From NCBI RefSeq assembly GCF_001639145.1, contig NZ_LROY01000001.1, forward strand, positions 622,501-686,500: DNA of 64,000 nucleotides, written 5' to 3'. The notes beneath the pieces were generated by a model. That model saw nothing but the letters and a program-made list of their open reading frames with translations, did no database searches and was not told the origin of the DNA. The translations under genes were made by a program, and so were the position numbers. The stretch comes from Microbulbifer sp. Q7. GTDB lineage: Bacteria; Pseudomonadota; Gammaproteobacteria; Pseudomonadales; Cellvibrionaceae. Numbering within the stretch: position 1 is the first letter of the stretch; every line of letters begins with the position of its first letter. Positions 1 to 64,000 of the stretch are shown piece after piece.

Positions 1-158
1 GTGCGCGCCGCCTGCATACCGTACTGGAGCGCCTGCTCGAAGAGATCTCTTTCGCCGGCGGCGATGGCAGCACCAATATCACCATTGATGCCGCGTATGT
101 CGACCAGCATCTGGGCGAGCTGAGCAGAGACGAAGACCTCTCGCGCTTTATTCTTTAA
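1..158 (+). CDS. hslU: HslU ATPase, C-terminal end (partial)
   Basis: This is the last 51 codons (frame starting at base 3, stop TAA at 156-158) of a gene that begins left of the window. The peptide [16 protein letters not shown] and the ending DEDLSRFIL are the conserved C-terminus of HslU, the AAA+ unfoldase that feeds substrates to the HslV protease. The terminal hydrophobic tail is the part of HslU known to dock into HslV. The DUF971 gene just downstream is its usual neighbour in pseudomonad-like genomes, which supports the call. Only the C-terminal subdomain can be seen. Confidence 0.93.
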
Positions 159-180
159 ACATAATCCTGAAATAACCACC

Positions 181-248
181 CGTAGGGTGGATAAGCGCAG
201 CGCATCCACCGCCCCCATGGTAGATGCGCTGCGCTTATCTACCCTACG
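181..248. repeat. Long perfect-looking palindrome (REP/MITE-like)
   Basis: Two 30-base arms (181-210 and 219-248) form an almost perfect inverted repeat around an 8-base centre. The core reads GTAGGGTGGATAAGCGCAGC and its complement. Palindromes of this kind recur between genes in many proteobacteria. No T-tract follows, so it is not a classic terminator, though it could still fold in the hslU 3' end. Only one copy is visible in this window, so its repetitive nature is inferred. Confidence 0.7.
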
Positions 249-271
249 ACGTGCGCATTAGCGGAAACCGA

Positions 272-652
272 ATGTCCCCACCCCAGAAAATCCGTTTGAA
301 TAAAGCCGAAAAAGCTCTGACCCTTGAATACAAGGACTCGGAGTTTGTACTTCCCGCCGAATACCTCCGGGTCTACTCCCCCAGTGCCGAAGTGCGCGGC
401 CACGGTATCGGTGAAGGCACTTTGGTAGAGGGCAAGCTGCATGTCGGCATAGACCGGGTCGCTGCCGCCGGCCGCTATGCCCTGCAGATTTTTTTTGACG
501 ACGGCCACGACAGCGGTATCTACACCTGGGATTACCTGCGCGAACTCTGCGATACCCGCGACGAAAAATGGTCGGCTTATCTGGCGCGCCTGAAAGCGGC
601 CGGCAAGGGCCGTGACCCGGACGAGAGTGCGGTAAAATTCATCGGCGGCTAG
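272..652 (+). CDS. DUF971 family protein
   Basis: A 126-residue cytosolic protein matching the DUF971 family, which corresponds to the N-terminal domain of gamma-butyrobetaine hydroxylase. Typical features are the early LTLEYKDSEFVLPAEYLR segment, the VRGHG motif and the aromatic GIYTWDYLREL segment near residue 95. The open frame extends left into the palindrome at 181-248, but ATG 272 is the better start because everything before it comes from the repeat. It follows hslU, an arrangement common in gammaproteobacteria. Some related proteins have been discussed in iron-sulfur contexts, but no function can be read from this sequence. Confidence 0.85.
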   Translation: MSPPQKIRLNKAEKALTLEYKDSEFVLPAEYLRVYSPSAEVRGHGIGEGTLVEGKLHVGIDRVAAAGRYALQIFFDDGHDSGIYTWDYLRELCDTRDEKWSAYLARLKAAGKGRDPDESAVKFIGG

Positions 653-679
653 CGCCCAACCCATCCCCGTTATTCCCTC

Positions 680-736
680 CTGTCACAAAGCTGTGAACAA
701 TCGGTAACACCCCGGTAACCCTGCGGCGTTTTTAAT
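680..736 (+). promoter_or_regulatory. Tandem PHO boxes (four PhoB half-sites) and -10
   Basis: Four 7-base half-sites start at exactly 11-base intervals: CTGTCAC at 680, CTGTGAA at 691, CGGTAAC at 702 and CGGTAAC at 713. The first pair with its AAAG spacer closely resembles the E. coli PHO box (CTGTCAT, 4-base A-rich spacer, CTGTCAY). A -10-like TTTAAT lies at 731-736, about 11 bases after the last half-site, the spacing seen in PhoB-activated promoters where the PHO box replaces the -35. The site lies just upstream of two alkaline phosphatase genes, which fits phosphate-starvation control. PhoB binding is inferred. Confidence 0.8.
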
Positions 737-775
737 GCGCGCTTCTTTGTGAAATTTGCCAGGGGGGCAAGCACC

Positions 776-2335
776 ATGGGTAAACAGGTTAATCGCGCGC
801 TGCGTATTTTGGCGGCGGGCACAGTGACGGCGATGTCGTCGATTGCGCTCGCGGAGTTGCCGACCTACCAGCAGACCAGTAGCTGGTACGCCAATGGAGA
901 GGCCGCACTAGCGGCCAAGCTGGCGGATACCCGCACCGAAAAATCCGCGAAAAATGTCATTCTGTTTGTGGGCGATGGTATGGGCGTTTCCACACTCACC
1001 GCCGCGCGTATTCTGGATGGTCAGTTGCGCGGCGAGAGCGGCGAGGAAAACCTGCTCTCGTTCGAAGCATTTCCCCATACCGCGCTGATCAAAACCTACA
1101 ACACCAACCAGCAGACCCCGGATTCCGCCGGCACCATGACCGCCATGATGACCGGCGTGAAAACCCGCGCGGGCATGATCAATGTCGACAGCGATGGCTT
1201 GCGTGCCGATTGTGCGGGCGTGGCCGGGAACGAACTCAATACCTTCATCGAGCTGATGGAGGACCAAGGGCGCAGCACCGGCATTGTTTCCACCGCACGC
1301 ATCACCCACGCTACCCCGGCCGCCACCTATGCGCGTTCGCCGGAGCGCAACTGGGAATCCAACGATGGCCTGAGCGAAGAGGCCGTGGCAAATGGCTGCG
1401 TGGATATCGCCGCACAGCTGGTAAGCCTCGATGTGGGCGATGGCATTGATGTGATTCTCGGCGGTGGTCGCCGTCACTTCATCACCACCGACAATGGCGG
1501 CAAGCGCACCGACGGGCGCGACCTCACCGCCGAATGGCGCGATCGCTACAGCGAGCAGCGCGCAGCCTATGTGCAAAGTGGCAGCGAACTGGCGGGCACC
1601 GATCTTGCCAACACCGACAAACTGCTCGGCCTGTTCACTGCCTCCCACATGAGTTACGACGCTGACCGCACCGCACAAGCCAAGGACGAGCCTTCCATCG
1701 CGGAAATGACCGGCCGTGCGATTGAGCTGTTGTCGAAAAATGAACAGGGTTACTTCCTGATGGTGGAATCCGGTCGCATCGATCACGGCCACCACGCGGG
1801 CAGTGCCTACACCGCCCTGCATGACACCATCGCGTTTGCCGAAGCGGTGAAGGCCGCGGCGGAAACGGTGAATCTCGATGACACCCTGATACTGGTGACT
1901 GCCGACCACAGCCATGTGATGACCATTGCCGGCTACGCCACACGCGGCAATCCGATTCTTGGCAAGGTAGAAACCAACGATAGCCACGGCGCGCCCACCG
2001 GTGCGCCCGCACTGGCCAAAGACGACCTGCCCTACACCGCCCTGTCTTATGCCAATGGTCTCGGATTTGCCGATCTGGGCGGCGAAACCAACGCCGATGC
2101 CCGGTATTATCTGTCCGCAGATACAGGCCGCAAGGATCTCACGGCCACCGATACCCAGGCGCCGGGTTTCCATCAGGAGGCCATGGTGCCGCTTGGATCC
2201 GAGTCGCACGCGGGCGAGGACATCACCCTGCACGCCATTGGCGCGGGTGCGCAGCTGGTTCAGGGCACCCTGGAGCAGAACGCGGTATTTCATCTGATGA
2301 TCGGCGCCACCGGGCTGCCGGTCAGCGCAGAATAA
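776..2335 (+). CDS. Alkaline phosphatase, PhoA family (secreted)
   Basis: A periplasmic or secreted phosphomonoesterase of the alkaline phosphatase family, about 519 residues. The N-terminus is a Sec signal peptide ending SSIALA. Visible motifs are VGDGMG with metal ligand Asp67, DSAGT with nucleophile Ser117, ESGRIDHGHHAG and TADHSH metal ligands, and a late SESHAGED histidine. An upstream GTG at 749 is in frame, but ATG 776 has a Shine-Dalgarno (AGGGGG at 761-766) and gives a normal signal peptide, so it is preferred. The gene lies immediately after tandem PHO boxes and 14 bases before a second, similar phosphatase, so the two probably form a Pho-regulon operon. Confidence 0.93.
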   Translation: MGKQVNRALRILAAGTVTAMSSIALAELPTYQQTSSWYANGEAALAAKLADTRTEKSAKNVILFVGDGMGVSTLTAARILDGQLRGESGEENLLSFEAFPHTALIKTYNTNQQTPDSAGTMTAMMTGVKTRAGMINVDSDGLRADCAGVAGNELNTFIELMEDQGRSTGIVSTARITHATPAATYARSPERNWESNDGLSEEAVANGCVDIAAQLVSLDVGDGIDVILGGGRRHFITTDNGGKRTDGRDLTAEWRDRYSEQRAAYVQSGSELAGTDLANTDKLLGLFTASHMSYDADRTAQAKDEPSIAEMTGRAIELLSKNEQGYFLMVESGRIDHGHHAGSAYTALHDTIAFAEAVKAAAETVNLDDTLILVTADHSHVMTIAGYATRGNPILGKVETNDSHGAPTGAPALAKDDLPYTALSYANGLGFADLGGETNADARYYLSADTGRKDLTATDTQAPGFHQEAMVPLGSESHAGEDITLHAIGAGAQLVQGTLEQNAVFHLMIGATGLPVSAE

Positions 2336-2349
2336 TTTGGGGGTAAACC

Positions 2350-3969
2350 ATGCAACTGAACAAACTTTCCGCCGCCTTTGCGGCGCTTCTCGGACTGACA
2401 CTGGCCGCCTGCAGTGACAACAATTCCACACCGGCGCCGGACGCCCCGGCCCCGCAACCCGAGCCAGAAGCCCCGGGTCTGGTGCTGCCGGACGCCCAGC
2501 GCAGCAGCGACTGGTACAAAAATGGTGCCGCGGCCATCGCCAGTGCGCGCGATGTGACGATCAACAACGACCGCGGTGCGGCCAGGAATGTCATCCTGTT
2601 TGTGGGCGATGGCATGGGTATCTCTACGGTCACCGCCGCGCGCATTCTCGCCGGGCAGTTACAGGGCCAGAGTGGTGAGGAATACCAGCTCAGCTTCGAG
2701 AAAATGCCGTTTGCGGGCCTGATCAAAACCTACAACACCAACCAGCAGACCCCGGACTCTGCGGGTACCGCCACCGCTATGGTCACCGGCGTAAAAACCA
2801 AGGCCGGCGTGCTGAATGTGGATGAAACGGTGGCGCGCGGCGATTGCGCTGGCAGCTTGCAGCGACCACTCACCACCGCGCTGGAGCTGGCGGAAGGCCT
2901 AGGCAAGAGCACCGGTATCGTGAGCACCGCGCGCATCACCCACGCCACCCCTGCCGCCACCTACGCCAAGGTGCCGGAGCGCGGTTGGGAATACGCGGCG
3001 CCGGAAGGCTGTAAGGATATTGCCACGCAGCTGGTGGAGCTGGCCGCCGGCGATGGGATCGACGTTGTGATGGGCGGCGGCCGCCGCAGTTTCCTGCCCG
3101 CCGAGGTCACCGATCTCGAGGGAAAAGCCGGACGCCGCACCGACGGGGTCAACCTGATCGACGCGTGGAAGGCGCGCTACAACGACGGTGTGACCAATGC
3201 GCGGTATATCGAGGATCAGTCCGGTTTCGATGGAATAGAGGTGGCCAGTACCGACAAGTTGCTGGGCCTGTTTGAAAGTTCACACATGCGCTACGAGGAA
3301 GACCGCGACAACGATGTGGCCGGCGAACCCTCCCTGTCGCAAATGACCGGCAAGGCCATCGAGTTGCTGAGCAATAACGAAAACGGCTATTTCATGATGG
3401 TGGAATCGGGCCGTATCGACCACGGTCACCATGCCGGCAGTGCCTACAGCGCGCTCACCGACGCAGTGGAAATGGCGAAAGCGGTGCAGGTGGCGATGGA
3501 CAACACCAGTGCGGAAGACACCCTGATCGTGGTGACCGCCGACCACAGCCACGTAATGACCATTGCCGGTTACCCCACCCGCGGCAATCCGATTCTGGGC
3601 AAAGTCGTGAACAACGACAGCCGCGGCCAGCCGGAAGCCGGTGTGGCGCTCGCCGCCGACGGCCTGCCCTACACCACCATCACCTATGCCAACGGCCTCG
3701 GCCACGCACACTATGGTGCCAGCACCGATGCAGACGACCGCTACGAAGACCCGATCAGCGCCGGCCGTCAGGACATCAGCGCCAGCGACACCGAATCAGC
3801 CGGCTACCACCAGGAGGCCTTGGTGCCGCTGGGCAGCGAAACCCATGGCGGTGAAGACGTCGGCGTCTGGGCGCGCGGTCCCGGCGCACACCTGCTGTCT
3901 GGCACCAACGAGCAGAGCTTTATCTTTCATGTGATGGCGCATTCCGGCGGTTTGCTTGGCGCTGAGTAA
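2350..3969 (+). CDS. Alkaline phosphatase, PhoA family (lipoprotein)
   Basis: A 539-residue paralogue of the preceding phosphatase. Its signal peptide carries a lipobox (LTLAAC, Cys21) followed by a Pro/Ala-rich linker, so this copy should be membrane-anchored while the first is soluble. Catalytic motifs are intact: VGDGMG (Asp87), DSAGT (nucleophile Ser137), ESGRIDHGHHAG, TADHSH and SETHGGED. A GGGGGT ribosome site precedes ATG 2350. It shares the PHO-box promoter of the first gene by position and ends just before a rho-independent terminator. Pairing of a free and a tethered enzyme suggests scavenging at two distances from the cell; this is inference. Confidence 0.93.
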   Translation: MQLNKLSAAFAALLGLTLAACSDNNSTPAPDAPAPQPEPEAPGLVLPDAQRSSDWYKNGAAAIASARDVTINNDRGAARNVILFVGDGMGISTVTAARILAGQLQGQSGEEYQLSFEKMPFAGLIKTYNTNQQTPDSAGTATAMVTGVKTKAGVLNVDETVARGDCAGSLQRPLTTALELAEGLGKSTGIVSTARITHATPAATYAKVPERGWEYAAPEGCKDIATQLVELAAGDGIDVVMGGGRRSFLPAEVTDLEGKAGRRTDGVNLIDAWKARYNDGVTNARYIEDQSGFDGIEVASTDKLLGLFESSHMRYEEDRDNDVAGEPSLSQMTGKAIELLSNNENGYFMMVESGRIDHGHHAGSAYSALTDAVEMAKAVQVAMDNTSAEDTLIVVTADHSHVMTIAGYPTRGNPILGKVVNNDSRGQPEAGVALAADGLPYTTITYANGLGHAHYGASTDADDRYEDPISAGRQDISASDTESAGYHQEALVPLGSETHGGEDVGVWARGPGAHLLSGTNEQSFIFHVMAHSGGLLGAE

Positions 3970-4017
3970 ATCTGCGGCCAATAAAAAAGCCGCACCCAGG
4001 GGGGCGGCTATCAAGAG

Positions 4018-4041
4018 AGACCCCGAAGGGTCTTTTTTTTT
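4018..4041 (+). terminator. Rho-independent terminator after phosphatase pair
   Basis: A six-pair stem AGACCC/GGGTCT with loop CGAA (4018-4033) is followed by a run of nine T. A second small stem, GCCGC/GCGGC, lies just before it at about 3989-4008. The site ends the plus-strand phosphatase operon, 45 bases before the convergent receptor gene's stop. Confidence 0.85.
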
Positions 4042-4084
4042 GTGGCTGCGGATGTGGATGCAGCCAAGATCAAGAGTTAGCTAA

Positions 4085-6967
4085 TTAGAAGGTGTAATTC
4101 GCACCTACGTAGAAGCTACGACCCATAGTGTCGTACATGCCGGAGCCACCACCGGTACCGGTCAGGTATGCGGGGGGAGCCTTGTCGCCCAGGTTATTTA
4201 CACCGCCGAACACTTCCAGGGTGTCTTGGTACAGCCAGCTGGTGCGCAGGCTGTTGTAACGTACTTCACCGGTGACGGGGGGGGCAGCGTATTCACCAGT
4301 TTCCTGACCGATGTCATACAGTGCCTGGTCGCCGATGTAGCGATGCCCCCAGTTCACGGACAGATCACCGTAGCGGTAGGTGACGTTCATGTTGTAGGCA
4401 TCTTCCGGGTCACCCAGCTCGCCAGCGATCGGGTCAACGCTATCGGGCTCGTTCTGGAAGGAGTAGTCGTCACGTTCCAGCAGGCGAGTGCCCTGTACGC
4501 TCAGGGTCAGGCTGCCCAGTTCAGATTGGAACAGGTCGGCCAGAGCCAACTCGTAACGCAACTCGTAATCCACACCGCGGGCGGTGAGTTTGGAGGCGTT
4601 GAGTGCAGAGCTGGTCAGGGAGGTCAGATCGCCGTTGGCGGCGCGCTCGATATTGCCACAGAAGGCGTTATCGATAGAGGCTCCGTCAACACACTTGTCC
4701 AGAATAGTCTGGCCACCGTAGTAGGAAATCGCATCTTCAATTTCGATGTCCCAGTAGTCCACAGTCAGTGTCAGACCATCGGCGAAGCGAGGAGTGATCA
4801 CCATACCGTAGGTTAGGGTGGTAGCGGTTTCTTCCTGAAGACCAGGGTTGCCACCGCTGAATCCACCGAGAGTCGGGCCGCCATTCCACGGTGAAACATA
4901 GTCAGGGCTCAGGCCGAGCGCCGCGCAGTTTGCTGCACGATTGGCGCGTACTGCTGGGTCCTCAGGGCTGCCAATCTCACGGTAGTCGCAAGGGTCATTG
5001 ACGTTGTAGAAATTTTCACCCAGCGGTGCGAAAAGTTCGTCGATATTTGGCGCGCGAACCGCTTGCGAGGAAGTGGCACGAATGCGCACATCGTCGACAA
5101 TGGTCCAATCCAGTCCAGCCTTCCATGCCCCTGTGCTACCCACGGTCGAGTAGTCGGCGGCGCGGTAAGCCGTATCGAAAACAAGGCTCTGTACACCGGG
5201 TAGGCCGGAAACCAGCGGTGCAGAAAGTTCCACAAAAGCTTCGGTTACGTCGTACTCGCCATCGGTAGAGGCCAGCGCGTTCATGAAGGTATCACCATTT
5301 TTGATGATTTCATCAAAGTCCACGAAGCTGGTTTCTTCGCGATATTCAAAACCACCCACTACGGACAACGGACCTGCTGGCAGATCAATCAGGTCGCCGG
5401 TGACGAAGCCTGAAGCGACGGTCTGAGTCATTTTTTCTTCAGAGCCAGTGTCGTCCAGCATGACCCAGTCGACAGCCTCTTGGGAATTGAGACCGAAACC
5501 AAACATATTCAGCGGCAAACAGCCAGCGGCGCGGGCATCAGCATCCGCACAGACAATTTCACCGTCGAGTTCGACCGCATCGATTGCTTGGTTGAAGCGC
5601 TCATTGTAACGGTTGTTCACGTAGAAAATATCGGCGTTGTATTCGCCGTAAACCAGGCTGGCCTCATAGCTCCAGCTGCCGCCCAGGTCGCCCTTCAGGC
5701 CGGTGACAAAGCGCATGGTTTCACGCTCGGCGAGGTCGCCGCGGTAACCCAGGTCGGAATGCATACGGTACATGCCGAAGGCGGGAATGCCATCGGCAAC
5801 CAGGCGGTCCGAAAGGTCTTTGTCCAGGAACGGGTTGGTAGACGAGTAGCCATTGTAGCTAAAGCTAGCCTGCCCCCAGCTTTCCGCTTCATGGGAAACG
5901 TATTTCGCTTCCCCAAACAACTGCATGGAGTCGGAAATGTCAAAGTGGCCCTTAACGAAAACGTTCGCTGTTTCCATGCGGGGGTACATCTGGTACTGGC
6001 CTACAAAGGCGTAGCCATCACCGCCAGAGCAGCGGCCGTTGATATCGCAAATATCGCCGGGAATGACCGGGCGTGCGGTACCATCGTCATTGAACGTGTA
6101 ATCGCCGTATGGAAGGAAAGCGATACCATTGTCACTGATGAAGGGGATACGGTAATCCTCGACCACGATACGATCGGGAATACCATCCCCGCGGATCACG
6201 GTTCCGGTTTCGGGGTCGATGTTGTCCGGGTTCACCAATGTGCCGTAGCCCTTGGTAATCCAGTCGCGTTCGGTACCGTACACGTCACCGCGAGTGGTGT
6301 GCTGAACGCTACCGGCAATATTGGCGCGGCCATCGAACAGGTTTTTACCAAAAGTGACGGAGAGTTCCGTAGTTTCAGCACCACCGCGCTCGGTGTCGCT
6401 ACCGAATGCGCTTATCTTCACGCCTTCGAAGTCGTCCTTCAGAATGAAGTTGACTACGCCGGAAACCGCGTCTGCGCCGTAAATGGCGGAAGCGCCGCCG
6501 GTGATGACATCAACGCGCTCAACCAGGTCTTCCGGGATTGTGTTTACGTCAACCGCGGAGGTGCCGACAGAAGAGGATATATGGCGACGGCCATCCTGCA
6601 GTACCAGGGTGCGAGAGGTGCCCAGGCCGCGCAGGTCTAGCAGGTTCAGGCCCACAGTGCCGATAAATCGACCGGAGTTTTGCCCGGAGAAAGTGGAGCG
6701 CAACGCGGGCATGGTGTTCAGGAAGTCGCCCAAGTTGGTTTCGCCACTGAGGCTGATATCTTCGGCGGTCAGCGTGGTGACCGGTGTTGCGCTGACAGCG
6801 TTTGGACGCGCGATACGAGAGCCGGTAACCGTGACCTGCTCGATGGTGCTGTCGTCGATTGTGGAAGCGTCTACAACTTGGGTATCTTCCTGCGCAAATG
6901 CAGGAGTGATGCCAACGGTCGCCAGAATAGCGCCACGGATGGCCATGGAGAGTGTGTTGCCTTTCAT
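4085..6967 (-). CDS. TonB-dependent outer-membrane receptor
   Basis: A 960-residue TonB-dependent receptor. It has a Sec signal peptide ending TPAFA, a TonB-box-like segment around IEQVTVTGSRI (near residue 45), a plug domain with the typical GASAIYGADAVSGVVNFILK, and a long 22-strand-type barrel ending in Phe (YVGANYTF). The frame is open to a TTG at 6985, but ATG 6967 has a strong GGGGGG ribosome site and is preferred. Such receptors import large or scarce substrates (siderophores, vitamins, oligosaccharides, peptides) using the proton motive force. The plug style is common in carbohydrate or peptide receptors of marine bacteria, but the substrate cannot be assigned. The gene stands alone on its strand. 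Confidence 0.93.
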   Translation of the reverse strand: MKGNTLSMAIRGAILATVGITPAFAQEDTQVVDASTIDDSTIEQVTVTGSRIARPNAVSATPVTTLTAEDISLSGETNLGDFLNTMPALRSTFSGQNSGRFIGTVGLNLLDLRGLGTSRTLVLQDGRRHISSSVGTSAVDVNTIPEDLVERVDVITGGASAIYGADAVSGVVNFILKDDFEGVKISAFGSDTERGGAETTELSVTFGKNLFDGRANIAGSVQHTTRGDVYGTERDWITKGYGTLVNPDNIDPETGTVIRGDGIPDRIVVEDYRIPFISDNGIAFLPYGDYTFNDDGTARPVIPGDICDINGRCSGGDGYAFVGQYQMYPRMETANVFVKGHFDISDSMQLFGEAKYVSHEAESWGQASFSYNGYSSTNPFLDKDLSDRLVADGIPAFGMYRMHSDLGYRGDLAERETMRFVTGLKGDLGGSWSYEASLVYGEYNADIFYVNNRYNERFNQAIDAVELDGEIVCADADARAAGCLPLNMFGFGLNSQEAVDWVMLDDTGSEEKMTQTVASGFVTGDLIDLPAGPLSVVGGFEYREETSFVDFDEIIKNGDTFMNALASTDGEYDVTEAFVELSAPLVSGLPGVQSLVFDTAYRAADYSTVGSTGAWKAGLDWTIVDDVRIRATSSQAVRAPNIDELFAPLGENFYNVNDPCDYREIGSPEDPAVRANRAANCAALGLSPDYVSPWNGGPTLGGFSGGNPGLQEETATTLTYGMVITPRFADGLTLTVDYWDIEIEDAISYYGGQTILDKCVDGASIDNAFCGNIERAANGDLTSLTSSALNASKLTARGVDYELRYELALADLFQSELGSLTLSVQGTRLLERDDYSFQNEPDSVDPIAGELGDPEDAYNMNVTYRYGDLSVNWGHRYIGDQALYDIGQETGEYAAPPVTGEVRYNSLRTSWLYQDTLEVFGGVNNLGDKAPPAYLTGTGGGSGMYDTMGRSFYVGANYTF

Positions 6968-7306
6968 ATTGTTATTCCCCCCCAAAGGGTGCTCGTTTCT
7001 TGGTCAGAAAGTCGGCATTAGAGTTTTATGCCGTAGGACTGTAACGAATGGGAGGAAAGTGCCCTCATAAAGGTTTTTGGCAAAATTAAATATTTTTTGT
7101 TTCAGGTGAAACTTTAATAAACATTGCGCCAAAAAGGGGCTAAATGGCTTTCAGTGCTAATTGCCGAGCGTGCTTGACTAAATAGTCGGCAATCCGGCTT
7201 GCACCGGGGCCGTATGGCATCGCCTGATGCAAATTACCTTATGCATATCCCATTCCAAATAGCCCCATGTACAATACCGAACTGAATTCGGTACAGCAGG
7301 CGCAAG
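6968..7306. other. Divergent intergenic region, receptor / ubiE
   Basis: No gene is seen. The stretch 7075-7125 is AT-rich and probably holds the minus-strand receptor promoter. Three short dyads are visible: CGGCAT/ATGCCG (7013-7033), TTGCCGA/TCGGCAA (7161-7192) and TACCGAA/TTCGGTA (7275-7293). The last ends 13 bases before the ubiE ATG and could be an operator or mRNA hairpin. None matches a regulator I can name. Confidence 0.4.
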
Positions 7307-8056
7307 ATGACGGAACGCAAGACCACCCATTTCGGTTACCAGCAGGTGCCGGTTGAAGAGAAGGCCGGGCGCGTGGCGGATGTGTTTCACTCCGTGGCGG
7401 CGCGCTACGATGTGATGAACGATCTGATGTCCGGTGGCGTTCACCGCCTGTGGAAGCGTTTCACCATCGAGCTTTCTGCGGCGCGTCCGGGGCAGACCAT
7501 TCTGGATATCGCCGGCGGTACCGGGGATCTCACGGCGCGCTTTTCCCGTATTGTGGGCCCTACCGGCAAGGTGGTGTTGGCAGATATCAACGAGTCGATG
7601 CTGAAAGTCGGCCGCGATCGTTTGCTGGATCGCGGTATTGCGGGCAATGTGGAGACGGTACAGGCAGATGCCCAGTACCTGCCGTTCCCGGACAATACTT
7701 TTGATTGCATTACCATCGCCTTCGGCCTGCGCAACGTCACCGATAAGGATCTGGCGCTGCGTTCGATGCTGCGGGTGCTGAAGCCCGGTGGCCGCCTGTT
7801 GGTGCTGGAGTTTTCCAAGCCGCAGTCGAAGCTGCTGGAGAAGGTCTACGATCAATACTCGTTCCGCCTGTTGCCGTTTATGGGCAAGCTGGTGGCGGAC
7901 GATGCAGACAGCTACCGCTACCTGGCCGAGAGCATCCGCATGCATCCGGATCAGCAGACCCTGAAAGACATGATGGGCGAGGCCGGTTTTGTGGACTGCG
8001 AATACCACAACATGACCGGTGGCATTGTGGCCCTGCACAAGGGCATCAAGCCCTAA
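7307..8056 (+). CDS. ubiE: Ubiquinone/menaquinone C-methyltransferase
   Basis: A 249-residue SAM-dependent methyltransferase that methylates the benzoquinol ring in ubiquinone (and menaquinone) synthesis. The class I SAM-binding motif [14 protein letters not shown] lies near residue 65, followed by [19 protein letters not shown] and the C-terminal GGIVALHKG typical of UbiE. The length matches E. coli UbiE (251). ATG 7307 gives the canonical start. It heads the order ubiE–ubiJ–ubiB conserved in gammaproteobacteria, here interrupted by a palindromic element between ubiE and ubiJ. Confidence 0.97.
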
Positions 8057-8094
8057 CGCTTGGGCTTCGGTCCTTGTCCCGTGGCGCCGCCGCT

Positions 8095-8189
8095 ACCGGT
8101 GTCTGTTTACGGGACACGCCGTAAACCCATCCATGGGGGCTCGGCTGCGGCCATCCAGGCCGCAGACGGTCCCGCAAACAGACCCCGGT
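8095..8189. repeat. Nested imperfect palindrome between ubiE and ubiJ
   Basis: Outer arms of 21 bases (8095-8115 and 8169-8189) are near-complementary (ACCGGTGTCTGTTTACGGGAC with GTCCCGCAAACAGACCCCGGT). An inner stem CTGCGGCC/GGCCGCAG lies near 8144-8165, and CCCATCCATGGG sits near 8127-8138. The structure resembles mobile intergenic repeats of marine gammaproteobacteria. It fills most of the 221-base gap in an otherwise compact operon. It has no T-tract, so it is more likely an inserted repeat than a terminator. Only one copy is visible here. Confidence 0.65.
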
Positions 8190-8277
8190 ATCGACGCCTT
8201 AGCGTGTGACTTCAGCATTGCAAACACACGATTTAGAAGCACAGCGACGATCCGGACATGGACGATTTCAGAAGATA

Positions 8278-8940
8278 ATGACCGACCCCACCTTCCGCGC
8301 CGGCTTCGATGCCACCCTGGAAACCGCCATCAACACCGCCCTGCGCTATGACCCGGGCAGCCGCGCGCGCCTGGCCAAGCTGGCGGGCAAGGTATTGCGG
8401 GTGGATCTCACCGCGCCTGCGCTGACCCTGTTCCTGGCGATCGATGATGAGGACGGTGAAGAGGGTGGCTATATAGAAGTGCACAGCCGCTGGAGTGGCG
8501 AGGTGACCACGGAGCTGTCCGGCTCTGCGCTGGCCTTTGTGCAATTGCTGAGAAATCGCGACGCGACACCGGCCAAGCTGGGGGTGGAAGTGCGCGGTTC
8601 CAGCGCGCTGCTGGCGGAGTTGCAGGCAATCATGCGGAATCTGGATATCGATTGGGAGGAGCCGCTGGCGAAGCTGATCGGTGATTCTCCCGCGCATCAG
8701 CTGGGTAGCGGGGTGCGCATGGCGGCGAGCTGGCTGAAAGATGCCCTGGGCGCGGCGCCGAAGGCGGGTGCCGAGGCGGTGAGCGAGGAGTGGCGGGTGA
8801 CGCCGCCGCAGGCGCAGTTTGAGGCGTTTGCGGAAGATGTGGCGGAATTTGCCCAGGGGGTGGACCGGCTGGAGGCGCGCATTGATATTCTGCGTCGCAA
8901 GCTGGAGCGCCGGAACCAGCCAGACGGTGAGGGTAAGTAG
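8278..8940 (+). CDS. ubiJ: Ubiquinone biosynthesis accessory factor UbiJ
   Basis: A 220-residue SCP2-domain protein. UbiJ binds hydrophobic quinone intermediates and scaffolds the soluble Ubi complex in the aerobic pathway. The N-terminal two thirds look like an SCP2 lipid-binding fold. The C-terminus (VDRLEARIDILRRKLERR) is a helical coiled-coil-like tail typical of UbiJ. The frame is open to a GTG at 8206, but that extension has no family match, and ATG 8278 (MTDPTFRAGF) is preferred. It ends 4 bases before the ubiB start, so the two are probably translationally coupled. Confidence 0.9.
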   Translation: MTDPTFRAGFDATLETAINTALRYDPGSRARLAKLAGKVLRVDLTAPALTLFLAIDDEDGEEGGYIEVHSRWSGEVTTELSGSALAFVQLLRNRDATPAKLGVEVRGSSALLAELQAIMRNLDIDWEEPLAKLIGDSPAHQLGSGVRMAASWLKDALGAAPKAGAEAVSEEWRVTPPQAQFEAFAEDVAEFAQGVDRLEARIDILRRKLERRNQPDGEGK

Positions 8941-8944
8941 CGGC

Positions 8945-10582
8945 GTGCCAGTAGCGAGAAGTCTGACCATTGCGCGGGTATTCCTGCGCTACCGCCTGAA
9001 TGAGATCGTCCCCGCCGAGCACCAGCCCCTGTGGTTGCGGGCCCTGTGGGCGCCGGCCAAGCTGCTGCCGCAAAGTGCCCGGGTGAAGCAGATGGGGCGC
9101 GGTGAACGGCTGCGCCGCGCGCTGGAAGACCTCGGCCCCATCTATGTGAAGTTCGGCCAGCTGCTGTCGACGCGCCCGGATGTGATCCCCCCGGATATGG
9201 TGCAGGAGCTCAATCATCTGCAGGACAACGTGCCGCCCTATCCGGCGGCGCAGTGTATTGCGCGCATCGAGGAGGCACTGGGTGCGCCGGTGGATGAGCT
9301 GTTTGCAGAGTTCGAGCGCGAGCCGCTGGCCTCGGCGTCTGTTGCGCAGGTGCACGGTGCGCGGCTGAAGGGGGAAAACGGCGAGCCCGGCCCGGCCGTG
9401 GTGGTGAAGGTGCTGCGGCCCGGCATCGACAAGGTCATCGCGCAGGATCTGGAGCTGCTGCACTATATCGCCCGCTGGATCGAACGCTACTTGCCCGACG
9501 GTCGCCGGATGCGCCCGGTGGAGGTGGTCGAGGATTATCGGCATACCATCGAGGGTGAACTGGATCTGGTGCGCGAGGCGTCCAATGGCTCGGAGCTGAA
9601 GCGCAATTTTGCCAATTCGCCCCTGCTGTACATCCCCGAGGTCTACTGGGACTACACCCGCGAGAATGTGCTGGTGCTGGAGCGTATCCACGGGATTCCG
9701 GTGACCGACCTGGAACAGCTGCGCGCGCAGCATACCAATATGGAGCTGCTGGCCGAGCGCGGGGTGGAGATCTTCTTCAAGCAGGTGTTCGAGCACAACT
9801 TCTTCCACGCGGACATGCACCCCGGAAATATCTTTGTCTCCCGCGAGCATCCCGATCGCCCCATGTATATCGCCATCGACACTGCGATTGTCGGCAGCCT
9901 GACCCGCGAGGATCAGTACTATATGGCGCGCAATATCCTGGCGATGTTCCGCCGGGATTACCGCATGGTGGCGGAATTGCATGTACAAAGTGGCTGGGTA
10001 AGCAAAGACACCCCGGTCAACGCCTTCGAATCGGCGATTCGCGCCGTGTGCGAGCCGATCTTCGAAAAGCCGCTGGGTGAAATCTCCTTTGCGCGGGTAC
10101 TGATCAGTTTGTTCCAGACGGCCCAGCGCTTTGATATGGAAGTGCAGCCTCAGTTGGTGCTGCTGCAGAAAACTTTGCTCAATATAGAAGGATTAGGGCG
10201 ACAGCTGTATCCTCAGCTGGATTTGTGGAAGACTGCCCATCCATTTCTGGAGCGGTGGATGCGCGAGCGTATCCATCCCAAGACGATTGTCGGCGAAATT
10301 CGCCGATATGGGCCGGAATGGCTGGAAAAATTCCCGCAAATGCCGCAAATGGTATTTTCTGCCCTGGAGCAGGGGCGAGAGCTGGGCCCGCAATTGCAGC
10401 AGCTCAGCGACCAGCTCGCCGGCAGTCGCCAGCGCGGGCGCGCCCGCTATGCGCGCATGGTGGTCGGCGGCCTGCTGGCGGCGGGTGCCGCGTTGGTCGC
10501 CTCTCCCGGGCTGCTGGCACAGATACCGGCGGCGAGCTGGGCCCTCGGGGCCGCGGCTCTGGCCCTGCTGCTGTGGCCCTGA
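8945..10582 (+). CDS. ubiB: Ubiquinone biosynthesis atypical kinase UbiB
   Basis: A 545-residue membrane-associated ABC1/ADCK-type atypical kinase-ATPase required for ubiquinone synthesis. Visible motifs are KFGQLLSTRPD (KxGQ), the Ala-rich SASVAQVHGA loop, VVKVLRPG, FFHADMHPGNIF with the catalytic and metal residues, and two hydrophobic C-terminal segments (about residues 500-545). GTG 8945 gives MPVARSLTIARVFLRYRL, matching the usual UbiB N-terminus, with GAGG upstream at about 8929. The length equals E. coli UbiB (546). The open frame extends further left inside ubiJ but has no support. Confidence 0.96.
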   Translation: MPVARSLTIARVFLRYRLNEIVPAEHQPLWLRALWAPAKLLPQSARVKQMGRGERLRRALEDLGPIYVKFGQLLSTRPDVIPPDMVQELNHLQDNVPPYPAAQCIARIEEALGAPVDELFAEFEREPLASASVAQVHGARLKGENGEPGPAVVVKVLRPGIDKVIAQDLELLHYIARWIERYLPDGRRMRPVEVVEDYRHTIEGELDLVREASNGSELKRNFANSPLLYIPEVYWDYTRENVLVLERIHGIPVTDLEQLRAQHTNMELLAERGVEIFFKQVFEHNFFHADMHPGNIFVSREHPDRPMYIAIDTAIVGSLTREDQYYMARNILAMFRRDYRMVAELHVQSGWVSKDTPVNAFESAIRAVCEPIFEKPLGEISFARVLISLFQTAQRFDMEVQPQLVLLQKTLLNIEGLGRQLYPQLDLWKTAHPFLERWMRERIHPKTIVGEIRRYGPEWLEKFPQMPQMVFSALEQGRELGPQLQQLSDQLAGSRQRGRARYARMVVGGLLAAGAALVASPGLLAQIPAASWALGAAALALLLWP

Positions 10583-10663
10583 GGCACGGGCCACCGGCGC
10601 AAAATGGCCACCGGGGCGCCGACCTGGCAGCCTACAATAACTGATGCAGTAAGGACGCATACC

Positions 10664-11062
10664 GTGAGCGAAAACGATTTCACCCAGGCAGTGCGCTGGA
10701 ATAGCGACGGACTCGTGCCTGCCATCGCACAGGACATCAAAACCGGCCGCGTGCTGATGATGGCGTGGATGAACGCCGAATCCCTGCGCCTGACAGTTGA
10801 GGAAGGCCAAGCGGTCTACTGGTCGCGCTCGCGCGGCAAGTTGTGGCGCAAGGGCGAGTCCTCCGGCCATGTGCAACAGGTGCGGGAAATTCGCCTGGAC
10901 TGCGACGGCGACACCATCGTGCTGATGGTGCAGCAGCTGGGCGGCATTGCCTGCCACACCGGGCGCACCAGTTGTTTTTACCAGGTACTGGAAAACGGCC
11001 AGTGGCAGATTCGCCAGCCCGTCATCACCGACCCGAAAGAGATCTACGCAGGGGAGAAATAG
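10664..11062 (+). CDS. hisI: Phosphoribosyl-AMP cyclohydrolase
   Basis: A 132-residue zinc enzyme that opens the purine ring of phosphoribosyl-AMP, the third step of histidine synthesis. The signature [14 protein letters not shown], the [16 protein letters not shown] block, the acidic LDCDGD motif and [10 protein letters not shown] (zinc-binding cysteines) are all present. GTG 10664 has AAGGA eight bases upstream and matches the family length; an ATG at 10604 in frame lacks a ribosome site. It stands eight bases before hisE, so here the two activities are separate proteins, unlike the enterobacterial fusion. Confidence 0.96.
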
Positions 11063-11070
11063 GCAGCGTC

Positions 11071-11418
11071 ATGAGCGATATGCTGATACAACTGGACCGG
11101 GTTTTGCGCTTGCGCATGCAGCAGGGTGATGCAGATTCTTCCTATGTTGCCAGCCTGCATCACAAGGGGCTCAACAAGATCCTGGAAAAAGTCGGGGAAG
11201 AGGCGACCGAGCTGGTGCTCGCCGCCAAGGATGCGGAAGGGGCCCCGCCCGACAGTGAGGCCCACAAAGCCATGATTTCGGAAACCGCCGATCTCTGGTT
11301 CCATTCGCTGGTCATGCTCAACCACCTGGGGGCGGACTCGCGCGCAGTGCTGGATGAGCTGGGGCGTCGCTTCGGGCTTTCTGGGCTGGAAGAAAAAGCA
11401 TCGCGAAGTCAGAGCTGA
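11071..11418 (+). CDS. hisE: Phosphoribosyl-ATP pyrophosphatase
   Basis: A 115-residue all-alpha MazG-like pyrophosphohydrolase that converts phosphoribosyl-ATP to phosphoribosyl-AMP, the step before HisI. Metal-binding acidic motifs [15 protein letters not shown] and [15 protein letters not shown] are intact. ATG 11071 is preceded by GGGGAGAAAT inside the hisI end. The gene lies between hisI and tatA, a known gammaproteobacterial arrangement. The last few residues (KASRSQS) are non-conserved. Confidence 0.95.
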
Positions 11419-11482
11419 CCGCGGGATACAACAAAATTTTAGTTACAAACGCACTCAAGCGTTGATTCAGGAGCATTTCATT

Positions 11483-11734
11483 ATGGGTATTAGCTGGCAA
11501 CAACTACTGATTCTGCTGGTCATCGTACTGCTGATTTTTGGCACCAAGCGTCTGCGCAATCTCGGCGGCGACCTGGGTGGCGCTATCAAGGGCTTCAAGA
11601 AAGCCATGAAGGAAGAGGGCAAAAAAGAGGACGAAGAAGGCGAGGATAAAGACCCGGAATTGCTGACCAAGGACGAGTCCGCCAAGCCGCAACAGAAGAC
11701 CTCCACCGAAGAAAAGCAGTCTCAGGACAAGTAA
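11483..11734 (+). CDS. tatA: Sec-independent translocase protein TatA
   Basis: An 83-residue pore-forming subunit of the twin-arginine translocase. It has one short N-terminal transmembrane helix (residues 4-20), the hinge [14 protein letters not shown], and an amphipathic helix [14 protein letters not shown], followed by a highly charged Glu/Lys/Asp tail. CAGGAG at 11467-11472 supports ATG 11483. The frame is open further left but inside hisE. It starts the tatABC cluster. Confidence 0.95.
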
Positions 11735-11776
11735 CCAGATGATCGCCATCGTCTGCAACTGATAGAGCGAGCACGC

Positions 11777-12523
11777 GTGTTTGATATCGGATTTTTTGAA
11801 CTGTTGTTGATCGGTGTCGTCGGCCTGGTGGTCATCGGGCCCGAGCGGCTGCCGGATGCGGTGCGCACCACCGTGCGCTGGTGGACGCAGCTGAAGCAGA
11901 CACTGGGCAGTGCCAAGGATGAACTTGAGCGGGAAGTCGGCGCCGACGAAATCCGTCGCGAGCTGCACAACGAACGGGTGCTGAGGGAGCTGCGCGAGAG
12001 CCAGCAGGAAATGGAGCGCACCCTCAGTGAAGCGGAGCGCAAGTTCGAACAGGATCTGAAATCTGTTGAAGCGCAGGCGAAGGCGTTAAAAGACAGCGCG
12101 GGCGAGAGCGCGGATGCCGCCGGCGACGCCGCGTCGCTCGAGGCGCCGTCGGAACCGGATGTGGCCGCCGACCAGCGTCGACAGGCGGCGGACTATCTGC
12201 CGGAAGAAGAGCGCGGCGGGTCCGGTGGTGAACGGCCGGAGGAGGACTACCTGCCGGAGGAAGATGAGGACGACGAGGATCAGGAAGACCCCGAATATCC
12301 CGAGCATCTGCACGATCACGGCGATCCCGAGCACAATCCCCACCATCCGGATCACTTCAAGCACGAGGAAGACGAGGCCTGGGCGGAGGTAGACCGATTG
12401 GACCCCGCCGACCACGACGAAGGTTCGCGCTCGGGCCCCGCATCCACTGCTAGAGCGGATGGCGAGGGTTCCGATGCGTCAAACAGCGACAGCCCCACCG
12501 AGTCGGAAGATAAGCGTCCATGA
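11777..12523 (+). CDS. tatB: Sec-independent translocase protein TatB
   Basis: A 248-residue TatB, the subunit that with TatC recognises twin-arginine signal peptides. It begins [26 protein letters not shown], containing the transmembrane helix and Glu-Arg-Leu-Pro hinge, followed by an amphipathic and coiled-coil helix to about residue 110. The start is GTG 11777. The remaining 130 residues are an unusually long low-complexity tail rich in Glu, Asp, Pro and, around residues 175-198, His. The stop overlaps the tatC ATG in an ATGA, implying translational coupling. Confidence 0.94.
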
Positions 12524-13260
12524 GTGAAAAAGACCAGCCGTTTATTGAGCACCTGATCGAATTGCGCGACCGCCTGTTGAAAACCTTGCTGGTGGTGGTG
12601 GCGATCTTCGCCTGCATGGTGCCCTTCGCCAACGACATTTATAACTTTGTCGCCGACCCGCTGCAGGCGCGCCTGACGGAAGGCGCCGGCATGATCGCCA
12701 CCGAAGTGACGTCACCCTTCCTCACGCCGTTCAAGACCACCTTCGTTCTGGCGTTTTTTGTCGCCATTCCCTTTGTGCTGTATCAATTCTGGGCGTTTAT
12801 TGCGCCGGGGCTGTACAAGCACGAAAAGCGGCTGATCGCGCCGCTAATGTTTTCCAGTGTCTTCCTGTTTTACGCGGGTATGGCGTTTGCGTACTTTGTG
12901 GTGTTCCCGCTGATTTTCGAATTTTTTATCAGCTCAGCCCACGCTGATATCAAGGTGATGCCGGATATCCGCAGCTACCTGGACCTGGCGCTCAAGCTGT
13001 TTTTTGCGTTTGGTTTTGCCTTCGAAATTCCTATCGCGACGGTCCTGTTGATCTGGAGCGGCGCGGTCAGTGCCAAGGAACTCGCCAGGAAGCGTCCTTA
13101 TGTCATTGTCGCCTGTTTTGCCATGGGCATGTTGCTGACGCCACCAGATGTCATCTCGCAGACGCTGCTGGCGGTACCCATGTGGATTCTGTTTGAGGTG
13201 GGGATCATATTCGGACGCATGATCAAGCGCGGCCGGGGAAAGCCGGTCGAGAGCCCCTGA
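12520..13260 (+). CDS. tatC: Sec-independent translocase protein TatC
   Basis: A 246-residue polytopic inner-membrane protein with six transmembrane helices, the core receptor of the Tat system. The N-terminal [14 protein letters not shown] motif and the [20 protein letters not shown] segment are hallmarks of TatC. ATG 12520 overlaps the tatB stop by four bases. The length is close to E. coli TatC (258). No terminator is obvious in the 69 bases before the next gene. Confidence 0.97.
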
Positions 13261-13329
13261 GCTCATTTGACCATCTGCGGTCGCAGTGAAGCGGCCCCGG
13301 GGCACGGCGCAGCACAAGGAGATTTTCAG

Positions 13330-14163
13330 GTGATTTCAGCGCGCGCTTTTTCAGTGCCAGCCGACATCGTTTTTCGCAATGTCTGCTTCCCGGTCATTTG
13401 CGCCCTGCTGCTGGTGTTCAGCCTGGCAGCTCCGGCATCAGCCCGGCACTTCAGCGCGGCCGCCACTGCAGCGCAGCCAAAGCCCTGCGCCATATTGCTG
13501 CACGGCATTACCAAAGACGCTATGTCGATGCAGGCAATCGAGCGCGCTCTGGTCGCGGACGGCTATACCACGGTCAATCTTGAATACCCCTCGCGGGAAA
13601 ACCCCATCGAAATACTCGCCACCGAGGCAATCCCGCGCGGTCTTGCTGAATGCGAGGAACGCGGTGCGAGCCGGGTGCATTTTGTAGCCCACTCCATGGG
13701 CGGCCTGCTGGTTCGCTACTACTTTGAACAGCGCGATACCTCGGCCATTGCCAGTGTGGTGATGCTGGGCACACCCAACCAGGGCAGTCGCCTGGGCAAT
13801 TTCCTTTCCTGTATTCCGTGGATAAAAGATCTCAATGGCCCGGCCGGCAAGCAGATGGGGATAGACCCGCGTAGCCTGCCCAACCGCCTGGGGCCGGTGC
13901 GTTTCCCCCTCGGCGTCATCGCCGGCACCCGCTCGTTCAATCCGCTGTTTGCCGCCATTATCGATGGCGATGACGATGGGCGGGTAGGCCTGCCCAGCAC
14001 CTACGTGGAGGGCACCTGCGCACGGGTGACATACCCGCTGAGCCACGATGGATTGACCGACGACCCGCGGGTGATCCAGCAAGTGGTGCATTTTCTCGAT
14101 AACGGGACCTTCGCGGGTGATGGCGTGGAGTCATTCCCCTGCGCGGAAAGCGCGCCAGATTAG
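13330..14163 (+). CDS. Secreted alpha/beta hydrolase, lipase-like
   Basis: A 277-residue secreted alpha/beta hydrolase. After a signal peptide ending APASA it shows the oxyanion segment ILLHGITK, the nucleophile elbow AHSMGG, and the LGTPNQGS motif common in lipases of the LipA/EstA type. Acidic candidates lie in DGDDDGRVGLPS, and the catalytic His is probably in LSHDGLTDD. GTG 13330 has AAGGAG eight bases upstream and is preferred over a TTG at 13267. Substrate is probably an ester or lipid; this cannot be fixed from sequence. It follows tatC by 69 bases but has a Sec signal without a twin-arginine motif. Confidence 0.85.
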   Translation: MISARAFSVPADIVFRNVCFPVICALLLVFSLAAPASARHFSAAATAAQPKPCAILLHGITKDAMSMQAIERALVADGYTTVNLEYPSRENPIEILATEAIPRGLAECEERGASRVHFVAHSMGGLLVRYYFEQRDTSAIASVVMLGTPNQGSRLGNFLSCIPWIKDLNGPAGKQMGIDPRSLPNRLGPVRFPLGVIAGTRSFNPLFAAIIDGDDDGRVGLPSTYVEGTCARVTYPLSHDGLTDDPRVIQQVVHFLDNGTFAGDGVESFPCAESAPD

Positions 14164-14181
14164 ACCCCTGCAGCCTGTGCC

Positions 14182-14415
14182 TCAAGAATACAGAGCGACT
14201 ATGCTGGAGAGGCCGGCCACCATTAACACCAGTGGCAGCAGAGTTTTGCGACAACGGTGATCCGCAAGCAGCAGCACCAGCGGGATCGGCGGGCACAAGA
14301 TCGCCAGCACGCCGAACCCGGAAGACGCGGCAAAGCTCATGCGCAACACCTGAATCCAGAGAATGGCGCCAACAACAAGTGTAAAAACCAGTGAGACCGC
14401 TGCCACGGGCTGCAT
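14182..14415 (-). CDS. Small hydrophobic membrane protein, unknown
   Basis: A 77-residue protein, almost entirely hydrophobic, with two to three predicted transmembrane segments (about residues 5-23, 30-50 and 58-75). I do not recognise the family. The start is supported by AGGGA seven bases upstream of ATG 14415. Its start codon overlaps by two bases the divergent ATG at 14414, so the two genes share their start region. It is convergent with the lipase-like gene. Confidence 0.6.
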   Translation of the reverse strand: MQPVAAVSLVFTLVVGAILWIQVLRMSFAASSGFGVLAILCPPIPLVLLLADHRCRKTLLPLVLMVAGLSSIVALYS

Positions 14416-15592
14416 GGAAATTTCCCTAAAACGTTTTTTCGTTTCCCTAAAGTTAGCTGGTTCTGCGGCACATGGTCGCCGTAGGCGCGCGACCCTGCCC
14501 GCAATCCTGATGATGCTCGCACTGCTGCCACTGGCGGGCTGCGAAACCGTGCAGTTTTATTCCCAGGCAGCCACTGGCCAGCTGAAGATTCTCGCCGGAC
14601 GCAAATCGATCGATCGCCTGGTGGTCGATGCGCAAACCGATGCAAAGCTAAAACAGCAGTTGGAATGGGTGCGCGCCATCCGTGCCTATGCCGCTGGTGA
14701 ACTGCATCTCCCGGTGGGCAGTGCGTACAGTTCGTTTACCCAGCTGGAGGGTGAATACGCGCTGTGGAATCTGGTGGCGGCCCCCGAGTTCTCCCTGTCG
14801 CCAAAGAAATGGTGTTATCCCATTGCCGGCTGTGCCAGTTACCGCGGTTACTTTGCCAAGGCGGATGCGGAATTCCATGCGGGGCGCCTGCGCGCAGAGG
14901 GTTACGATGTGTATCTCGGCCCGGTACCCGCGTACAGCACCCTCGGCTGGTTCGATGACCCGGTGCTGTCGAGCTTCGTCAACTGGAAACCCGACCGGCT
15001 TGCGAGCCTGCTATTTCACGAGCTGGCGCACCGGCGCGTGTATATCGCCGGGGATACCCGCTTTAACGAGAGCTTTGCAACGGCGGTATCGCGTATTGCC
15101 CTGCCCGACTGGCGCCGCCGCAACGGCCTGCCGGCACCGCGGGTGGCCAGTGTCGAACAGGCGCGCCGGGTGAACGGCCTGATGGTGGCCGCGCGCAAAC
15201 AACTGCAAGCCATCTACCAGTCTGATCAGCCTTTAACGGAGAAACGCGAGCGCAAGGCGCAGACCCTGCAGCAACTGCGCCGCTGCTATCGACAGGCCTC
15301 CGCCGGCTGGGTACAGGACGAAAAATTTTCCCGCATGATTGAGAAGACCAACAATGCGACCCTGGCGCTGGTGAGTGAGTACCAATCTCAGGTGCCGGCC
15401 TTTGTGCAGCTGTACAAAGACAGTGGTCGCGACTGGGAGGCGTTTTATAGCGCGGTGGAGCGGCTGGGCGCGCTGCCCAAGGCCGAGCGCAAGGCGCGCC
15501 TGGAGGTGCTGAACACGCGGGCTCAGGCTTCGAGCAAAAAGGTCACCGGCCCGTCGTTGCACAGCGATACCTGCATGTCCGCGGCAAACTGA
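14414..15592 (+). CDS. Putative zinc aminopeptidase lipoprotein (PF10023)
   Basis: A 392-residue protein of the predicted aminopeptidase family PF10023. A lipobox (PLAGC) at about residue 43 suggests an outer-membrane lipoprotein. The zinc motif HELAH (His202) with [11 protein letters not shown] downstream and the family hallmark [15 protein letters not shown] are present. The start is doubtful: ATG 14414 lacks a ribosome site and gives an unusually long n-region; ATG 14363 and ATG 14510-14513 are alternatives. The 3' end overlaps dtd on the other strand by 70 bases. The substrate is presumed to be peptides. Confidence 0.86.
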
Positions 15593-15969
15593 CCCCCGGC
15601 GACAGCGCAACCCTCGGCAATGCTCTGCTGTGCCTGCGCGAGAAAGTAGTTGTACAGAGTTTCTGCCTGTTGCGGCGAGGCGCCGCGGCTGAAGCTGGGG
15701 CGCAGCCCCTTGGCGGTATCCGCCACCAGGGTGAACTGGCTGACCACCAACAGGCCGCCGCCGGCCTGCTGCACGTTCAGGTTCATCTTGCCCTGGGCGT
15801 CACTGAAAATGCGGTAGTGCAGCACCTTGTGCAGAAGCTTGTCGGCGGTCTGTTCCGAGTCGGTCGCCTCTACGCCGAGCAGCAGCAGGATACCGTGGTC
15901 GATGGCGCCGACAGATTCACTACTGACTTCCACTTTCGCGTGTTTTACCCGCTGGATCAGGCCTTTCAT
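15523..15969 (-). CDS. dtd: D-aminoacyl-tRNA deacylase
   Basis: A 148-residue Dtd, which hydrolyses D-aminoacyl-tRNAs (and Gly-tRNA-Ala) so that D-residues are not used in translation. Conserved motifs are [13 protein letters not shown] at the N-terminus, GMNLN-type [11 protein letters not shown], the active-site [12 protein letters not shown] and the C-terminal NDGPVTF (cross-subunit NxGP motif). Its 3' end lies inside the 3' end of the convergent aminopeptidase gene. Length and motifs are normal. Confidence 0.96.
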
Positions 15970-16065
15970 CGATCACCTCTTCTAAAATGCTGTGGCCCGC
16001 TGGATGCCGGGCGGCGAATTTTCTAGATTAGCCCACTCATCGTCATTGAAAAACCGGACATCGCC

Positions 16066-18204
16066 ATGAACAAAACAGCTTTGACCCTGATTGCCGGAGC
16101 GGCCATCCCCGTGCTCGCCGCGGTTGCTGCCATCGCCGCCGGCGGCGACCAGCCTGCGCTGGACTACCCCAAAACCGACACCGTAGCGCAAAAAGATGAC
16201 TACTTTGGCAAAAGTGTCAGCGACCCCTACCGCTGGCTCGAAGAGCAGGAGTCGGCACCGGTAAAGCAGTGGGTCAGCGCGCAGAATGATTTTGCGCTGC
16301 CGCGGCTGAAAGCGCTTCCTGGCTGGCAGAAGATCAATGACCGTCTCACCGAACTGTGGCAGTACGAACGCTACGGTGTGCCCTACAAGAAAGCCGGACA
16401 GGTATTCTACGAATACAACGATGGCACCTGGGACCAGAATGTTTTTTACAGCACCCGCGATATCGGCAAGCAGGGCGGCGTGGTGCTGGACCCGCGCACA
16501 CTGAGCGAAGACGGCACCATCGCTGCCAAGCGTTACTCCGTCAGCCCTGAAGGCCGTTACCTCGCCTACGGCACTTCCGATGGCGGCACCGACTGGACCG
16601 ACTTCCATGTGCGCGACCTGAAAACCCGGCGCATGATCAACGATCACCTGACCGGCATCAAGTTCAGTGGTGCCAGCTGGGCCAAGGATGAATCCGGCTT
16701 TTACTACAGCCGCTACCCATTCAACAAGGACGGTAGCGCAGATGACAGCAAGCAGGTGTCGGTGTACTTCCACAAAATCGGCGACCCGCAGAGTGAAGAC
16801 CAGCTCATCTATGAAATCACCGACCACCCCACCCGCAACCCCGGTGCCGAAGTCAGTGATGACGGAAACTATCTGATTCTGGGTATTTTCGATGGCTACG
16901 ACAGCAACGGTGTTTACTACAAGGACCTCACCGACCCGCAGGCGAAAGTGGTCAAGTTGCTCGATCGCTGGGACGGCCTGTACACCTACCTGGGCAATAC
17001 CGGCAAGACGTTTTACTTTGAAACCAATGCCGATGCCACCAACGGCCGCATCATCGCCATCGACCTGGACAAGCCTGACCGACCCCACTGGAAAACCCTG
17101 GTGCCGGAGCAGAAAAATGCCCTGCAGGGCGCGAGTCTGATCGGTGGGCGCTTTATATTGCATTACCTCGAAGACGCAAAATCCAAGGTGGTGGTAACCG
17201 ACCTGCGCGGCAATCAGCAGTACGCACTGAAGCTGCCCGGCGTCGGCACGGTGGCAGGTTTCTACGGCGACCCGGAGGACACCGAAACCTATTACTCGTT
17301 CAGCAATTTCCTCACGCCCCCGAGCATTTACAAACTGGATGTGGCCAGTGGTAAAAGCGAGAAAGTGAAAGCGCCCCGGTATCCGGCGGATTTCTCGGAT
17401 TACACCATCAGCCAGCATTTCTTCAAGAGCAAGGATGGCACCCGTGTGCCCATGTTCCTGGTGCATAAAAAAGGCCTGAAAAAAGACGGCAGTAACCCGA
17501 CCCTGCTGTACGGCTACGGCGGCTTCAACGCGGCGCAGCTGCCGAGTTTCTACACCCGCTTTGCCGGCTGGCTGGATATGGGCGGCACCTTCGCTATGGT
17601 GAACCTGCGCGGTGGCAGCGAGTACGGCGGCGCCTGGCACAAGGCCGGCACCAAGCTGCAGAAACAGAACGTATTCGATGACTTTATCGGCGCGGCGGAA
17701 TGGCTGATCGACGAGAAAATCACCTCACCGGAAAAGCTCGGCATCATGGGCCGGTCTAACGGCGGCCTGCTGGTCGGGGCCACCGAAGTGCAGCGTCCGG
17801 ACCTGTTCAAGGTAGCGCTGCCGATTGTTGGCGTGCTCGATATGCTGCGTTATCACACCGCCTCGGCCAACGCGCGACAGTGGTCCAGCGATTACGGTTT
17901 GTCGGAAAACAAAGACGAATTCGAAGCGCTGTACGCTTACTCACCGGTGCACAACACCCAAAAAGGTACCTGTTACCCCGCCACCCTGATCACCACCGCG
18001 GATCGCGACGACCGCGTGGTGCCCTGGCACAGCTACAAGTTTGCCGCCGTCCTGCAGCGCGACCAAGGCTGCGACAACCCCATCTACCTCGCCGTGGAAA
18101 CCCGTGCGGGCCACGGCGCCGGCAAGCCGGTGTGGATGCAGGTGGAAGACTTTACCAACCAGTATGCGTTCCTTGCCCATGAACTGGGGCTGGAGATCCA
18201 GTAA
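16066..18204 (+). CDS. Prolyl oligopeptidase, S9A family
   Basis: A 712-residue serine peptidase that cleaves small peptides after proline. A signal peptide (about residues 1-25) implies periplasmic or secreted location. The N-terminal part includes the DPYRWLE segment and a seven-bladed propeller. The catalytic domain has GRSNGG (Ser564), Asp in DRDDRVVPWHS and His in RAGHGAG. ATG 16066 follows a short gap from the divergent dtd. It fits with the other peptide-degrading enzymes in the window (aminopeptidase, DUF885, second S9). Confidence 0.95.
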   Translation: MNKTALTLIAGAAIPVLAAVAAIAAGGDQPALDYPKTDTVAQKDDYFGKSVSDPYRWLEEQESAPVKQWVSAQNDFALPRLKALPGWQKINDRLTELWQYERYGVPYKKAGQVFYEYNDGTWDQNVFYSTRDIGKQGGVVLDPRTLSEDGTIAAKRYSVSPEGRYLAYGTSDGGTDWTDFHVRDLKTRRMINDHLTGIKFSGASWAKDESGFYYSRYPFNKDGSADDSKQVSVYFHKIGDPQSEDQLIYEITDHPTRNPGAEVSDDGNYLILGIFDGYDSNGVYYKDLTDPQAKVVKLLDRWDGLYTYLGNTGKTFYFETNADATNGRIIAIDLDKPDRPHWKTLVPEQKNALQGASLIGGRFILHYLEDAKSKVVVTDLRGNQQYALKLPGVGTVAGFYGDPEDTETYYSFSNFLTPPSIYKLDVASGKSEKVKAPRYPADFSDYTISQHFFKSKDGTRVPMFLVHKKGLKKDGSNPTLLYGYGGFNAAQLPSFYTRFAGWLDMGGTFAMVNLRGGSEYGGAWHKAGTKLQKQNVFDDFIGAAEWLIDEKITSPEKLGIMGRSNGGLLVGATEVQRPDLFKVALPIVGVLDMLRYHTASANARQWSSDYGLSENKDEFEALYAYSPVHNTQKGTCYPATLITTADRDDRVVPWHSYKFAAVLQRDQGCDNPIYLAVETRAGHGAGKPVWMQVEDFTNQYAFLAHELGLEIQ

Positions 18205-18251
18205 TCTCTTATTTCCCGGGCGCATCCCGCGCCCGTTGAGCGGGAGATTGT

Positions 18252-19265
18252 ATGCGCGCATTTGTGACCGGCGGCACCGGCTTTCTCGGTGCCAACCTGA
18301 TCGAGCAGTTAGTCGGCGACGGCTGGCAGGTGACCGCGATGCACCGGGCCGGATCGGATACCGGGCGGCTGCGGCGGCTTGGGGCAATGCCGGTGCAGGC
18401 GTCGCTCGACGATGTGGACTCCCTGCGCGCGGCGCTGCCAGCGGACCTCGATGCGGTGTTCCATGTTGCCGGCAACACCAGTATGTGGCGTGGCGGCGAT
18501 GCGCAGCAGTGGCAGGACAATGTGGTGGGGTCAGCGAATCTGGCGCGCGTCGCCCGCGCGCATTTCGATCGCCAGGCCAAGCCCGGACGCATGATCGTCA
18601 CCAGCTCCATCTCGGCCTATGGCTACCACAAGGGCGTGATCAGTGAGGCCAGCCCCAAGCGCGCGCTGGAACCCCGCGATCACTACCACTACTCAAAACT
18701 CCAGGCAGAGCAGGCGGTGCAGGCGGAAATTGCCCACGGCCTCGATGCGGTCTTCCTGAATCCCTGCGCGATCGTTGGCAAGTACGATGTATCGAGCTGG
18801 GCGCAGACCTTTTTTCTGATGGCGGAAAACCGCCTGCCCGGTGTGCCACCGGGGGCGGGCTCCTTTTGCCACGCGGCGGCGGTGGCGCGTGCGCACATCG
18901 ATGCCTTCCAGCGCGGGCAGCGGGGGGAGAACTATATTCTGGCCGGTACCGATGCCAGTTTTCTCGAGTTCTTTGGCGTAATCGCCAGACTGCTAGGGGT
19001 CCCCGCACCCCGGCGCACCACGCCGGCGCCTGTGATACACACACTCGCCGCCTGCTCGGACCTGGTTTCCCGTGTCACCGGTCGCGAGCCCGCGGTTACG
19101 CCGCAGAAGGCCCGTATGCTGACCGATCGCGCCGTGGCCGACTGCCGCCGGGCACAGCGTGAACTGGGTTATCGCAATGACATAGCGCTTGAGGCTATGC
19201 TGCGGGAATCCCGCGACTGGCTGGTAGCCGAGGGGTTGTTGAAGCTGCCGCCGTCCAGACCATGA
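18252..19265 (+). CDS. NAD-dependent epimerase/dehydratase
   Basis: A 337-residue extended short-chain dehydrogenase related to dihydroflavonol 4-reductases. The Rossmann motif TGGTGFLGANL lies at residues 6-16, the SSISAYG strand near 118, and the catalytic pair in YHYSK near residue 142. GGGAGATT precedes ATG 18252. Substrate specificity cannot be read. It follows the prolyl oligopeptidase by 47 bases and may be co-transcribed. Confidence 0.88.
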   Translation: MRAFVTGGTGFLGANLIEQLVGDGWQVTAMHRAGSDTGRLRRLGAMPVQASLDDVDSLRAALPADLDAVFHVAGNTSMWRGGDAQQWQDNVVGSANLARVARAHFDRQAKPGRMIVTSSISAYGYHKGVISEASPKRALEPRDHYHYSKLQAEQAVQAEIAHGLDAVFLNPCAIVGKYDVSSWAQTFFLMAENRLPGVPPGAGSFCHAAAVARAHIDAFQRGQRGENYILAGTDASFLEFFGVIARLLGVPAPRRTTPAPVIHTLAACSDLVSRVTGREPAVTPQKARMLTDRAVADCRRAQRELGYRNDIALEAMLRESRDWLVAEGLLKLPPSRP

Positions 19266-19284
19266 CCATCACAAGGGTAAGTCG

Positions 19285-19371
19285 ATGATCCGCCGCAATA
19301 TCATTTTCATACTGGTGATGACGCTGCTGGTTCTGCAGCTGTTACAACACTATTTCTTTTCTGGCGCTTGA
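19285..19371 (+). CDS. Possible 28-residue single-span membrane peptide
   Basis: ATG 19285 opens a 28-codon frame: a basic start (MIRRN), a continuous hydrophobic stretch IIFILVMTLLVLQLL and an aromatic end. AAGGG at about 19274 gives a plausible ribosome site. It lies between the epimerase and mscS genes on the same strand. The basic-then-hydrophobic layout is typical of small membrane proteins, but chance cannot be excluded at this length. Confidence 0.35.
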   Translation: MIRRNIIFILVMTLLVLQLLQHYFFSGA

Positions 19372-19477
19372 TGGCGCTCCGGGGATTTCGCTGGCACTGG
19401 GTCAAGGATCTGGCATTGCCACCGACCCCTGGCATACTCTTGTGCGCCAATGACGCGTCAAAATGGGGGAACACTTT

Positions 19478-20332
19478 GTGGATGGATTGAAAGCGCAATT
19501 GGAAGAGCTGTGGCCCGTGGTGCTGGAGGTAGGCTTGAACCTGCTGTGGGCACTGCTGGCGCTACTGGTGACCTGGGTTGCCGCCAAGCTGGTTTCCCGC
19601 GCGGTCAACCGTCTTACCGAGCGCGGCATCGACGAGACCCTGGTGCCGGTGTTGGAGACCCTCGCCGTCTGGGCCACCTATGTCGTGGGTGGTCTGGTGG
19701 TGCTGGATATCTTCGGTGCCAATACCACCTCGCTGGTGGCGCTGCTGGGTGCCGCTGGCCTGGCGATCGGCCTGGCCCTCAAGGATACCCTGCAGAGTAT
19801 CGCCGCCGGTTTTGTGCTGCTGGGCCTGCGCCCCTTCCGAGTGGGTGAGACCATACAGTTCGGCAGCATTATTGGCACCGTGCGCAAAATCGGCCTGTTT
19901 ACCACCGAGCTGGATACACCGGATGGCTTGCGTATTTCGGCACCCAACGACAAGGTGTGGGGCGAGACTCTCACCAACTTCACCCGCAATGCCAGCCGTC
20001 GTATCGAGATCATTGCCAGTATTGCCTACGGCGACGATATCGAAACCGGCATGCGCGTGTTGCGCCAGCTGGTGGCGGAAGACCCGCGTATCCTGACCGA
20101 CCCGGAACCCGCGTACGCGGTGCGCGCCCTGGCGGACAGCTCGGTGAATATTCACCTGCGCGCCTGGACCAAGACCGACGAATACTGGGATGTGTACTGG
20201 GACCTGATGAAAAAGCTCAAGCCGGCGCTGGAGGCCGAAGGGCTCACCATTCCGTTCCCGCAGCGCGAGCTGCATATTGTCCGTGGTGACGAAAAGAAAA
20301 TAACCCGGCCGGAGGTGCTGGAACAGGAGTGA
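19478..20332 (+). CDS. Small-conductance mechanosensitive channel, MscS family
   Basis: A roughly 284-residue MscS-type channel that opens under membrane tension to release solutes in hypo-osmotic shock. It has three N-terminal transmembrane segments, the pore helix TTSLVALLGAAGLAIGLALKD and the following TLQSIAAGFVLL, then the beta domain with FRVGETIQFG and the C-terminal PFPQRELHIV. The frame opens at ATG 19463, but GTG 19478 has GGGGGA eight bases upstream and is preferred. The length matches E. coli MscS (286). Confidence 0.93.
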   Translation: MDGLKAQLEELWPVVLEVGLNLLWALLALLVTWVAAKLVSRAVNRLTERGIDETLVPVLETLAVWATYVVGGLVVLDIFGANTTSLVALLGAAGLAIGLALKDTLQSIAAGFVLLGLRPFRVGETIQFGSIIGTVRKIGLFTTELDTPDGLRISAPNDKVWGETLTNFTRNASRRIEIIASIAYGDDIETGMRVLRQLVAEDPRILTDPEPAYAVRALADSSVNIHLRAWTKTDEYWDVYWDLMKKLKPALEAEGLTIPFPQRELHIVRGDEKKITRPEVLEQE

Positions 20333-20511
20333 GGTGCCCGGCGGCCTTAACTGGCCGGCGACTGATCCCGTGTGACAGCAGTTTCATCGCAGGCCGGTCG
20401 ACGAGAACACGGCGCGGTGTCATGGTAGCCGGCTGAATTTTTTTAAACAGAACACTTTTGTCCAAACCTATAAAACGTTCCTTTCAACATTCCTTTCGAA
20501 GAGGCAAGACT

Positions 20512-22401
20512 ATGCGCAAGGCGCTCCTGAGTCTGGTGATTGCGGCCGCGGTGGCCGGTTGCCAGCAAAGCGAAGATCCAAAAAAACAAACCGAACAGGC
20601 CAACGCCGCCCAGTCCGGTGAGCAGGCTACCCAGCTGCCGCTGACCCCGGAAGACCACCAGCAGGACGAGACCAAGCGCCTGACCGAGTGGTTTGATACC
20701 AAGTTCGAAGAACAGCTGCAGTTCAGCCCGATCCAGCTCAGCTATCTGGGTCGCAAAGACCAGTACGGCAAGATCGACGACATGAGCAAGGCCGCCAATG
20801 AGCGCGAGCTGGCCTGGAAGAAGGCCACCGTCGAGGAAATGAAACAGCAGTTCGACTACGACAAGCTGACCACCGAAGGCAAAGAGTCCTACGACCTGTG
20901 GATTCAGCAGTATGAGCAGTCGAAAGCCAACCAGCCGTTCTGGGATCACAGCTACTTTGCCAGCGAGCTGGGTGGCCCGGAGGCGCAGTTTCCCACCTTC
21001 CTGATCAACCAGCACAAGGTAGATACCGAGCAGGACATGCGCGACTACATCAGCCGCATCGGCGGTATCAGCCGCGCCCTGGGTCAGCTGCTGGAGCGCG
21101 CACAGGGTTCGGCCGGGAAAGGCATTCGTCCGCCCCAGTTCGCCTATGACCTGGCGATCGAGCGCGCACAGAAGGTCACCGCTGGCCAGCCGTTTGGTGA
21201 GGGTGATGACGCGCCGTTGATGAGCGACGCGAAAAAGAAAATCGCCGCGCTGAAAGAGGCAGGCACCATCGATGACGCGACCGCCAAGGACCTGCAGTCA
21301 GCGGTAGAAAAAGCCCTCACCGGTGAAATGAAGCCGTCTTACGATGCCTATATCGCATGGCTGAAGGAAGACCGTGTCAACGCTGACGAAGTGCCGAAAG
21401 GTGTCTCCAACCTGCCGGACGGCGAAAGCTACTACACCAACCGCCTCGCCAACTACACCACCCTGCCGCTGACCGCAGAAGAAGTGCACCAGATTGGTCT
21501 GGATGAAGTGGCACGTATCCGCAAGGAAATGGAAGCGATCAAGGAGCAGGTTGGTTTCGACGGCAACCTGCAGGAGTTCTTCACCTATATCCGTACCGAT
21601 GACAAGTTCTACTACCCGAACACCGATGAGGGTCGCAAGGAATACCTCGAAGAAGTGGAAGGCTACCTGGCGGATATCGAAGCCAAGCTGCCGGAATACT
21701 TCGGTATCCTGCCCAAGGCGAAACTGGTGGTAAAACGGGTTGAGCCGTTCCGCGAAGTGCCCGGTGGTGCCCAGCACTACGTACCCGGCACCCCGGACGG
21801 TGCCCGCCCGGGTACTTACTATGTGCATATGTCTGACATGACGGCACTCTCCACGGCGGACATGGAAACCGTGACCTACCACGAGGGCAGCCCGGGTCAC
21901 CACATGCAGATCTCCATCGCCCAGGAACTGGAGAATATCCCGCAGTTCCGCACCCAGGCGAGCTTTACCCCCTATATCGAGGGCTGGGCGCTGTATTCAG
22001 AGAAGCTGTCCAAGGAAATGGGCCAGTTTAAAGATCCCTACCGCGACTTCGGCCGCCTGACCGCAGAAATGTGGCGTGCGATTCGCCTGGTTGTGGACAC
22101 CGGCATGCACGCGAAAGGCTGGAGCCAGGACCAGGCGGTGGAATACTTCCTGGAAAACTCCGCGATTCCCGAGGGTGCAGTGCGCTCCGAAGTGCGTCGC
22201 TACCTGACCTACCCGGGCCAGGCCACGGCGTACAAAATCGGCATGCTGAAAATCGAAGAGCTGCGCGCCAGCGCGGAAAAAACACTGGGTGACCAGTTCG
22301 ATATCCGCGCCTTCCACGACACGGTACTGGGTGGTGGCGCCCTGCCGTTGCCGCTGCTGGAAAAGCGTGTGAACAGCTGGGTCGACAGCGTTAAAAACTG
22401 A
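20512..22401 (+). CDS. DUF885 family peptidase-like lipoprotein
   Basis: A 629-residue DUF885 protein, a family with an M32/gluzincin-like fold. The signal peptide has a lipobox AVAGC (Cys16), so it is probably periplasmic and lipid-anchored. The zinc-site pattern TYHEGSPGHHMQ and the downstream YIEGWALYSEKL are the family's conserved motifs. ATG 20512 follows GAAGAGG and is chosen over the upstream in-frame start at 20458. It probably cleaves peptides, though members are poorly characterised. A clear terminator follows. Confidence 0.92.
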   Translation: MRKALLSLVIAAAVAGCQQSEDPKKQTEQANAAQSGEQATQLPLTPEDHQQDETKRLTEWFDTKFEEQLQFSPIQLSYLGRKDQYGKIDDMSKAANERELAWKKATVEEMKQQFDYDKLTTEGKESYDLWIQQYEQSKANQPFWDHSYFASELGGPEAQFPTFLINQHKVDTEQDMRDYISRIGGISRALGQLLERAQGSAGKGIRPPQFAYDLAIERAQKVTAGQPFGEGDDAPLMSDAKKKIAALKEAGTIDDATAKDLQSAVEKALTGEMKPSYDAYIAWLKEDRVNADEVPKGVSNLPDGESYYTNRLANYTTLPLTAEEVHQIGLDEVARIRKEMEAIKEQVGFDGNLQEFFTYIRTDDKFYYPNTDEGRKEYLEEVEGYLADIEAKLPEYFGILPKAKLVVKRVEPFREVPGGAQHYVPGTPDGARPGTYYVHMSDMTALSTADMETVTYHEGSPGHHMQISIAQELENIPQFRTQASFTPYIEGWALYSEKLSKEMGQFKDPYRDFGRLTAEMWRAIRLVVDTGMHAKGWSQDQAVEYFLENSAIPEGAVRSEVRRYLTYPGQATAYKIGMLKIEELRASAEKTLGDQFDIRAFHDTVLGGGALPLPLLEKRVNSWVDSVKN

Positions 22402-22419
22402 TCCGATCCAGGATGACAA

Positions 22420-22447
22420 TAGCGGGCCTCGTGCCCGCTATTTTTTT
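22420..22447 (+). terminator. Rho-independent terminator after DUF885 gene
   Basis: An eight-pair stem TAGCGGGC/GCCCGCTA with loop CTCGT (22420-22440) is followed by seven T. Confidence 0.92.
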
Positions 22448-22635
22448 GCCTGCAATTTCCTTTGGTTTGCCTGACCTGGCGCCACGTCGAATTTCAAATT
22501 TGGATCACAAAAGCCGCGCCAATCATGGATTCTGTGATTAAAGGCGCAGTTAGCCACAACTGAAAAATTATTTTGATCCGCTCTCCAGATTCTCCCGTAG
22601 ATACCCCCACACGAAAACACATACGGATATGAAAT

Positions 22636-23412
22636 ATGTTGAACATCAAACAGAGTGCACTGGCTGTTGCTGTGGGATTGGCAAGTGCCAATGCGTTGGC
22701 GGATGGTTTCTATCTGTCCGGCAGTCTCAGCTACAACGACATGGACGACACCTATAACGACGGTAGCTTTACCGAGGCCTTCTTTACCGGGCCCGGCACA
22801 ACCATCCCCGCCGGTGTTGCGCTTCCCGCCGGTACCGCTGTGGGCTGGAATACCGACGTAGACAGTGGCGCAGGTGCGAACTTGGCCATTGGTTGGCAGA
22901 TGGACGAGCTGCGCTTTGAGGCGGAATACGCATACGCCAGTCACGATGTGGATACCCACAAAAATGTGATGGCGGCGGGTATCGACCTCAGCAACGAAGA
23001 TGCGGCGGTACTGGTCAGCGGTGCTCCGGGCAATCTCGGTATCTCTGTGGCCGACCTGGTTGCGGATGGACGCGGTGATTTTTCTACCGATTATCTGTTT
23101 TTTAATGTGTTTTACGATTTTGATGCCAGCTGGACGCTCAAGCCCTATATCGGTGCCGGTATCGGCAATGCCTGGGTGGATGTGGAATACAACCCCTCTG
23201 GTGTTGGCATTATCGATGACGACGACAGCGTATTTGCCTATCAGGTAATGGCGGGCCTGAACTACTGGTGTAGTGAGCAGCTCAGCTTTTTCGGTGGTCT
23301 GCGCTGGCGTCAAACCGATGACATTGAAGTGAATGCCGATTTACTGCCCGCAAGCTTCGACATCGAAAATGAAAGCTGGCTAGCTGAAGTAGGCGTACGC
23401 TGGAGTTTCTGA
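22636..23412 (+). CDS. Small outer-membrane beta-barrel protein
   Basis: A 258-residue porin-like outer-membrane protein. It has a signal peptide ending ANALA, alternating hydrophobic strands such as FYLSGSLSYND, LRFEAEYAYAS and LKPYIGAGIGNAW, and a C-terminal VGVRWSF ending in Phe, the usual assembly signal. It resembles the OmpA-like/OmpW-size eight-stranded barrels. The function is unknown. A shrunken relative of residues about 114-141 plus 236-258 survives at 30082-30264. Confidence 0.85.
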   Translation: MLNIKQSALAVAVGLASANALADGFYLSGSLSYNDMDDTYNDGSFTEAFFTGPGTTIPAGVALPAGTAVGWNTDVDSGAGANLAIGWQMDELRFEAEYAYASHDVDTHKNVMAAGIDLSNEDAAVLVSGAPGNLGISVADLVADGRGDFSTDYLFFNVFYDFDASWTLKPYIGAGIGNAWVDVEYNPSGVGIIDDDDSVFAYQVMAGLNYWCSEQLSFFGGLRWRQTDDIEVNADLLPASFDIENESWLAEVGVRWSF

Positions 23413-23802
23413 ATTTGGGTGACAAGCCCAAAAAACCCAGCGATGGATCGCTGGATCGAAGTGCCCCTCTCCCCCGTTTGGCGCTTCGAAAAATGATTGC
23501 ATCCTGCCGTTGCAATCAGGGTTGAGAAAGGCATGGATGCCGTTCCCGGCCCAAACCCTCCCTTACGGGTGCGCATCCCCCTGCGCATCTTTGAGTTGCC
23601 CCTTTTGCCGCCTTTTCAAGGCGGCTTTCTTTTTCCCCAGCATCCGGCGTCTAGTTTGGCGAATACGCCACGAGTGCAGTCGCTACATCCTGCTAAATTG
23701 AATCGGTGGTACGCACCAAATTCGCATGTAAATCCGGGCATATCAGGGGCTGGTCACCGCAAGTTTCCTCACCGGTATCATTGAACGACACAGGATGGCG
23801 CA
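23413..23802. other. Intergenic region, barrel gene / ppk2
   Basis: No gene is supported. Hairpins are seen at 23437-23454 (CCAGCGAT/ATCGCTGG) and 23495-23517 (GATTGCA/TGCAATC), and a terminator at 23607-23634. The octamer TGCGCATC occurs twice at about 23571-23589. The ppk2 promoter should lie in the last 150 bases but no clear hexamers stand out. Confidence 0.4.
23607..23634 (+). terminator. Rho-independent terminator
   Basis: Stem GCCGCC/GGCGGC with loop TTTTCAA (23607-23625) is followed by TTTCTTTTT. It lies nearly 200 bases after the barrel gene, so it may end a longer 3' untranslated region or an unseen transcript. Confidence 0.75.
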
Positions 23803-24687
23803 TTGAATTTTTACAAGGAATTCCGGGTATTGTCCGGCAGCAAGGTAAAGCTGGATAAAATCGACGCCTCTTATCATGGTGATCTCGACGATGGCGACGC
23901 GGCCTTGCCGCTGATTGAAGAATACAAAAAGAAACTGCGCGAATTGCAGTATCGGATGTATGCGGAGCACAAGCGCTCCCTGCTGATCTGTTTACAGGGA
24001 CGTGATGCCGCCGGCAAGGATGGTGCCATCAACCATGTGCTGGGTGCGATGAATCCGCAGGGGTGCACCGTAACCGGGTTCAAGCAGCCATCGAAAGCCG
24101 AGGCCGAGCATGATTTCCTGTGGCGCTGCCACAAGGTCACTCCCCGACGCGGACATGTGGCCATATTCAACCGCTCGCATTATGAGGATGTGCTGGTGCA
24201 GCGGGTACACAAGCTGGTGCCGAAAAAAGTGTGGTCGGGCCGCTTCGCGCACATCAACAACTTTGAAAAGCTATTGGCCGATAACGACACCACGGTGCTC
24301 AAGTTTTATCTGCATATCGATGCGCAAGAGCAGCTGGAGCGTTTCAAGAAGCGTATCGACGATCCCGCGCGACACTGGAAAATCAGTGCGAGCGACTATT
24401 CCGAGGCGCACTACTGGGACGAGTACACCCATGCGTTTGAAGATGTTCTGGAAAAATGCAGCACCGAATATGCGCCCTGGTTCATTATTCCTGCGAATAA
24501 AAAATGGTTTCGCAATCTGGCCATATCACAGATCGTGGTGTCGGCGCTGGAATCCCTGGATATGCAGTTCCCCAAGCCCACCGTGGATATCGACAGCATT
24601 CGCCAGAAATACCATGCGCTGAATGCCGCTGTGGATGGGGATGCGGGCGCGCGCCCGGACAGGAAAAACAAGGGCCGTAAAAAATAA
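23803..24687 (+). CDS. Polyphosphate kinase 2 family protein
   Basis: A 294-residue PPK2-type phosphotransferase, which moves phosphate between polyphosphate and nucleotides. Walker A motif GRDAAGKDG is at about residue 67, the NRSHYEDVLV lid-region motif at about 125, and the basic FKKRIDDPARHWK block at about 185. The start is TTG 23803 with AGGA nearby; no ATG is available in frame upstream. The N-terminus (residues 11-18, GSKVKLDK) matches the family. Whether it prefers nucleoside mono- or diphosphates is not decided here. Confidence 0.93.
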   Translation: MNFYKEFRVLSGSKVKLDKIDASYHGDLDDGDAALPLIEEYKKKLRELQYRMYAEHKRSLLICLQGRDAAGKDGAINHVLGAMNPQGCTVTGFKQPSKAEAEHDFLWRCHKVTPRRGHVAIFNRSHYEDVLVQRVHKLVPKKVWSGRFAHINNFEKLLADNDTTVLKFYLHIDAQEQLERFKKRIDDPARHWKISASDYSEAHYWDEYTHAFEDVLEKCSTEYAPWFIIPANKKWFRNLAISQIVVSALESLDMQFPKPTVDIDSIRQKYHALNAAVDGDAGARPDRKNKGRKK

Positions 24688-24711
24688 TCGGCAGCGTCGT
24701 GCGGCAAGCGC

Positions 24712-24740
24712 GCTGCCCGGTGCGGACAGCGCCGGGCAGC
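24712..24740. terminator. Stem-loop between convergent ppk2 and malic enzyme genes
   Basis: A nine-pair stem GCTGCCCGG/CCGGGCAGC with an 11-base loop lies between two convergent stop codons. There is no T-tract on either strand, so it is only a candidate terminator. Confidence 0.45.
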
Positions 24741-24766
24741 AACAACGGTTGGCGGAACAGCAGGGC

Positions 24767-26446
24767 CTAGAACGCCACGCGGCGATAGCGCCGGTAATTC
24801 GGCGACCAGAAGTTCTTTTCGATATTCATCGCCAGTTTCTCAGAGGTAATCCCCGGCGCAACGCCGTCTTCCTGGGCCTGCAGGCCCACGGCCATGGCGA
24901 TGGCCTTGCCCACCGCGCGGATGTCGGACAGCGAGGGCAGCAGCGCACCGCTGCCTTTCTGTACCACTGGTGCATGTTCCGCCAGCGCATTGGACGCGGC
25001 CATCAGCATATTCTCGGTCACGCGATTGGCGTTGGCGGCGATCACGCCGAGGCCGATACCCGGGAAGATGTACACATTGTTGCACTGGGCAATGGGGTAC
25101 TTCTTGCCATTAAGCTCTACCGGCTCGAACGGGCTGCCGGTGGCCACCATGGCCTCGCCGCCGGTCCACTCCAGCACTTCCTGAGGGGTGGCTTCCGCGC
25201 GCGACGTGGGGTTCGACAGCGGCATCACCAGTGGGCGCTTGCAGCCCTTGTGCAGGGCTTCTATCACCGGCTGGGTAAACAGACCGCCCTGGCCGGAAAC
25301 ACCGATGAGAATGGTGGGCTTTACGTGCTCGATCAGGGTTTGCAGGTCCCACTCGGGCGACTGCGGGTACTTGTCGGTGCTCTGCGCCAGCTTCTGCTGG
25401 AAATCGTGCAGGCCCTTCATGTCACTGGTGACCAGTCCGTAGCGGTCGAACATGAAGATGCGTTCCCGGGCCTTGGCTTCACTCAGGCCCTCGTTGACCA
25501 TCGCCGACACCACCTGCTCGGCGATGCCGCAGCCGGCAGAGCCCGCACCTACCACCAGTACTTTCTGCTTGGCCAGTGACTCGTCCTTGGCCTTGCACGC
25601 CGCCAGCATGGTGCCGAGCGCCACGGATGCGGTGCCCTGAATATCGTCATTGAAGCAGCATACCTTGTCGCGATAGCGCTGCAGGATGGGCATGGCGTTG
25701 GTCTGGGCAAAGTCCTCAAACTGGATCAGTACCTTGGGCCAGCGACGTTTGACCGCGGCGATGAACTCCTCGATAAACTCGTCGTACTCCTCCTGCGAGA
25801 TACGCTCGTTGCGCCAGCCCATGTACATGGGGTCGTTCAGCAGGGTGCGGTTGTTGGTGCCCACATCCAAGGTGACCGGCAGGGTGTAGGCCGGGCTGAT
25901 GCCGCCACAGGCGGTGTACAGCGACAGCTTGCCGATGGGGATGCCCATGCCGCCGATCCCCTGGTCGCCGAGGCCGAGAATGCGCTCGCCGTCCGTGACC
26001 ACAATTACCTTCACATTCTCCTTGGTGGCGCTGCGCAGGATGTCGTCCATGTGCTTGCGGTCCGGATAGGACACAAACAGGCCGCGGTGGTTGCGGTAAA
26101 TGTTGGAGAACTCCTCACAGGCGGCACCCACCGTCGGCGTGTAGATAATCGGCAGCATCTCTTCGATATGCTGCTCGATCAGGCGGAAGAACAGCGTTTC
26201 GTTGTCGTCCTGGATTGCGCGCAGATAGATGTGGCGCTCCAGGTCCGTGCGGCACTGCTGGTACTGGTGGTAGGCGCGGCGCACCTGCTCGGTGATGGAT
26301 TCCACGTTGTTGGGCAGCAGGCCAATCAGGTTGAACTCGATGCGCTCCTGCAGGGAGAAGGCACTGCCCTTGTTGAGCAATGGGATTTCCAGCAGGGAGG
26401 GGCCGGCATGGGGGATATACAGTGGACGTTTGTCTTTCTGGCTCAT
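24767..26446 (-). CDS. maeA: NAD-dependent malic enzyme
   Basis: A 559-residue malate dehydrogenase (oxaloacetate-decarboxylating) that converts malate to pyruvate and CO2. Key motifs are [33 protein letters not shown], the catalytic FEDFAQTNA with [16 protein letters not shown], the Rossmann [12 protein letters not shown] and the late [14 protein letters not shown]. The size and N-terminus match E. coli MaeA/SfcA. A weak promoter (AAGACA and TAAAAT on the minus strand, about 26620-26591) lies upstream. The gene is transcribed alone. Confidence 0.96.
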
Positions 26447-26717
26447 AAAAACAGCAAGGAATTCGGCAGTTGAAATTTGGGCTCTGCGCAGTGTTGCGCG
26501 TTGTCGTACAAGAGACGCACAAGAGGCACGCAGACGGCGCGCAAGAGACGCGCTACGGGCTCTTTGTAGCGTAGCGGATCAGGGGCGGGCATTTTACGCT
26601 GGAGTGACGCTATGTGTCTTTTGAATTGGCGAAAACGCCCGCCGTTTCGGCCCCACTGGCCCATATCGCGCTGGGCTGCTTAAATGACGGCCTATCCATC
26701 CGCAAATGAGGACACCG

Positions 26718-27107
26718 ATGTTCACTTACCAGGTCGAGCCACGCTTCAGCGAAACCGACGCCCTCGGGCATATCAACAATACGGTCGTGCCCGTATGGTT
26801 CGAGCAGGGACGCACGCCCATTTTCCAGCTGTTCAACCCGGAGCTCAATCTGCGCCAGTGGAACCTGATCCTGAAAAAGATGGAAGTGGATTTTGTGGCC
26901 CAGATTTATCTGTATTCACCGGTGGAGATCCGCACCACCCTGAGTGCGGTGGGCAATACTTCGATGACCATTCACCAGGAGATCTGGCAAAACGAAAAGT
27001 TGGTGGCGCAGGGGGATTGCGTGATGGTGCACTTCGATTACCAGAAGCAGACGAAGGCGCCGATTCCGGACGAGGTGCGGGAAAAGCTGATCCCGCATCT
27101 TGCCTGA
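26718..27107 (+). CDS. Acyl-CoA thioesterase, hotdog fold
   Basis: A 129-residue single hotdog-fold thioesterase of the 4-hydroxybenzoyl-CoA thioesterase/FadM type. The RFSETDALGHINNT motif with the catalytic-type Asp and the VPVWFEQGRTP helix are clear. ATG 26718 has GAGG about seven bases upstream; an in-frame ATG at 26706 overlaps that site and is less likely. The acyl substrate is not known. Confidence 0.9.
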   Translation: MFTYQVEPRFSETDALGHINNTVVPVWFEQGRTPIFQLFNPELNLRQWNLILKKMEVDFVAQIYLYSPVEIRTTLSAVGNTSMTIHQEIWQNEKLVAQGDCVMVHFDYQKQTKAPIPDEVREKLIPHLA

Positions 27108-27133
27108 GTGGATGTTACGGGGATTGAGAATGA

Positions 27134-28234
27134 CTAGGCGCCAACCACCTGGTTGCGCCCGGCCGTCTTGGCGCGGTACATGCGTGAATCCGCCTCTGCC
27201 AGCAGGTGGCTGTGGTTCGGTTCCGCCGCACCGCCCTCGGCCACGCCAAAACTGATGGAGATGCGCGCACTCTCCGCATAGCTGTCACTGAGCGCCGCGA
27301 CTTTTTTACGCAATTTTTCCGCTAGTATGCCGCCGCCTTCGACGTCCGTATTCGGCAGCAGGATCAGAAATTCCTCACCGCCCCAGCGTGCGACTATGTC
27401 GTCGCTGCGGGTGTTCTCCCGCAACACCTTTGCCACATCCTGCAAAACGCGGTCACCGAAACTGTGCCCAAAGGTATCGTTGATGGTCTTGAAGTTGTCC
27501 AGGTCGCCAATCAGCACCGAGTAACGCCCGGCCAGCTCCCGGTTGCGGCGCTCCAGCTCGGAAATGGCCTTGTAGGCTTCGCGGCGGTTGGACAGCCCGG
27601 TCAGGGCATCGGTACAGGCGTGATTCTCCAGCTCGGCGGTGAGCTGGTGCAGCATCTTTTGTGTCTGGTGGCGGCTGCTGTCGAGAATCGCGGTCAGCGC
27701 GGTTAGCGCGCCGAACACGGCAATAAAGCGCGCGCGGTGAGCGGTATCGTATTGCGCCAGCAGGCCGGGGAAGTCCGGGTAGAACAGGATCAGTGCGGTT
27801 GCACCACCAATACCGGCGAGGGTGACCGTGCCCCATTTATAGCCGTACAGGTTGATGAACCCCGGCACCAGCATCACCGCCCACATCAAGCCGGTGTTGT
27901 TCACGCCGCCCGACAACAGCAGGTAGAAATAGAGCACCAGGAGCAGGGCGCCCACCAGCAGCGGCGTCTTGCGGCTCGGGCCCGCCACGTTCACGCCGAT
28001 GTAGGCCAGCAGGATGATGCCCGCAACCGCGAACAGTGTGGTGGCCAGAAATAGATCGGCGCCCATCAGTGCGATCACGCCCATGGCACCGGTAATGGCC
28101 AGGGAAAAAATTAGCATGTAGCCGGAGGCCTGGATGCGGCGGCGCAGCTCCAGACCCCGTACACGGCTGATCGGATCGGTGCTGTTGGTGTCGCGATCGT
28201 GCGCGCTATTGGTCGATGTCGCTGCGAATTCCAT
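27134..28234 (-). CDS. Membrane diguanylate cyclase (GGDEF)
   Basis: A 366-residue protein that should make cyclic di-GMP. Residues about 35-185 form five or six transmembrane segments, and the C-terminal 170 residues are a GGDEF domain with active site RWGGEEF. An inhibitory I-site RxxD (RSDD) sits exactly five residues before it. LIGDLDNFKTINDTFGH provides the metal site. No other sensory domain is seen, so the membrane part is the likely input. Confidence 0.95.
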   Translation of the reverse strand: MEFAATSTNSAHDRDTNSTDPISRVRGLELRRRIQASGYMLIFSLAITGAMGVIALMGADLFLATTLFAVAGIILLAYIGVNVAGPSRKTPLLVGALLLVLYFYLLLSGGVNNTGLMWAVMLVPGFINLYGYKWGTVTLAGIGGATALILFYPDFPGLLAQYDTAHRARFIAVFGALTALTAILDSSRHQTQKMLHQLTAELENHACTDALTGLSNRREAYKAISELERRNRELAGRYSVLIGDLDNFKTINDTFGHSFGDRVLQDVAKVLRENTRSDDIVARWGGEEFLILLPNTDVEGGGILAEKLRKKVAALSDSYAESARISISFGVAEGGAAEPNHSHLLAEADSRMYRAKTAGRNQVVGA

Positions 28235-28577
28235 AATCTCAATAATGCGTTCCGGCCAACTACATCGGGCAGGTGATACCAGTCCCGGTAGAGGGACGCC
28301 AGCGGGCTATAGTAAAGGCGAACGGGTTTGGCGCAGAGAGCGCCGTGGGGCGCGGTCAACCGATTTGTGATGCTGTTCTCAATATTGGGGGAGGCTCCGG
28401 TCAGTAAGTACTCGCCGTTGCCAGAGTGCCCGCCGGCCCCGGTGTCCGCTAATTACGCGCCTGTACTATCCGTGCAAAATCTGCTCCACCTGAGGCGTGG
28501 GTTTTGCGTGTCGTAATCCTCCATCTCGTAATGTGTGCGGTAACTTTGTGTGTCTCAACTGGGGGCCTGGCCTGGCG
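28235..28577. other. Divergent intergenic region, GGDEF / VIT
   Basis: No gene, repeat or strong hairpin is seen. Frames here are short and lack ribosome sites. Both flanking genes diverge from it, so it should hold two promoters, but none could be assigned. Confidence 0.35.
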
Positions 28578-29336
28578 ATGAATACCTCTCGACGTCAACA
28601 ACTGCAGCGTGAGCATCGGCCAGAAAATATTGCGCGCCGTCTCGCCAAGCCACCAAGGCCCGAGCGCCTGTCAGATATGGTGCTGGGTGGGATTGATGGC
28701 TGCATCACCACGTTTGCCATTGCCGCCGGTGCGTTTGGGGCCGGCTTTTCACCGCTGGTGGTGCTGGTCATGGGCATGGCCAACCTGTTGGCCGATGGCA
28801 TCAGTATGGCGGTGAGTAATTATGAAGCGGTCAATGCGCAGCAGCGCTTTGTGGAAAACGCCCGCCGTACCGAAGAGGAGCATATTCACCTGGTACCCGA
28901 GGGTGAGCGGGAAGAAGTGCGACAAATTTACGCAAGAAAAGGCTTCAGCGGAGAAAGTCTCGAGCAAATCGTCGATAAAGTAACGGCCAATCGGGGCCTG
29001 TGGATAGAGACCATGCTGAGTGAAGAGTATGGGCTCAGTGCCGTCGCCCCGAATCCGCTGGCCTCCGCATGGTGGACGTTTATCGCGTTTATTGTGGTGG
29101 GGGTGATCCCGCTACTGCCATTTCTGCTGCCAGGGTTTACATTCTCGCAGCAATTCATCGCCAGCAGCCTGCTGGCGGGGCTGGTGTTCTTCGCCATTGG
29201 TCTGCTGAAAGGTTGGGTTTACCGCAGCTCTCCACTGCGAGCGGGCTTGACCACATTTTTACTGGGTGGCTGTGCCGCGGCGGTGGCTTTTGTCGTTGGT
29301 CATCTGGTGCAGCAGGCCTTTGGTGGCCTCGGATAA
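28578..29336 (+). CDS. VIT1/CCC1-family iron/manganese transporter
   Basis: A 252-residue membrane protein of the VIT family (yeast CCC1, plant VIT1), which exports Fe2+ or Mn2+ from the cytosol. The N-terminal SDMVLGGIDGCITTFAIAAG segment is diagnostic. It is followed by a cytosolic Glu-rich metal-binding stretch (RRTEEEHIHLVPEGEREEVRQ) and C-terminal helices. ATG 28578 gives a family-like N-terminus; the open frame upstream to 28497 is unsupported. Confidence 0.9.
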   Translation: MNTSRRQQLQREHRPENIARRLAKPPRPERLSDMVLGGIDGCITTFAIAAGAFGAGFSPLVVLVMGMANLLADGISMAVSNYEAVNAQQRFVENARRTEEEHIHLVPEGEREEVRQIYARKGFSGESLEQIVDKVTANRGLWIETMLSEEYGLSAVAPNPLASAWWTFIAFIVVGVIPLLPFLLPGFTFSQQFIASSLLAGLVFFAIGLLKGWVYRSSPLRAGLTTFLLGGCAAAVAFVVGHLVQQAFGGLG

Positions 29337-29499
29337 ATGCCCATAACGTAGCCGCGGGGATGAGACACTTTGCACCGTGTTTCCCGCTGCTCCCGTCTGT
29401 GGCGCGACCGGATTTACTGATTGCCGATGCTGTGTGTTTTCGCCATGATCAGCGGTTGCTCTCAACAATGCCCACCAAAGAATCAGGAATACGCACAGC

Positions 29500-30063
29500 A
29501 TGAAACTTTTCGGAAGCTTTACCTCGCCCTATGTTCGCCATTGCCGTATCGCGCTCATGCAATCCGGCCTCAATTGGGAAATGGTCGAACTGGATATCCA
29601 TGGAAACGAGGCGCCGGGTACCCCCACCTTGCGGGTACCCTTCCTGGAAGATGGCGCACTGAAATTGACCGACTCCACACCCATTGTGAAATACGTGCGG
29701 GAAAAAGCCGGTCAGGTTTTCATTCCGGATGTGCAGGATCTCGATCGCTATTGCCTTGCCAATACCCTGCTCGACTCGGCCATTAACCTGTTCCTGCTGG
29801 AGCGCAGCGGCCTGGATCTGAAGGTAAATGCCTATACCCAACGGCAGCAGCTGCGCATCGAACGGATTCTTGCCGAGCTGGATTCCGCGCCACTCCCGGA
29901 AGCGGGGCAGCTGAGTGACGCCGATTACCGGGTGGCAGTGGGCGTTGCCTGGGGAAAATTCCGCAAGCGGTTTGCGATCGATTCGCACCGAAATCTGCAG
30001 CGCTTGCTGGATATCGCCGGCGAGGACGCCGCGTTTGCCGCAACCGCGCCGCCGGCCGGATAG
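29500..30063 (+). CDS. Glutathione S-transferase family protein
   Basis: A 187-residue GST-like protein. The N-terminal thioredoxin fold begins MKLFGSFTSPYVRHCRIAL with SPYV in the active-site position, followed by the cis-Pro motif LRVPFLEDG and the DSTPIVKYV glutathione-binding segment. The helical C-terminal domain is shorter than usual. Substrate and role are unknown. Confidence 0.88.
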   Translation: MKLFGSFTSPYVRHCRIALMQSGLNWEMVELDIHGNEAPGTPTLRVPFLEDGALKLTDSTPIVKYVREKAGQVFIPDVQDLDRYCLANTLLDSAINLFLLERSGLDLKVNAYTQRQQLRIERILAELDSAPLPEAGQLSDADYRVAVGVAWGKFRKRFAIDSHRNLQRLLDIAGEDAAFAATAPPAG

Positions 30064-30081
30064 TCGCCGCCTCGCACTGCT

Positions 30082-30264
30082 GATCGAGTCCGTTTCAAGT
30101 CCGGCTCTGCAGCCGGGATCGATCTTGGCGGTGAGAATGTCGGAGTACTGGTGAGTGGTGCGCCCGCAAATCTTGGCGTCAGCGTTGCCGACCTGTTTGA
30201 TGCCAGCTTTGAAATGGAAATGAGCAGTTTCGTGGCAGAAATCGGAACGGGTTTTAATTTCTGA
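30082..30264 (+). pseudogene. Remnant of the small outer-membrane barrel gene
   Basis: Read in the frame starting at 30082, the sequence encodes RFKSGSAAGIDLGGENVGVL..., then VSGAPANLGVSVADLF joined directly to DASFEMEMSSFVAEIGTGFNF and a stop. These align with residues about 114-141 and 236-258 of the barrel protein at 22636-23412 (AAGIDL, VLVSGAP-NLG-SVADL, ASF-E--S--AE-G). The roughly 95 residues between, and everything before, are missing. There is no start codon. A terminator follows at once. It is best read as a decayed paralogue with at least two deletions. Confidence 0.8.
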
Positions 30265-30292
30265 TTTTGGGGGATTGCGAACATAGAAAAAG

Positions 30293-30317
30293 CGGGCCAG
30301 TTGGCCCGTTTTTTTTT
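30293..30317 (+). terminator. Rho-independent terminator after barrel remnant
   Basis: Stem CGGGCCA/TGGCCCG (30293-30308) is followed by nine T. It probably once ended the intact barrel gene and may now serve the GST gene. Confidence 0.9.
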
Positions 30318-30699
30318 GCTAGCGAAAAAATATTTATTTGCGCGTTTGCGCAAAACCGCGTCGGACATTATCACGGGAAAAAATCGCACAGCCGCAAATT
30401 CCGCTGCCTAATGTGCAGCGAAAGAGCTATTAATGATTGCTTGAACAATTGTCCGCTAACCGAAGATACGCCCTTTCTCAACTTTGTCAACAGCACTGCC
30501 CTGAACGACTTCGGTGATGTTTATTATAAGTTTGGCAAATGCGCTTTTCGGTAGACTTCATGGGAATAATGTTTTCCAATAAATTCGCTCTTAGGGGGTT
30601 AACCTAACCCTGATATGTAAATTGTGACAATTTCGCTAATAAAACCTATACCTAGAGATTTTGCTCCACAAAAAAATAAACGGTCAAAGGAGAGATACT
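30318..30699. other. AT-rich leader of the second TonB receptor
   Basis: No gene is convincing. A dyad TTTGCGC/GCGCAAA sits near 30338-30355, and the palindrome GGTTAACC at 30597-30604. TTGTGA at 30622-30627 could be a -35 for the receptor, but a matching -10 is unclear. AT content is higher than in the flanking genes. Confidence 0.35.
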
Positions 30700-33234
<2,535 letters not shown>

Positions 33235-33257
33235 TTCATTGCTCTGTTTTACAGGTT

Positions 33258-33289
33258 AAAAAAAAGCGCCCCTCGGGGCGCTTTTTTTG
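33258..33289. terminator. Bidirectional terminator, receptor / typA
   Basis: The stem AGCGCCCC/GGGGCGCT (33265-33282) is flanked by A-run on the left and seven T on the right. It can stop both the plus-strand receptor and the convergent minus-strand typA. Confidence 0.92.
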
Positions 33290-33302
33290 TTTTCCTGAAG
33301 AA

Positions 33303-35111
33303 TTACTTCTTGGCGCGCTTGCGCATGTTTTCCTGCAGGATCTTCTTGCGGATGCGGATGCTCTCCGGCGTCACTTCCACCAGTTCGTCGTCTTCGATGA
33401 ACTCCAGTGCCTGCTCCAGGGTGTGACGGATGGGCGGTGACAGGGTCAGCGCATCGTCGGTGCCGGAAGCGCGCACGTTGGTCAGCTGCTTGGCCTTGGT
33501 GGGGTTGACCACCAGGTCGTTGCCGCGGGAGTGAATGCCGATCACCTGGCCTTCATACACTTCTTCACCGTGGCCCAGGAACAGGCGGCCGCGATCCTGC
33601 AGCGCGAACAGGCCGTAGGCCAGGGTCTTGCCCTTGGTCATGGACACCAGTACGCCGTTGATACGCTTGGCCACATCACCCACCTTCACCGGACCGTAGT
33701 GGTCGAAGATGCTGGTCATGATGCCGGAGCCGCTGGTGATGGTCAGGAACTGGGAGCGGAAACCGATCATGCCGCGAGACGGCACGATAAAGGTCAGGCG
33801 CACACGGCCCTTGCCATCCGGTTCCATGTTGGTGAGGTCGGCCTTGCGCAGACCCAGCTCTTCCATGATCGGACCCTGGTGCTGCTCTTCAACGTCGATC
33901 ACCACCTGCTCGTAAGGCTCGTGGATCTCGCCGTCGACTTCTTTCTGTACCACTTCCGGGCGGGATACACCCAGCTCGAAGCCTTCGCGACGCATGGATT
34001 CGATCAGTACCGACAGGTGCAGTTCACCCCGGCCGGATACCTTGAATTTGTCCGGGGAATCGCCCTGCTCCACACGCAGTGCCACGTTGTGGATCAGCTC
34101 CTGGTCCAGGCGGTCCTTGATATTGCGCGAGGTTACGTACTTGCCTTCTTTACCGGCGAACGGGGAGTCGTTAACCTGGAAGGTCATGCTCACGGTGGGC
34201 TCGTCTACCGACAGCGGCGGCAGCGCTTCCGGGTGCTCCGGGTTACACAGGGTATCGGAGATGTTCAGCTCGCCCACGCCGGTGATACATACGATATCGC
34301 CGGCGCTGGCCTGCTCCACTTCCACGCGCTCCAGGCCCAGGTAACCCATCACCTGCAGGACCTTGGCTTTGCGCTTGTTCTCGTCGCGGTCGAGGATCAC
34401 AACCTGCTGGTTCGGCTTCAGGGTGCCGCGGGTAATACGGCCAACGCCGATCACGCCAACGTAGCTGTTGTAGTCCAGCGCGGAAACCTGCATCTGGAAA
34501 GGACCGTCGCGGTCAACTTCCGGCGGCTTGACCTTGTCGACGATCATCTGGAACAGCGGGGTCATGTCGTCGGCCATATCGGTTTCGTCGAGGCCGGCGA
34601 TACCGTTCAGGGCGGAGGCGTAGATGACCGGGAAGTCCAGCTGCTCTTCGGTGGCGCCAAGGCTGTCGAACAGGTCGAATACCTGGTCCATTACCCAGTC
34701 AGGGCGCGCGCCCGGGCGGTCGATCTTGTTGATCACCACGATCGGGTTCAGGCCCTGCTCGAAGGCCTTGGAGGTTACAAAGCGGGTTTGCGGCATGGGG
34801 CCGTCAACCGCGTCCACCAGCAGCAGTACCGAGTCCACCATGGACAGTACGCGCTCTACCTCACCGCCGAAGTCGGCGTGCCCGGGGGTGTCCACGATGT
34901 TGATGCGGTAGTCATTCCAGCGGATCGCGGTGTTCTTGGCGAGGATGGTAATGCCGCGCTCTTTTTCCTGATCGTTGGAGTCCATCACGCGCTCGGAGTC
35001 GGCGCTGCGGCGGTCAAGGGTGCCGGACTGGGACAGCAGCTTGTCCACCAGGGTGGTTTTGCCGTGGTCAACGTGGGCGATGATCGCGATATTGCGAAGA
35101 TTGTCTATCAC
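33303..35111 (-). CDS. typA: Ribosome-binding GTPase TypA/BipA
   Basis: A 602-residue translational GTPase related to EF-G and LepA that binds ribosomes and aids assembly and stress responses. GTPase motifs [10 protein letters not shown] (G1), [15 protein letters not shown] (G3) and [12 protein letters not shown] (G4) are intact. The C-terminal domain ends with a Lys/Arg-rich tail typical of the family. The length matches E. coli BipA (607). It is transcribed alone. Confidence 0.97.
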
Positions 35112-35462
35112 TGGGGGCCTCTAACGGGTAAAGCGCGAAATCGTGTGTGTCGCGGGAATTCAATGCGGGCGGGGGCTGTGGGGTTGTTACAGCGGCGATC
35201 CGGCCAAGGGCGGCGATTATAGAGGCCCAAGGTGACAATTGGGAGAGATTTTGCACAAAAAAAAGACAGTGAGGAGTAGTTTTTCGTGGATATGACACCC
35301 CGGACGGTACGGGTGTCGAAATAGTGACCATCACGCCATGCGCAAAGATGTTCTCGACTTCACGGTCCGCCGAAAACCTTGTGCTGCGATCGGCGCGAAG
35401 GCTGGATTTCGCAACAAACTGTTACAGTCGCGTGCCCCTTACTGAAGTAATCGCGAGGTACA
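35112..35462. other. Divergent intergenic region, typA / TIGR03032 operon
   Basis: No gene is seen. One hairpin GACACCC/GGGTGTC lies at 35294-35317. The promoters of typA and of the TIGR03032–GNAT–radical SAM operon should both be here. I could not assign hexamers with confidence. Confidence 0.35.
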
Positions 35463-36731
35463 GTGCCATCTACCCGGAATTTACCGGTGAAGAGAATAAA
35501 TAGTGGTTACCGCCGTCGAAGCGGTCCCGCCAATGAGGTAAATGGTGCAGACATGACTGATTCACAAGTAACAGAGCCGACTGCGCGGGCGCAGGATGAT
35601 GCAGGGGCAATCGGCGCGGTGGCGCAAACCCAAGCGGCGGAGCCGACCGCCGGCGAGGCGCAAAAGGCAGAGCCGGAGCCGGTGAGAAAGTCCTGTTCTC
35701 CGGGCCTCGCGCAGTGGATGCATCAGCGACAGCTGTCCATAGCGTTTACCTCCTATCAGTCTGGCCGCGTCTATATGGTGGGTGCCGAGCCCGGTGGCAA
35801 ACTGTCCTTCCACGAGCGTATCTTCCAGCGCGCCATGGGCATTGTGGGCAACCGCAAACGTATTTACATGGGCGGCCTCTACCAGGTGTGGCGCTTTGAG
35901 AACGTACTGCAGCCCGGACAGGTGGCAAACAATATTTTTGATGCCTGTTATGTACCGCGCAATGCCCAGTTCACCGGTGAGGTGGATATCCACGAGCTGG
36001 GTATCCAGAAAGACGGCAAGATCATTTTCGTCAACACCAAGTACAACTGCCTGGCGGAGCTGAGCCTGACCCACAGCTTCCGCGCCATCTGGAAGCCCGA
36101 ATTTATCAGCAAGCTGGCGCCGGAAGATCGCTGCCACCTGAATGGCCTGGCGATGGTGGACGGTAAGCCGAAGTACGTTACCGCCGTGTGCAAGTCCGAC
36201 ACCATCGACGGCTGGCGCGAGCGCCGTGACACCGGCGGCGTGGTGATCGATGTCGAAACAAACGAAATTGTTTGCGAAGGCCTGTCTATGCCGCACTCCC
36301 CGCGCTGGGTCGACGGCAAGCTGTGGGTGCTGAACAGCGGTACCGGCTATCTGGGCACCGTGGACTTCGAAAGCAAAGCGTTCGTGCCGCACACCTTCTG
36401 CCCCGGCTTTATGCGCGGCCTCGCGATCCATGGTAACTACGCCATCGTTGGCCTGTCCAAGCCGCGCTACGAGCGTTTCGAAGGTCTGGAGTTGGACCAG
36501 AATCTGGCCGACAAAGATTCCGAAGCCTGGTGCGGGGTGCAGTTCATCAACCTGACCAACGGCAATGTGGAGCACTGGATCCGTCTTGATGGCCCGGTGA
36601 GCGAACTGTTCGATCTCACCGTGCTGCCGGGCGTGCGCTGCCCCATGGGGATTGGTCAGCAGAGCAAGGAAAACCTGAGCATGGTGACCTTCGAGGATGC
36701 CACCAGTGCCGGAAGTGCCAGTCCGGTCTGA
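35463..36731 (+). CDS. TIGR03032 / DUF4915 family protein
   Basis: A protein of up to 422 residues in the TIGR03032 (DUF4915) family, whose function is not established. After a variable Ala/Glu-rich N-terminus (to about residue 75), the conserved core begins SIAFTSYQSGRVYMVG. It continues through GLYQVWRFEN, DIHELGI, NTKYNCLAELS, CHLNGLAMVDGKPKYVTA, GLSMPHSPRW and GFMRGLAIHG. The recurring short strand blocks suggest a beta-propeller-like fold. No signal peptide is seen, so it is probably cytosolic. GTG 35463 has GAGG close upstream; ATG 35553 is an alternative start with a poorly spaced site. It heads a tight operon with a GNAT-like and a radical SAM gene. Confidence 0.85.
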   Translation: MPSTRNLPVKRINSGYRRRSGPANEVNGADMTDSQVTEPTARAQDDAGAIGAVAQTQAAEPTAGEAQKAEPEPVRKSCSPGLAQWMHQRQLSIAFTSYQSGRVYMVGAEPGGKLSFHERIFQRAMGIVGNRKRIYMGGLYQVWRFENVLQPGQVANNIFDACYVPRNAQFTGEVDIHELGIQKDGKIIFVNTKYNCLAELSLTHSFRAIWKPEFISKLAPEDRCHLNGLAMVDGKPKYVTAVCKSDTIDGWRERRDTGGVVIDVETNEIVCEGLSMPHSPRWVDGKLWVLNSGTGYLGTVDFESKAFVPHTFCPGFMRGLAIHGNYAIVGLSKPRYERFEGLELDQNLADKDSEAWCGVQFINLTNGNVEHWIRLDGPVSELFDLTVLPGVRCPMGIGQQSKENLSMVTFEDATSAGSASPV

Positions 36732-36736
36732 TCGCC

Positions 36737-37291
36737 ATGATTGGAAATTACCACAAGGTCGCTGACTACAACGACTACGCGCTATTTGATGTCTATCGCA
36801 AGCTGGCGCCGGCCGACCTTACTGACGTGGTTGACTTCTGGCGGCGAAACGACGCCCTGCCCAAGGGGCTGTCGGAAGCCGAAGCGTTGGGTCGCGCCGC
36901 GCAAGTGGCGGTAGTGGTGGTCCGCGATGGTCGGATTGCAGCCCTTGCATCGGTGTACGTCGCGCGAGCGCCGCGCGATGGCCAGCCTTACTATTTCTAT
37001 CGCAAGTTTGTCGAACCCGGGCATCGTATCTACCTGATGTGGCGGGAGATGCTGGCGCAGACTTACACGATACTGAAAGCGTGGAAGCCATTGCATCTGC
37101 CACGCAAACCTATGGGAATCATCGTGGTACCGGAAAATCGCAAGCTGACGCGCAAGAGCGTGTTGCGTGCCGGCAACAAGATCGGCTTTTACACCATTGG
37201 GTATCTTCCCAATGGCGACCCGGTTTACGGCCGGAAATTCGACGAATCGGTGACGGAAAACCTCGCCGCGCCGGAACCGGAGGCGCTGTAA
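36737..37291 (+). CDS. Possible GNAT-fold protein, operon partner
   Basis: A 184-residue protein that I read as a possible acetyltransferase-like (GNAT) fold: alternating strands such as AQVAVVVVRDGRIAALASVYVARA, followed by helices, and a C-terminal block ENRKLTRKSVLRAGNKIGFYTIG resembling the last helix and strand of GNAT proteins (a residue pair that goes on as 'GFxxxG'). No clear acetyl-CoA loop is visible, so the function is uncertain. It starts five bases after the TIGR03032 gene, and its TAA overlaps the radical SAM ATG by one base, implying translational coupling. Confidence 0.7.
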   Translation: MIGNYHKVADYNDYALFDVYRKLAPADLTDVVDFWRRNDALPKGLSEAEALGRAAQVAVVVVRDGRIAALASVYVARAPRDGQPYYFYRKFVEPGHRIYLMWREMLAQTYTILKAWKPLHLPRKPMGIIVVPENRKLTRKSVLRAGNKIGFYTIGYLPNGDPVYGRKFDESVTENLAAPEPEAL

Positions 37292-38412
37292 TGAAGCCTG
37301 TACCTGTAGAGCGACACCCCGCGGCGGAGGGCGCAACCCGCGGTCTCTGTAATGTCTGTTACGGTGAGGTCGACGCAGAGGTCACGGTGCGGGAAGACGG
37401 CGTCTACCTGCTCAAGGCGTGTCCCGAACACGGGCGCCAGGATATTCGTATCGAGACCGATGCGGATTTTTACCAACGCAGTTTGGTGACTGGTCCCGGC
37501 CGGGACTACTGGTACAGTGTAATCGGCACAACGGCACTCGAGGTGACCGAGCGTTGCAACGTATCTTGTCCCAGCTGCTATGCGTTGCCTGAAAACGGCG
37601 CTCAGGATCCGGAGATCGATGAGCTCGTTCAGATCGCGAAACAATCTACCGCAGAAAAAAGTAAAACGCTGATATTGATGGGCTCTGAGCCCACCATGCG
37701 GCGCGACTTGCCGGAATTGATCCAGACCTTGCAGCGGGAAACCGGAAAACCGGTTTCCATGTATACCAACGGTATACGGCTGGCGAGCGAAAAGTATTGC
37801 GATGAGGTCTTGCCCCATCTCTATTCCGTTGCCTTTTCACTGCATATGCGGGATTACCTGCCGCAGCCGGTACTGTTCGAGAAAAAGCTCAAAGCGCTTC
37901 AGAATGTGATTGCGCGCAAGGTCCCGATTAACCACATCAGTTTCTCCCTCCGCGACCTGGATGACCTGGATGAAGTCTGGGAGCACTGCGGTCAGTTCTG
38001 GGGCGTGCCACACCATTTCCGTATCCGCACGCCATCCCAGGTGGGGCGCTGTGATGATGAGCCCTTTTATCTCTCCGATCTGGTGAAGGCATTTGTGCGC
38101 AAGGCCAATGTCGAGGGCAAGAAGGTGGTCTGGTATCCCGCTGACAACAACCCGTATCACGTGATGGTGCGGGTGGAGCAGCAGTTCTTCCGCCTGATCC
38201 ACTTCCCCGGTGTGGAAGAAGCAAACCTGAACCACCTGCAGTCTCCACCCTACGCGCTGTTTATGCCGGAGCTGGGTGAAACCAACCTGGTGCACCAGTT
38301 CATCATGCAGGAAAAGGATAAAAAGGCGCGTACGCCGATGCGAGCGGTGGAGCGGAGTGCGGCGCCGGAGGTGCGCACCGGCGTTGAGCTGATTGACACT
38401 GTCGCCGTCTGA
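37291..38412 (+). CDS. Radical SAM enzyme with N-terminal Cys/His motif
   Basis: A 373-residue radical SAM protein. Cys89, Cys93 and Cys96 (CNVSCPSC) form the CX3CX2C cluster motif, and MGSEPT at about residue 131 replaces the usual GGEPT. Before the barrel, Cys20xxCys23 and Cys44xxHis47 (KACPEHG) form a rubredoxin/zinc-like knuckle. This knuckle resembles radical SAM proteins of the MJ0619/tetraether-synthase type; the likeness is from memory and needs a search. No SPASM-type cysteine cluster is seen at the C-terminus. ATG 37291 overlaps the previous stop by one base; the longer open frame to 37039 lies in that gene. Substrate unknown. Confidence 0.88.
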   Translation: MKPVPVERHPAAEGATRGLCNVCYGEVDAEVTVREDGVYLLKACPEHGRQDIRIETDADFYQRSLVTGPGRDYWYSVIGTTALEVTERCNVSCPSCYALPENGAQDPEIDELVQIAKQSTAEKSKTLILMGSEPTMRRDLPELIQTLQRETGKPVSMYTNGIRLASEKYCDEVLPHLYSVAFSLHMRDYLPQPVLFEKKLKALQNVIARKVPINHISFSLRDLDDLDEVWEHCGQFWGVPHHFRIRTPSQVGRCDDEPFYLSDLVKAFVRKANVEGKKVVWYPADNNPYHVMVRVEQQFFRLIHFPGVEEANLNHLQSPPYALFMPELGETNLVHQFIMQEKDKKARTPMRAVERSAAPEVRTGVELIDTVAV

Positions 38413-38435
38413 CCTCGCCTGTAACGCAGGCGGTG

Positions 38436-39635
38436 TCAGGGCCGGTTGGGCCAGCGCAGCGTCGCGCGGGTGCCGCCGAGGTGCGGGGACTGGTCCAGGC
38501 GCAGTTCGCCTTCGTGCCACATCATCACTTTCTTTACGATATACAGCCCGAGGCCGTACCCCTGCTCATCCGTGGCGGAGCGGGTGAAGGCGTCGGTCAG
38601 TTCCAGCGCATCACCGCCAAGCCCGGGGCCATTGTCCTCCACCGCAAGGCAGCAAAAACCTTTCTGTTCATCGAACTCGAACCGTATATCGACGCGGTCA
38701 TGTGCGTATTTTGCCGCGTTCACCACAAGGTTCTGGATCGCAATGGTCAGTGAATCCGGTTCCAGCCAGGCCTGGTCATCGGGAAAGTAGTAACCGATTT
38801 CCAGCGCCAGGCGCTGGTTTTCCAGGTGCGAACCCAGCTCGGAGAAGAAGGGCTCAAGCGCAACGGTTTTCCGTGCAAGAAACTGCTCGTGCACCTCAAC
38901 CTGGGCAAAGTTCAGGTATTTTTCTACCAGCTGTTCGATATCCCGCGTCGCGCGGTCGATGACCTGTACACTATCAGATTCGCTTTCCGAGTCGCCCGCA
39001 GACAGGGCCTGCTGGAACTTGATCCGCGCTAGCGGCATACGGATTTCGTGGGCGATGGTGCGGGCCAGGTCCTGGTTCATCTGGAAGTGGCCGGTAACGA
39101 TATTCGCCATACGGCGGAAGGTCTCCGCCAGCGGAAATATGGGCGAGCGGCGGCTGAGCTGCTCGGGAATATGAAAAGGCTTTTTACTGAAACGGATGGC
39201 CTGCTTCTGCAGCCGATTGAGGTCGCTAAACATTGGCCAGATCAGCAACAGCAAAACCACCAGCATGGCGCCGATAAACAGCAGGCGCCACTGGGTAACA
39301 CTGTGTGCCGGTTCGTGCGGGAAGGGCCCGATTTCCAGTACCGTGTTGCCGTTGCGATGGTAAAACAGGATTTTCCCGTCGCCGGCATCCAGCCCGACAA
39401 CCTCGCCACCATTTAGCCGCTGGTGTAGGGCGCTGGAGAAATGGATCGCGTCCGCAGGGTAGCTTTGCGCCAGCGGTGCGTCGCCACGTTCCAGTGCTTC
39501 GGCCAACTGGGCGGCACTGATGGTGTATTCCTGAGGGGCGGCGGAGTAGAGGTTGTAGAGTGCCGCAACCGACGAGTAAACCACCACCAGGGCCAGCGCC
39601 AGAACGCTGACCAAACGCAACATTTGCAGACGCAT
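38436..39635 (-). CDS. Sensor histidine kinase
   Basis: A 399-residue inner-membrane histidine kinase. Transmembrane segments lie at about residues 8-30 and 117-135, enclosing a small periplasmic domain. The phosphoacceptor is His196 in RTIAHEIRMPL, followed by the HATPase motifs NLVVNAAKYA, DNGPGLGG and GYGLGLYIV. Its start codon overlaps the stop of the response regulator gene by one base. It is the last gene of the mipA–DUF3019–regulator–kinase operon. The stimulus is unknown. Confidence 0.95.
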   Translation of the reverse strand: MRLQMLRLVSVLALALVVVYSSVAALYNLYSAAPQEYTISAAQLAEALERGDAPLAQSYPADAIHFSSALHQRLNGGEVVGLDAGDGKILFYHRNGNTVLEIGPFPHEPAHSVTQWRLLFIGAMLVVLLLLIWPMFSDLNRLQKQAIRFSKKPFHIPEQLSRRSPIFPLAETFRRMANIVTGHFQMNQDLARTIAHEIRMPLARIKFQQALSAGDSESESDSVQVIDRATRDIEQLVEKYLNFAQVEVHEQFLARKTVALEPFFSELGSHLENQRLALEIGYYFPDDQAWLEPDSLTIAIQNLVVNAAKYAHDRVDIRFEFDEQKGFCCLAVEDNGPGLGGDALELTDAFTRSATDEQGYGLGLYIVKKVMMWHEGELRLDQSPHLGGTRATLRWPNRP

Positions 39636-40402
39636 CAGGAAGTACTGTGAACGGTAGTGAGGGAATAGCCCCGGCCGCGAATGGACTGTATGGCAACACC
39701 ATGAGGGATTGCATCGAGTTTTTTTCGCAAGCGGCTTACGCGCATGTCGATCACACGATCCAGCCCGTCAAATTCCCGTCCGATAACGCGACGGAACAGG
39801 TATTCGCGACTCAACAGGCACACCGGTTGTTCAGCGAAGATCTGCAGCAGGTCGAACTCGTTGGTAGTGAGCGGCAAGGGCTGATCGTTTACCGTGGCTT
39901 GGCGGCTCACAAGGTCGACGCGCAGGGGGCCAAACTCAATACTGGAGCTGGCTGGCGCATGCCCTTTCGTAGCGCGCAGGTGCGTTTCAATTTTTGCCCA
40001 CAACAGATGTGGATCGACGGGTTTTACCAGGTAGTCGTTGGCGCCGAGTCGTAAACCCGCAACCTGATCGTCGACGGAGCTGAGCGCGCTGAGGAAAATC
40101 AGTGGGCAGCTCAACTGACTGCGAAACTGTTCCAGCAGGCGAAAGCCGCTGGCATCCGGCAGCACCACATCCGCAATGATCAGGTCGTAATCCTTGTGAT
40201 GGATCGCTTTCATGAAATCACTGCCGCTGGCTGCATAAGTCACTTCGCAGTGACGTTCAGTGAGAAATCGCACAATCAGCTCGGCCAGCTGAGTGTCGTC
40301 TTCAAGCAGTAATATCCGGTAAGTTTGTGGTTTGCTGTCGTTATCGGCCGCTGCGGCGCAGCTTGCGATGTTTTCTGCGTTATTCATCACAGGACTCATC
40401 AC
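39635..40402 (-). CDS. OmpR-family response regulator
   Basis: A 255-residue two-component regulator. The receiver domain has Glu34-Asp35-Asp36, phosphoacceptor Asp78 (IIADVVLPD) and the conserved Lys in YLVKPVD. The C-terminal winged-helix domain (from about residue 158) ends with VSRLRKKLDAIPHGVAIQSIRGRGYSL-type residues. An unusual 25-residue N-terminal extension precedes the receiver; a later ATG (MNNAEN) is possible. It overlaps the DUF3019 gene by four bases. It may control its own operon through the repeats at 41713-41736. Confidence 0.95.
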   Translation of the reverse strand: MMSPVMNNAENIASCAAAADNDSKPQTYRILLLEDDTQLAELIVRFLTERHCEVTYAASGSDFMKAIHHKDYDLIIADVVLPDASGFRLLEQFRSQLSCPLIFLSALSSVDDQVAGLRLGANDYLVKPVDPHLLWAKIETHLRATKGHAPASSSIEFGPLRVDLVSRQATVNDQPLPLTTNEFDLLQIFAEQPVCLLSREYLFRRVIGREFDGLDRVIDMRVSRLRKKLDAIPHGVAIQSIRGRGYSLTTVHSTS

Positions 40403-40764
40403 AGGAGCCCCCAGCCGTATCGGCGGCGATGGCGCTTGGGTTGATACTGGGCGACCTTGAGCACGGCGGCGGCAACGCTTTTGCCGCTTTCGTCTGCGGT
40501 CACCTGAAAGCGAATATCCTCGGGGCTATTGACGTAGACGTTGAGGTCTTCGCTGTCCCCAAAGAAGCAGCGCACCAGGCCGCGGCCGACAATCGACAGG
40601 CAGTAACGGGCTTCGTCGTCCGCATCGAAATTCAGCCTTACTAGCACTCTGCACTGGTCCTCACTTTCATCGAGTGCGCACATGCTGGGTGTAACCCGTA
40701 ACTCTGCACCCGTTGTCAGGCCGGGCACCAGAGCAAGCAACAGCATCAGAACATTCAGCTTCAT
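40399..40764 (-). CDS. DUF3019 family periplasmic protein
   Basis: A 121-residue protein with a signal peptide (about residues 1-20) matching DUF3019, small secreted proteins often found next to mipA and a two-component pair. Four to five cysteines (MCALDESEDQC, YCLSIV, RCFF) suggest disulfides. The C-terminus is basic (KRHRRRYGW). It is sandwiched with a 2-base gap to mipA and a 4-base overlap with the regulator. The function is unknown; a role in sensing envelope stress is inference. Confidence 0.85.
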   Translation of the reverse strand: MKLNVLMLLLALVPGLTTGAELRVTPSMCALDESEDQCRVLVRLNFDADDEARYCLSIVGRGLVRCFFGDSEDLNVYVNSPEDIRFQVTADESGKSVAAAVLKVAQYQPKRHRRRYGWGLL

Positions 40765-40766
40765 GG

Positions 40767-41621
40767 TCAGTGCCCACTGCCAAATGAGTACTGGAGGCCT
40801 GCAAACCAGCTGAGTGTGTGCGGATTCTCGATAAAACGCAGGTTTCTTCCCGCTTCATCGTAATCGTTATAGCGCGCCGCCAGGCGCAGCTCCAGGTGCT
40901 TGCCCAGAGGGTAGGAAAAGTGCAGCCGCGCGTAGGTATCGGTGGCGTCGGCTGCCGGATATCTTTGCGCGTAGCGGCTGTAGAAGACCCCCGCTTCCTC
41001 TTCGGTGAACTGGTAGTAGTAGCTCACCAGGTCCATGTCTTTCTGGACCGCGCCAACGCCAAAGCCTACAGCGCCGCCAAACAGTGGGTACTGCTTATCG
41101 AAGCTCAAATGGGTTTCGCTGCCGTGGTGCACGTTGCTCAGGTCGTGGAACCAGGAGAAGGAAACGTCCACCCAGTCCGAAACCAGAGTCACACTGGGGC
41201 CGCCGACGAGGGAGACTTTGCGTTCCACATCTGCGGGGTCTGCGGCTTGGAACTGGGTCAGCCAACTGGTAATCAGGCCATTGCTGGCGGCATTGTTCTT
41301 GTCCAGCTGAAAGAAGAGTCCATCTTCATTGGGGCGCGCCACCAGGTCCAGGTAAACGCGCTCGTTTTCCAGCAGGCTATAGCCAACAGTCAGGTTACTT
41401 ACAAAGAAACGTTTTCCGTAGTAGCTGAAGGAAGGTAGTACATGGGTTTCGGCATCCTGCTTTCCGGCGATCGGGTTTTCCAGAAAACCGTAACCACCGG
41501 CCAGGCTGATCTTCCACTCATGTGTCGGCACAGCCGCCGGCTCGGCGGCCCGGGCTTGGGTAACACCCAAGGTAAGGGCACTGAGCAGAATCAGCGGGAG
41601 TAGTGTTGTACTTCTGATCAT
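40767..41621 (-). CDS. MipA/OmpV family outer-membrane protein
   Basis: A 284-residue MipA/OmpV protein. Family members are outer-membrane barrels that in E. coli scaffold murein-synthesising complexes. The signal peptide ends TQARA. The core is rich in amphipathic strands (ISLAGGYGFLENPIAGKQ, LPSFSYYGKRFFVSNLTVGYSLL) and ends LSWFAGLQYSFGSGH. It is the first gene of a four-gene operon with DUF3019, regulator and kinase, whose promoter lies between it and the divergent autotransporter. Confidence 0.9.
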   Translation of the reverse strand: MIRSTTLLPLILLSALTLGVTQARAAEPAAVPTHEWKISLAGGYGFLENPIAGKQDAETHVLPSFSYYGKRFFVSNLTVGYSLLENERVYLDLVARPNEDGLFFQLDKNNAASNGLITSWLTQFQAADPADVERKVSLVGGPSVTLVSDWVDVSFSWFHDLSNVHHGSETHLSFDKQYPLFGGAVGFGVGAVQKDMDLVSYYYQFTEEEAGVFYSRYAQRYPAADATDTYARLHFSYPLGKHLELRLAARYNDYDEAGRNLRFIENPHTLSWFAGLQYSFGSGH

Positions 41622-41712
41622 CTGTGGGCTGGGTCGGACGCTGTTATTGGTATCGTGCTGTTTGTATTTTGAACGTTTGTATCACAGCGTAACCAAGCGC
41701 TCCAGCGCCCTA

Positions 41713-41736
41713 CTGTAATCCTTACAATGTGTTACA
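41713..41736 (-). promoter_or_regulatory. Candidate response-regulator binding repeats
   Basis: Within CTGTAATCCTTACAATGTGT and the following bases, TTACA occurs twice as CTTACA (41721) and GTTACA (41731), exactly ten bases apart; GTAAT lies just before them. Tandem half-sites with one helical turn spacing are typical of OmpR-family regulators. The site lies about 95 bases upstream of mipA, facing the regulator operon, and also upstream of the divergent autotransporter. Binding by the encoded regulator is inferred. Confidence 0.4.
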
Positions 41737-41870
41737 AAACCGTATTTTCCGGATTAATTTTCGCCATATTGTGCGTTTGTCGAACAAATTGCCTGTGTGA
41801 ATTTCCAGACTTTTCAGTCAGGATTTGTCCGTCCTCCCCTTTCTAAAAAAGTTAATCGCACCACAGCCTG

Positions 41871-41900
41871 AAGCACCCGCCCCGTTCGGGGCGGGTGCTT
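41871..41900. other. 13-bp GC-rich hairpin in autotransporter leader
   Basis: AAGCACCCGCCCC and its exact complement pair around the tetraloop GTTC. It lies 143 bases upstream of the autotransporter ATG, on the 5' side of that gene. The T-tract after it is weak (TTTCGTTC), so it could be a weak attenuator, a processing site or the end of a short leader transcript. Confidence 0.6.
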
Positions 41901-42043
41901 TCGTTCGCGCACACGGCTGGTGCGCTTACAAACTGTTACGTGAAACTCTTGGAGTGCTTGATTCGCCCCGTGGTTTTATCGGTCGCTCAGAAACTTCCAA
42001 TAACAGCGTCAAACGCAACCACTCACCTTGGGGGAGAGAATCC

Positions 42044-45000
42044 ATGGCCGATAACAAAGGCTTTCCCAGCGCCCAGCGCCAGCTGACTTCAGCCGTTCGC
42101 AAGGCCCTGTTTACATCTGCGACCGTTGCCGCCATTGCGGCGGGTACGCCCGGTCATAACGCCTACGCCCAGCAGGCCGGCGCCTGCAACCCGATTTCTA
42201 CTGAGTTCACCAGTGGCACTGTTCAGTGCAGCGGCGAGTTCGATGAGACCATCCACTACGAGGTGAAAGACTTTACCGTTGTGAACGGTATTGAGGTCCC
42301 GAACGACATCCAGGTGGTGGTTGCGGAAGGTAGCACCGTCAGCGGTATCTCGGTGACCGCTGTGGCAGCAGAACCTGCCAGTATTGCAGCCGAGGGCTCG
42401 GTGATCATTGAGAACCACGGTGATGTGACCCAGTCCGGTGACAGCGACATCGCCATCGACCCGTCGTTCGTCAAGACCTACTACGATCGCGCCCTGCGTT
42501 TCCCGGGTGAACAGCGTGCCGGCCTCAACTTCACCGGCATGGTGCAGCTGGATGAGAACCGTGCTCCGATTACCGGTTCCGAGCAGTCTTTTGGTACCGA
42601 GGGTGTCGACGCCGACGATATGGCCGAATACATGGCCGGCCTGGGTTACGATCTCTCCAACACTGATTTCGGTGTGGGCCGAGAAGACCAGCTTGACGTG
42701 ATCGTGGCCGCCGAGGGCTCACTGGTGTTCGATGACGTGGCTGCGATCTCGGCCGAAACCGATGCTGGCTCCATTGCCATCGAGAATACTGGCGACCTGC
42801 GCCTGGGCAATGGCCTGTCAGTCGATTACTACACCTCCGTCACCACTTCTGACAGCGCGGGTAACCGCCATTGGGTGGATATCGATGGTGACGGCGAGGT
42901 CGACCTGCAGCTGTATTCCGATGCCGCCGAGGTATTCGTCAATGGCGATAAGCTGACCTCCCGCGCCTCCGTGGTGGGTATTGATGCGCAGAGTATCGCT
43001 GGCGATATCCAGATCGCGAACGATGGCAGCATCAATGCCGGTGACGTTGCCTACGGCATCCGCAGCCACACCGACTCCGGTGACATCACCATTAATAACA
43101 CTGGTGATATCGACCTGGGTGCTGACTCTGTGGGTATTGCTGCCAGCACTGCCGCCAACGCCGAGTTGGCGATGCAGTACGGCTACTCCGTCGACAACGG
43201 CGTAAGCTTTGATTCGGGTAACGCCTCTGCGTTCAAGTACAAAGCCCCTTCCTATACCCACACTAGTACCGAATATGTAGGCAAGATCTACAACGCCGAC
43301 GGCGTTGACAGCATCATCCAGATTGCGAACTCTGGCAGTATTACTGTGGGCGCTGGCGGTACCGGCATCCGGGCCGCCAACCCCTCCGGTGACGAGATCA
43401 TCATCGAAAATAGCGGTGACATCATTGTTGCTGCCGGCGCGGGCGGCGCGGGCATCCACGCTGATGCCACTGCCGGTTTCGAGAGTCAGTACACCGTTGA
43501 CTATGCCCAGACCCCGGGCTGCGGTGGCTTTTTCCGCCCCTGTGAGCCGCTCCCCTACGAAACCTATGTTGTACCGGGTGAGGGTGTTGAGGCTGGCGAT
43601 AGCTGGTATACCCATGACTTGAATGGTGATGGCGTGGACACGCCCACCAAGCATTACTACGCCCAGGATGTGAAAGAGGGGCGCGGCTACGTGGCCGACG
43701 TGGGCAATATCACCATCGTTAACAGCGGCACCATCGACATTTCTGCGGCCAGCGATGCCTCCGGTATTCACGCGGCCACCCTGGGCAGCACTGCAATCGA
43801 GAACAGCGGCCAGATCCTGGTGGGCAGCGACAGCACTGGCATCTCCTCCGCCGGCGCGGGTGAAACGCTGGTGCTGAACAGCGGCGATATCGCGCTGCAT
43901 GGTTCCGGCAGTGACGCCATCAATGTTAATGCCCTGATTCGCCACCGCCTGCTGGGCAATGACAGCATCACCCCCGAGGAGATCTACGGTGGCTTCAGCA
44001 ATGAGGAAGTCAATGCTGCCTATGCCGGCTTTGGCGGCCCGGTCACTGTCTACAACACGGGCAGCATTAGCGGTGACCAGTTGTTGTCCGAGGTGATCGA
44101 GACCAACGAGGATGGGGCATTCACTTCCAATCCCAACCTGGCACGCAGCACCGGCATCAACGTTTCGGCCACTGGCAGCAACCTGAAGGGTACTGATGTG
44201 CCTTTGGCCATGTACGGCGCCGAGACCATTGACGCACGCAATAAGCAGACCAGTGGTTCGATTTCATTCCGCGAGGAAATTGAATTCTTCGATACCAAGG
44301 TCGTCAACACCGGTGATATCGCCCTGGGCGACCTGTCCGAAGGCATCCGTGTCTCGGCCACCTATGGTGATGTGACCGTGATCAACAGCGGCTCCGTTTC
44401 CGTGGGTAATGGTTTTATCGGCGAGAGCGCTGGTAACTACTCACCCTTCCGCACGCATTCCCGCGCTATTGCCGCTGATCCGGGTGGCACCAGCTGGGCC
44501 AACAATACCGTCATCAATACCGCGGATGGCGTGGTCACCGCTGGTGATATCGGCCAAGGCCTGGTGGCGGACTCTGTCCATGGGGAATCCCTGGTGCTGA
44601 ATAACGGCACTGTAACCGTGGGCAGCGGTGCGACGATTGAGGCCGGTGAGACCCGTGAAACCGACTGGACTGTAAACGCCACCGGCATCCATTCAAGCAC
44701 GGTACTGGGGTTAGACGCATACGCCGGAGCCGTGAACAACGGTACCGTGACTACGGGTGACAAGTCCTTTGGTATGCTGGTGAGCAATGCCACCAGCCCG
44801 GCCTTCTTCACCGAGGTTTTTGACCACAACTACACTGCCCTGGCGGTGAATACCGGCAGTATCACCAGCGGTGATAACAGTGCCGGTATTGCCATTGCCG
44901 GCGCCTCCAACTTCGCACAGAACACTGGCGACATCACTATCGGTAGCGGTCCGCTATACAGTCTCTCCGATACCTCCGGTTCTGCGGCGATGATGAACCT

Positions 45001-47089
45001 TGGTAGTGTTGATACAAGCCTTTACTCCGTACTGGTGAACGATGGCAGCATCACCACCGGCGACATGACTTCCGGTATCGATGCCACCGGTTTTGTGCTG
45101 TCTGTGGCCGCGCAGGGTGAAAACGGTCAGATGGTGACCGGGGATGACACCTACGGTATGCGCTCCATTGGCTACATCCAAGGCATCACCCAGAACGCCG
45201 GCACTATTCAGACTGGCGACAACAGCACCGGCATGCGCACGTATGCGATCTATGCCCAGAGCATCAATTCCGGTGACATCAATGTGGGCAACGATTCCAC
45301 CGGTATCAGCGTTGTGGGTGCCGCCACTTATGTGCGCAACAGCGGTGACATCCACACCGGCGCCAACAGCACCGGAATCGATGTTTTCTCGGGGGGTGCC
45401 CCGACGGTGGTCGTCAACACTGGCAGCATCACTACCGGCACCAACGGAGTAGCGCTGGAAGTGTTTGGCCAGGATTACCTGAATCTGCAAACTGGCCAGG
45501 TGGTTCCGAACCTGATCTTCAACGCCGGTAACATCACCGGCTCCATCATCACTGGTGACAGCGACGATATTCTGCGCAATGGCTTCCGCTATGACAGCAG
45601 CGGCATCATCGCCGGTGTTGGCAAGATCACCCTGAGCGATGCGACCATCGACATGGGTGCCGGCCGTAACACCTTCATCAACGAAGCGGGTGATATCGTC
45701 TTCTCCGGCGACAGTGCGATCGAGCTGGGTGCGCAGGGTGCCATGGTCAATTATTCCGGCGGCGCCAACTACGTCACCATCTCCAGCCTGGATAACCAGG
45801 TGGGCGATAGCCTGACCATCAACGGCGATGTGACCTTCGCCAATTTCCAGAGCACAGGTGCGTTGTTGCTGGTGGACGTCAGCTCTACGGTCAGCGACAG
45901 CATCACCATCAATGGTGACCTGAGCGCGGTGGATGTGGTGAACCAGGCGGGTGACACCCAGACCAGCGGTCTGCGTGTTGCGATGAACGTGACCGACCAG
46001 AGCAAGGGTGCGCAGACCACCGATGCGATCCTCACCGTGAACGGCAACCAGGATGTGGACAGCGTATCCCTGGCCGCACTGGGCGGTGACTTTGCCGATA
46101 CCATCCTCGAAGCAAAAATGCAGCAGGACGGTAACGGCAACTGGGTAATCGCCTACACCGCCGGTCTGTCCGACCTCGGTACGGCTGCAAGCTCTGTTTC
46201 ACATCTGGCCGAGAGCTTCTGGGCCCGCTCCGCGTCCGTGTTCCTGGACAGTGAGCGCGGTGCCAACCGCGGTGAAAGCAGTCGCGTGGAAGGTTTGCAG
46301 GTCTGGTCCAGTGTTTTTCACAGTGATAGCGACATCGAAAGCAAGGGCGAAATCGCTGCTCAGGACCTGAGCTTTACCCAGCTACTGAGCAGCCAGATGG
46401 CCGGCGCCACTTACTCCACCAAACTGGGCAGCACCTGGTTGTCTATCAGCCCGATGGTGGGTAAAGGCTACGCAGACGGCAATCAGTTGGCGCAGCAGTC
46501 GAGTGCTTCCCTGGATACCGAAACCTTCGCACTGAATGGCTCTCTGAGCATGGGTGACTTCTACGCGAGCGCCATGGTTCAGCAGGTGGACTTCGATGCA
46601 CGCGTCCGGGCCTACGACTCCGCCGCGATGACCTCCGGTAAGGCAAAAGGTTATAGCCTCGAAGGTGGCTGGACCTACCTGATGGACTCCGGTGTCGCTA
46701 TGACCTCGTTTGCCCAGTGGAGCGATGTGAAGTCTGAAATCGATGGCTTCACCTCTTCCGACGGCAACTTTGACTATGCCTACAACCTTGGCAGCACAGA
46801 GACGACCCGTCTTGGCCTGAGCATGCGCAAGTCCTTCAAGCTAAGTGAAGGTTTTGCCATGCCTTACGCCACCTTCAGCATTGCCGACAGCAATAACCAC
46901 AGTGTGCACGACCTGCACGCCAATGGTGTTGTGTTCAACAGCGATGTGTCCGGCACCGGCTTCAATATCGACTTCGGTGTGGACGGTAAGTACAAGCTGT
47001 GGTCCATCAAGAGTGGACTTGGCGTGCACAGCGGTGACACCGACAAAAACGGCTTGAGCGGGCACTTTGCCATCTCTCGCAGCCTGTAA
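42044..47089 (+). CDS. Giant autotransporter with repeat-rich passenger
   Basis: A 1,681-residue type V secretion protein. A long signal peptide (about 45 residues, ending AYAQQ) is followed by a passenger of about 1,370 residues with dozens of short beta-helix-like repeats. They alternate NSGDI/NTGSI with GD-S-GI motifs (GDNSTGM, GDNSAGI, GNDSTGI, GANSTGI). The last roughly 265 residues form the translocator barrel (from RVEGLQVWSSVF) and end SRSL, not the usual Phe. GGGGAGAG at 42031-42038 supports ATG 42044; the longer open frame to 41825 is not supported. It is probably a surface or cleaved adhesin or binding protein. It is followed by a TonB receptor, an S9 peptidase and a TonB-C protein on the same strand. 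Confidence 0.9.
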   Translation: MADNKGFPSAQRQLTSAVRKALFTSATVAAIAAGTPGHNAYAQQAGACNPISTEFTSGTVQCSGEFDETIHYEVKDFTVVNGIEVPNDIQVVVAEGSTVSGISVTAVAAEPASIAAEGSVIIENHGDVTQSGDSDIAIDPSFVKTYYDRALRFPGEQRAGLNFTGMVQLDENRAPITGSEQSFGTEGVDADDMAEYMAGLGYDLSNTDFGVGREDQLDVIVAAEGSLVFDDVAAISAETDAGSIAIENTGDLRLGNGLSVDYYTSVTTSDSAGNRHWVDIDGDGEVDLQLYSDAAEVFVNGDKLTSRASVVGIDAQSIAGDIQIANDGSINAGDVAYGIRSHTDSGDITINNTGDIDLGADSVGIAASTAANAELAMQYGYSVDNGVSFDSGNASAFKYKAPSYTHTSTEYVGKIYNADGVDSIIQIANSGSITVGAGGTGIRAANPSGDEIIIENSGDIIVAAGAGGAGIHADATAGFESQYTVDYAQTPGCGGFFRPCEPLPYETYVVPGEGVEAGDSWYTHDLNGDGVDTPTKHYYAQDVKEGRGYVADVGNITIVNSGTIDISAASDASGIHAATLGSTAIENSGQILVGSDSTGISSAGAGETLVLNSGDIALHGSGSDAINVNALIRHRLLGNDSITPEEIYGGFSNEEVNAAYAGFGGPVTVYNTGSISGDQLLSEVIETNEDGAFTSNPNLARSTGINVSATGSNLKGTDVPLAMYGAETIDARNKQTSGSISFREEIEFFDTKVVNTGDIALGDLSEGIRVSATYGDVTVINSGSVSVGNGFIGESAGNYSPFRTHSRAIAADPGGTSWANNTVINTADGVVTAGDIGQGLVADSVHGESLVLNNGTVTVGSGATIEAGETRETDWTVNATGIHSSTVLGLDAYAGAVNNGTVTTGDKSFGMLVSNATSPAFFTEVFDHNYTALAVNTGSITSGDNSAGIAIAGASNFAQNTGDITIGSGPLYSLSDTSGSAAMMNLGSVDTSLYSVLVNDGSITTGDMTSGIDATGFVLSVAAQGENGQMVTGDDTYGMRSIGYIQGITQNAGTIQTGDNSTGMRTYAIYAQSINSGDINVGNDSTGISVVGAATYVRNSGDIHTGANSTGIDVFSGGAPTVVVNTGSITTGTNGVALEVFGQDYLNLQTGQVVPNLIFNAGNITGSIITGDSDDILRNGFRYDSSGIIAGVGKITLSDATIDMGAGRNTFINEAGDIVFSGDSAIELGAQGAMVNYSGGANYVTISSLDNQVGDSLTINGDVTFANFQSTGALLLVDVSSTVSDSITINGDLSAVDVVNQAGDTQTSGLRVAMNVTDQSKGAQTTDAILTVNGNQDVDSVSLAALGGDFADTILEAKMQQDGNGNWVIAYTAGLSDLGTAASSVSHLAESFWARSASVFLDSERGANRGESSRVEGLQVWSSVFHSDSDIESKGEIAAQDLSFTQLLSSQMAGATYSTKLGSTWLSISPMVGKGYADGNQLAQQSSASLDTETFALNGSLSMGDFYASAMVQQVDFDARVRAYDSAAMTSGKAKGYSLEGGWTYLMDSGVAMTSFAQWSDVKSEIDGFTSSDGNFDYAYNLGSTETTRLGLSMRKSFKLSEGFAMPYATFSIADSNNHSVHDLHANGVVFNSDVSGTGFNIDFGVDGKYKLWSIKSGLGVHSGDTDKNGLSGHFAISRSL

Positions 47090-47110
47090 TCCCACAGCTA
47101 ATCGTTGCAC

Positions 47111-47136
47111 TACGGGGGGCGCCGGGCGCCCCCGTA
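47111..47136 (+). other. Strong hairpin between autotransporter and TonB receptor
   Basis: TACGGGGGGCGC pairs with GCGCCCCCGTA with one bulge. No T-tract follows, so it may be a transcript stabiliser or a partial terminator that lowers expression of the downstream genes. Confidence 0.55.
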
Positions 47137-47185
47137 TCCGGTAAGTCAAAGAATTCGCATGGGCTAGCGCCCACAGGAATTGAAT

Positions 47186-49975
47186 ATGTTTGAGAAAAAG
47201 AGACTCTCGCTTTGCGTAGCGGCGGTGCTCGGGCTGGCGGTCGCCATGCCGCTGCACGCCCAAGAGGCTGCTGCCGACCAGCAGAAAGCCGAAAGCGGAA
47301 AAGAAGAGAAAAAAGAGCAGCGCTCCGGCAAGGTACAGAATGCGGAAGAGGGCCTGATCGTACGCGGTTCTGAGGCAATCGAAACCGTGGTGGTCACGGG
47401 CTCGTTGATCCCGCGCAGCACCTTCGACGGTCCCGATCCCATGACCGTGATCGACGAAGAGGATATGAAAAAGCGCGGCCTGACGACCGTTGCTGAGGTC
47501 ATTGATTCGATGGCGGCTAACAACGGCTATACCGAAGGTAGCTCCGGCAACCTGCTTTCCGGCTTCACCGTTGGCGCCAGCGAAGCGAACCTGCGCGGCC
47601 TCGGTTCCGGTCGCACTCTGGTGCTGGTCAATGGCCGGCGCATCGCGGATTACCCGCTGCCATTTGGTGGCGAGCAGAACGGCGCGGATCTGGGGACCAT
47701 TCCGGGTACGGCCATGTCCCGTGTGGAAGTGCTCACCGGTAGCGCGTCTGCAATCTACGGCTCCGACGCTGTGGGTGGTGTAATCAATGTCATCACCAAG
47801 CGCGATATGGAGCAGACTCTGGTCACTGCCAATGTCGGCGCGTTTGAAGATGGCTACGGCTTTAACAAGGATCTCTCGTTCGTTACCGGTAAGGCCTTCG
47901 AGCGCGGCTCTGTTACCGTCAGTCTGGAGCAGCGTACCGCCAACGCCATTTCTGCCGACGAGGTGGAATATCTGGATGACCGTCGTTTCCAGGTTACCGG
48001 TATCGGTGCCAATATTCAGGATTTCGAGAACGGTTACACCGGTGCAGTTTCCCCCCTGGGCTACAGCTGTGAAGAAAACGGCCTGATCACCACCGAGACT
48101 TTCAGCGAAGATGGTGCCACCCGTTGTAACTTCGATGCCTCCCGCGGTATTGCCATGAGTTCGGATCTGGATCGGACCTCGGCATTTGTCGATGGTCGCT
48201 ATCAGTTCACCGACAACATCCAGGGCTTCGCTACTGTCCTGATGTCCAAGCAGGATGTCGGTAGCTCGGTGAGCGCGTCAAACTGGAGCGGTCGTGTGAT
48301 CAACGCCGACTTTACCAAGGCCGTCGATATCGGCCGCTCCTTTTCCCATGACCTGGGTTACACCACCTCGTCCTACGACCAGGAAATGTGGACCCTGATG
48401 ATGGGCCTGGAAGGTGAGGTAGAACTGGGGGATAACACTTGGAGCTGGGACGTCGGTTATTCCAAGGCCCGCTACAACATGACTCAGCAATACGGTGCCA
48501 TCCGCGAGGAAGTACTGCGCGAATGGTTTATGGACGGTGCCAGCGAAGTCAACGAGCTGGCACCGAATATCTACCAGGTCGACAACAGCTTCTTTGAGAG
48601 TCAACTGGTCGACAACATTTTCCGCGATGCCTCTGTGGATCGCGATGCGCTGATGGGCAAGGCGACCACCTTTGCCAGCTCCAGTGCGGACTCCATCAGC
48701 TTCAAGGTGGTAGGCGAGCTGAGCGATTTCGGTGTGCTGTACAACCCGGTGACCATGGCAATCGTCACTGACTGGGCGAGCCAGTCTACCGCGATCAACC
48801 CGGACGAACGCTCACTGAACCTGGATGGCAACGGCTGGCTCAACGTCGGTGCCATTGAGGCGGGCGGCAGCCGCGACCGCAGCGCGATCGGGGCCGAGTT
48901 CCTGATCCCGGTGGTGGAAGATCTGGAGCTGACCTTTGCCACGCGTATGGATCGTTACGACGACTCCACCGCGATTGGCGGCCGCAACACCTCCTCGCTG
49001 AAGTTTCTATACAGCCCGTTCGACACGCTGAAGTTCCGCGGCAGCTACGCGCAGACCTTCCGCGCACCGGATATGTTCAATATCTACGGTGAGTCCACTG
49101 GCTATCAGGTAGTGACCGATTTACTTGGCGGCGACTGTTTTGACGGTGAGAACTTCACCGGTGCCTGCCCGTCGTACAACGTGGTCTCTACCCGCCGCGG
49201 CCGCGACGACCTGGAAGAGGAAAGCGGTAAGGATATGGGGCTGGGTCTGATCTTCACCCCGACCAACAACGTCAACGTGGCGCTGGACTGGTACAAGGTT
49301 CGCCTGAACGATCTGGTAGTGACCGAGAGCGCCTTTGGCCTGATGGAAACCGAGTGGCGCTGTGCTTCTGGCACGCTGCAGGACAGTAGCCGCCTGTGTG
49401 AGGACGTCAGCAACCGTGTGGTTCGCGATGCGACCGGACGTGTAGAGAGCATCATTATCGAGCCGCAAAACAATGCCTACACCGAGCTGCAGGGGTTGGA
49501 TGCCACCGTCAATGCAACGTTCGATTCGGTACAGTACGGCAATTTTGGTGTGCAGTTGAAGTACGTTAATACCCTGTCCTATGACTGGCTGCAGTTCGAA
49601 GGCGATGCGCCGATCGACATGAGCAGTGGCCTGCCGGGTCAGTCGGTGCCCTCCACCCGCACCAATATGACGTTCAGCTGGAGTAACCCGCTGACCGCAT
49701 TTGAAACGGTGGGCGCGGCACTGTTCATCCAGCGCCAGGGACGCGTGAACAACTTCACCGGTACCAACGCAATGGAGCCTCATTACACGGCGAACCTGAG
49801 TGCGTTCTACCAGGCGAGTGCGCGTCTGAACATGGGCCTGACGGTACAGAACCTGACCAAGGCTATGCCTACCACAGACAGCAGCAGCCCGCGCTGGCCG
49901 TACTACTGGAGTCACCTGCAGAGCCCGCTGGGACGCAGCGTGAACGTTTCTTTCAGTTACTTCCTGAGTAACTGA
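47186..49975 (+). CDS. TonB-dependent outer-membrane receptor
   Basis: A 929-residue TonB-dependent receptor. A signal peptide ending PLHAQ is followed by a Lys/Glu-rich linker (KAESGKEEKKEQ), a TonB-box-like ETVVVTGSLI and a plug with RGLGSGRTLVLVNGRRIADYP and GSASAIYGSDAVGGVINVITK. The barrel ends VSFSYFLSN. AGGA seven bases upstream supports ATG 47186. This receptor resembles the first one (4085-6967) in style. Its neighbours, an S9 peptidase and a TonB-C protein, suggest peptide import; this is inference. Confidence 0.93.
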   Translation: MFEKKRLSLCVAAVLGLAVAMPLHAQEAAADQQKAESGKEEKKEQRSGKVQNAEEGLIVRGSEAIETVVVTGSLIPRSTFDGPDPMTVIDEEDMKKRGLTTVAEVIDSMAANNGYTEGSSGNLLSGFTVGASEANLRGLGSGRTLVLVNGRRIADYPLPFGGEQNGADLGTIPGTAMSRVEVLTGSASAIYGSDAVGGVINVITKRDMEQTLVTANVGAFEDGYGFNKDLSFVTGKAFERGSVTVSLEQRTANAISADEVEYLDDRRFQVTGIGANIQDFENGYTGAVSPLGYSCEENGLITTETFSEDGATRCNFDASRGIAMSSDLDRTSAFVDGRYQFTDNIQGFATVLMSKQDVGSSVSASNWSGRVINADFTKAVDIGRSFSHDLGYTTSSYDQEMWTLMMGLEGEVELGDNTWSWDVGYSKARYNMTQQYGAIREEVLREWFMDGASEVNELAPNIYQVDNSFFESQLVDNIFRDASVDRDALMGKATTFASSSADSISFKVVGELSDFGVLYNPVTMAIVTDWASQSTAINPDERSLNLDGNGWLNVGAIEAGGSRDRSAIGAEFLIPVVEDLELTFATRMDRYDDSTAIGGRNTSSLKFLYSPFDTLKFRGSYAQTFRAPDMFNIYGESTGYQVVTDLLGGDCFDGENFTGACPSYNVVSTRRGRDDLEEESGKDMGLGLIFTPTNNVNVALDWYKVRLNDLVVTESAFGLMETEWRCASGTLQDSSRLCEDVSNRVVRDATGRVESIIIEPQNNAYTELQGLDATVNATFDSVQYGNFGVQLKYVNTLSYDWLQFEGDAPIDMSSGLPGQSVPSTRTNMTFSWSNPLTAFETVGAALFIQRQGRVNNFTGTNAMEPHYTANLSAFYQASARLNMGLTVQNLTKAMPTTDSSSPRWPYYWSHLQSPLGRSVNVSFSYFLSN

Positions 49976-50044
49976 GTTCCTGTTGAGGTGTCGGCCGGTG
50001 TCCGGCAATTTAGTTTGTCAGGCGCCGGCCACAGGAGTTAAGCG

Positions 50045-52120
50045 ATGAAAATACGAAAAATAGCAGCCGCCGCACTGGTTTTTGGTGCGGTCGTCTTTAC
50101 CGGCCTTCAAGGGGCGCAGGCAAAGGAAGATAAAAATAGCGAGGGCGTCGGCAGCTACGCCGCAAGCCTGGGTGAAATGCCGGTGCCCATGGAAGACCTG
50201 TTCCTCCCGGTAGCGTATACCAATGTTCGCATCTCCCCCGACGGCCGACACTTTGCCGCTGGCAAAGTGCGTGAAGACGGCCTGACCGACGGGGTGATTA
50301 TTGATCGCCGCACCATGAACATTAAATCCACTCTGCAGATGGATGGTTCGGTGGGCGTTACTAATATTCAGTGGGCGAACAAAGAGCGCGTTCTGTTCAG
50401 CTTTAGCAGGAAATCTGCCACTTCCGAAGGTGCCGGTTCGTCTTCCATCGCTGCGATGAACGTAGATGGCTCGCGCAAGGGAGTCATCTGGAGTGGAACC
50501 AATGATTACGGCGGTAACGAGCACGCCTCCCTGGCGGGTAAAATAGACAACGACCACTATCGGGTTGTGGTCTATCCATCCGGTTCCGGGCTCAATTTTC
50601 CGCTGCAGTATATCTACAAGCTGAATATCTACACTGGTAAGAACTCGCGCATCGCGCGTTCCCCGATCCGCCTGGCAAAACCGATCTTCAACAAAGATGG
50701 CGATATTACCCACTGGGTGGGTCGTCTGCCGGACAGCTTCGATCACACGGTCGTTGCCACCCGGAGAGACAGTGGTGATTGGGAAGAAAAAGTATTTCAC
50801 AACGCCAAGGGTGTGTTTGCGCCCGTGGCCTGGACCCGCGAAGACGACTGGATGTGGTACACAGATAGCGTCGAAGCGCCTACAAAAGGTCTATACAGGG
50901 TAAACGTGAAAACCGGTGCGAAAAAACTGGTTTACCGCCATCCTAAAGTGGATTACGACAAAACCTTCAGTGATGACAACGGCAACCCATGGGGCGCGCT
51001 GATTCATTACGATTATCCTCAGGTCGTGTATATCGACGAGGACAATCACTACGCCAAGACCCATAAGCGCCTGCAGGGAACCTTCCCCAACAAGGTGATT
51101 CAGATTCTGAACCGCACCAGTGACGGCAATGAATGGGTAGTGCATGTGGGCGATGACCGCCACCCCGGTAGCTACTACGTGTACAACCAGTTTGACGGTG
51201 CACTTAAATTCCTTGCCAATCAGGCGGAGTGGATTGACCCCACTAAAATTCCGGCGACGCACCCGGTGCGCTTCAACGCCCGTGACGGACTGGAAATCAA
51301 TGGCTACATTACTTTGCCTGTGAACAAAGAGGCGAAGAAGCTGCCACTGATCATCCTGCCCCATGGTGGCCCACACGGTCCGCGCGACTACTGGGGCTAC
51401 AACAAGGAACGCGTGGTGTTCGCCAATGCTGGTTACGCGGTGATGCACGTGAACTACCGTGGCTCTGGTGGCTACGGGCGCGAGTTCCTGTTCGGTGGCT
51501 ATGGCAAATGGGGCCGCGAGATGCAGGACGACCTGACCGATGCGACCTACTGGGCGATTCAGGCCGGTATCGCCGATCCGGAACGCATATGTATCTACGG
51601 CGCTTCCTACGGTGGCTACGCGGCGATGATGGGTATTACCAAGGAGCCCGACCTGTACAAGTGTGGTATCGGCTACGTCGGTGTGTACGACCTGAACGTC
51701 TTTATGACCGAGGGTGATATCCCCTTGCGCAAGGCTGGCCGCAACTACCTGAAAGCCGCTGTCGGCACTGATGCCGAAGAGCGCGCACGTCGTTCGCCCG
51801 CGGCCAATGCCGATCGTATTGAAGCGCCGGTGTTTCTGATTCAGGGCCAGCGTGATGTGCGTGTGCACTGGGCCCATTTCGACGCGATGCGCGATGCGCT
51901 GGTAGAGCAGGAGCATGCACTGGAAACCCTGGTGGCGCCCCGTGCCGGCCACGGTGCCCGAGAGCAGGATAGCCAGAAGGAAATCTATTGCCGCATGATC
52001 GACTTCTTCGATCGCCATATTGGCGATGGCAAGCCTACCGACCCGCCGGCGAGCGACTGTGTGCCTACGGGTGCTCTGGGCCTTGAATACAAATACTACG
52101 AGGGGGTGAAGCGTGGTTAA
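50045..52120 (+). CDS. Secreted S9 family peptidase
   Basis: A 691-residue serine peptidase of the S9 (acylaminoacyl/dipeptidyl peptidase) type with a signal peptide ending GAQA. The N-terminal half is a propeller. The catalytic domain has LPHGGPHGPRDYW (oxyanion), GASYGGYAAMMG (Ser521), the Asp in QRDVRVHWAHFD and the His in RAGHGAREQDS. AGGAG precedes ATG 50045. The stop overlaps the next gene's GTG by eight bases. It probably acts in the periplasm on peptides brought in by the adjacent receptor. Confidence 0.93.
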   Translation: MKIRKIAAAALVFGAVVFTGLQGAQAKEDKNSEGVGSYAASLGEMPVPMEDLFLPVAYTNVRISPDGRHFAAGKVREDGLTDGVIIDRRTMNIKSTLQMDGSVGVTNIQWANKERVLFSFSRKSATSEGAGSSSIAAMNVDGSRKGVIWSGTNDYGGNEHASLAGKIDNDHYRVVVYPSGSGLNFPLQYIYKLNIYTGKNSRIARSPIRLAKPIFNKDGDITHWVGRLPDSFDHTVVATRRDSGDWEEKVFHNAKGVFAPVAWTREDDWMWYTDSVEAPTKGLYRVNVKTGAKKLVYRHPKVDYDKTFSDDNGNPWGALIHYDYPQVVYIDEDNHYAKTHKRLQGTFPNKVIQILNRTSDGNEWVVHVGDDRHPGSYYVYNQFDGALKFLANQAEWIDPTKIPATHPVRFNARDGLEINGYITLPVNKEAKKLPLIILPHGGPHGPRDYWGYNKERVVFANAGYAVMHVNYRGSGGYGREFLFGGYGKWGREMQDDLTDATYWAIQAGIADPERICIYGASYGGYAAMMGITKEPDLYKCGIGYVGVYDLNVFMTEGDIPLRKAGRNYLKAAVGTDAEERARRSPAANADRIEAPVFLIQGQRDVRVHWAHFDAMRDALVEQEHALETLVAPRAGHGAREQDSQKEIYCRMIDFFDRHIGDGKPTDPPASDCVPTGALGLEYKYYEGVKRG

Positions 52121-52613
52121 GACCCTGATAGCCGCCGCTTCCCTGCTTGCCGTCAGCCAGGCGTTCAGCCTGGACTGGCAGCGTCCGGACTGTTCCGCGT
52201 TCGATAGTTTCAGGGAGTGCCGCAATGCGGAGCGCAATGACTACCGCCGTCAGAAGCAGCAGGAGTTGCGCGATAAAGGGCTGTCCTTTTGGTACTTCGA
52301 ACGTCCGGATTTCAGCGACAACCAAGTGGTGGAAAAGGCGCTGGAAGACAAGGTAGAGGGTGTGCTGTTTTTCTCATTCACCGTCGAGCGTGACGGCAGT
52401 GTCTCCGCTGTGGCGCTCAGGGATCAGAGCAGTGAAGAAGTGCAGGTCTATGCGGCGCCGATCCTGGCCGCGATGAAAAACTGGCAGTTTGTGCCTTCGG
52501 AAACGTCCTGGCCGGATCAGGAGTGGCGCTACCAGTTTTTCTTCGAATCCGAAAACTGTGAAGAAGGCTCGAGGGAAAGCGACTGCGATGCAGATTCTGC
52601 TTTCAACAACTGA
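52113..52613 (+). CDS. Small TonB-C-domain-like exported protein
   Basis: A 166-residue exported protein with GTG start and an N-terminal signal (VSQAFS). Residues about 78-135 (EGVLFFSFTVERDGSVSAVAL, then YAAPILAAMKNWQFVP) look like a TonB C-terminal domain, which normally contacts TonB boxes of outer-membrane receptors. There is no transmembrane anchor or proline-rich spanning segment, so it cannot be a full energiser. It overlaps the S9 peptidase gene and ends the colinear block begun by the autotransporter. Confidence 0.7.
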   Translation: MVKTLIAAASLLAVSQAFSLDWQRPDCSAFDSFRECRNAERNDYRRQKQQELRDKGLSFWYFERPDFSDNQVVEKALEDKVEGVLFFSFTVERDGSVSAVALRDQSSEEVQVYAAPILAAMKNWQFVPSETSWPDQEWRYQFFFESENCEEGSRESDCDADSAFNN

Positions 52614-52674
52614 ACACTAAAAACTCTCTTGGTCGAGATATAACGGCGGCCGCAGCTGCCGGACCCCCAGTTTT

Positions 52675-52702
52675 GCCCGGGCACTCGCTCGGGCTTTTTT
52701 GT
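52675..52702 (+). terminator. Rho-independent terminator
   Basis: Stem GCCCG/CGGGC (52675-52694) with a long loop, then six T. The last 20 bases (52683-52702) are identical to those at 55818-55837 after ppc. Confidence 0.75.
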
Positions 52703-52788
52703 GCGCGCACGCGGCTTGATCGCGGACGAAGAGCTCTGGCGTCCGGGCGCAAGGGGTATCGGGGATATAAAAATAGAAAGATAAGAGA

Positions 52789-52875
52789 TGGTGCCCAGGA
52801 GAAGACTTGAACTTCCACGACCGTAAGGTCACTAGCACCTGAAGCTAGCGCGTCTACCAATTCCGCCACCTGGGC
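52789..52875 (-). tRNA. tRNA-Leu (anticodon CAG)
   Basis: The minus strand folds as a class II tRNA: acceptor GCCCAGG/CCTGGGC, D arm with GGTAGACGCG, anticodon loop TTCAGGT between CTAGC/GCTAG, a long variable arm, T arm GTTCAAGTC and encoded CCA. The anticodon CAG is at 52839-52841. The sequence resembles E. coli tRNA-Leu(CAG). It is 87 bases with CCA. Confidence 0.97.
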
Positions 52876-52904
52876 ATCAACAGCGTGTGCCGCTGAGGCT
52901 GCGC

Positions 52905-52932
52905 ACTATAGCGATTTTCTTGCGCGAGTCAA
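52905..52932 (-). promoter_or_regulatory. Sigma-70 promoter for tRNA-Leu
   Basis: On the minus strand TTGACT (52932-52927) and TATAGT (52910-52905) are separated by 16 bases. Both hexamers match 5 of 6 consensus bases. Transcription should start near 52898, about 23 bases before the tRNA. Confidence 0.75.
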
Positions 52933-53100
52933 TTGTCTGTTGTGACCCGACAGTGAGTTCCGGATCGCAGAAAGAATTGGCAGGTCGTACCGGACAAGTT
53001 TTGTAGTTTTTTTACATAAAATGCGGCCGAGGCATCTCAAAGGCGTGAGAAATATGTAAAAATAACGGGAAAATTTATTCCGGCCAGGGGGAGATATTCC

Positions 53101-55758
53101 ATGGATCAAGACCAAAATGCGCCCTTGAGGGAAGATGTTCGTCTATTGGGCGAGGAGCTGGGAGCGGTATTGCGCTCGCAGGCGGGTGACTCCCTGTACG
53201 AAACGGTGGAGACCATCCGCCAGGTGGCGGTGGAGAGTCGCAGCCACGGGGAAATGCCTGTAGGAAAATTACGGGAATTGCTGGATCCGCTGGATGACGA
53301 GACCCTGCTGGAAGTCGCCCGGGCCTTCAGCCAGTTCCTCAATCTGGCCAACCTCGCCGAACAGCGCCACCGCGAGCGCCTGCGCCGCCGGCATGAGCGT
53401 TTCCCCGGAGACCCCGACACCGACCGCGGTCTGCGCCAGGTACTGGCTGAGCTGAAGAAAGCAAATCTGGACCAGTCGCAGGTACTGGATGTGCTTTCCA
53501 ATCTCTCTGTCGAGCTGGTGCTGACCGCCCACCCCACCGAGGTGACTCGCCGCACCCTGATCCGCAAATACGACCAGATTGCCGACCGGCTGGCGGAGCT
53601 GGACAGGCCCGACGCCACCCCGGAGGAGCGCGACAACCTGCGTCGCCTGTTGCGCGAGCAGATTCTCTCCGCCTGGAGCACCGACGAAATCCGCCGCGAG
53701 CGTCCCACCCCTGTGGATGAAGCCAAGTGGGGCTTTGCCACCATTGAGCAATCGCTGTGGCAGGCGGTACCCCAGGGAATGCGGGATATCGAGGAGGAGC
53801 TTGCGCTGGCTGGTCTGGACCCGCTGCCCTCCGACTGGGTGCCGATCCGGTTTGCCTCCTGGATGGGGGGTGACCGCGATGGCAACCCCAATGTCACCGC
53901 CGGGGTAACCCGACAGGTGCTGACTCTGGCGCGCTGGATGGCCGCCGACCTGTATCTGCGGGATGTGGAAAACCTACTGGCAGACCTGTCCATACATCGC
54001 GCCAACGACGAGTTGCTGGCCCGCACCGGCCCCAGCCCCGAGCCCTACCGGGTGCTGTTGCGCGCGGTGCGTGATCGTCTGCGCCTCACCCGCGAGGTGA
54101 TGGAGGCGAGGGTCAATGGCACTGCAGAACCTGAGGGCGAAATCTATGCCAGCGGTAGCCAGCTGTATGACGAGTTGAGCTTGATCGACCGCTCCCTGCG
54201 TGAGGTCGGCCTCGCCGCCATTGCCGACGGCCAGCTGAAAGACACCCTGCGCCGTTTGAACTGTTTTGGCATCACCCTGCTGCGCCTGGATATCCGTCAG
54301 GAGTCTACCCGCCATACGGATGCCATCGATGCCATCACCCGCTTCCTCGACCTGGGCAGCTACGCCAGCTGGGGTGAAAAGGTGAAGCAGAAGTTTCTGC
54401 TGAGCGAACTGGAAAGCCGTCGCCCGCTGGTGAATGGCGCCTTTTTCGAAAGCGAGTTCTGTACCGATGAGGTGCGCGAGGTGCTCGATACCTGCAGGGT
54501 GATCGCCGAGCAGGGCCCGGAGGGGCTGGGTGCCTATGTGATTTCCATGGCGAAAACCTCATCCGATGTACTCGCGGTCATGCTGCTGCAGAAAATAGGT
54601 GGGGTAAAAGCACCAATGCGGGTGGTGCCCCTGTTTGAAACGCTGGATGACCTCAACAACGCCTTCGCCACCATGAGTGCACTGTTGGAGATCCCGTTCT
54701 ACCGCGAGCGGGTCAAGGGTGGTCAGGAAGTCATGATTGGCTACTCCGACTCCGCCAAGGATGCCGGCTTCCTCGGTGCCGCCTGGGCCCAGTTCCGCGC
54801 CCAGGAAGCGCTCACCGGAATCTTCCGCGAGCATGGCATACCGCTCACCCTGTTCCACGGGCGCGGCGGTTCTATTTCCCGCGGCGGCTCCCCCACCCGC
54901 ATGGCGCTGCTGTCCCAGCCTCCGGGGTCCGTGGCCGGCCGTATCCGCGTCACTGAGCAGGGGGAAATGATCCGGGTGAAATACGGGCGCCCATCCGTGG
55001 CCGCCTACAATCTGGAGCAATATATTGCGGCGACCCTGGAGGCCACCCTGTTGCCGCCGGCAGAGCCGCGCCCGGAATGGCGCGCGGAAATGGATCGCCT
55101 GACCCAGGCTTCCGTGGGCGCCTACCGGGAGGTGGTGCAGGATGACCCGGCTTTGGTTTCTTATTTGCGCACGGTTACCCCGGAAACCGAGCTGAGCCGC
55201 CTCGCCCTCGGCAGCCGGCCCGCGCGCCGCAAGCCCGGTGGTGGTGTGGAAACCCTGCGGGCGATTCCGTGGGTATTTGCCTGGACGCAGATGCGCCTGA
55301 TGCTGCCCGCGTGGCTGGGGACCGGCGCGGCCCTGGAAACCGGCCTGGAAAAAGCGCCGCAGACCCTGCGCGCCATGAGTGACCAGTGGCCGTTCTTCCA
55401 GACCGTGGTGGATATGCTGGAGATGGTGCTGGCCAAATCCGACACGCGCGTGGCGCTCTGGTATGAGGAACGCCTGACGGATGATGCCGAGCTGCAGCGC
55501 CTGGGGGTGGAATTGCGCAGCCGCCTGGCGCGTACCGTTGCCGCGCTGAGCGAGCTCACCGGACGCGACAGCCTGCTGGACAACAACCCGGTCATGCGCT
55601 GGTCCATTCGCGTGCGCGACCCTTATACGGATCCGTTGCACCTGTTGCAGGCGGAATTGATGGCGCGCCTGCGTACCCGCGAGGACGATCCGGTGCTCGA
55701 GAGCGCCCTGATGGTCACCATTGCCGGTATCGCCGCGGGAATGCGCAATACCGGGTGA
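53101..55758 (+). CDS. ppc: Phosphoenolpyruvate carboxylase
   Basis: An 885-residue PEP carboxylase, the anaplerotic enzyme making oxaloacetate from PEP and bicarbonate. The essential histidine motif VLTAHPTEVTRRT (His144), the GGDRDGNPNV motif and the active-site FHGRGGSISRGG loop are intact, and the C-terminus ends AAGMRNTG as usual. The size is close to E. coli Ppc (883). GGGGGAGA lies upstream of ATG 53101. A TAAAAT -10-like element sits at 53017-53022. Confidence 0.97.
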   Translation: MDQDQNAPLREDVRLLGEELGAVLRSQAGDSLYETVETIRQVAVESRSHGEMPVGKLRELLDPLDDETLLEVARAFSQFLNLANLAEQRHRERLRRRHERFPGDPDTDRGLRQVLAELKKANLDQSQVLDVLSNLSVELVLTAHPTEVTRRTLIRKYDQIADRLAELDRPDATPEERDNLRRLLREQILSAWSTDEIRRERPTPVDEAKWGFATIEQSLWQAVPQGMRDIEEELALAGLDPLPSDWVPIRFASWMGGDRDGNPNVTAGVTRQVLTLARWMAADLYLRDVENLLADLSIHRANDELLARTGPSPEPYRVLLRAVRDRLRLTREVMEARVNGTAEPEGEIYASGSQLYDELSLIDRSLREVGLAAIADGQLKDTLRRLNCFGITLLRLDIRQESTRHTDAIDAITRFLDLGSYASWGEKVKQKFLLSELESRRPLVNGAFFESEFCTDEVREVLDTCRVIAEQGPEGLGAYVISMAKTSSDVLAVMLLQKIGGVKAPMRVVPLFETLDDLNNAFATMSALLEIPFYRERVKGGQEVMIGYSDSAKDAGFLGAAWAQFRAQEALTGIFREHGIPLTLFHGRGGSISRGGSPTRMALLSQPPGSVAGRIRVTEQGEMIRVKYGRPSVAAYNLEQYIAATLEATLLPPAEPRPEWRAEMDRLTQASVGAYREVVQDDPALVSYLRTVTPETELSRLALGSRPARRKPGGGVETLRAIPWVFAWTQMRLMLPAWLGTGAALETGLEKAPQTLRAMSDQWPFFQTVVDMLEMVLAKSDTRVALWYEERLTDDAELQRLGVELRSRLARTVAALSELTGRDSLLDNNPVMRWSIRVRDPYTDPLHLLQAELMARLRTREDDPVLESALMVTIAGIAAGMRNTG

Positions 55759-55803
55759 GTAGATTGGGCCGGGTTGGGACTCGGCCCGGTACCATTCCGA
55801 AAC

Positions 55804-55837
55804 AAAAAAGCCCGGCGACTCGCTCGGGCTTTTTTGT
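55804..55837. terminator. Bidirectional terminator, ppc / VOC gene
   Basis: Stem AGCCCG/CGGGCT (55809-55830) with A-run left and T-run right can end both ppc and the convergent VOC gene. It shares a 20-base identical end with the terminator at 52675-52702. Confidence 0.88.
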
Positions 55838-55865
55838 TTCTCGGGCGTCGGAAGCGAAGGCTTAC

Positions 55866-56249
55866 TCAGCTCTCCAGGCGCTTCAATGCGCAAATCTTGT
55901 TGCCTGCAGGATCGCGTAAATACGCCAGGTACAACTTCATACCGCCTCCTTCGCGCACCCCGGGCGGGTCTTCACACGCGGTCCCGCCGTTGGCAAGACC
56001 CGCGGCGTGCCATTGATCCGCTTGCTCCGGACTTTTCACCGCGAACCCGATAGTGCTGCCGTTACCGCCACTTGCCGGCTCTCCATTAATAGGCTTGGAA
56101 AGCGCAAACACGCCGGTATCGGTAAAATAAAAACAGCGCCCTTTCTCATCGATTACACCGGGCTTGTAGCCAAGCGCTCCGAGAATGGCATCGTAGAACG
56201 CCTTGGATTCCTGAATATCGTTTGCGCCGAGCATGATGTGACTGAACAT
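55866..56249 (-). CDS. VOC (glyoxalase/bleomycin resistance) protein
   Basis: A 127-residue vicinal-oxygen-chelate protein. It starts MFSHIMLGANDIQESKAFYDAIL, a typical glyoxalase-I-like beta-alpha unit, and contains GSTIGFAVKSPEQADQWHAAGLANGG and the ending YLRDPAGNKICAL. The start at 56249 is six bases after AAGGA; the upstream ATG at 56255 is too close to that site. The substrate is unknown. It is the last core-type gene before the polysaccharide region. Confidence 0.92.
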   Translation of the reverse strand: MFSHIMLGANDIQESKAFYDAILGALGYKPGVIDEKGRCFYFTDTGVFALSKPINGEPASGGNGSTIGFAVKSPEQADQWHAAGLANGGTACEDPPGVREGGGMKLYLAYLRDPAGNKICALKRLES

Positions 56250-56382
56250 CGTCATTCCTTTTGGCTGAAAGATTGTGCCGTTGAGCTTAGTGGAAACCCG
56301 GGAAGAGGAAAACCGCAATCTGGCATCAACGGAAAATCGCCCAGTGAAGCCATACGAGGCACCGCGAGTGAAATGAGCCCGG

Positions 56383-58278
56383 TTACTGCCTGATGATTTC
56401 GCGCGACAGAATCTTCGCTGCTGCCAGGGATGGATGGTCATCATCGTAGTACAGTGGCTCGCTGTCCTTGACCGCGTAGCAGAAAGTGCTGTCACAAAAT
56501 AATTTCTCGGGCTCGATAAAATGCACGTTCTCCGGATACTCAGTGGTATCAAAATGACGCAATATCCAGCTGTTTCTACTCCGATAATAATCCACGGTGA
56601 TGCCTGGAATCTCAGAAAGTGACCTGTCGTCGTCCATCGCCTTATTGATCAAACTTTGGATGCTAGTGCCGAGCTCTGGCATGGGATAGACGACGAACAC
56701 ATTTTCCTTGTTGCTGGCCAGGGTGCGAATAATCTTTTCCAGGGACTCGGTCATGGCGGTGACCGCAGGTGAGACGGGTTGCGGCGGGAGGTCCGGATAG
56801 GCATCGACATTGTCCCCCCAAAAGGCAAAAGACCAGCGATGCCCGACGACCACATTTTCTATACTCGGGTGCTCAACGATATATTGCAGCGAAGCGTCGT
56901 ACCACTCGGCGCACTCACTGACGACATTCCTGAGCTGAAACGACGGCGGACAACCAGAGAAACTAAAGTGCTTCAGCCCTTCTCCCTTGTCTTGCAATCG
57001 CTTTGCGAGCTCGTGCGCGAGTTCAATGGTATGGCTATCACCCAGGGTCGCCCACCGGATGTTTTCTACAAAATACTCACAAGAATCCTCTGGTGGGCGG
57101 TATTCCGAAATATGGCATTGTGAGCGGTGTGGACTGGTCAGGCCCGCCTGCTTGTGCAAATCCATGAATGTCTGCGGGAAGCGAGTCTCTACGCCACCAG
57201 TGCTGAAAACCGCAAGCGCAAAACAGCCAGACGCTAACAAGATCAGTGTCGGCCTGGACACGGCTGCCTTGTGTAATTGCTGATAGCTGGGGAGCCGTAT
57301 CGTCTCCACGTATCGATAGCTAAGCCAGCCCAGTAATAGCGTTAGAGCGAAACCCGGGACCCACCAGTGCGCCACGGTGAGGTGCAGCCCCAGAACAGCA
57401 ACAGGCCAATGCCAAAGATAAACCGAGTAGGACCGCTTGCCGATAAACTGCAATGCGACGTTGTTGGTAAACAGGCTGTCTTGCCGGTTGGCCAGTATGA
57501 GCAAATACGCTCCCAGCGCGGGAGCTGCGGCATGGTAGCCTGGCCACGGAATGTCGCTATCCACCAGAAGGTACGTTAGTGCGATGAGCGCAAGCCCGGC
57601 TGCCTCCAGAGAGCGCCGAAAAAGCAGTGAAAAATTGGCCGGGAACGCATAGGCAAGGCCGCCAAGCATCAGTTCCCATGCTCTGGTGGGCAGGAGAAAA
57701 TAGGTCGCATCTGGCCAGCTGAACGTGGCAACGCAGCCGGAGACGAATGCAGCTAATGTGCAGAATAGTAGCGCCCACCTGATTTTCGACAGAGATAGAA
57801 AGCTGCCTAACCCCGCGAGTATTAACGGATACAGAATATAGAACTGCCATTCAACGGACAGTGACCAGGTATGCAGCAACCATTTTTTATGCGAGGCCGC
57901 TTCAAAATATCCAGACTCGCCCCAGTATAAAATATTCGAAAAGAATCCCAGGCTGGCTATTGCATGTTTAGCGAGCGTCTCAAACTCGGGGGGGTACAGG
58001 TACCAGTACCCCAAAGAAAGCATGATAATGCAAAGTATAGCAAGTGGCGGGATTATCCTATTGGCGCGTGCGACATAAAATCCGATGATATTGAAAGTGC
58101 GATTCTCGATGCCGGAAAGGATGATTCCAGTCATTAGAAAGCCAGAGATTACAAAGAACACGTCAACGCCAGCGAATCCGCCGGGCAATAGGTCGGGCAG
58201 AAAATGAAACAGGACAACGGCGATAACGGCCCAGCCGCGCAGACCGTTTATGTCGAATCGGAACCCACTGCTAGCCAA
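56383..58278 (-). CDS. Acyltransferase 3 with SGNH domain
   Basis: A 631-residue membrane O-acyltransferase of the OafA/YrhL type. The N-terminal 350 residues hold about ten transmembrane helices with FRFDINGLRGWAVIAVVLFHF, FAGVDVFFVISGF and RANRIIPP. The C-terminal part is an SGNH domain with GDSH (TLGDSHTIELAHELA) and DDDHPSLAAA. Such fused enzymes transfer acetyl groups to O-antigens or capsules. The gene is more AT-rich than its left neighbours, suggesting transfer. Confidence 0.92.
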   Translation of the reverse strand: MASSGFRFDINGLRGWAVIAVVLFHFLPDLLPGGFAGVDVFFVISGFLMTGIILSGIENRTFNIIGFYVARANRIIPPLAILCIIMLSLGYWYLYPPEFETLAKHAIASLGFFSNILYWGESGYFEAASHKKWLLHTWSLSVEWQFYILYPLILAGLGSFLSLSKIRWALLFCTLAAFVSGCVATFSWPDATYFLLPTRAWELMLGGLAYAFPANFSLLFRRSLEAAGLALIALTYLLVDSDIPWPGYHAAAPALGAYLLILANRQDSLFTNNVALQFIGKRSYSVYLWHWPVAVLGLHLTVAHWWVPGFALTLLLGWLSYRYVETIRLPSYQQLHKAAVSRPTLILLASGCFALAVFSTGGVETRFPQTFMDLHKQAGLTSPHRSQCHISEYRPPEDSCEYFVENIRWATLGDSHTIELAHELAKRLQDKGEGLKHFSFSGCPPSFQLRNVVSECAEWYDASLQYIVEHPSIENVVVGHRWSFAFWGDNVDAYPDLPPQPVSPAVTAMTESLEKIIRTLASNKENVFVVYPMPELGTSIQSLINKAMDDDRSLSEIPGITVDYYRSRNSWILRHFDTTEYPENVHFIEPEKLFCDSTFCYAVKDSEPLYYDDDHPSLAAAKILSREIIRQ

Positions 58279-58323
58279 CGTTTAACCTCCCCGCATGAAA
58301 ACCGTTTTTCGTTTAAAGATTTT

Positions 58324-59670
58324 TTAGATCAGCCTGGAAAGCGCAAAGCATAGGGCGATAACCGAGAAAAATGAAAAATCTAGTTTCCATAGCCACAGAT
58401 TGTGGCGGCGATAGATCAAGGTCTCGAGGCAATAGTTGGCAATACTGGCAACGACTGTCGCATATATGACACCCGGTACACCAAAGTTAATCCATCCGAT
58501 AAGCATTGATGTAAATACGACTACGGTTTTCATGGCGACAATTGTGGTAAAGGTCTTTGAGTCACCTCTGCTCAAAAGAAAGGGCCCTACCTTTGTCGCA
58601 ACACGGATGGCAACGCCCAGAGCAAGCGCCTCTAGCATCCACCCCGCGTCCATATATCGCTCATCGTACAAAAACGATACTATTTTCTCTCCGAAAATCA
58701 CAAAAAATAGAGTTATAAAAAGGCAAAAGCTTCCGAGATTCAGGCGCATTTTAAATGCATGAGAACGGATGGTTTCGATGTCTGCATCCTGAACCTTGGA
58801 GTATAGAGGCATCATCACCTTGTTACTGATCGTGTTGGAAATGCTCTCCGGAAGCTGGGCCAAGGTAAAGGCGATTACATACACGCCAAGTTCGCTCATT
58901 GTCAAAACCTTGCCCAGGAAAAGCTTATCCATTTGATTGGCAAAAAATCCGATAATGGACGAGATAAATATCCATTTGCCAAACCGGACTATTTCTTTGA
59001 GGTGTGGTCCACTGACACGGATTCTGTGCCTGTGTTCGGCATTTAGATAAGCGTGATTAAGAATGACCGAAAGCATTGTGCTCAGAATGCTTCCGGCGAC
59101 TAGCGCCCAAATTGTGGGGTAAAAATAGCTCCAGACAACCATAACCAGCGTGGCAAAGATCTGCGTCGAAATTTGAATTACGGTCTGCTTGCCGATGGCA
59201 AGATTTTTCTCTGCCGTCGCATATGCGGTGGTTTGGAAGCCCTGAATCAATGCGCTAATACCGAGTGCCGCCAGCACTGGGAAAAGCGTGGGCTCTTCAT
59301 AAACAACCGAAATCGGATAGGCTAGCAGCAGACAAATCAGAAATATAAAGCCTCCCCGAATAATCTGAACCGTCCAGGCGGTATTGAGGAAGTCGTCGTC
59401 GCTGGTTGATTTGTGCCGAACTATGGAGGTTTTTATTCCGATGTCGCTAAACATTACCATGCCGGTAATGAACACCTGTGCGAGCGCCATCAACCCAAAC
59501 ATGTCAGGTGCAAGCAGGCGAGTGAGTATCAGGTTGGAGAGTAGCCTGATAAGTTGTCCCGAACCATAGCCAATAAAGGTCCAGCCCGCACTGCGAATAC
59601 CGCGAACCTTGGTCGAGTTGCTGTGCCTCAGGCTGTGTAGAAGCGCCGAGCCACGATTGGCAATTAACAT
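58324..59670 (-). CDS. Polysaccharide flippase (MOP/Wzx family)
   Basis: A 448-residue membrane protein with about twelve to fourteen transmembrane segments, beginning RSAGWTFIGYGSGQLIRLLSNLILTRLLAPDMFGLMAL, the typical start of polysaccharide exporters of the MOP superfamily. It would flip lipid-linked sugars to the periplasmic side. It lies 45 bases upstream of the acyltransferase on the same strand, so the two are probably co-transcribed. Confidence 0.92.
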   Translation of the reverse strand: MLIANRGSALLHSLRHSNSTKVRGIRSAGWTFIGYGSGQLIRLLSNLILTRLLAPDMFGLMALAQVFITGMVMFSDIGIKTSIVRHKSTSDDDFLNTAWTVQIIRGGFIFLICLLLAYPISVVYEEPTLFPVLAALGISALIQGFQTTAYATAEKNLAIGKQTVIQISTQIFATLVMVVWSYFYPTIWALVAGSILSTMLSVILNHAYLNAEHRHRIRVSGPHLKEIVRFGKWIFISSIIGFFANQMDKLFLGKVLTMSELGVYVIAFTLAQLPESISNTISNKVMMPLYSKVQDADIETIRSHAFKMRLNLGSFCLFITLFFVIFGEKIVSFLYDERYMDAGWMLEALALGVAIRVATKVGPFLLSRGDSKTFTTIVAMKTVVVFTSMLIGWINFGVPGVIYATVVASIANYCLETLIYRRHNLWLWKLDFSFFSVIALCFALSRLI

Positions 59671-60466
59671 GAAAACGTCCTTGTTATCTCAACTGCCTGA
59701 TGGGCCAGTAGAGCTGTGCTTGGCAAGCCCACGTGAAGTCCGTCCGGCCTACATATGATTCGTCCGTATCGGGTACGGACAGCGCGGGCTTCTATCCAGC
59801 GCTTTTCGCCTGGCCGCGATGCCGCGATAACTTCCAGGTTATCGCTGAAGCATCATTGGCCTGGTTGCCAGCAAGCAGATCGGCTTGAAAAGAGCGCGTA
59901 CTTACGGGATTAGTGCGGAATGCAAAGACCTTAGGCTCCCCATGTTCTGGTCACCGGAGGTCAGTAAAAGAATCGCCAGCAAGAAGTGAGCCAACAGAAA
60001 AGGCGTACGCCTCCTTTGTGCGCAATCCCCCCAATGGCCACCTGGAGAAAAAGAGCGCCAAAAAGATGCAGGCCGCGCCAAGCGGGGCAAGGTTACTGCA
60101 TTGCTCCGCAAATACCGGTTCTTAAAAAGCGCGCACCACTCGATTGAACAGCCTGAAGTCTGAGGGCTTCCTATCCACCGCCCGAAATTGAGGCGAATTA
60201 CGTCACATTTTTTCTTCAAATTCAACAGGCATGACCGTACCATGGTGGGTAATATCTCGGCGACAAGGAAGTTTCAAGGGAGGTGCTGAACCGGTTGCCC
60301 GGTTTTCGTCACCCTTTTGGGTTGCCGATTTTCTGCCCGCGCTAACACGCAAAGTGTGCCGCAAAGAGCCCCGCTAAGAGTTCAGGGCGTACGCGATTCT
60401 ACTTCAATACGTGCCAGTGCTATTGAGAAATCTCATCAAATAATCACGAAACAGGGAGAGTTAGTG
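59671..60466. other. Large intergenic region in polysaccharide locus
   Basis: About 800 bases with no convincing gene. Two perfect hairpins lie in the flippase leader: GTCCGTA/TACGGAC (59762-59780) and GCGATAAC/GTTATCGC (59824-59845). AACCGG/CCGGTT (about 60288-60303) and ACCC/GGGT lie further right. Open frames here lack ribosome sites and family features. The region probably holds the divergent promoters of both sides. Confidence 0.45.
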
Positions 60467-62134
60467 ATGCATCCGGTTATCGCCTTGGGGTTAGATTCCG
60501 CCGATTCAGTGGCTATTGAGCGCTGGGTCGAAAGTGGAGAGCTGCCCAATATCGCCAAGATCTACCGTGCAGGTAAATATTGCGCATTGCGAAATTATGA
60601 CTGGTATCGAGCAGAAACCCCCTGGACGACGTTTCTCACGGGCGCCTCCCCTGCCGCTACAGGATATTGGTCGCCGATTAAATATGACGCTAATGCCTAC
60701 AAAACGAAACTTATTCATAGTTTTGATTTTAAAAAGCATCGTCCGTTTTACGCAAAGATGCCGGGAAAAAAAGTAGCAGTATTTGATATGCCACAGACCG
60801 CAATTGACAAGTCCGTGGATGGTATTCAGGTGTTGGCGTGGGGGACACATTCGGGGCAGACCGATAGTGTTTCTGAACCTCCGCAGCTTTGGGACGATAT
60901 CGTTCGAAAGTACGGCCCGCATCCGCTACTTAATAACGACGGCGGCAATTGTTACAACTACGAACGAATGTTACAGCTCTTCGAAGACATGAAGACCGGC
61001 ATTCGGCGTCGCGCCGACGCCTGCGTAGATCTCATCAAGAATAATCGGTGGGACTTTTTTTTGACAATCTTTGGCGAGAGTCACGTAGCCGGACATTATT
61101 TCTGGCATCTAGGCAATAGCCATCCGATCAATGAGTTTTTGATAGAAGCGGCACCGCGGAATCTCCTTCTGGAGGCTTTCAAGGAGATCGACACGGCGGT
61201 AGGCCGGATTCTTGACGTAATTCCCAAGAATGGAAGGCTGGTACTGTTCTCGGCCCATGGCATGGGTCCGAATACGATGGACCTTCCAAGTATCGTATTC
61301 TTGCCGGAGTTTCTTTACCGATGGAACTTTCCCGGTAAGAAAGCAATTGGTGGGATCTCGTCAAAAGTAAATCGAAGATCCATAAGCCAGAAATTCCAGA
61401 AAAAATACGGGATGGCTAGCGCGCTGTGGTCTGCAACAAGGGAAAGTGGTTGGCTAAAGAACTGGATAAAGCGCTTGGCAGCTCCGAATACCTATCGAAA
61501 AATTGAATCGTATTTGTCGCTCAACACCTTATCTGACTCAATTCTCGATCCTGTGCTTCTGCGAAAAGCTGGCCGTGATGAGCCTTTTCAGTGTCCAAAT
61601 TGGTATGAAAATCTACGTCCTGAAATGAAGGCGTTTTCACTTCCCAGTTTTTCGGAAGGCTATATTCGAATTAATCTGATCGGTCGAGATCGCAATGGAA
61701 TAGTTTCCCCGGACGAGTATGAAGAACTCTGCAATGAGCTGATCAGAGAGCTTTCTGAGTTGAAGGATGTGAATACGCAAGCGAAGCTGGTTGATCGAGT
61801 AGTCAAGACACGAAGCAATCCATTGGATGCGGACCCCAATCTTCCGGATGCCGATCTGGTGGTTATTTGGAGTGAGGATGTTGTGTCAAATCATGCAGCC
61901 TGTGGCTCCGTGGGGGAAATTGGTCCGGTTCCCTTTTGGCGGACAGGGAGCCACCGTGCCAACGGGTTTGCGGTTCTATACGGCGATAACACGGATGGCG
62001 TCGCTTTCCGCGATAGTGGGCATGTTATCGATCTTGGCGAAACGTTTATAACGCTGGTCAATGGTGCGCCGAGCGGTGATACGGAAGGGATATCTCTTGT
62101 CAGCACGGCTGCTGCAGTTGCAACTTCGGAGTGA
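60467..62134 (+). CDS. Alkaline phosphatase-superfamily phosphodiesterase-like enzyme
   Basis: A 555-residue cytosolic protein of the type I phosphodiesterase/nucleotide pyrophosphatase branch. It starts LGLDSADS (metal Asp), then WTTFLTGASPAATG with a candidate threonine nucleophile. FGESHVAGHYFWH and LFSAHGMGPN (metal His/Asp) follow. GGGAG eight bases upstream supports ATG 60467; the open frame to 60317 is unsupported. The stop overlaps the next glycosyltransferase GTG. A role in trimming or transferring phospho-sugars within the glycan locus is inference. The gene is AT-rich relative to the core. Confidence 0.82.
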   Translation: MHPVIALGLDSADSVAIERWVESGELPNIAKIYRAGKYCALRNYDWYRAETPWTTFLTGASPAATGYWSPIKYDANAYKTKLIHSFDFKKHRPFYAKMPGKKVAVFDMPQTAIDKSVDGIQVLAWGTHSGQTDSVSEPPQLWDDIVRKYGPHPLLNNDGGNCYNYERMLQLFEDMKTGIRRRADACVDLIKNNRWDFFLTIFGESHVAGHYFWHLGNSHPINEFLIEAAPRNLLLEAFKEIDTAVGRILDVIPKNGRLVLFSAHGMGPNTMDLPSIVFLPEFLYRWNFPGKKAIGGISSKVNRRSISQKFQKKYGMASALWSATRESGWLKNWIKRLAAPNTYRKIESYLSLNTLSDSILDPVLLRKAGRDEPFQCPNWYENLRPEMKAFSLPSFSEGYIRINLIGRDRNGIVSPDEYEELCNELIRELSELKDVNTQAKLVDRVVKTRSNPLDADPNLPDADLVVIWSEDVVSNHAACGSVGEIGPVPFWRTGSHRANGFAVLYGDNTDGVAFRDSGHVIDLGETFITLVNGAPSGDTEGISLVSTAAAVATSE

Positions 62135-63069
62135 GGCCGGTGGAAGACGTTGCGGTCATTTTGCCGGTCTACAATGCGGGGCATTATCTGGATGCTGCGA
62201 TGCAGAGTGTTCTCAGCCAGACACATGCGGATTTCACGTTCTGTATCATTGATGACGGGTCCACTGATGGAAGCCGTAGCGTGCTGGAGAGGTATGCCGC
62301 GAAAGACTCTCGCATCCGGTTCCGTTCACGTGAAAATAGAGGGTTGATTGACACCCTCAACGAGTTGGCGGAAATGACCGGCGCAAGTTATCTGATTCGG
62401 ATGGATGCAGATGATATCTGTGAACCCCAGCGCTTCGCCGAGCTTGTTGAGTTTATGCAGAAGAATGATGACTGCGTAGCGTGTGGAAGTGAGGTTCTAC
62501 TTATTGATCCCTGTGATCGCCCACTGCGAAAAATGGGTGAAAAATGGATGCATGAAAAGATTGATGCCGCACACCTCGCTGGGGCAGGTGGTGCCATTAT
62601 TCACCCTGCAAGCATCATACGCGCGAGCGCCTTCAAAACGGTGGGTGGCTATAGAAAAAAATACACGCACGCGGAAGATATCGATCTTTTTCTCAGACTG
62701 GCGGAGCTCGGCCGACTTGCCAATCTACCGTTAACGTTGCTTCGTTACCGGCAGCACTTCAGTAGCATTGGGTATTCGAACAGGTTGCAACAACGGCGCT
62801 CGACACTCAATGCAATCCAGGATGCATATACACGAAGGGGTATTGCGGACGCTATCGTGTATGAGCCTGAGGATGCAGAGCCTGTTACCGAGCGGATGGT
62901 GTTTTCAAAGTGGGCATGGTGGGCGTTGTCTGCCGGCCATTTGGCAACTGCCCGACATTATACGGCAAGGGTACTTGCCGGAAATATACTCTCACGGGAT
63001 GCGTGGAAGCTTCTCGCATGTGTCCTCAGGGGGTCGGTAAAGTCGACGCATGATCGTGCACTTGGGTGA
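62131..63069 (+). CDS. Family 2 glycosyltransferase
   Basis: A 312-residue GT-A fold glycosyltransferase. The N-terminal ILPVYNAGHYLDAAMQSVLSQT, the IIDDGSTDGS nucleotide-sugar motif and LIRMDADD (DxD) are typical of family 2. GTG 62131 overlaps the previous stop by four bases (GTGA), so it is translationally coupled to it. An alternative GTG at 62140 exists. The sugar and acceptor are unknown. Confidence 0.93.
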   Translation: MRPVEDVAVILPVYNAGHYLDAAMQSVLSQTHADFTFCIIDDGSTDGSRSVLERYAAKDSRIRFRSRENRGLIDTLNELAEMTGASYLIRMDADDICEPQRFAELVEFMQKNDDCVACGSEVLLIDPCDRPLRKMGEKWMHEKIDAAHLAGAGGAIIHPASIIRASAFKTVGGYRKKYTHAEDIDLFLRLAELGRLANLPLTLLRYRQHFSSIGYSNRLQQRRSTLNAIQDAYTRRGIADAIVYEPEDAEPVTERMVFSKWAWWALSAGHLATARHYTARVLAGNILSRDAWKLLACVLRGSVKSTHDRALG

Positions 63070-63095
63070 ACAGGGTAGGTCATAAATTTTGATGT

Positions 63096-63123
63096 CCCCT
63101 CATTAGCCAAAGGCTAATGGGGC
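63096..63123. other. Stem-loop between glycosyltransferase and last gene
   Basis: CATTAGCC/GGCTAATG with loop AAA, extended by CCCC/GGGG across a bulge. No T-tract follows, so it is not a standard terminator. Confidence 0.5.
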
Positions 63124-63156
63124 TCAAGGAAGGCAAATATGCGAGGCAGGAAAGTT

Positions 63157-64000
63157 ATGATCGGTATTCTGGTTGTTTATTACCTGGACCCAGAAGAAGA
63201 GTGGGTAATTCAGGAGCATTTTCGTAGGTTAGAGGCGTGTTACAAAAACCAGTTTAAAATCTATGCGGCGTTCAACCGGTTAGCCCCAGAGTTGCGGCAC
63301 TACCTCTCCGAAAGGGAGTATCTCCAGCCGGTACCTGTGGAGGGAACCGATCTCCGGGGGAGCCTGGAGCATATCTGGTATCTCGATCAGCTAAAATCTG
63401 TCGCACTGGATGATGGCTGCGACTACATCTGTACACTGGATGTCGACAGTTGGCCTATCTCATGGGACGTTTTTGATCGCGCGTTGGCATTACTCAAAGA
63501 GCACAACGTGGAGTTGATGGCGATTCAGAGGGAGGAAAACGGTGATACCTATTTGCCGCATCCCTCGTTCATATTTGCGTCCGCACAGCTTTACCGCCAT
63601 GCGGATTTGCGCTTTGGTGAGCCTATGGAGGAGGCTGATGCAGTTGAGTTTGCGCAGTTTTCTGAGGCAACAAAGCAGCCGTTTGATACGGGTATAGGCG
63701 TGGGCTACAAGCTTTGGAAGCGTGGGGTACCCTGGTTGAAGCTGCTGCGTTCCAACGCTGTGGAATATCACTTCCTGATGGGTGGTGTATACGGCGGCTT
63801 GATTTTCCATATGGGTTCCTCTTCGCGTGTAAAGAGGTTCAGAGCAGAAGGCAGGCATTGGACCAAGAAATTCGGCGAATGGCTTGGTCGGATTCCGCTG
63901 CTTTCAAGGCAGGCAAAGCGTATTGTGTTCTGGCTGGAGAAAATTTTTCCTGACAGGATTGCGAAGCGGAATGCGTGGTTATACCGGACTATTCGACAGG
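63157..64000 (+). CDS. Glycosyltransferase-like protein (runs off window)
   Basis: An open frame of at least 281 codons continues past the right edge without a stop. It starts MIGILVVYYLDPEEEWVIQEH, contains a DxD-like CTLDVDSWPISWDVFD (a nucleotide-sugar or metal site pattern at about residue 95), a YLPHPSFIFASAQLYRH block and FDTGIGVGYKLWKRG. ATG 63157 has AGGAAAG upstream; ATG 63139 is an in-frame alternative. A GT-A-like transferase is likely, but the family is not certain. Confidence 0.72.
   Translation, partial: MIGILVVYYLDPEEEWVIQEHFRRLEACYKNQFKIYAAFNRLAPELRHYLSEREYLQPVPVEGTDLRGSLEHIWYLDQLKSVALDDGCDYICTLDVDSWPISWDVFDRALALLKEHNVELMAIQREENGDTYLPHPSFIFASAQLYRHADLRFGEPMEEADAVEFAQFSEATKQPFDTGIGVGYKLWKRGVPWLKLLRSNAVEYHFLMGGVYGGLIFHMGSSSRVKRFRAEGRHWTKKFGEWLGRIPLLSRQAKRIVFWLEKIFPDRIAKRNAWLYRTIRQ

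Follow-up and report, generated by a model that had tools for sequence, protein, structure and literature searches.

The window analysed here is a stretch of 64,000 nucleotides from the genus Microbulbifer. It contains three closely packed genes on the forward strand, the gene of a giant protein downstream of them, four opposite-strand genes in between and a flanking gene:

33303..35111, minus strand: TypA/BipA-like GTPase (as we take it to be) flanking the locus; this flank is kept in 10 of 12 loci, the window included
35553..36731, plus strand: gene 1, TIGR03032/DUF4915 protein, predicted β-propeller (NCBIfam, Pfam, homologue starts, AF2 model)
36737..37291, plus strand: gene 2, GNAT-like protein of 184 aa (AF2 model; 36% identical to a G250 protein encoded beside a radical SAM gene)
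37291..38412, plus strand: gene 3, radical SAM protein of 373 aa with no auxiliary cluster motif (Pfam/NCBIfam, 23-row alignment, tree)
37348..37431, plus strand: rubredoxin-type metal site C20-X2-C23-X20-C44-X2-H47 (PF23545) with Tes-like spacing (Pfam, alignment)
37555..37578, plus strand: radical SAM cluster motif C89-X3-C93-X2-C96 (translation, alignment)
38436..39635, minus strand: histidine kinase, first of the four genes that separate trio and autotransporter (Pfam, NCBIfam)
39635..40402, minus strand: response regulator (Pfam)
40399..40764, minus strand: DUF3019 protein (Pfam)
40767..41621, minus strand: MipA-family protein (Pfam)
41825..47089, plus strand: giant autotransporter, candidate substrate, ORF of 1,754 aa (PF03797; co-occurrence with TIGR03032)
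46301..46993, plus strand: autotransporter β-domain PF03797 (Pfam)

The three reading frames of the trio are real, as are the 5-base gap between genes 1 and 2 (36732-36736) and the 1-base overlap of genes 2 and 3 at 37291 that the first-pass annotation had described. Their adjacency extends beyond this strain. The full trio is present in a second genome, G333, with an identical gap and overlap, and the gene 2-gene 3 pair is found in G250, a gammaproteobacterium of another family (62% identity for the radical SAM protein, 36% for the acetyltransferase-like protein). Genes 1 and 2 are adjacent in all five genomes that have a clear gene 2. The earlier suggestion of a single pathway is thus supported for each of the two pairs. 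The full trio is seen in two genomes only, and so appears as an infrequent addition to a TIGR03032-GNAT theme that is more widespread. G250 has no TIGR03032 match, and the 16-kb contig with the pair, on which gene 2 is 115 bases from the end, contains no giant ORF. The proteins encoded next to the pair in G250 (M50-HlyD and secreted) were rejected as TIGR03032 associates, as no match to them was found near TIGR03032 in 29 TIGR03032 windows, nor any in the 81 viral or L043 loci and 20 controls. Base composition gave no sign of a recent foreign origin (GC 0.57-0.60 for the trio, 0.58 for the window), and a defence role was set aside, the matches being limited to weak ones to the viperin core. 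The system does appear to be undescribed: a full-text search of the literature library turned up neither TIGR03032 nor DUF4915 by name in any paper, and further searches yielded nothing on such a system among the papers listed.

Gene 1 was first listed with a GTG start at 35463 and an end at 36731. The N-termini of its homologues line up with the ATG at 35553 in an alignment judged by eye, so that 35553 is probably the start and the product is likelier to have 392 than 422 residues. The protein exceeds both curated cut-offs, with 421.9 bits for TIGR03032 (NCBIfam cut-off 251.5) and 446.2 bits for DUF4915 (Pfam cut-off 35), which bears out its earlier family assignment. Its AF2 model (pLDDT 88.1) contains 25 strands, and a β-propeller is predicted from secondary structure alone. 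TIGR03032 is found above the cut-off in 32 of 398 sampled Pseudomonadota genomes, and 2,950 of 8,000 scored proteins match DUF4915 at E 1e-20 or better. Fusions of TIGR03032 proteins to GNAT or GT41 domains are frequent: a hand count of the 120 listed among these 2,950 matches gave 60 with GNAT and 43 with GT41.

The GNAT guess for gene 2 is supported by its AlphaFold model (pLDDT 88.2) but not by Pfam or NCBIfam, in which the protein has no GNAT match; its G250 homologue likewise has none in Pfam. The model runs through two short strands, two helices, three strands, a helix, a strand, a short helix followed by a helix, and two strands. Judged by eye this order is GNAT-like, and a GNAT topology is predicted from the secondary structure. 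Two candidate relatives were rejected. At the sequence level gene 2 shows no relationship to the GNAT domain that is joined to DUF4915 in L126, and profile comparison with five sequences of V2, a 190-residue protein encoded near gene 3 relatives in many viral contigs, revealed no similarity.

The first-pass annotation saw no obvious product or transporter at the locus, but the giant autotransporter gene lies 3.4 kb downstream of the trio. It is outside the operon, with the four opposite-strand genes in between. The last 290 residues of the ORF score 36.0 bits against PF03797 (cut-off 26), and the whole ORF as a query gives no match at 1e-3. Translation probably begins at an ATG later than the ORF start at 41825. 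The TypA/BipA-like gene on the other side of the trio is probably a housekeeping gene unrelated to it.

Among 48 Microbulbifer genomes, 12 contain TIGR03032 and nine an intact autotransporter. All nine are TIGR03032 genomes, and none of the 36 genomes without TIGR03032 has an intact autotransporter, the counts coming from one genus and not being phylogenetically independent. One genome, G015, has two copies of each gene. In G018 and G337 TIGR03032 occurs without a detected autotransporter, and in G026 with a 41-residue remnant only. A close gene 2 is found in G000, G333, G338 and G332, and the autotransporters of these genomes form one clade (100/100). This grouping was defined by gene 2 and tested in nine genomes after trees had been inspected. 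The response regulator (p-AU 0.0035), MipA (0.0001) and TIGR03032 itself (0.029) reject it, and the kinase (0.10) does not. The autotransporter type therefore goes with the close gene 2 though intervening genes differ in history. In G335 a divergent gene 2 (51%) accompanies the other autotransporter type. The trees of TIGR03032 and of the autotransporter are not congruent in the nine genomes. Within the gene 2 clade the autotransporter of G333 groups with that of G338, apart from G000, and therefore the presence of gene 3 does not define a separate autotransporter subtype.

Outside the genus, TIGR03032 genes are often positioned beside giant Cys-poor repeat exoproteins, and this in unrelated families. 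Exoprotein-like frames of at least 1,500 residues are present in 10 of 29 TIGR03032 windows, while only one control window of 40 has such a frame (Fisher p 0.0005). This criterion was fixed when the first giants were already known, and five of the genomes with a giant contributed no control window. The remaining 19 TIGR03032 windows showed no giant frame. All ten giants are on the same strand as TIGR03032, seven of them within 300 bases; two are autotransporters and four are FG-GAP/RTX or Ig/cadherin proteins. L302 has three genes in a row on one strand, for a giant FG-GAP/RTX frame, TIGR03032 and a TPR-GT41 glycosyltransferase. In L303, from the same genus as L302, TIGR03032 adjoins TPR-GT41 and the giant frame is 2.4 kb away on the same strand.

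The chance is about even, in our estimate, that the three genes form a cassette for the post-translational modification, in the cytosol, of the giant autotransporter at 41825-47089. On the best reading, the TIGR03032 protein is the core of the cassette, and the GNAT-like and radical SAM proteins are optional tailoring enzymes. The propeller would bind or act on the repetitive passenger before export. The GNAT-like protein may transfer an acyl group to the passenger or to a sugar on it, and in this strain and G333 the radical SAM enzyme would add a further C-H modification, with electrons perhaps arriving via its rubredoxin-type site. The modified passenger would then be exported through its own β-barrel. 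The family identities, the adjacency, the co-occurrence, the fusions and the co-segregation of gene 2 with autotransporter type are results of sequence analysis and comparison; the substrate, the order of the steps and every reaction are inferred. The earlier choice of 'small metabolite, lipid or protein' would thereby narrow to a protein, the giant autotransporter.

The trio would work like the bacterial autotransporter heptosyltransferases (BAHTs; TibC, AAH), which are dedicated modifier enzymes for autotransporters (PMC4358343), but the trio has no glycosyltransferase domain. A glycosyltransferase is likewise absent from the kinase, regulator, DUF3019 and MipA genes. HMW1C-like glycosyltransferases belong to GT41, and FlmG is of the TPR type. 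Glycosylation of an adhesin and of flagellins by these enzymes is reported (PMC3012730, PMC7591256). TIGR03032 is elsewhere fused to or located beside TPR-GT41 proteins, in place of which the Microbulbifer cassette carries a GNAT-like and a radical SAM gene. More tentatively, the radical SAM enzyme, whose family is largely viral, may act with a GNAT-fold transferase and the TIGR03032 propeller to place a radical-derived modification on a giant autotransporter adhesin before export. TIGR03032 would then be the general core of cassettes that modify giant exported repeat proteins, and its catalytic partners (GT41, GNAT, radical SAM) would be exchangeable. To our knowledge, modification of a surface adhesin by a radical SAM enzyme would be new. 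The link to giant adhesins would give the common TIGR03032/DUF4915 family a testable role, and suggests that giant exoproteins are decorated more often, and with a broader chemistry, than is known from glycosylation systems.

The same co-occurrence could arise if the locus were a recombination hotspot in which TIGR03032, gene 2, gene 3 and the autotransporter travel by linked transfer rather than by function. The locus is variable between conserved flanks, all the genes lie within 12 kb, and block exchange would yield shared trees. This explanation is nevertheless unlikely: two of the genes between gene 3 and the autotransporter differ in history, TIGR03032 recurs beside giant genes in unrelated families, and genes 2 and 3 are paired in G250.

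A rather unlikely reading is that the trio produces or modifies a diffusible small molecule or a signal, which the adjacent two-component system senses, and that the autotransporter is the regulated output rather than a substrate. In 10 of 11 other genus loci examined the kinase gene lies next to the cassette, and the 18 genus genomes that have the kinase include all 12 with TIGR03032. Signalling proteins also adjoin TIGR03032 outside the genus, namely a hybrid histidine kinase in L294 and a PAS/GAF sensor in L301. However, six genomes contain the kinase without TIGR03032, all of them also without the autotransporter; no such two-component pair was seen by eye beside TIGR03032 in six giant-bearing loci; and Pfam and NCBIfam reveal no transporter or assembly enzyme within the cassette.

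Gene 3, the putative radical SAM tailoring enzyme of the modification cassette, belongs to a family that, judged from its sequence matches, is rare and largely viral. Full-length relatives are abundant in viral contigs, and the two nearest (L173, L174) are situated by eye among apparent phage replication genes. Together with a weak similarity of the gene 3 core to prokaryotic viperins, this would fit a captured phage function, perhaps shared with gene 2, in nucleotide or DNA hypermodification or antiviral chemistry. Such an origin of the activity is improbable, since the viperin score is far from the NF038283 cut-off (38.9 versus 180 bits), 50,697 named phage records contain no gene 3 match, no gene 2 relative was confirmed in viral contigs, and Pfam finds no nuclease, nucleotide enzyme or phage-like gene among the locus genes scanned. 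Plasmids gave partial, distant gene 3 matches only. Of 58 genomes searched, 32 had matches, that in G000 being the only full-length one; the partial matches elsewhere, the best of which (E 4.9e-9 in G041, 8.4e-8 in G018) cover approximately residues 53-204, were taken for generic radical SAM cores and disregarded. A weak match in G021 (28%, internal stop) was dropped.

The cysteine-histidine knuckle noted ahead of the CX3CX2C motif is well founded. All seven ligands of the two motifs are invariant in the 23-row alignment, and the knuckle matches PF23545, the zinc ribbon of HMPTM-type radical SAM proteins, with 44.9 bits (cut-off 27). The best solved relative is tetraether synthase (Tes; 7tol, E 2e-14, best stretch residues 82-173), and the spacing C9X2C12X20C33X2H36 of Tes/GDGT-MAS (MJ0619) is identical, with the CX3CX2C core following in both. 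The resemblance holds for the rubredoxin-type site and the core but not for the two auxiliary clusters: gene 3 has no Cys between H47 and C89 for the N-terminal cluster (C73, C77, C80, His in Tes), and no invariant Cys after C96 in the 23 rows that could serve the C-terminal one. Gene 3 can thus hardly be a lipid-modifying enzyme like Tes, given that the C-C coupling of Tes is tied, in the paper on it, to that C-terminal cluster and that gene 3 scores 78.6 bits against a Tes cut-off of 450 (NF045702). The best NCBIfam match is the TrsS radical SAM (seleno)protein, NF045646, yet with 90.3 bits against a cut-off of 490. TrsS and the other longer PF23545 proteins have the N-terminal domain and the core in common with gene 3, which is positioned on a separate branch of the tree (100/100).

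The three genes lie on one strand, separated by a 5-base gap between genes 1 and 2 and a 1-base overlap between genes 2 and 3, in agreement with the packing and coordinates of the first-pass annotation. Gene 1 had been placed there from 35463; the gene is present, but that position is an earlier GTG and 35553 is taken as the start instead.

Upstream of the trio, opposite strand: a gene that we take to be TypA-like
35553-36731, trio strand: gene 1, TIGR03032/DUF4915
36737-37291, trio strand: gene 2, GNAT-like
37291-38412, trio strand: gene 3, radical SAM
Downstream of the trio, opposite strand: histidine kinase, response regulator, DUF3019 and MipA genes
41825-47089, trio strand, beyond these four genes: autotransporter open reading frame of 1,754 codons

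The final 290 residues of the autotransporter frame match an autotransporter beta-domain (36.0 bits, cut-off 26). The DUF3019 protein (40399-40764), between the response regulator and MipA, is present in 7 of 12 compared loci.

Gene 1 is assigned to TIGR03032/DUF4915 by family match. Its AlphaFold model (pLDDT 88.1, built from 20 sequences) has 25 strands and few helices and, judged from this secondary structure, the predicted fold is as in a β-propeller. Its strongly conserved stretches include EDRCHLNG and GLSMPHSPR, whose conservation would fit a predicted ligand or active site. Gene 2 matches no Pfam or NCBIfam family, and a profile search found no relative of solved structure. Its close homologues carry the name Microbulbifer, in line with a Microbulbifer-type genome. 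The secondary structure of its AlphaFold model (pLDDT 88.2, 15 sequences) follows a GNAT-like succession of elements, and the predicted fold is judged GNAT-like.

TIGR03032 is found in 12 of 48 genomes of the genus. The autotransporter is matched in ten, one of which (G026) has a 41-residue remnant; the other nine are all among the twelve, and the 36 genomes that lack TIGR03032 gave no match. TIGR03032 occurs without an intact autotransporter in G018, G337 and G026. By simple counting, which ignores relatedness, the probability of this co-occurrence is 1.3e-7 over the 48 genomes and 0.0045 within the 18 that have the flanking kinase. One genome, G015, contains two copies of each gene. Its second TIGR03032 and second autotransporter genes are 35 kb apart (C1:3733113-3774781), and its single flanking kinase is at the other locus.

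Comparison of the sequences indicates that gene 2 travels with the autotransporter type, across genes of different ancestry. In trees of 9 genomes, the autotransporters of the four that have a close gene 2 make up a single clade (100/100). A constraint uniting these four is rejected for MipA (p-AU 0.0001), the response regulator (0.0035) and TIGR03032 (0.029), though not for the kinase (0.10). The group was set by gene 2, but after earlier trees had been inspected. Furthermore, the autotransporter of G333, another member of the genus, is the nearest of all compared to that of the window (72%), with 70% for the kinase and 52% for MipA. Against such tracking, gene 1 does not follow the autotransporter type, and in G335 the gene 2 is divergent and the autotransporter is of the other type. 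Inside the clade G333 pairs with G338 and not with the window's genome; thus gene 3 marks no autotransporter subtype.

Outside the genus, 29 TIGR03032 windows (9 + 20, picked for contig size; five shorter than 19 kb) were compared with 40 control windows drawn from 12 of these genomes. A giant frame was defined, with the first giants already in view, as a Cys-poor, GSTNDA-rich open frame of at least 1,500 residues; one is present in 10 of the 29 and in 1 of the 40 (p 0.0005). Five of the ten giant-positive genomes supplied controls, and L302 and L303 share a genus. All ten giants are on the TIGR03032 strand, seven of them within 300 bases. Six were scanned: L296 and L299 encode autotransporter barrels, L302, L307 and L309 FG-GAP and RTX repeats, and L305 Ig and cadherin domains; L303, L293, L165 and L166 were assessed by eye only. 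In L302:7559-19899 (G355) and L303:7703-19900 (G361) the giant frame, TIGR03032 and a TPR-GT41 glycosyltransferase are on one strand, and in L302 they are consecutive.

Eight frames neighboring or overlapping TIGR03032 were scanned. They comprise TPR-GT41 proteins (L302, L303), a TPR protein (L307), a hybrid histidine kinase (L294), a PAS/GAF sensor (L301) and TIGR03032 itself (L304); those of L309 and L300 gave no match. TIGR03032 is fused to GNAT in L126 and to TPR repeats in L169 and L172, the latter two with weak Glyco_transf_9 matches below the cut-off. A hand count of 120 listed among 2,950 DUF4915 matches gave 60 with GNAT, 43 with GT41, 8 with TPR only and 9 with no partner, shares biased by the query, a GNAT fusion that set the length range.

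Dedicated decoration of an autotransporter adhesin by heptosyltransferases is a known kind of system (PMC4358343). L302 and L303 are likely to be glycosylation loci for a giant exoprotein. TIGR03032 appears to underlie an undescribed branch of autotransporter-adhesin decoration; its partners in Microbulbifer are the GNAT-like protein and, rarely, the radical SAM enzyme. Families, layout, co-occurrence and co-segregation are demonstrated at the level of sequence; we infer the autotransporter as the substrate, and all of the chemistry. Unlike the heptosyltransferase system, the Microbulbifer cassette has no glycosyltransferase. This absence is among the most serious gaps in the proposed decoration role, together with the four genes separating the trio from the autotransporter and the viral neighborhoods of gene 3, which, judged by eye, may point to other substrates. 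No paper on TIGR03032 or DUF4915, or on radical SAM, autotransporter and post-translational modification together, was found in a search of a library with few subscription papers.

A clear gene 2 is present in 5 of the 48 genus genomes, directly after TIGR03032 in all five; a sixth candidate, G021, was rejected as a weak, broken match. Gene 3 occupies the third place, with identical spacing, in the window's genome and in G333 (83%), so that the trio is not confined to this strain. The G338, G332 and G335 loci, to which the search for gene 3 in these genomes was confined, contain genes 1 and 2 without gene 3. Just upstream of the intact TIGR03032 of G333 is a degenerate second copy with an in-frame stop (L153:7172-8131). 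G250 belongs to another family; its gene 3 is 62% identical, and after it comes a gene 2 at 36%. Gene 2 scarcely occurs elsewhere: among 398 phylum genomes only the window's own has it, which makes a chance pairing in G250 unlikely. G250, which was apparently in the set searched for TIGR03032, is not among the genomes with a match, and its contig stops 115 bases beyond gene 2. The coupling proposed in the first-pass annotation is supported for the pairs, genes 1 and 2 in the genus and genes 2 and 3 in G250; the full trio was found in just two genomes. The sizes of two metagenomic contigs with gene 3 (clusters P0002 and P0003; 1961 and 2957) equal those of gene 2 clusters P0040 and P0046, which suggests that the two genes are adjacent there also. 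Two genes stand ahead of the G250 pair (L337:1815-4774), one for a 179-aa protein whose start resembles a signal sequence, the other for an M50 peptidase-HlyD fusion; neither has a match near TIGR03032 in the 29 windows.

Gene 3 has ligands for a rubredoxin-type site and for the radical SAM cluster. The extra knuckle noticed earlier ahead of CX3CX2C is borne out: all seven ligand residues are invariant in a 23-row alignment, which has no other invariant cysteine. The knuckle spacing, CX2CX20CX2H, is identical to that of tetraether synthase (PMC9433317). The likeness is confined to this site and the radical SAM core; the N- and C-terminal auxiliary clusters described for that enzyme have no corresponding ligands in gene 3. 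Gene 3 scores far below the cut-offs of the tetraether synthase and TrsS models, and a 100/100 branch separates its short family from longer TrsS/HMPTM-like proteins in a 51-row tree (midpoint root, long-branch warnings; rows including a hand-picked 20 of 80 viral loci and 27 of 35 non-window protein matches).

A search of 5.8 billion proteins listed 35 matches beyond the window's own, among them 23 of the short kind (P0002-P0024, one fragmentary) and the longer HMPTM/TrsS-type proteins P0025-P0036. Full-length gene 3 was found only in the window's genome among 58 relatives, a set outside which G333 falls, and a close copy in 2 of 369 class genomes (the window's and G250; query P0006). The best match in a species-level genome collection, from which the window's own genome is perhaps absent, was 32% (L043). 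Viral contigs gave 208 stretches at a loose limit; in the best 80 of these plus L043, a relative was called in 79 of 81 loci. In these data the family is thus mostly viral.

Among these 81 loci a 190-aa protein, V2, is present in 64 and V5, whose scanned copy bears an Mtd_N tail-fiber domain, in 48. V2 was ruled out as a relative of gene 2, with no detectable similarity. Scanned copies of V1, V2, V3 and V4 had no Pfam match above cut-off, and those of V1, V2 and V3 no PHROG match. V7 belongs to a second family of radical SAM proteins, and V8 is weakly epimerase-like, below cut-off. In L175, L192, L195, L219 and many others of L173-L252, small genes cluster densely around the radical SAM gene, beside the Mtd_N tail-fiber protein.
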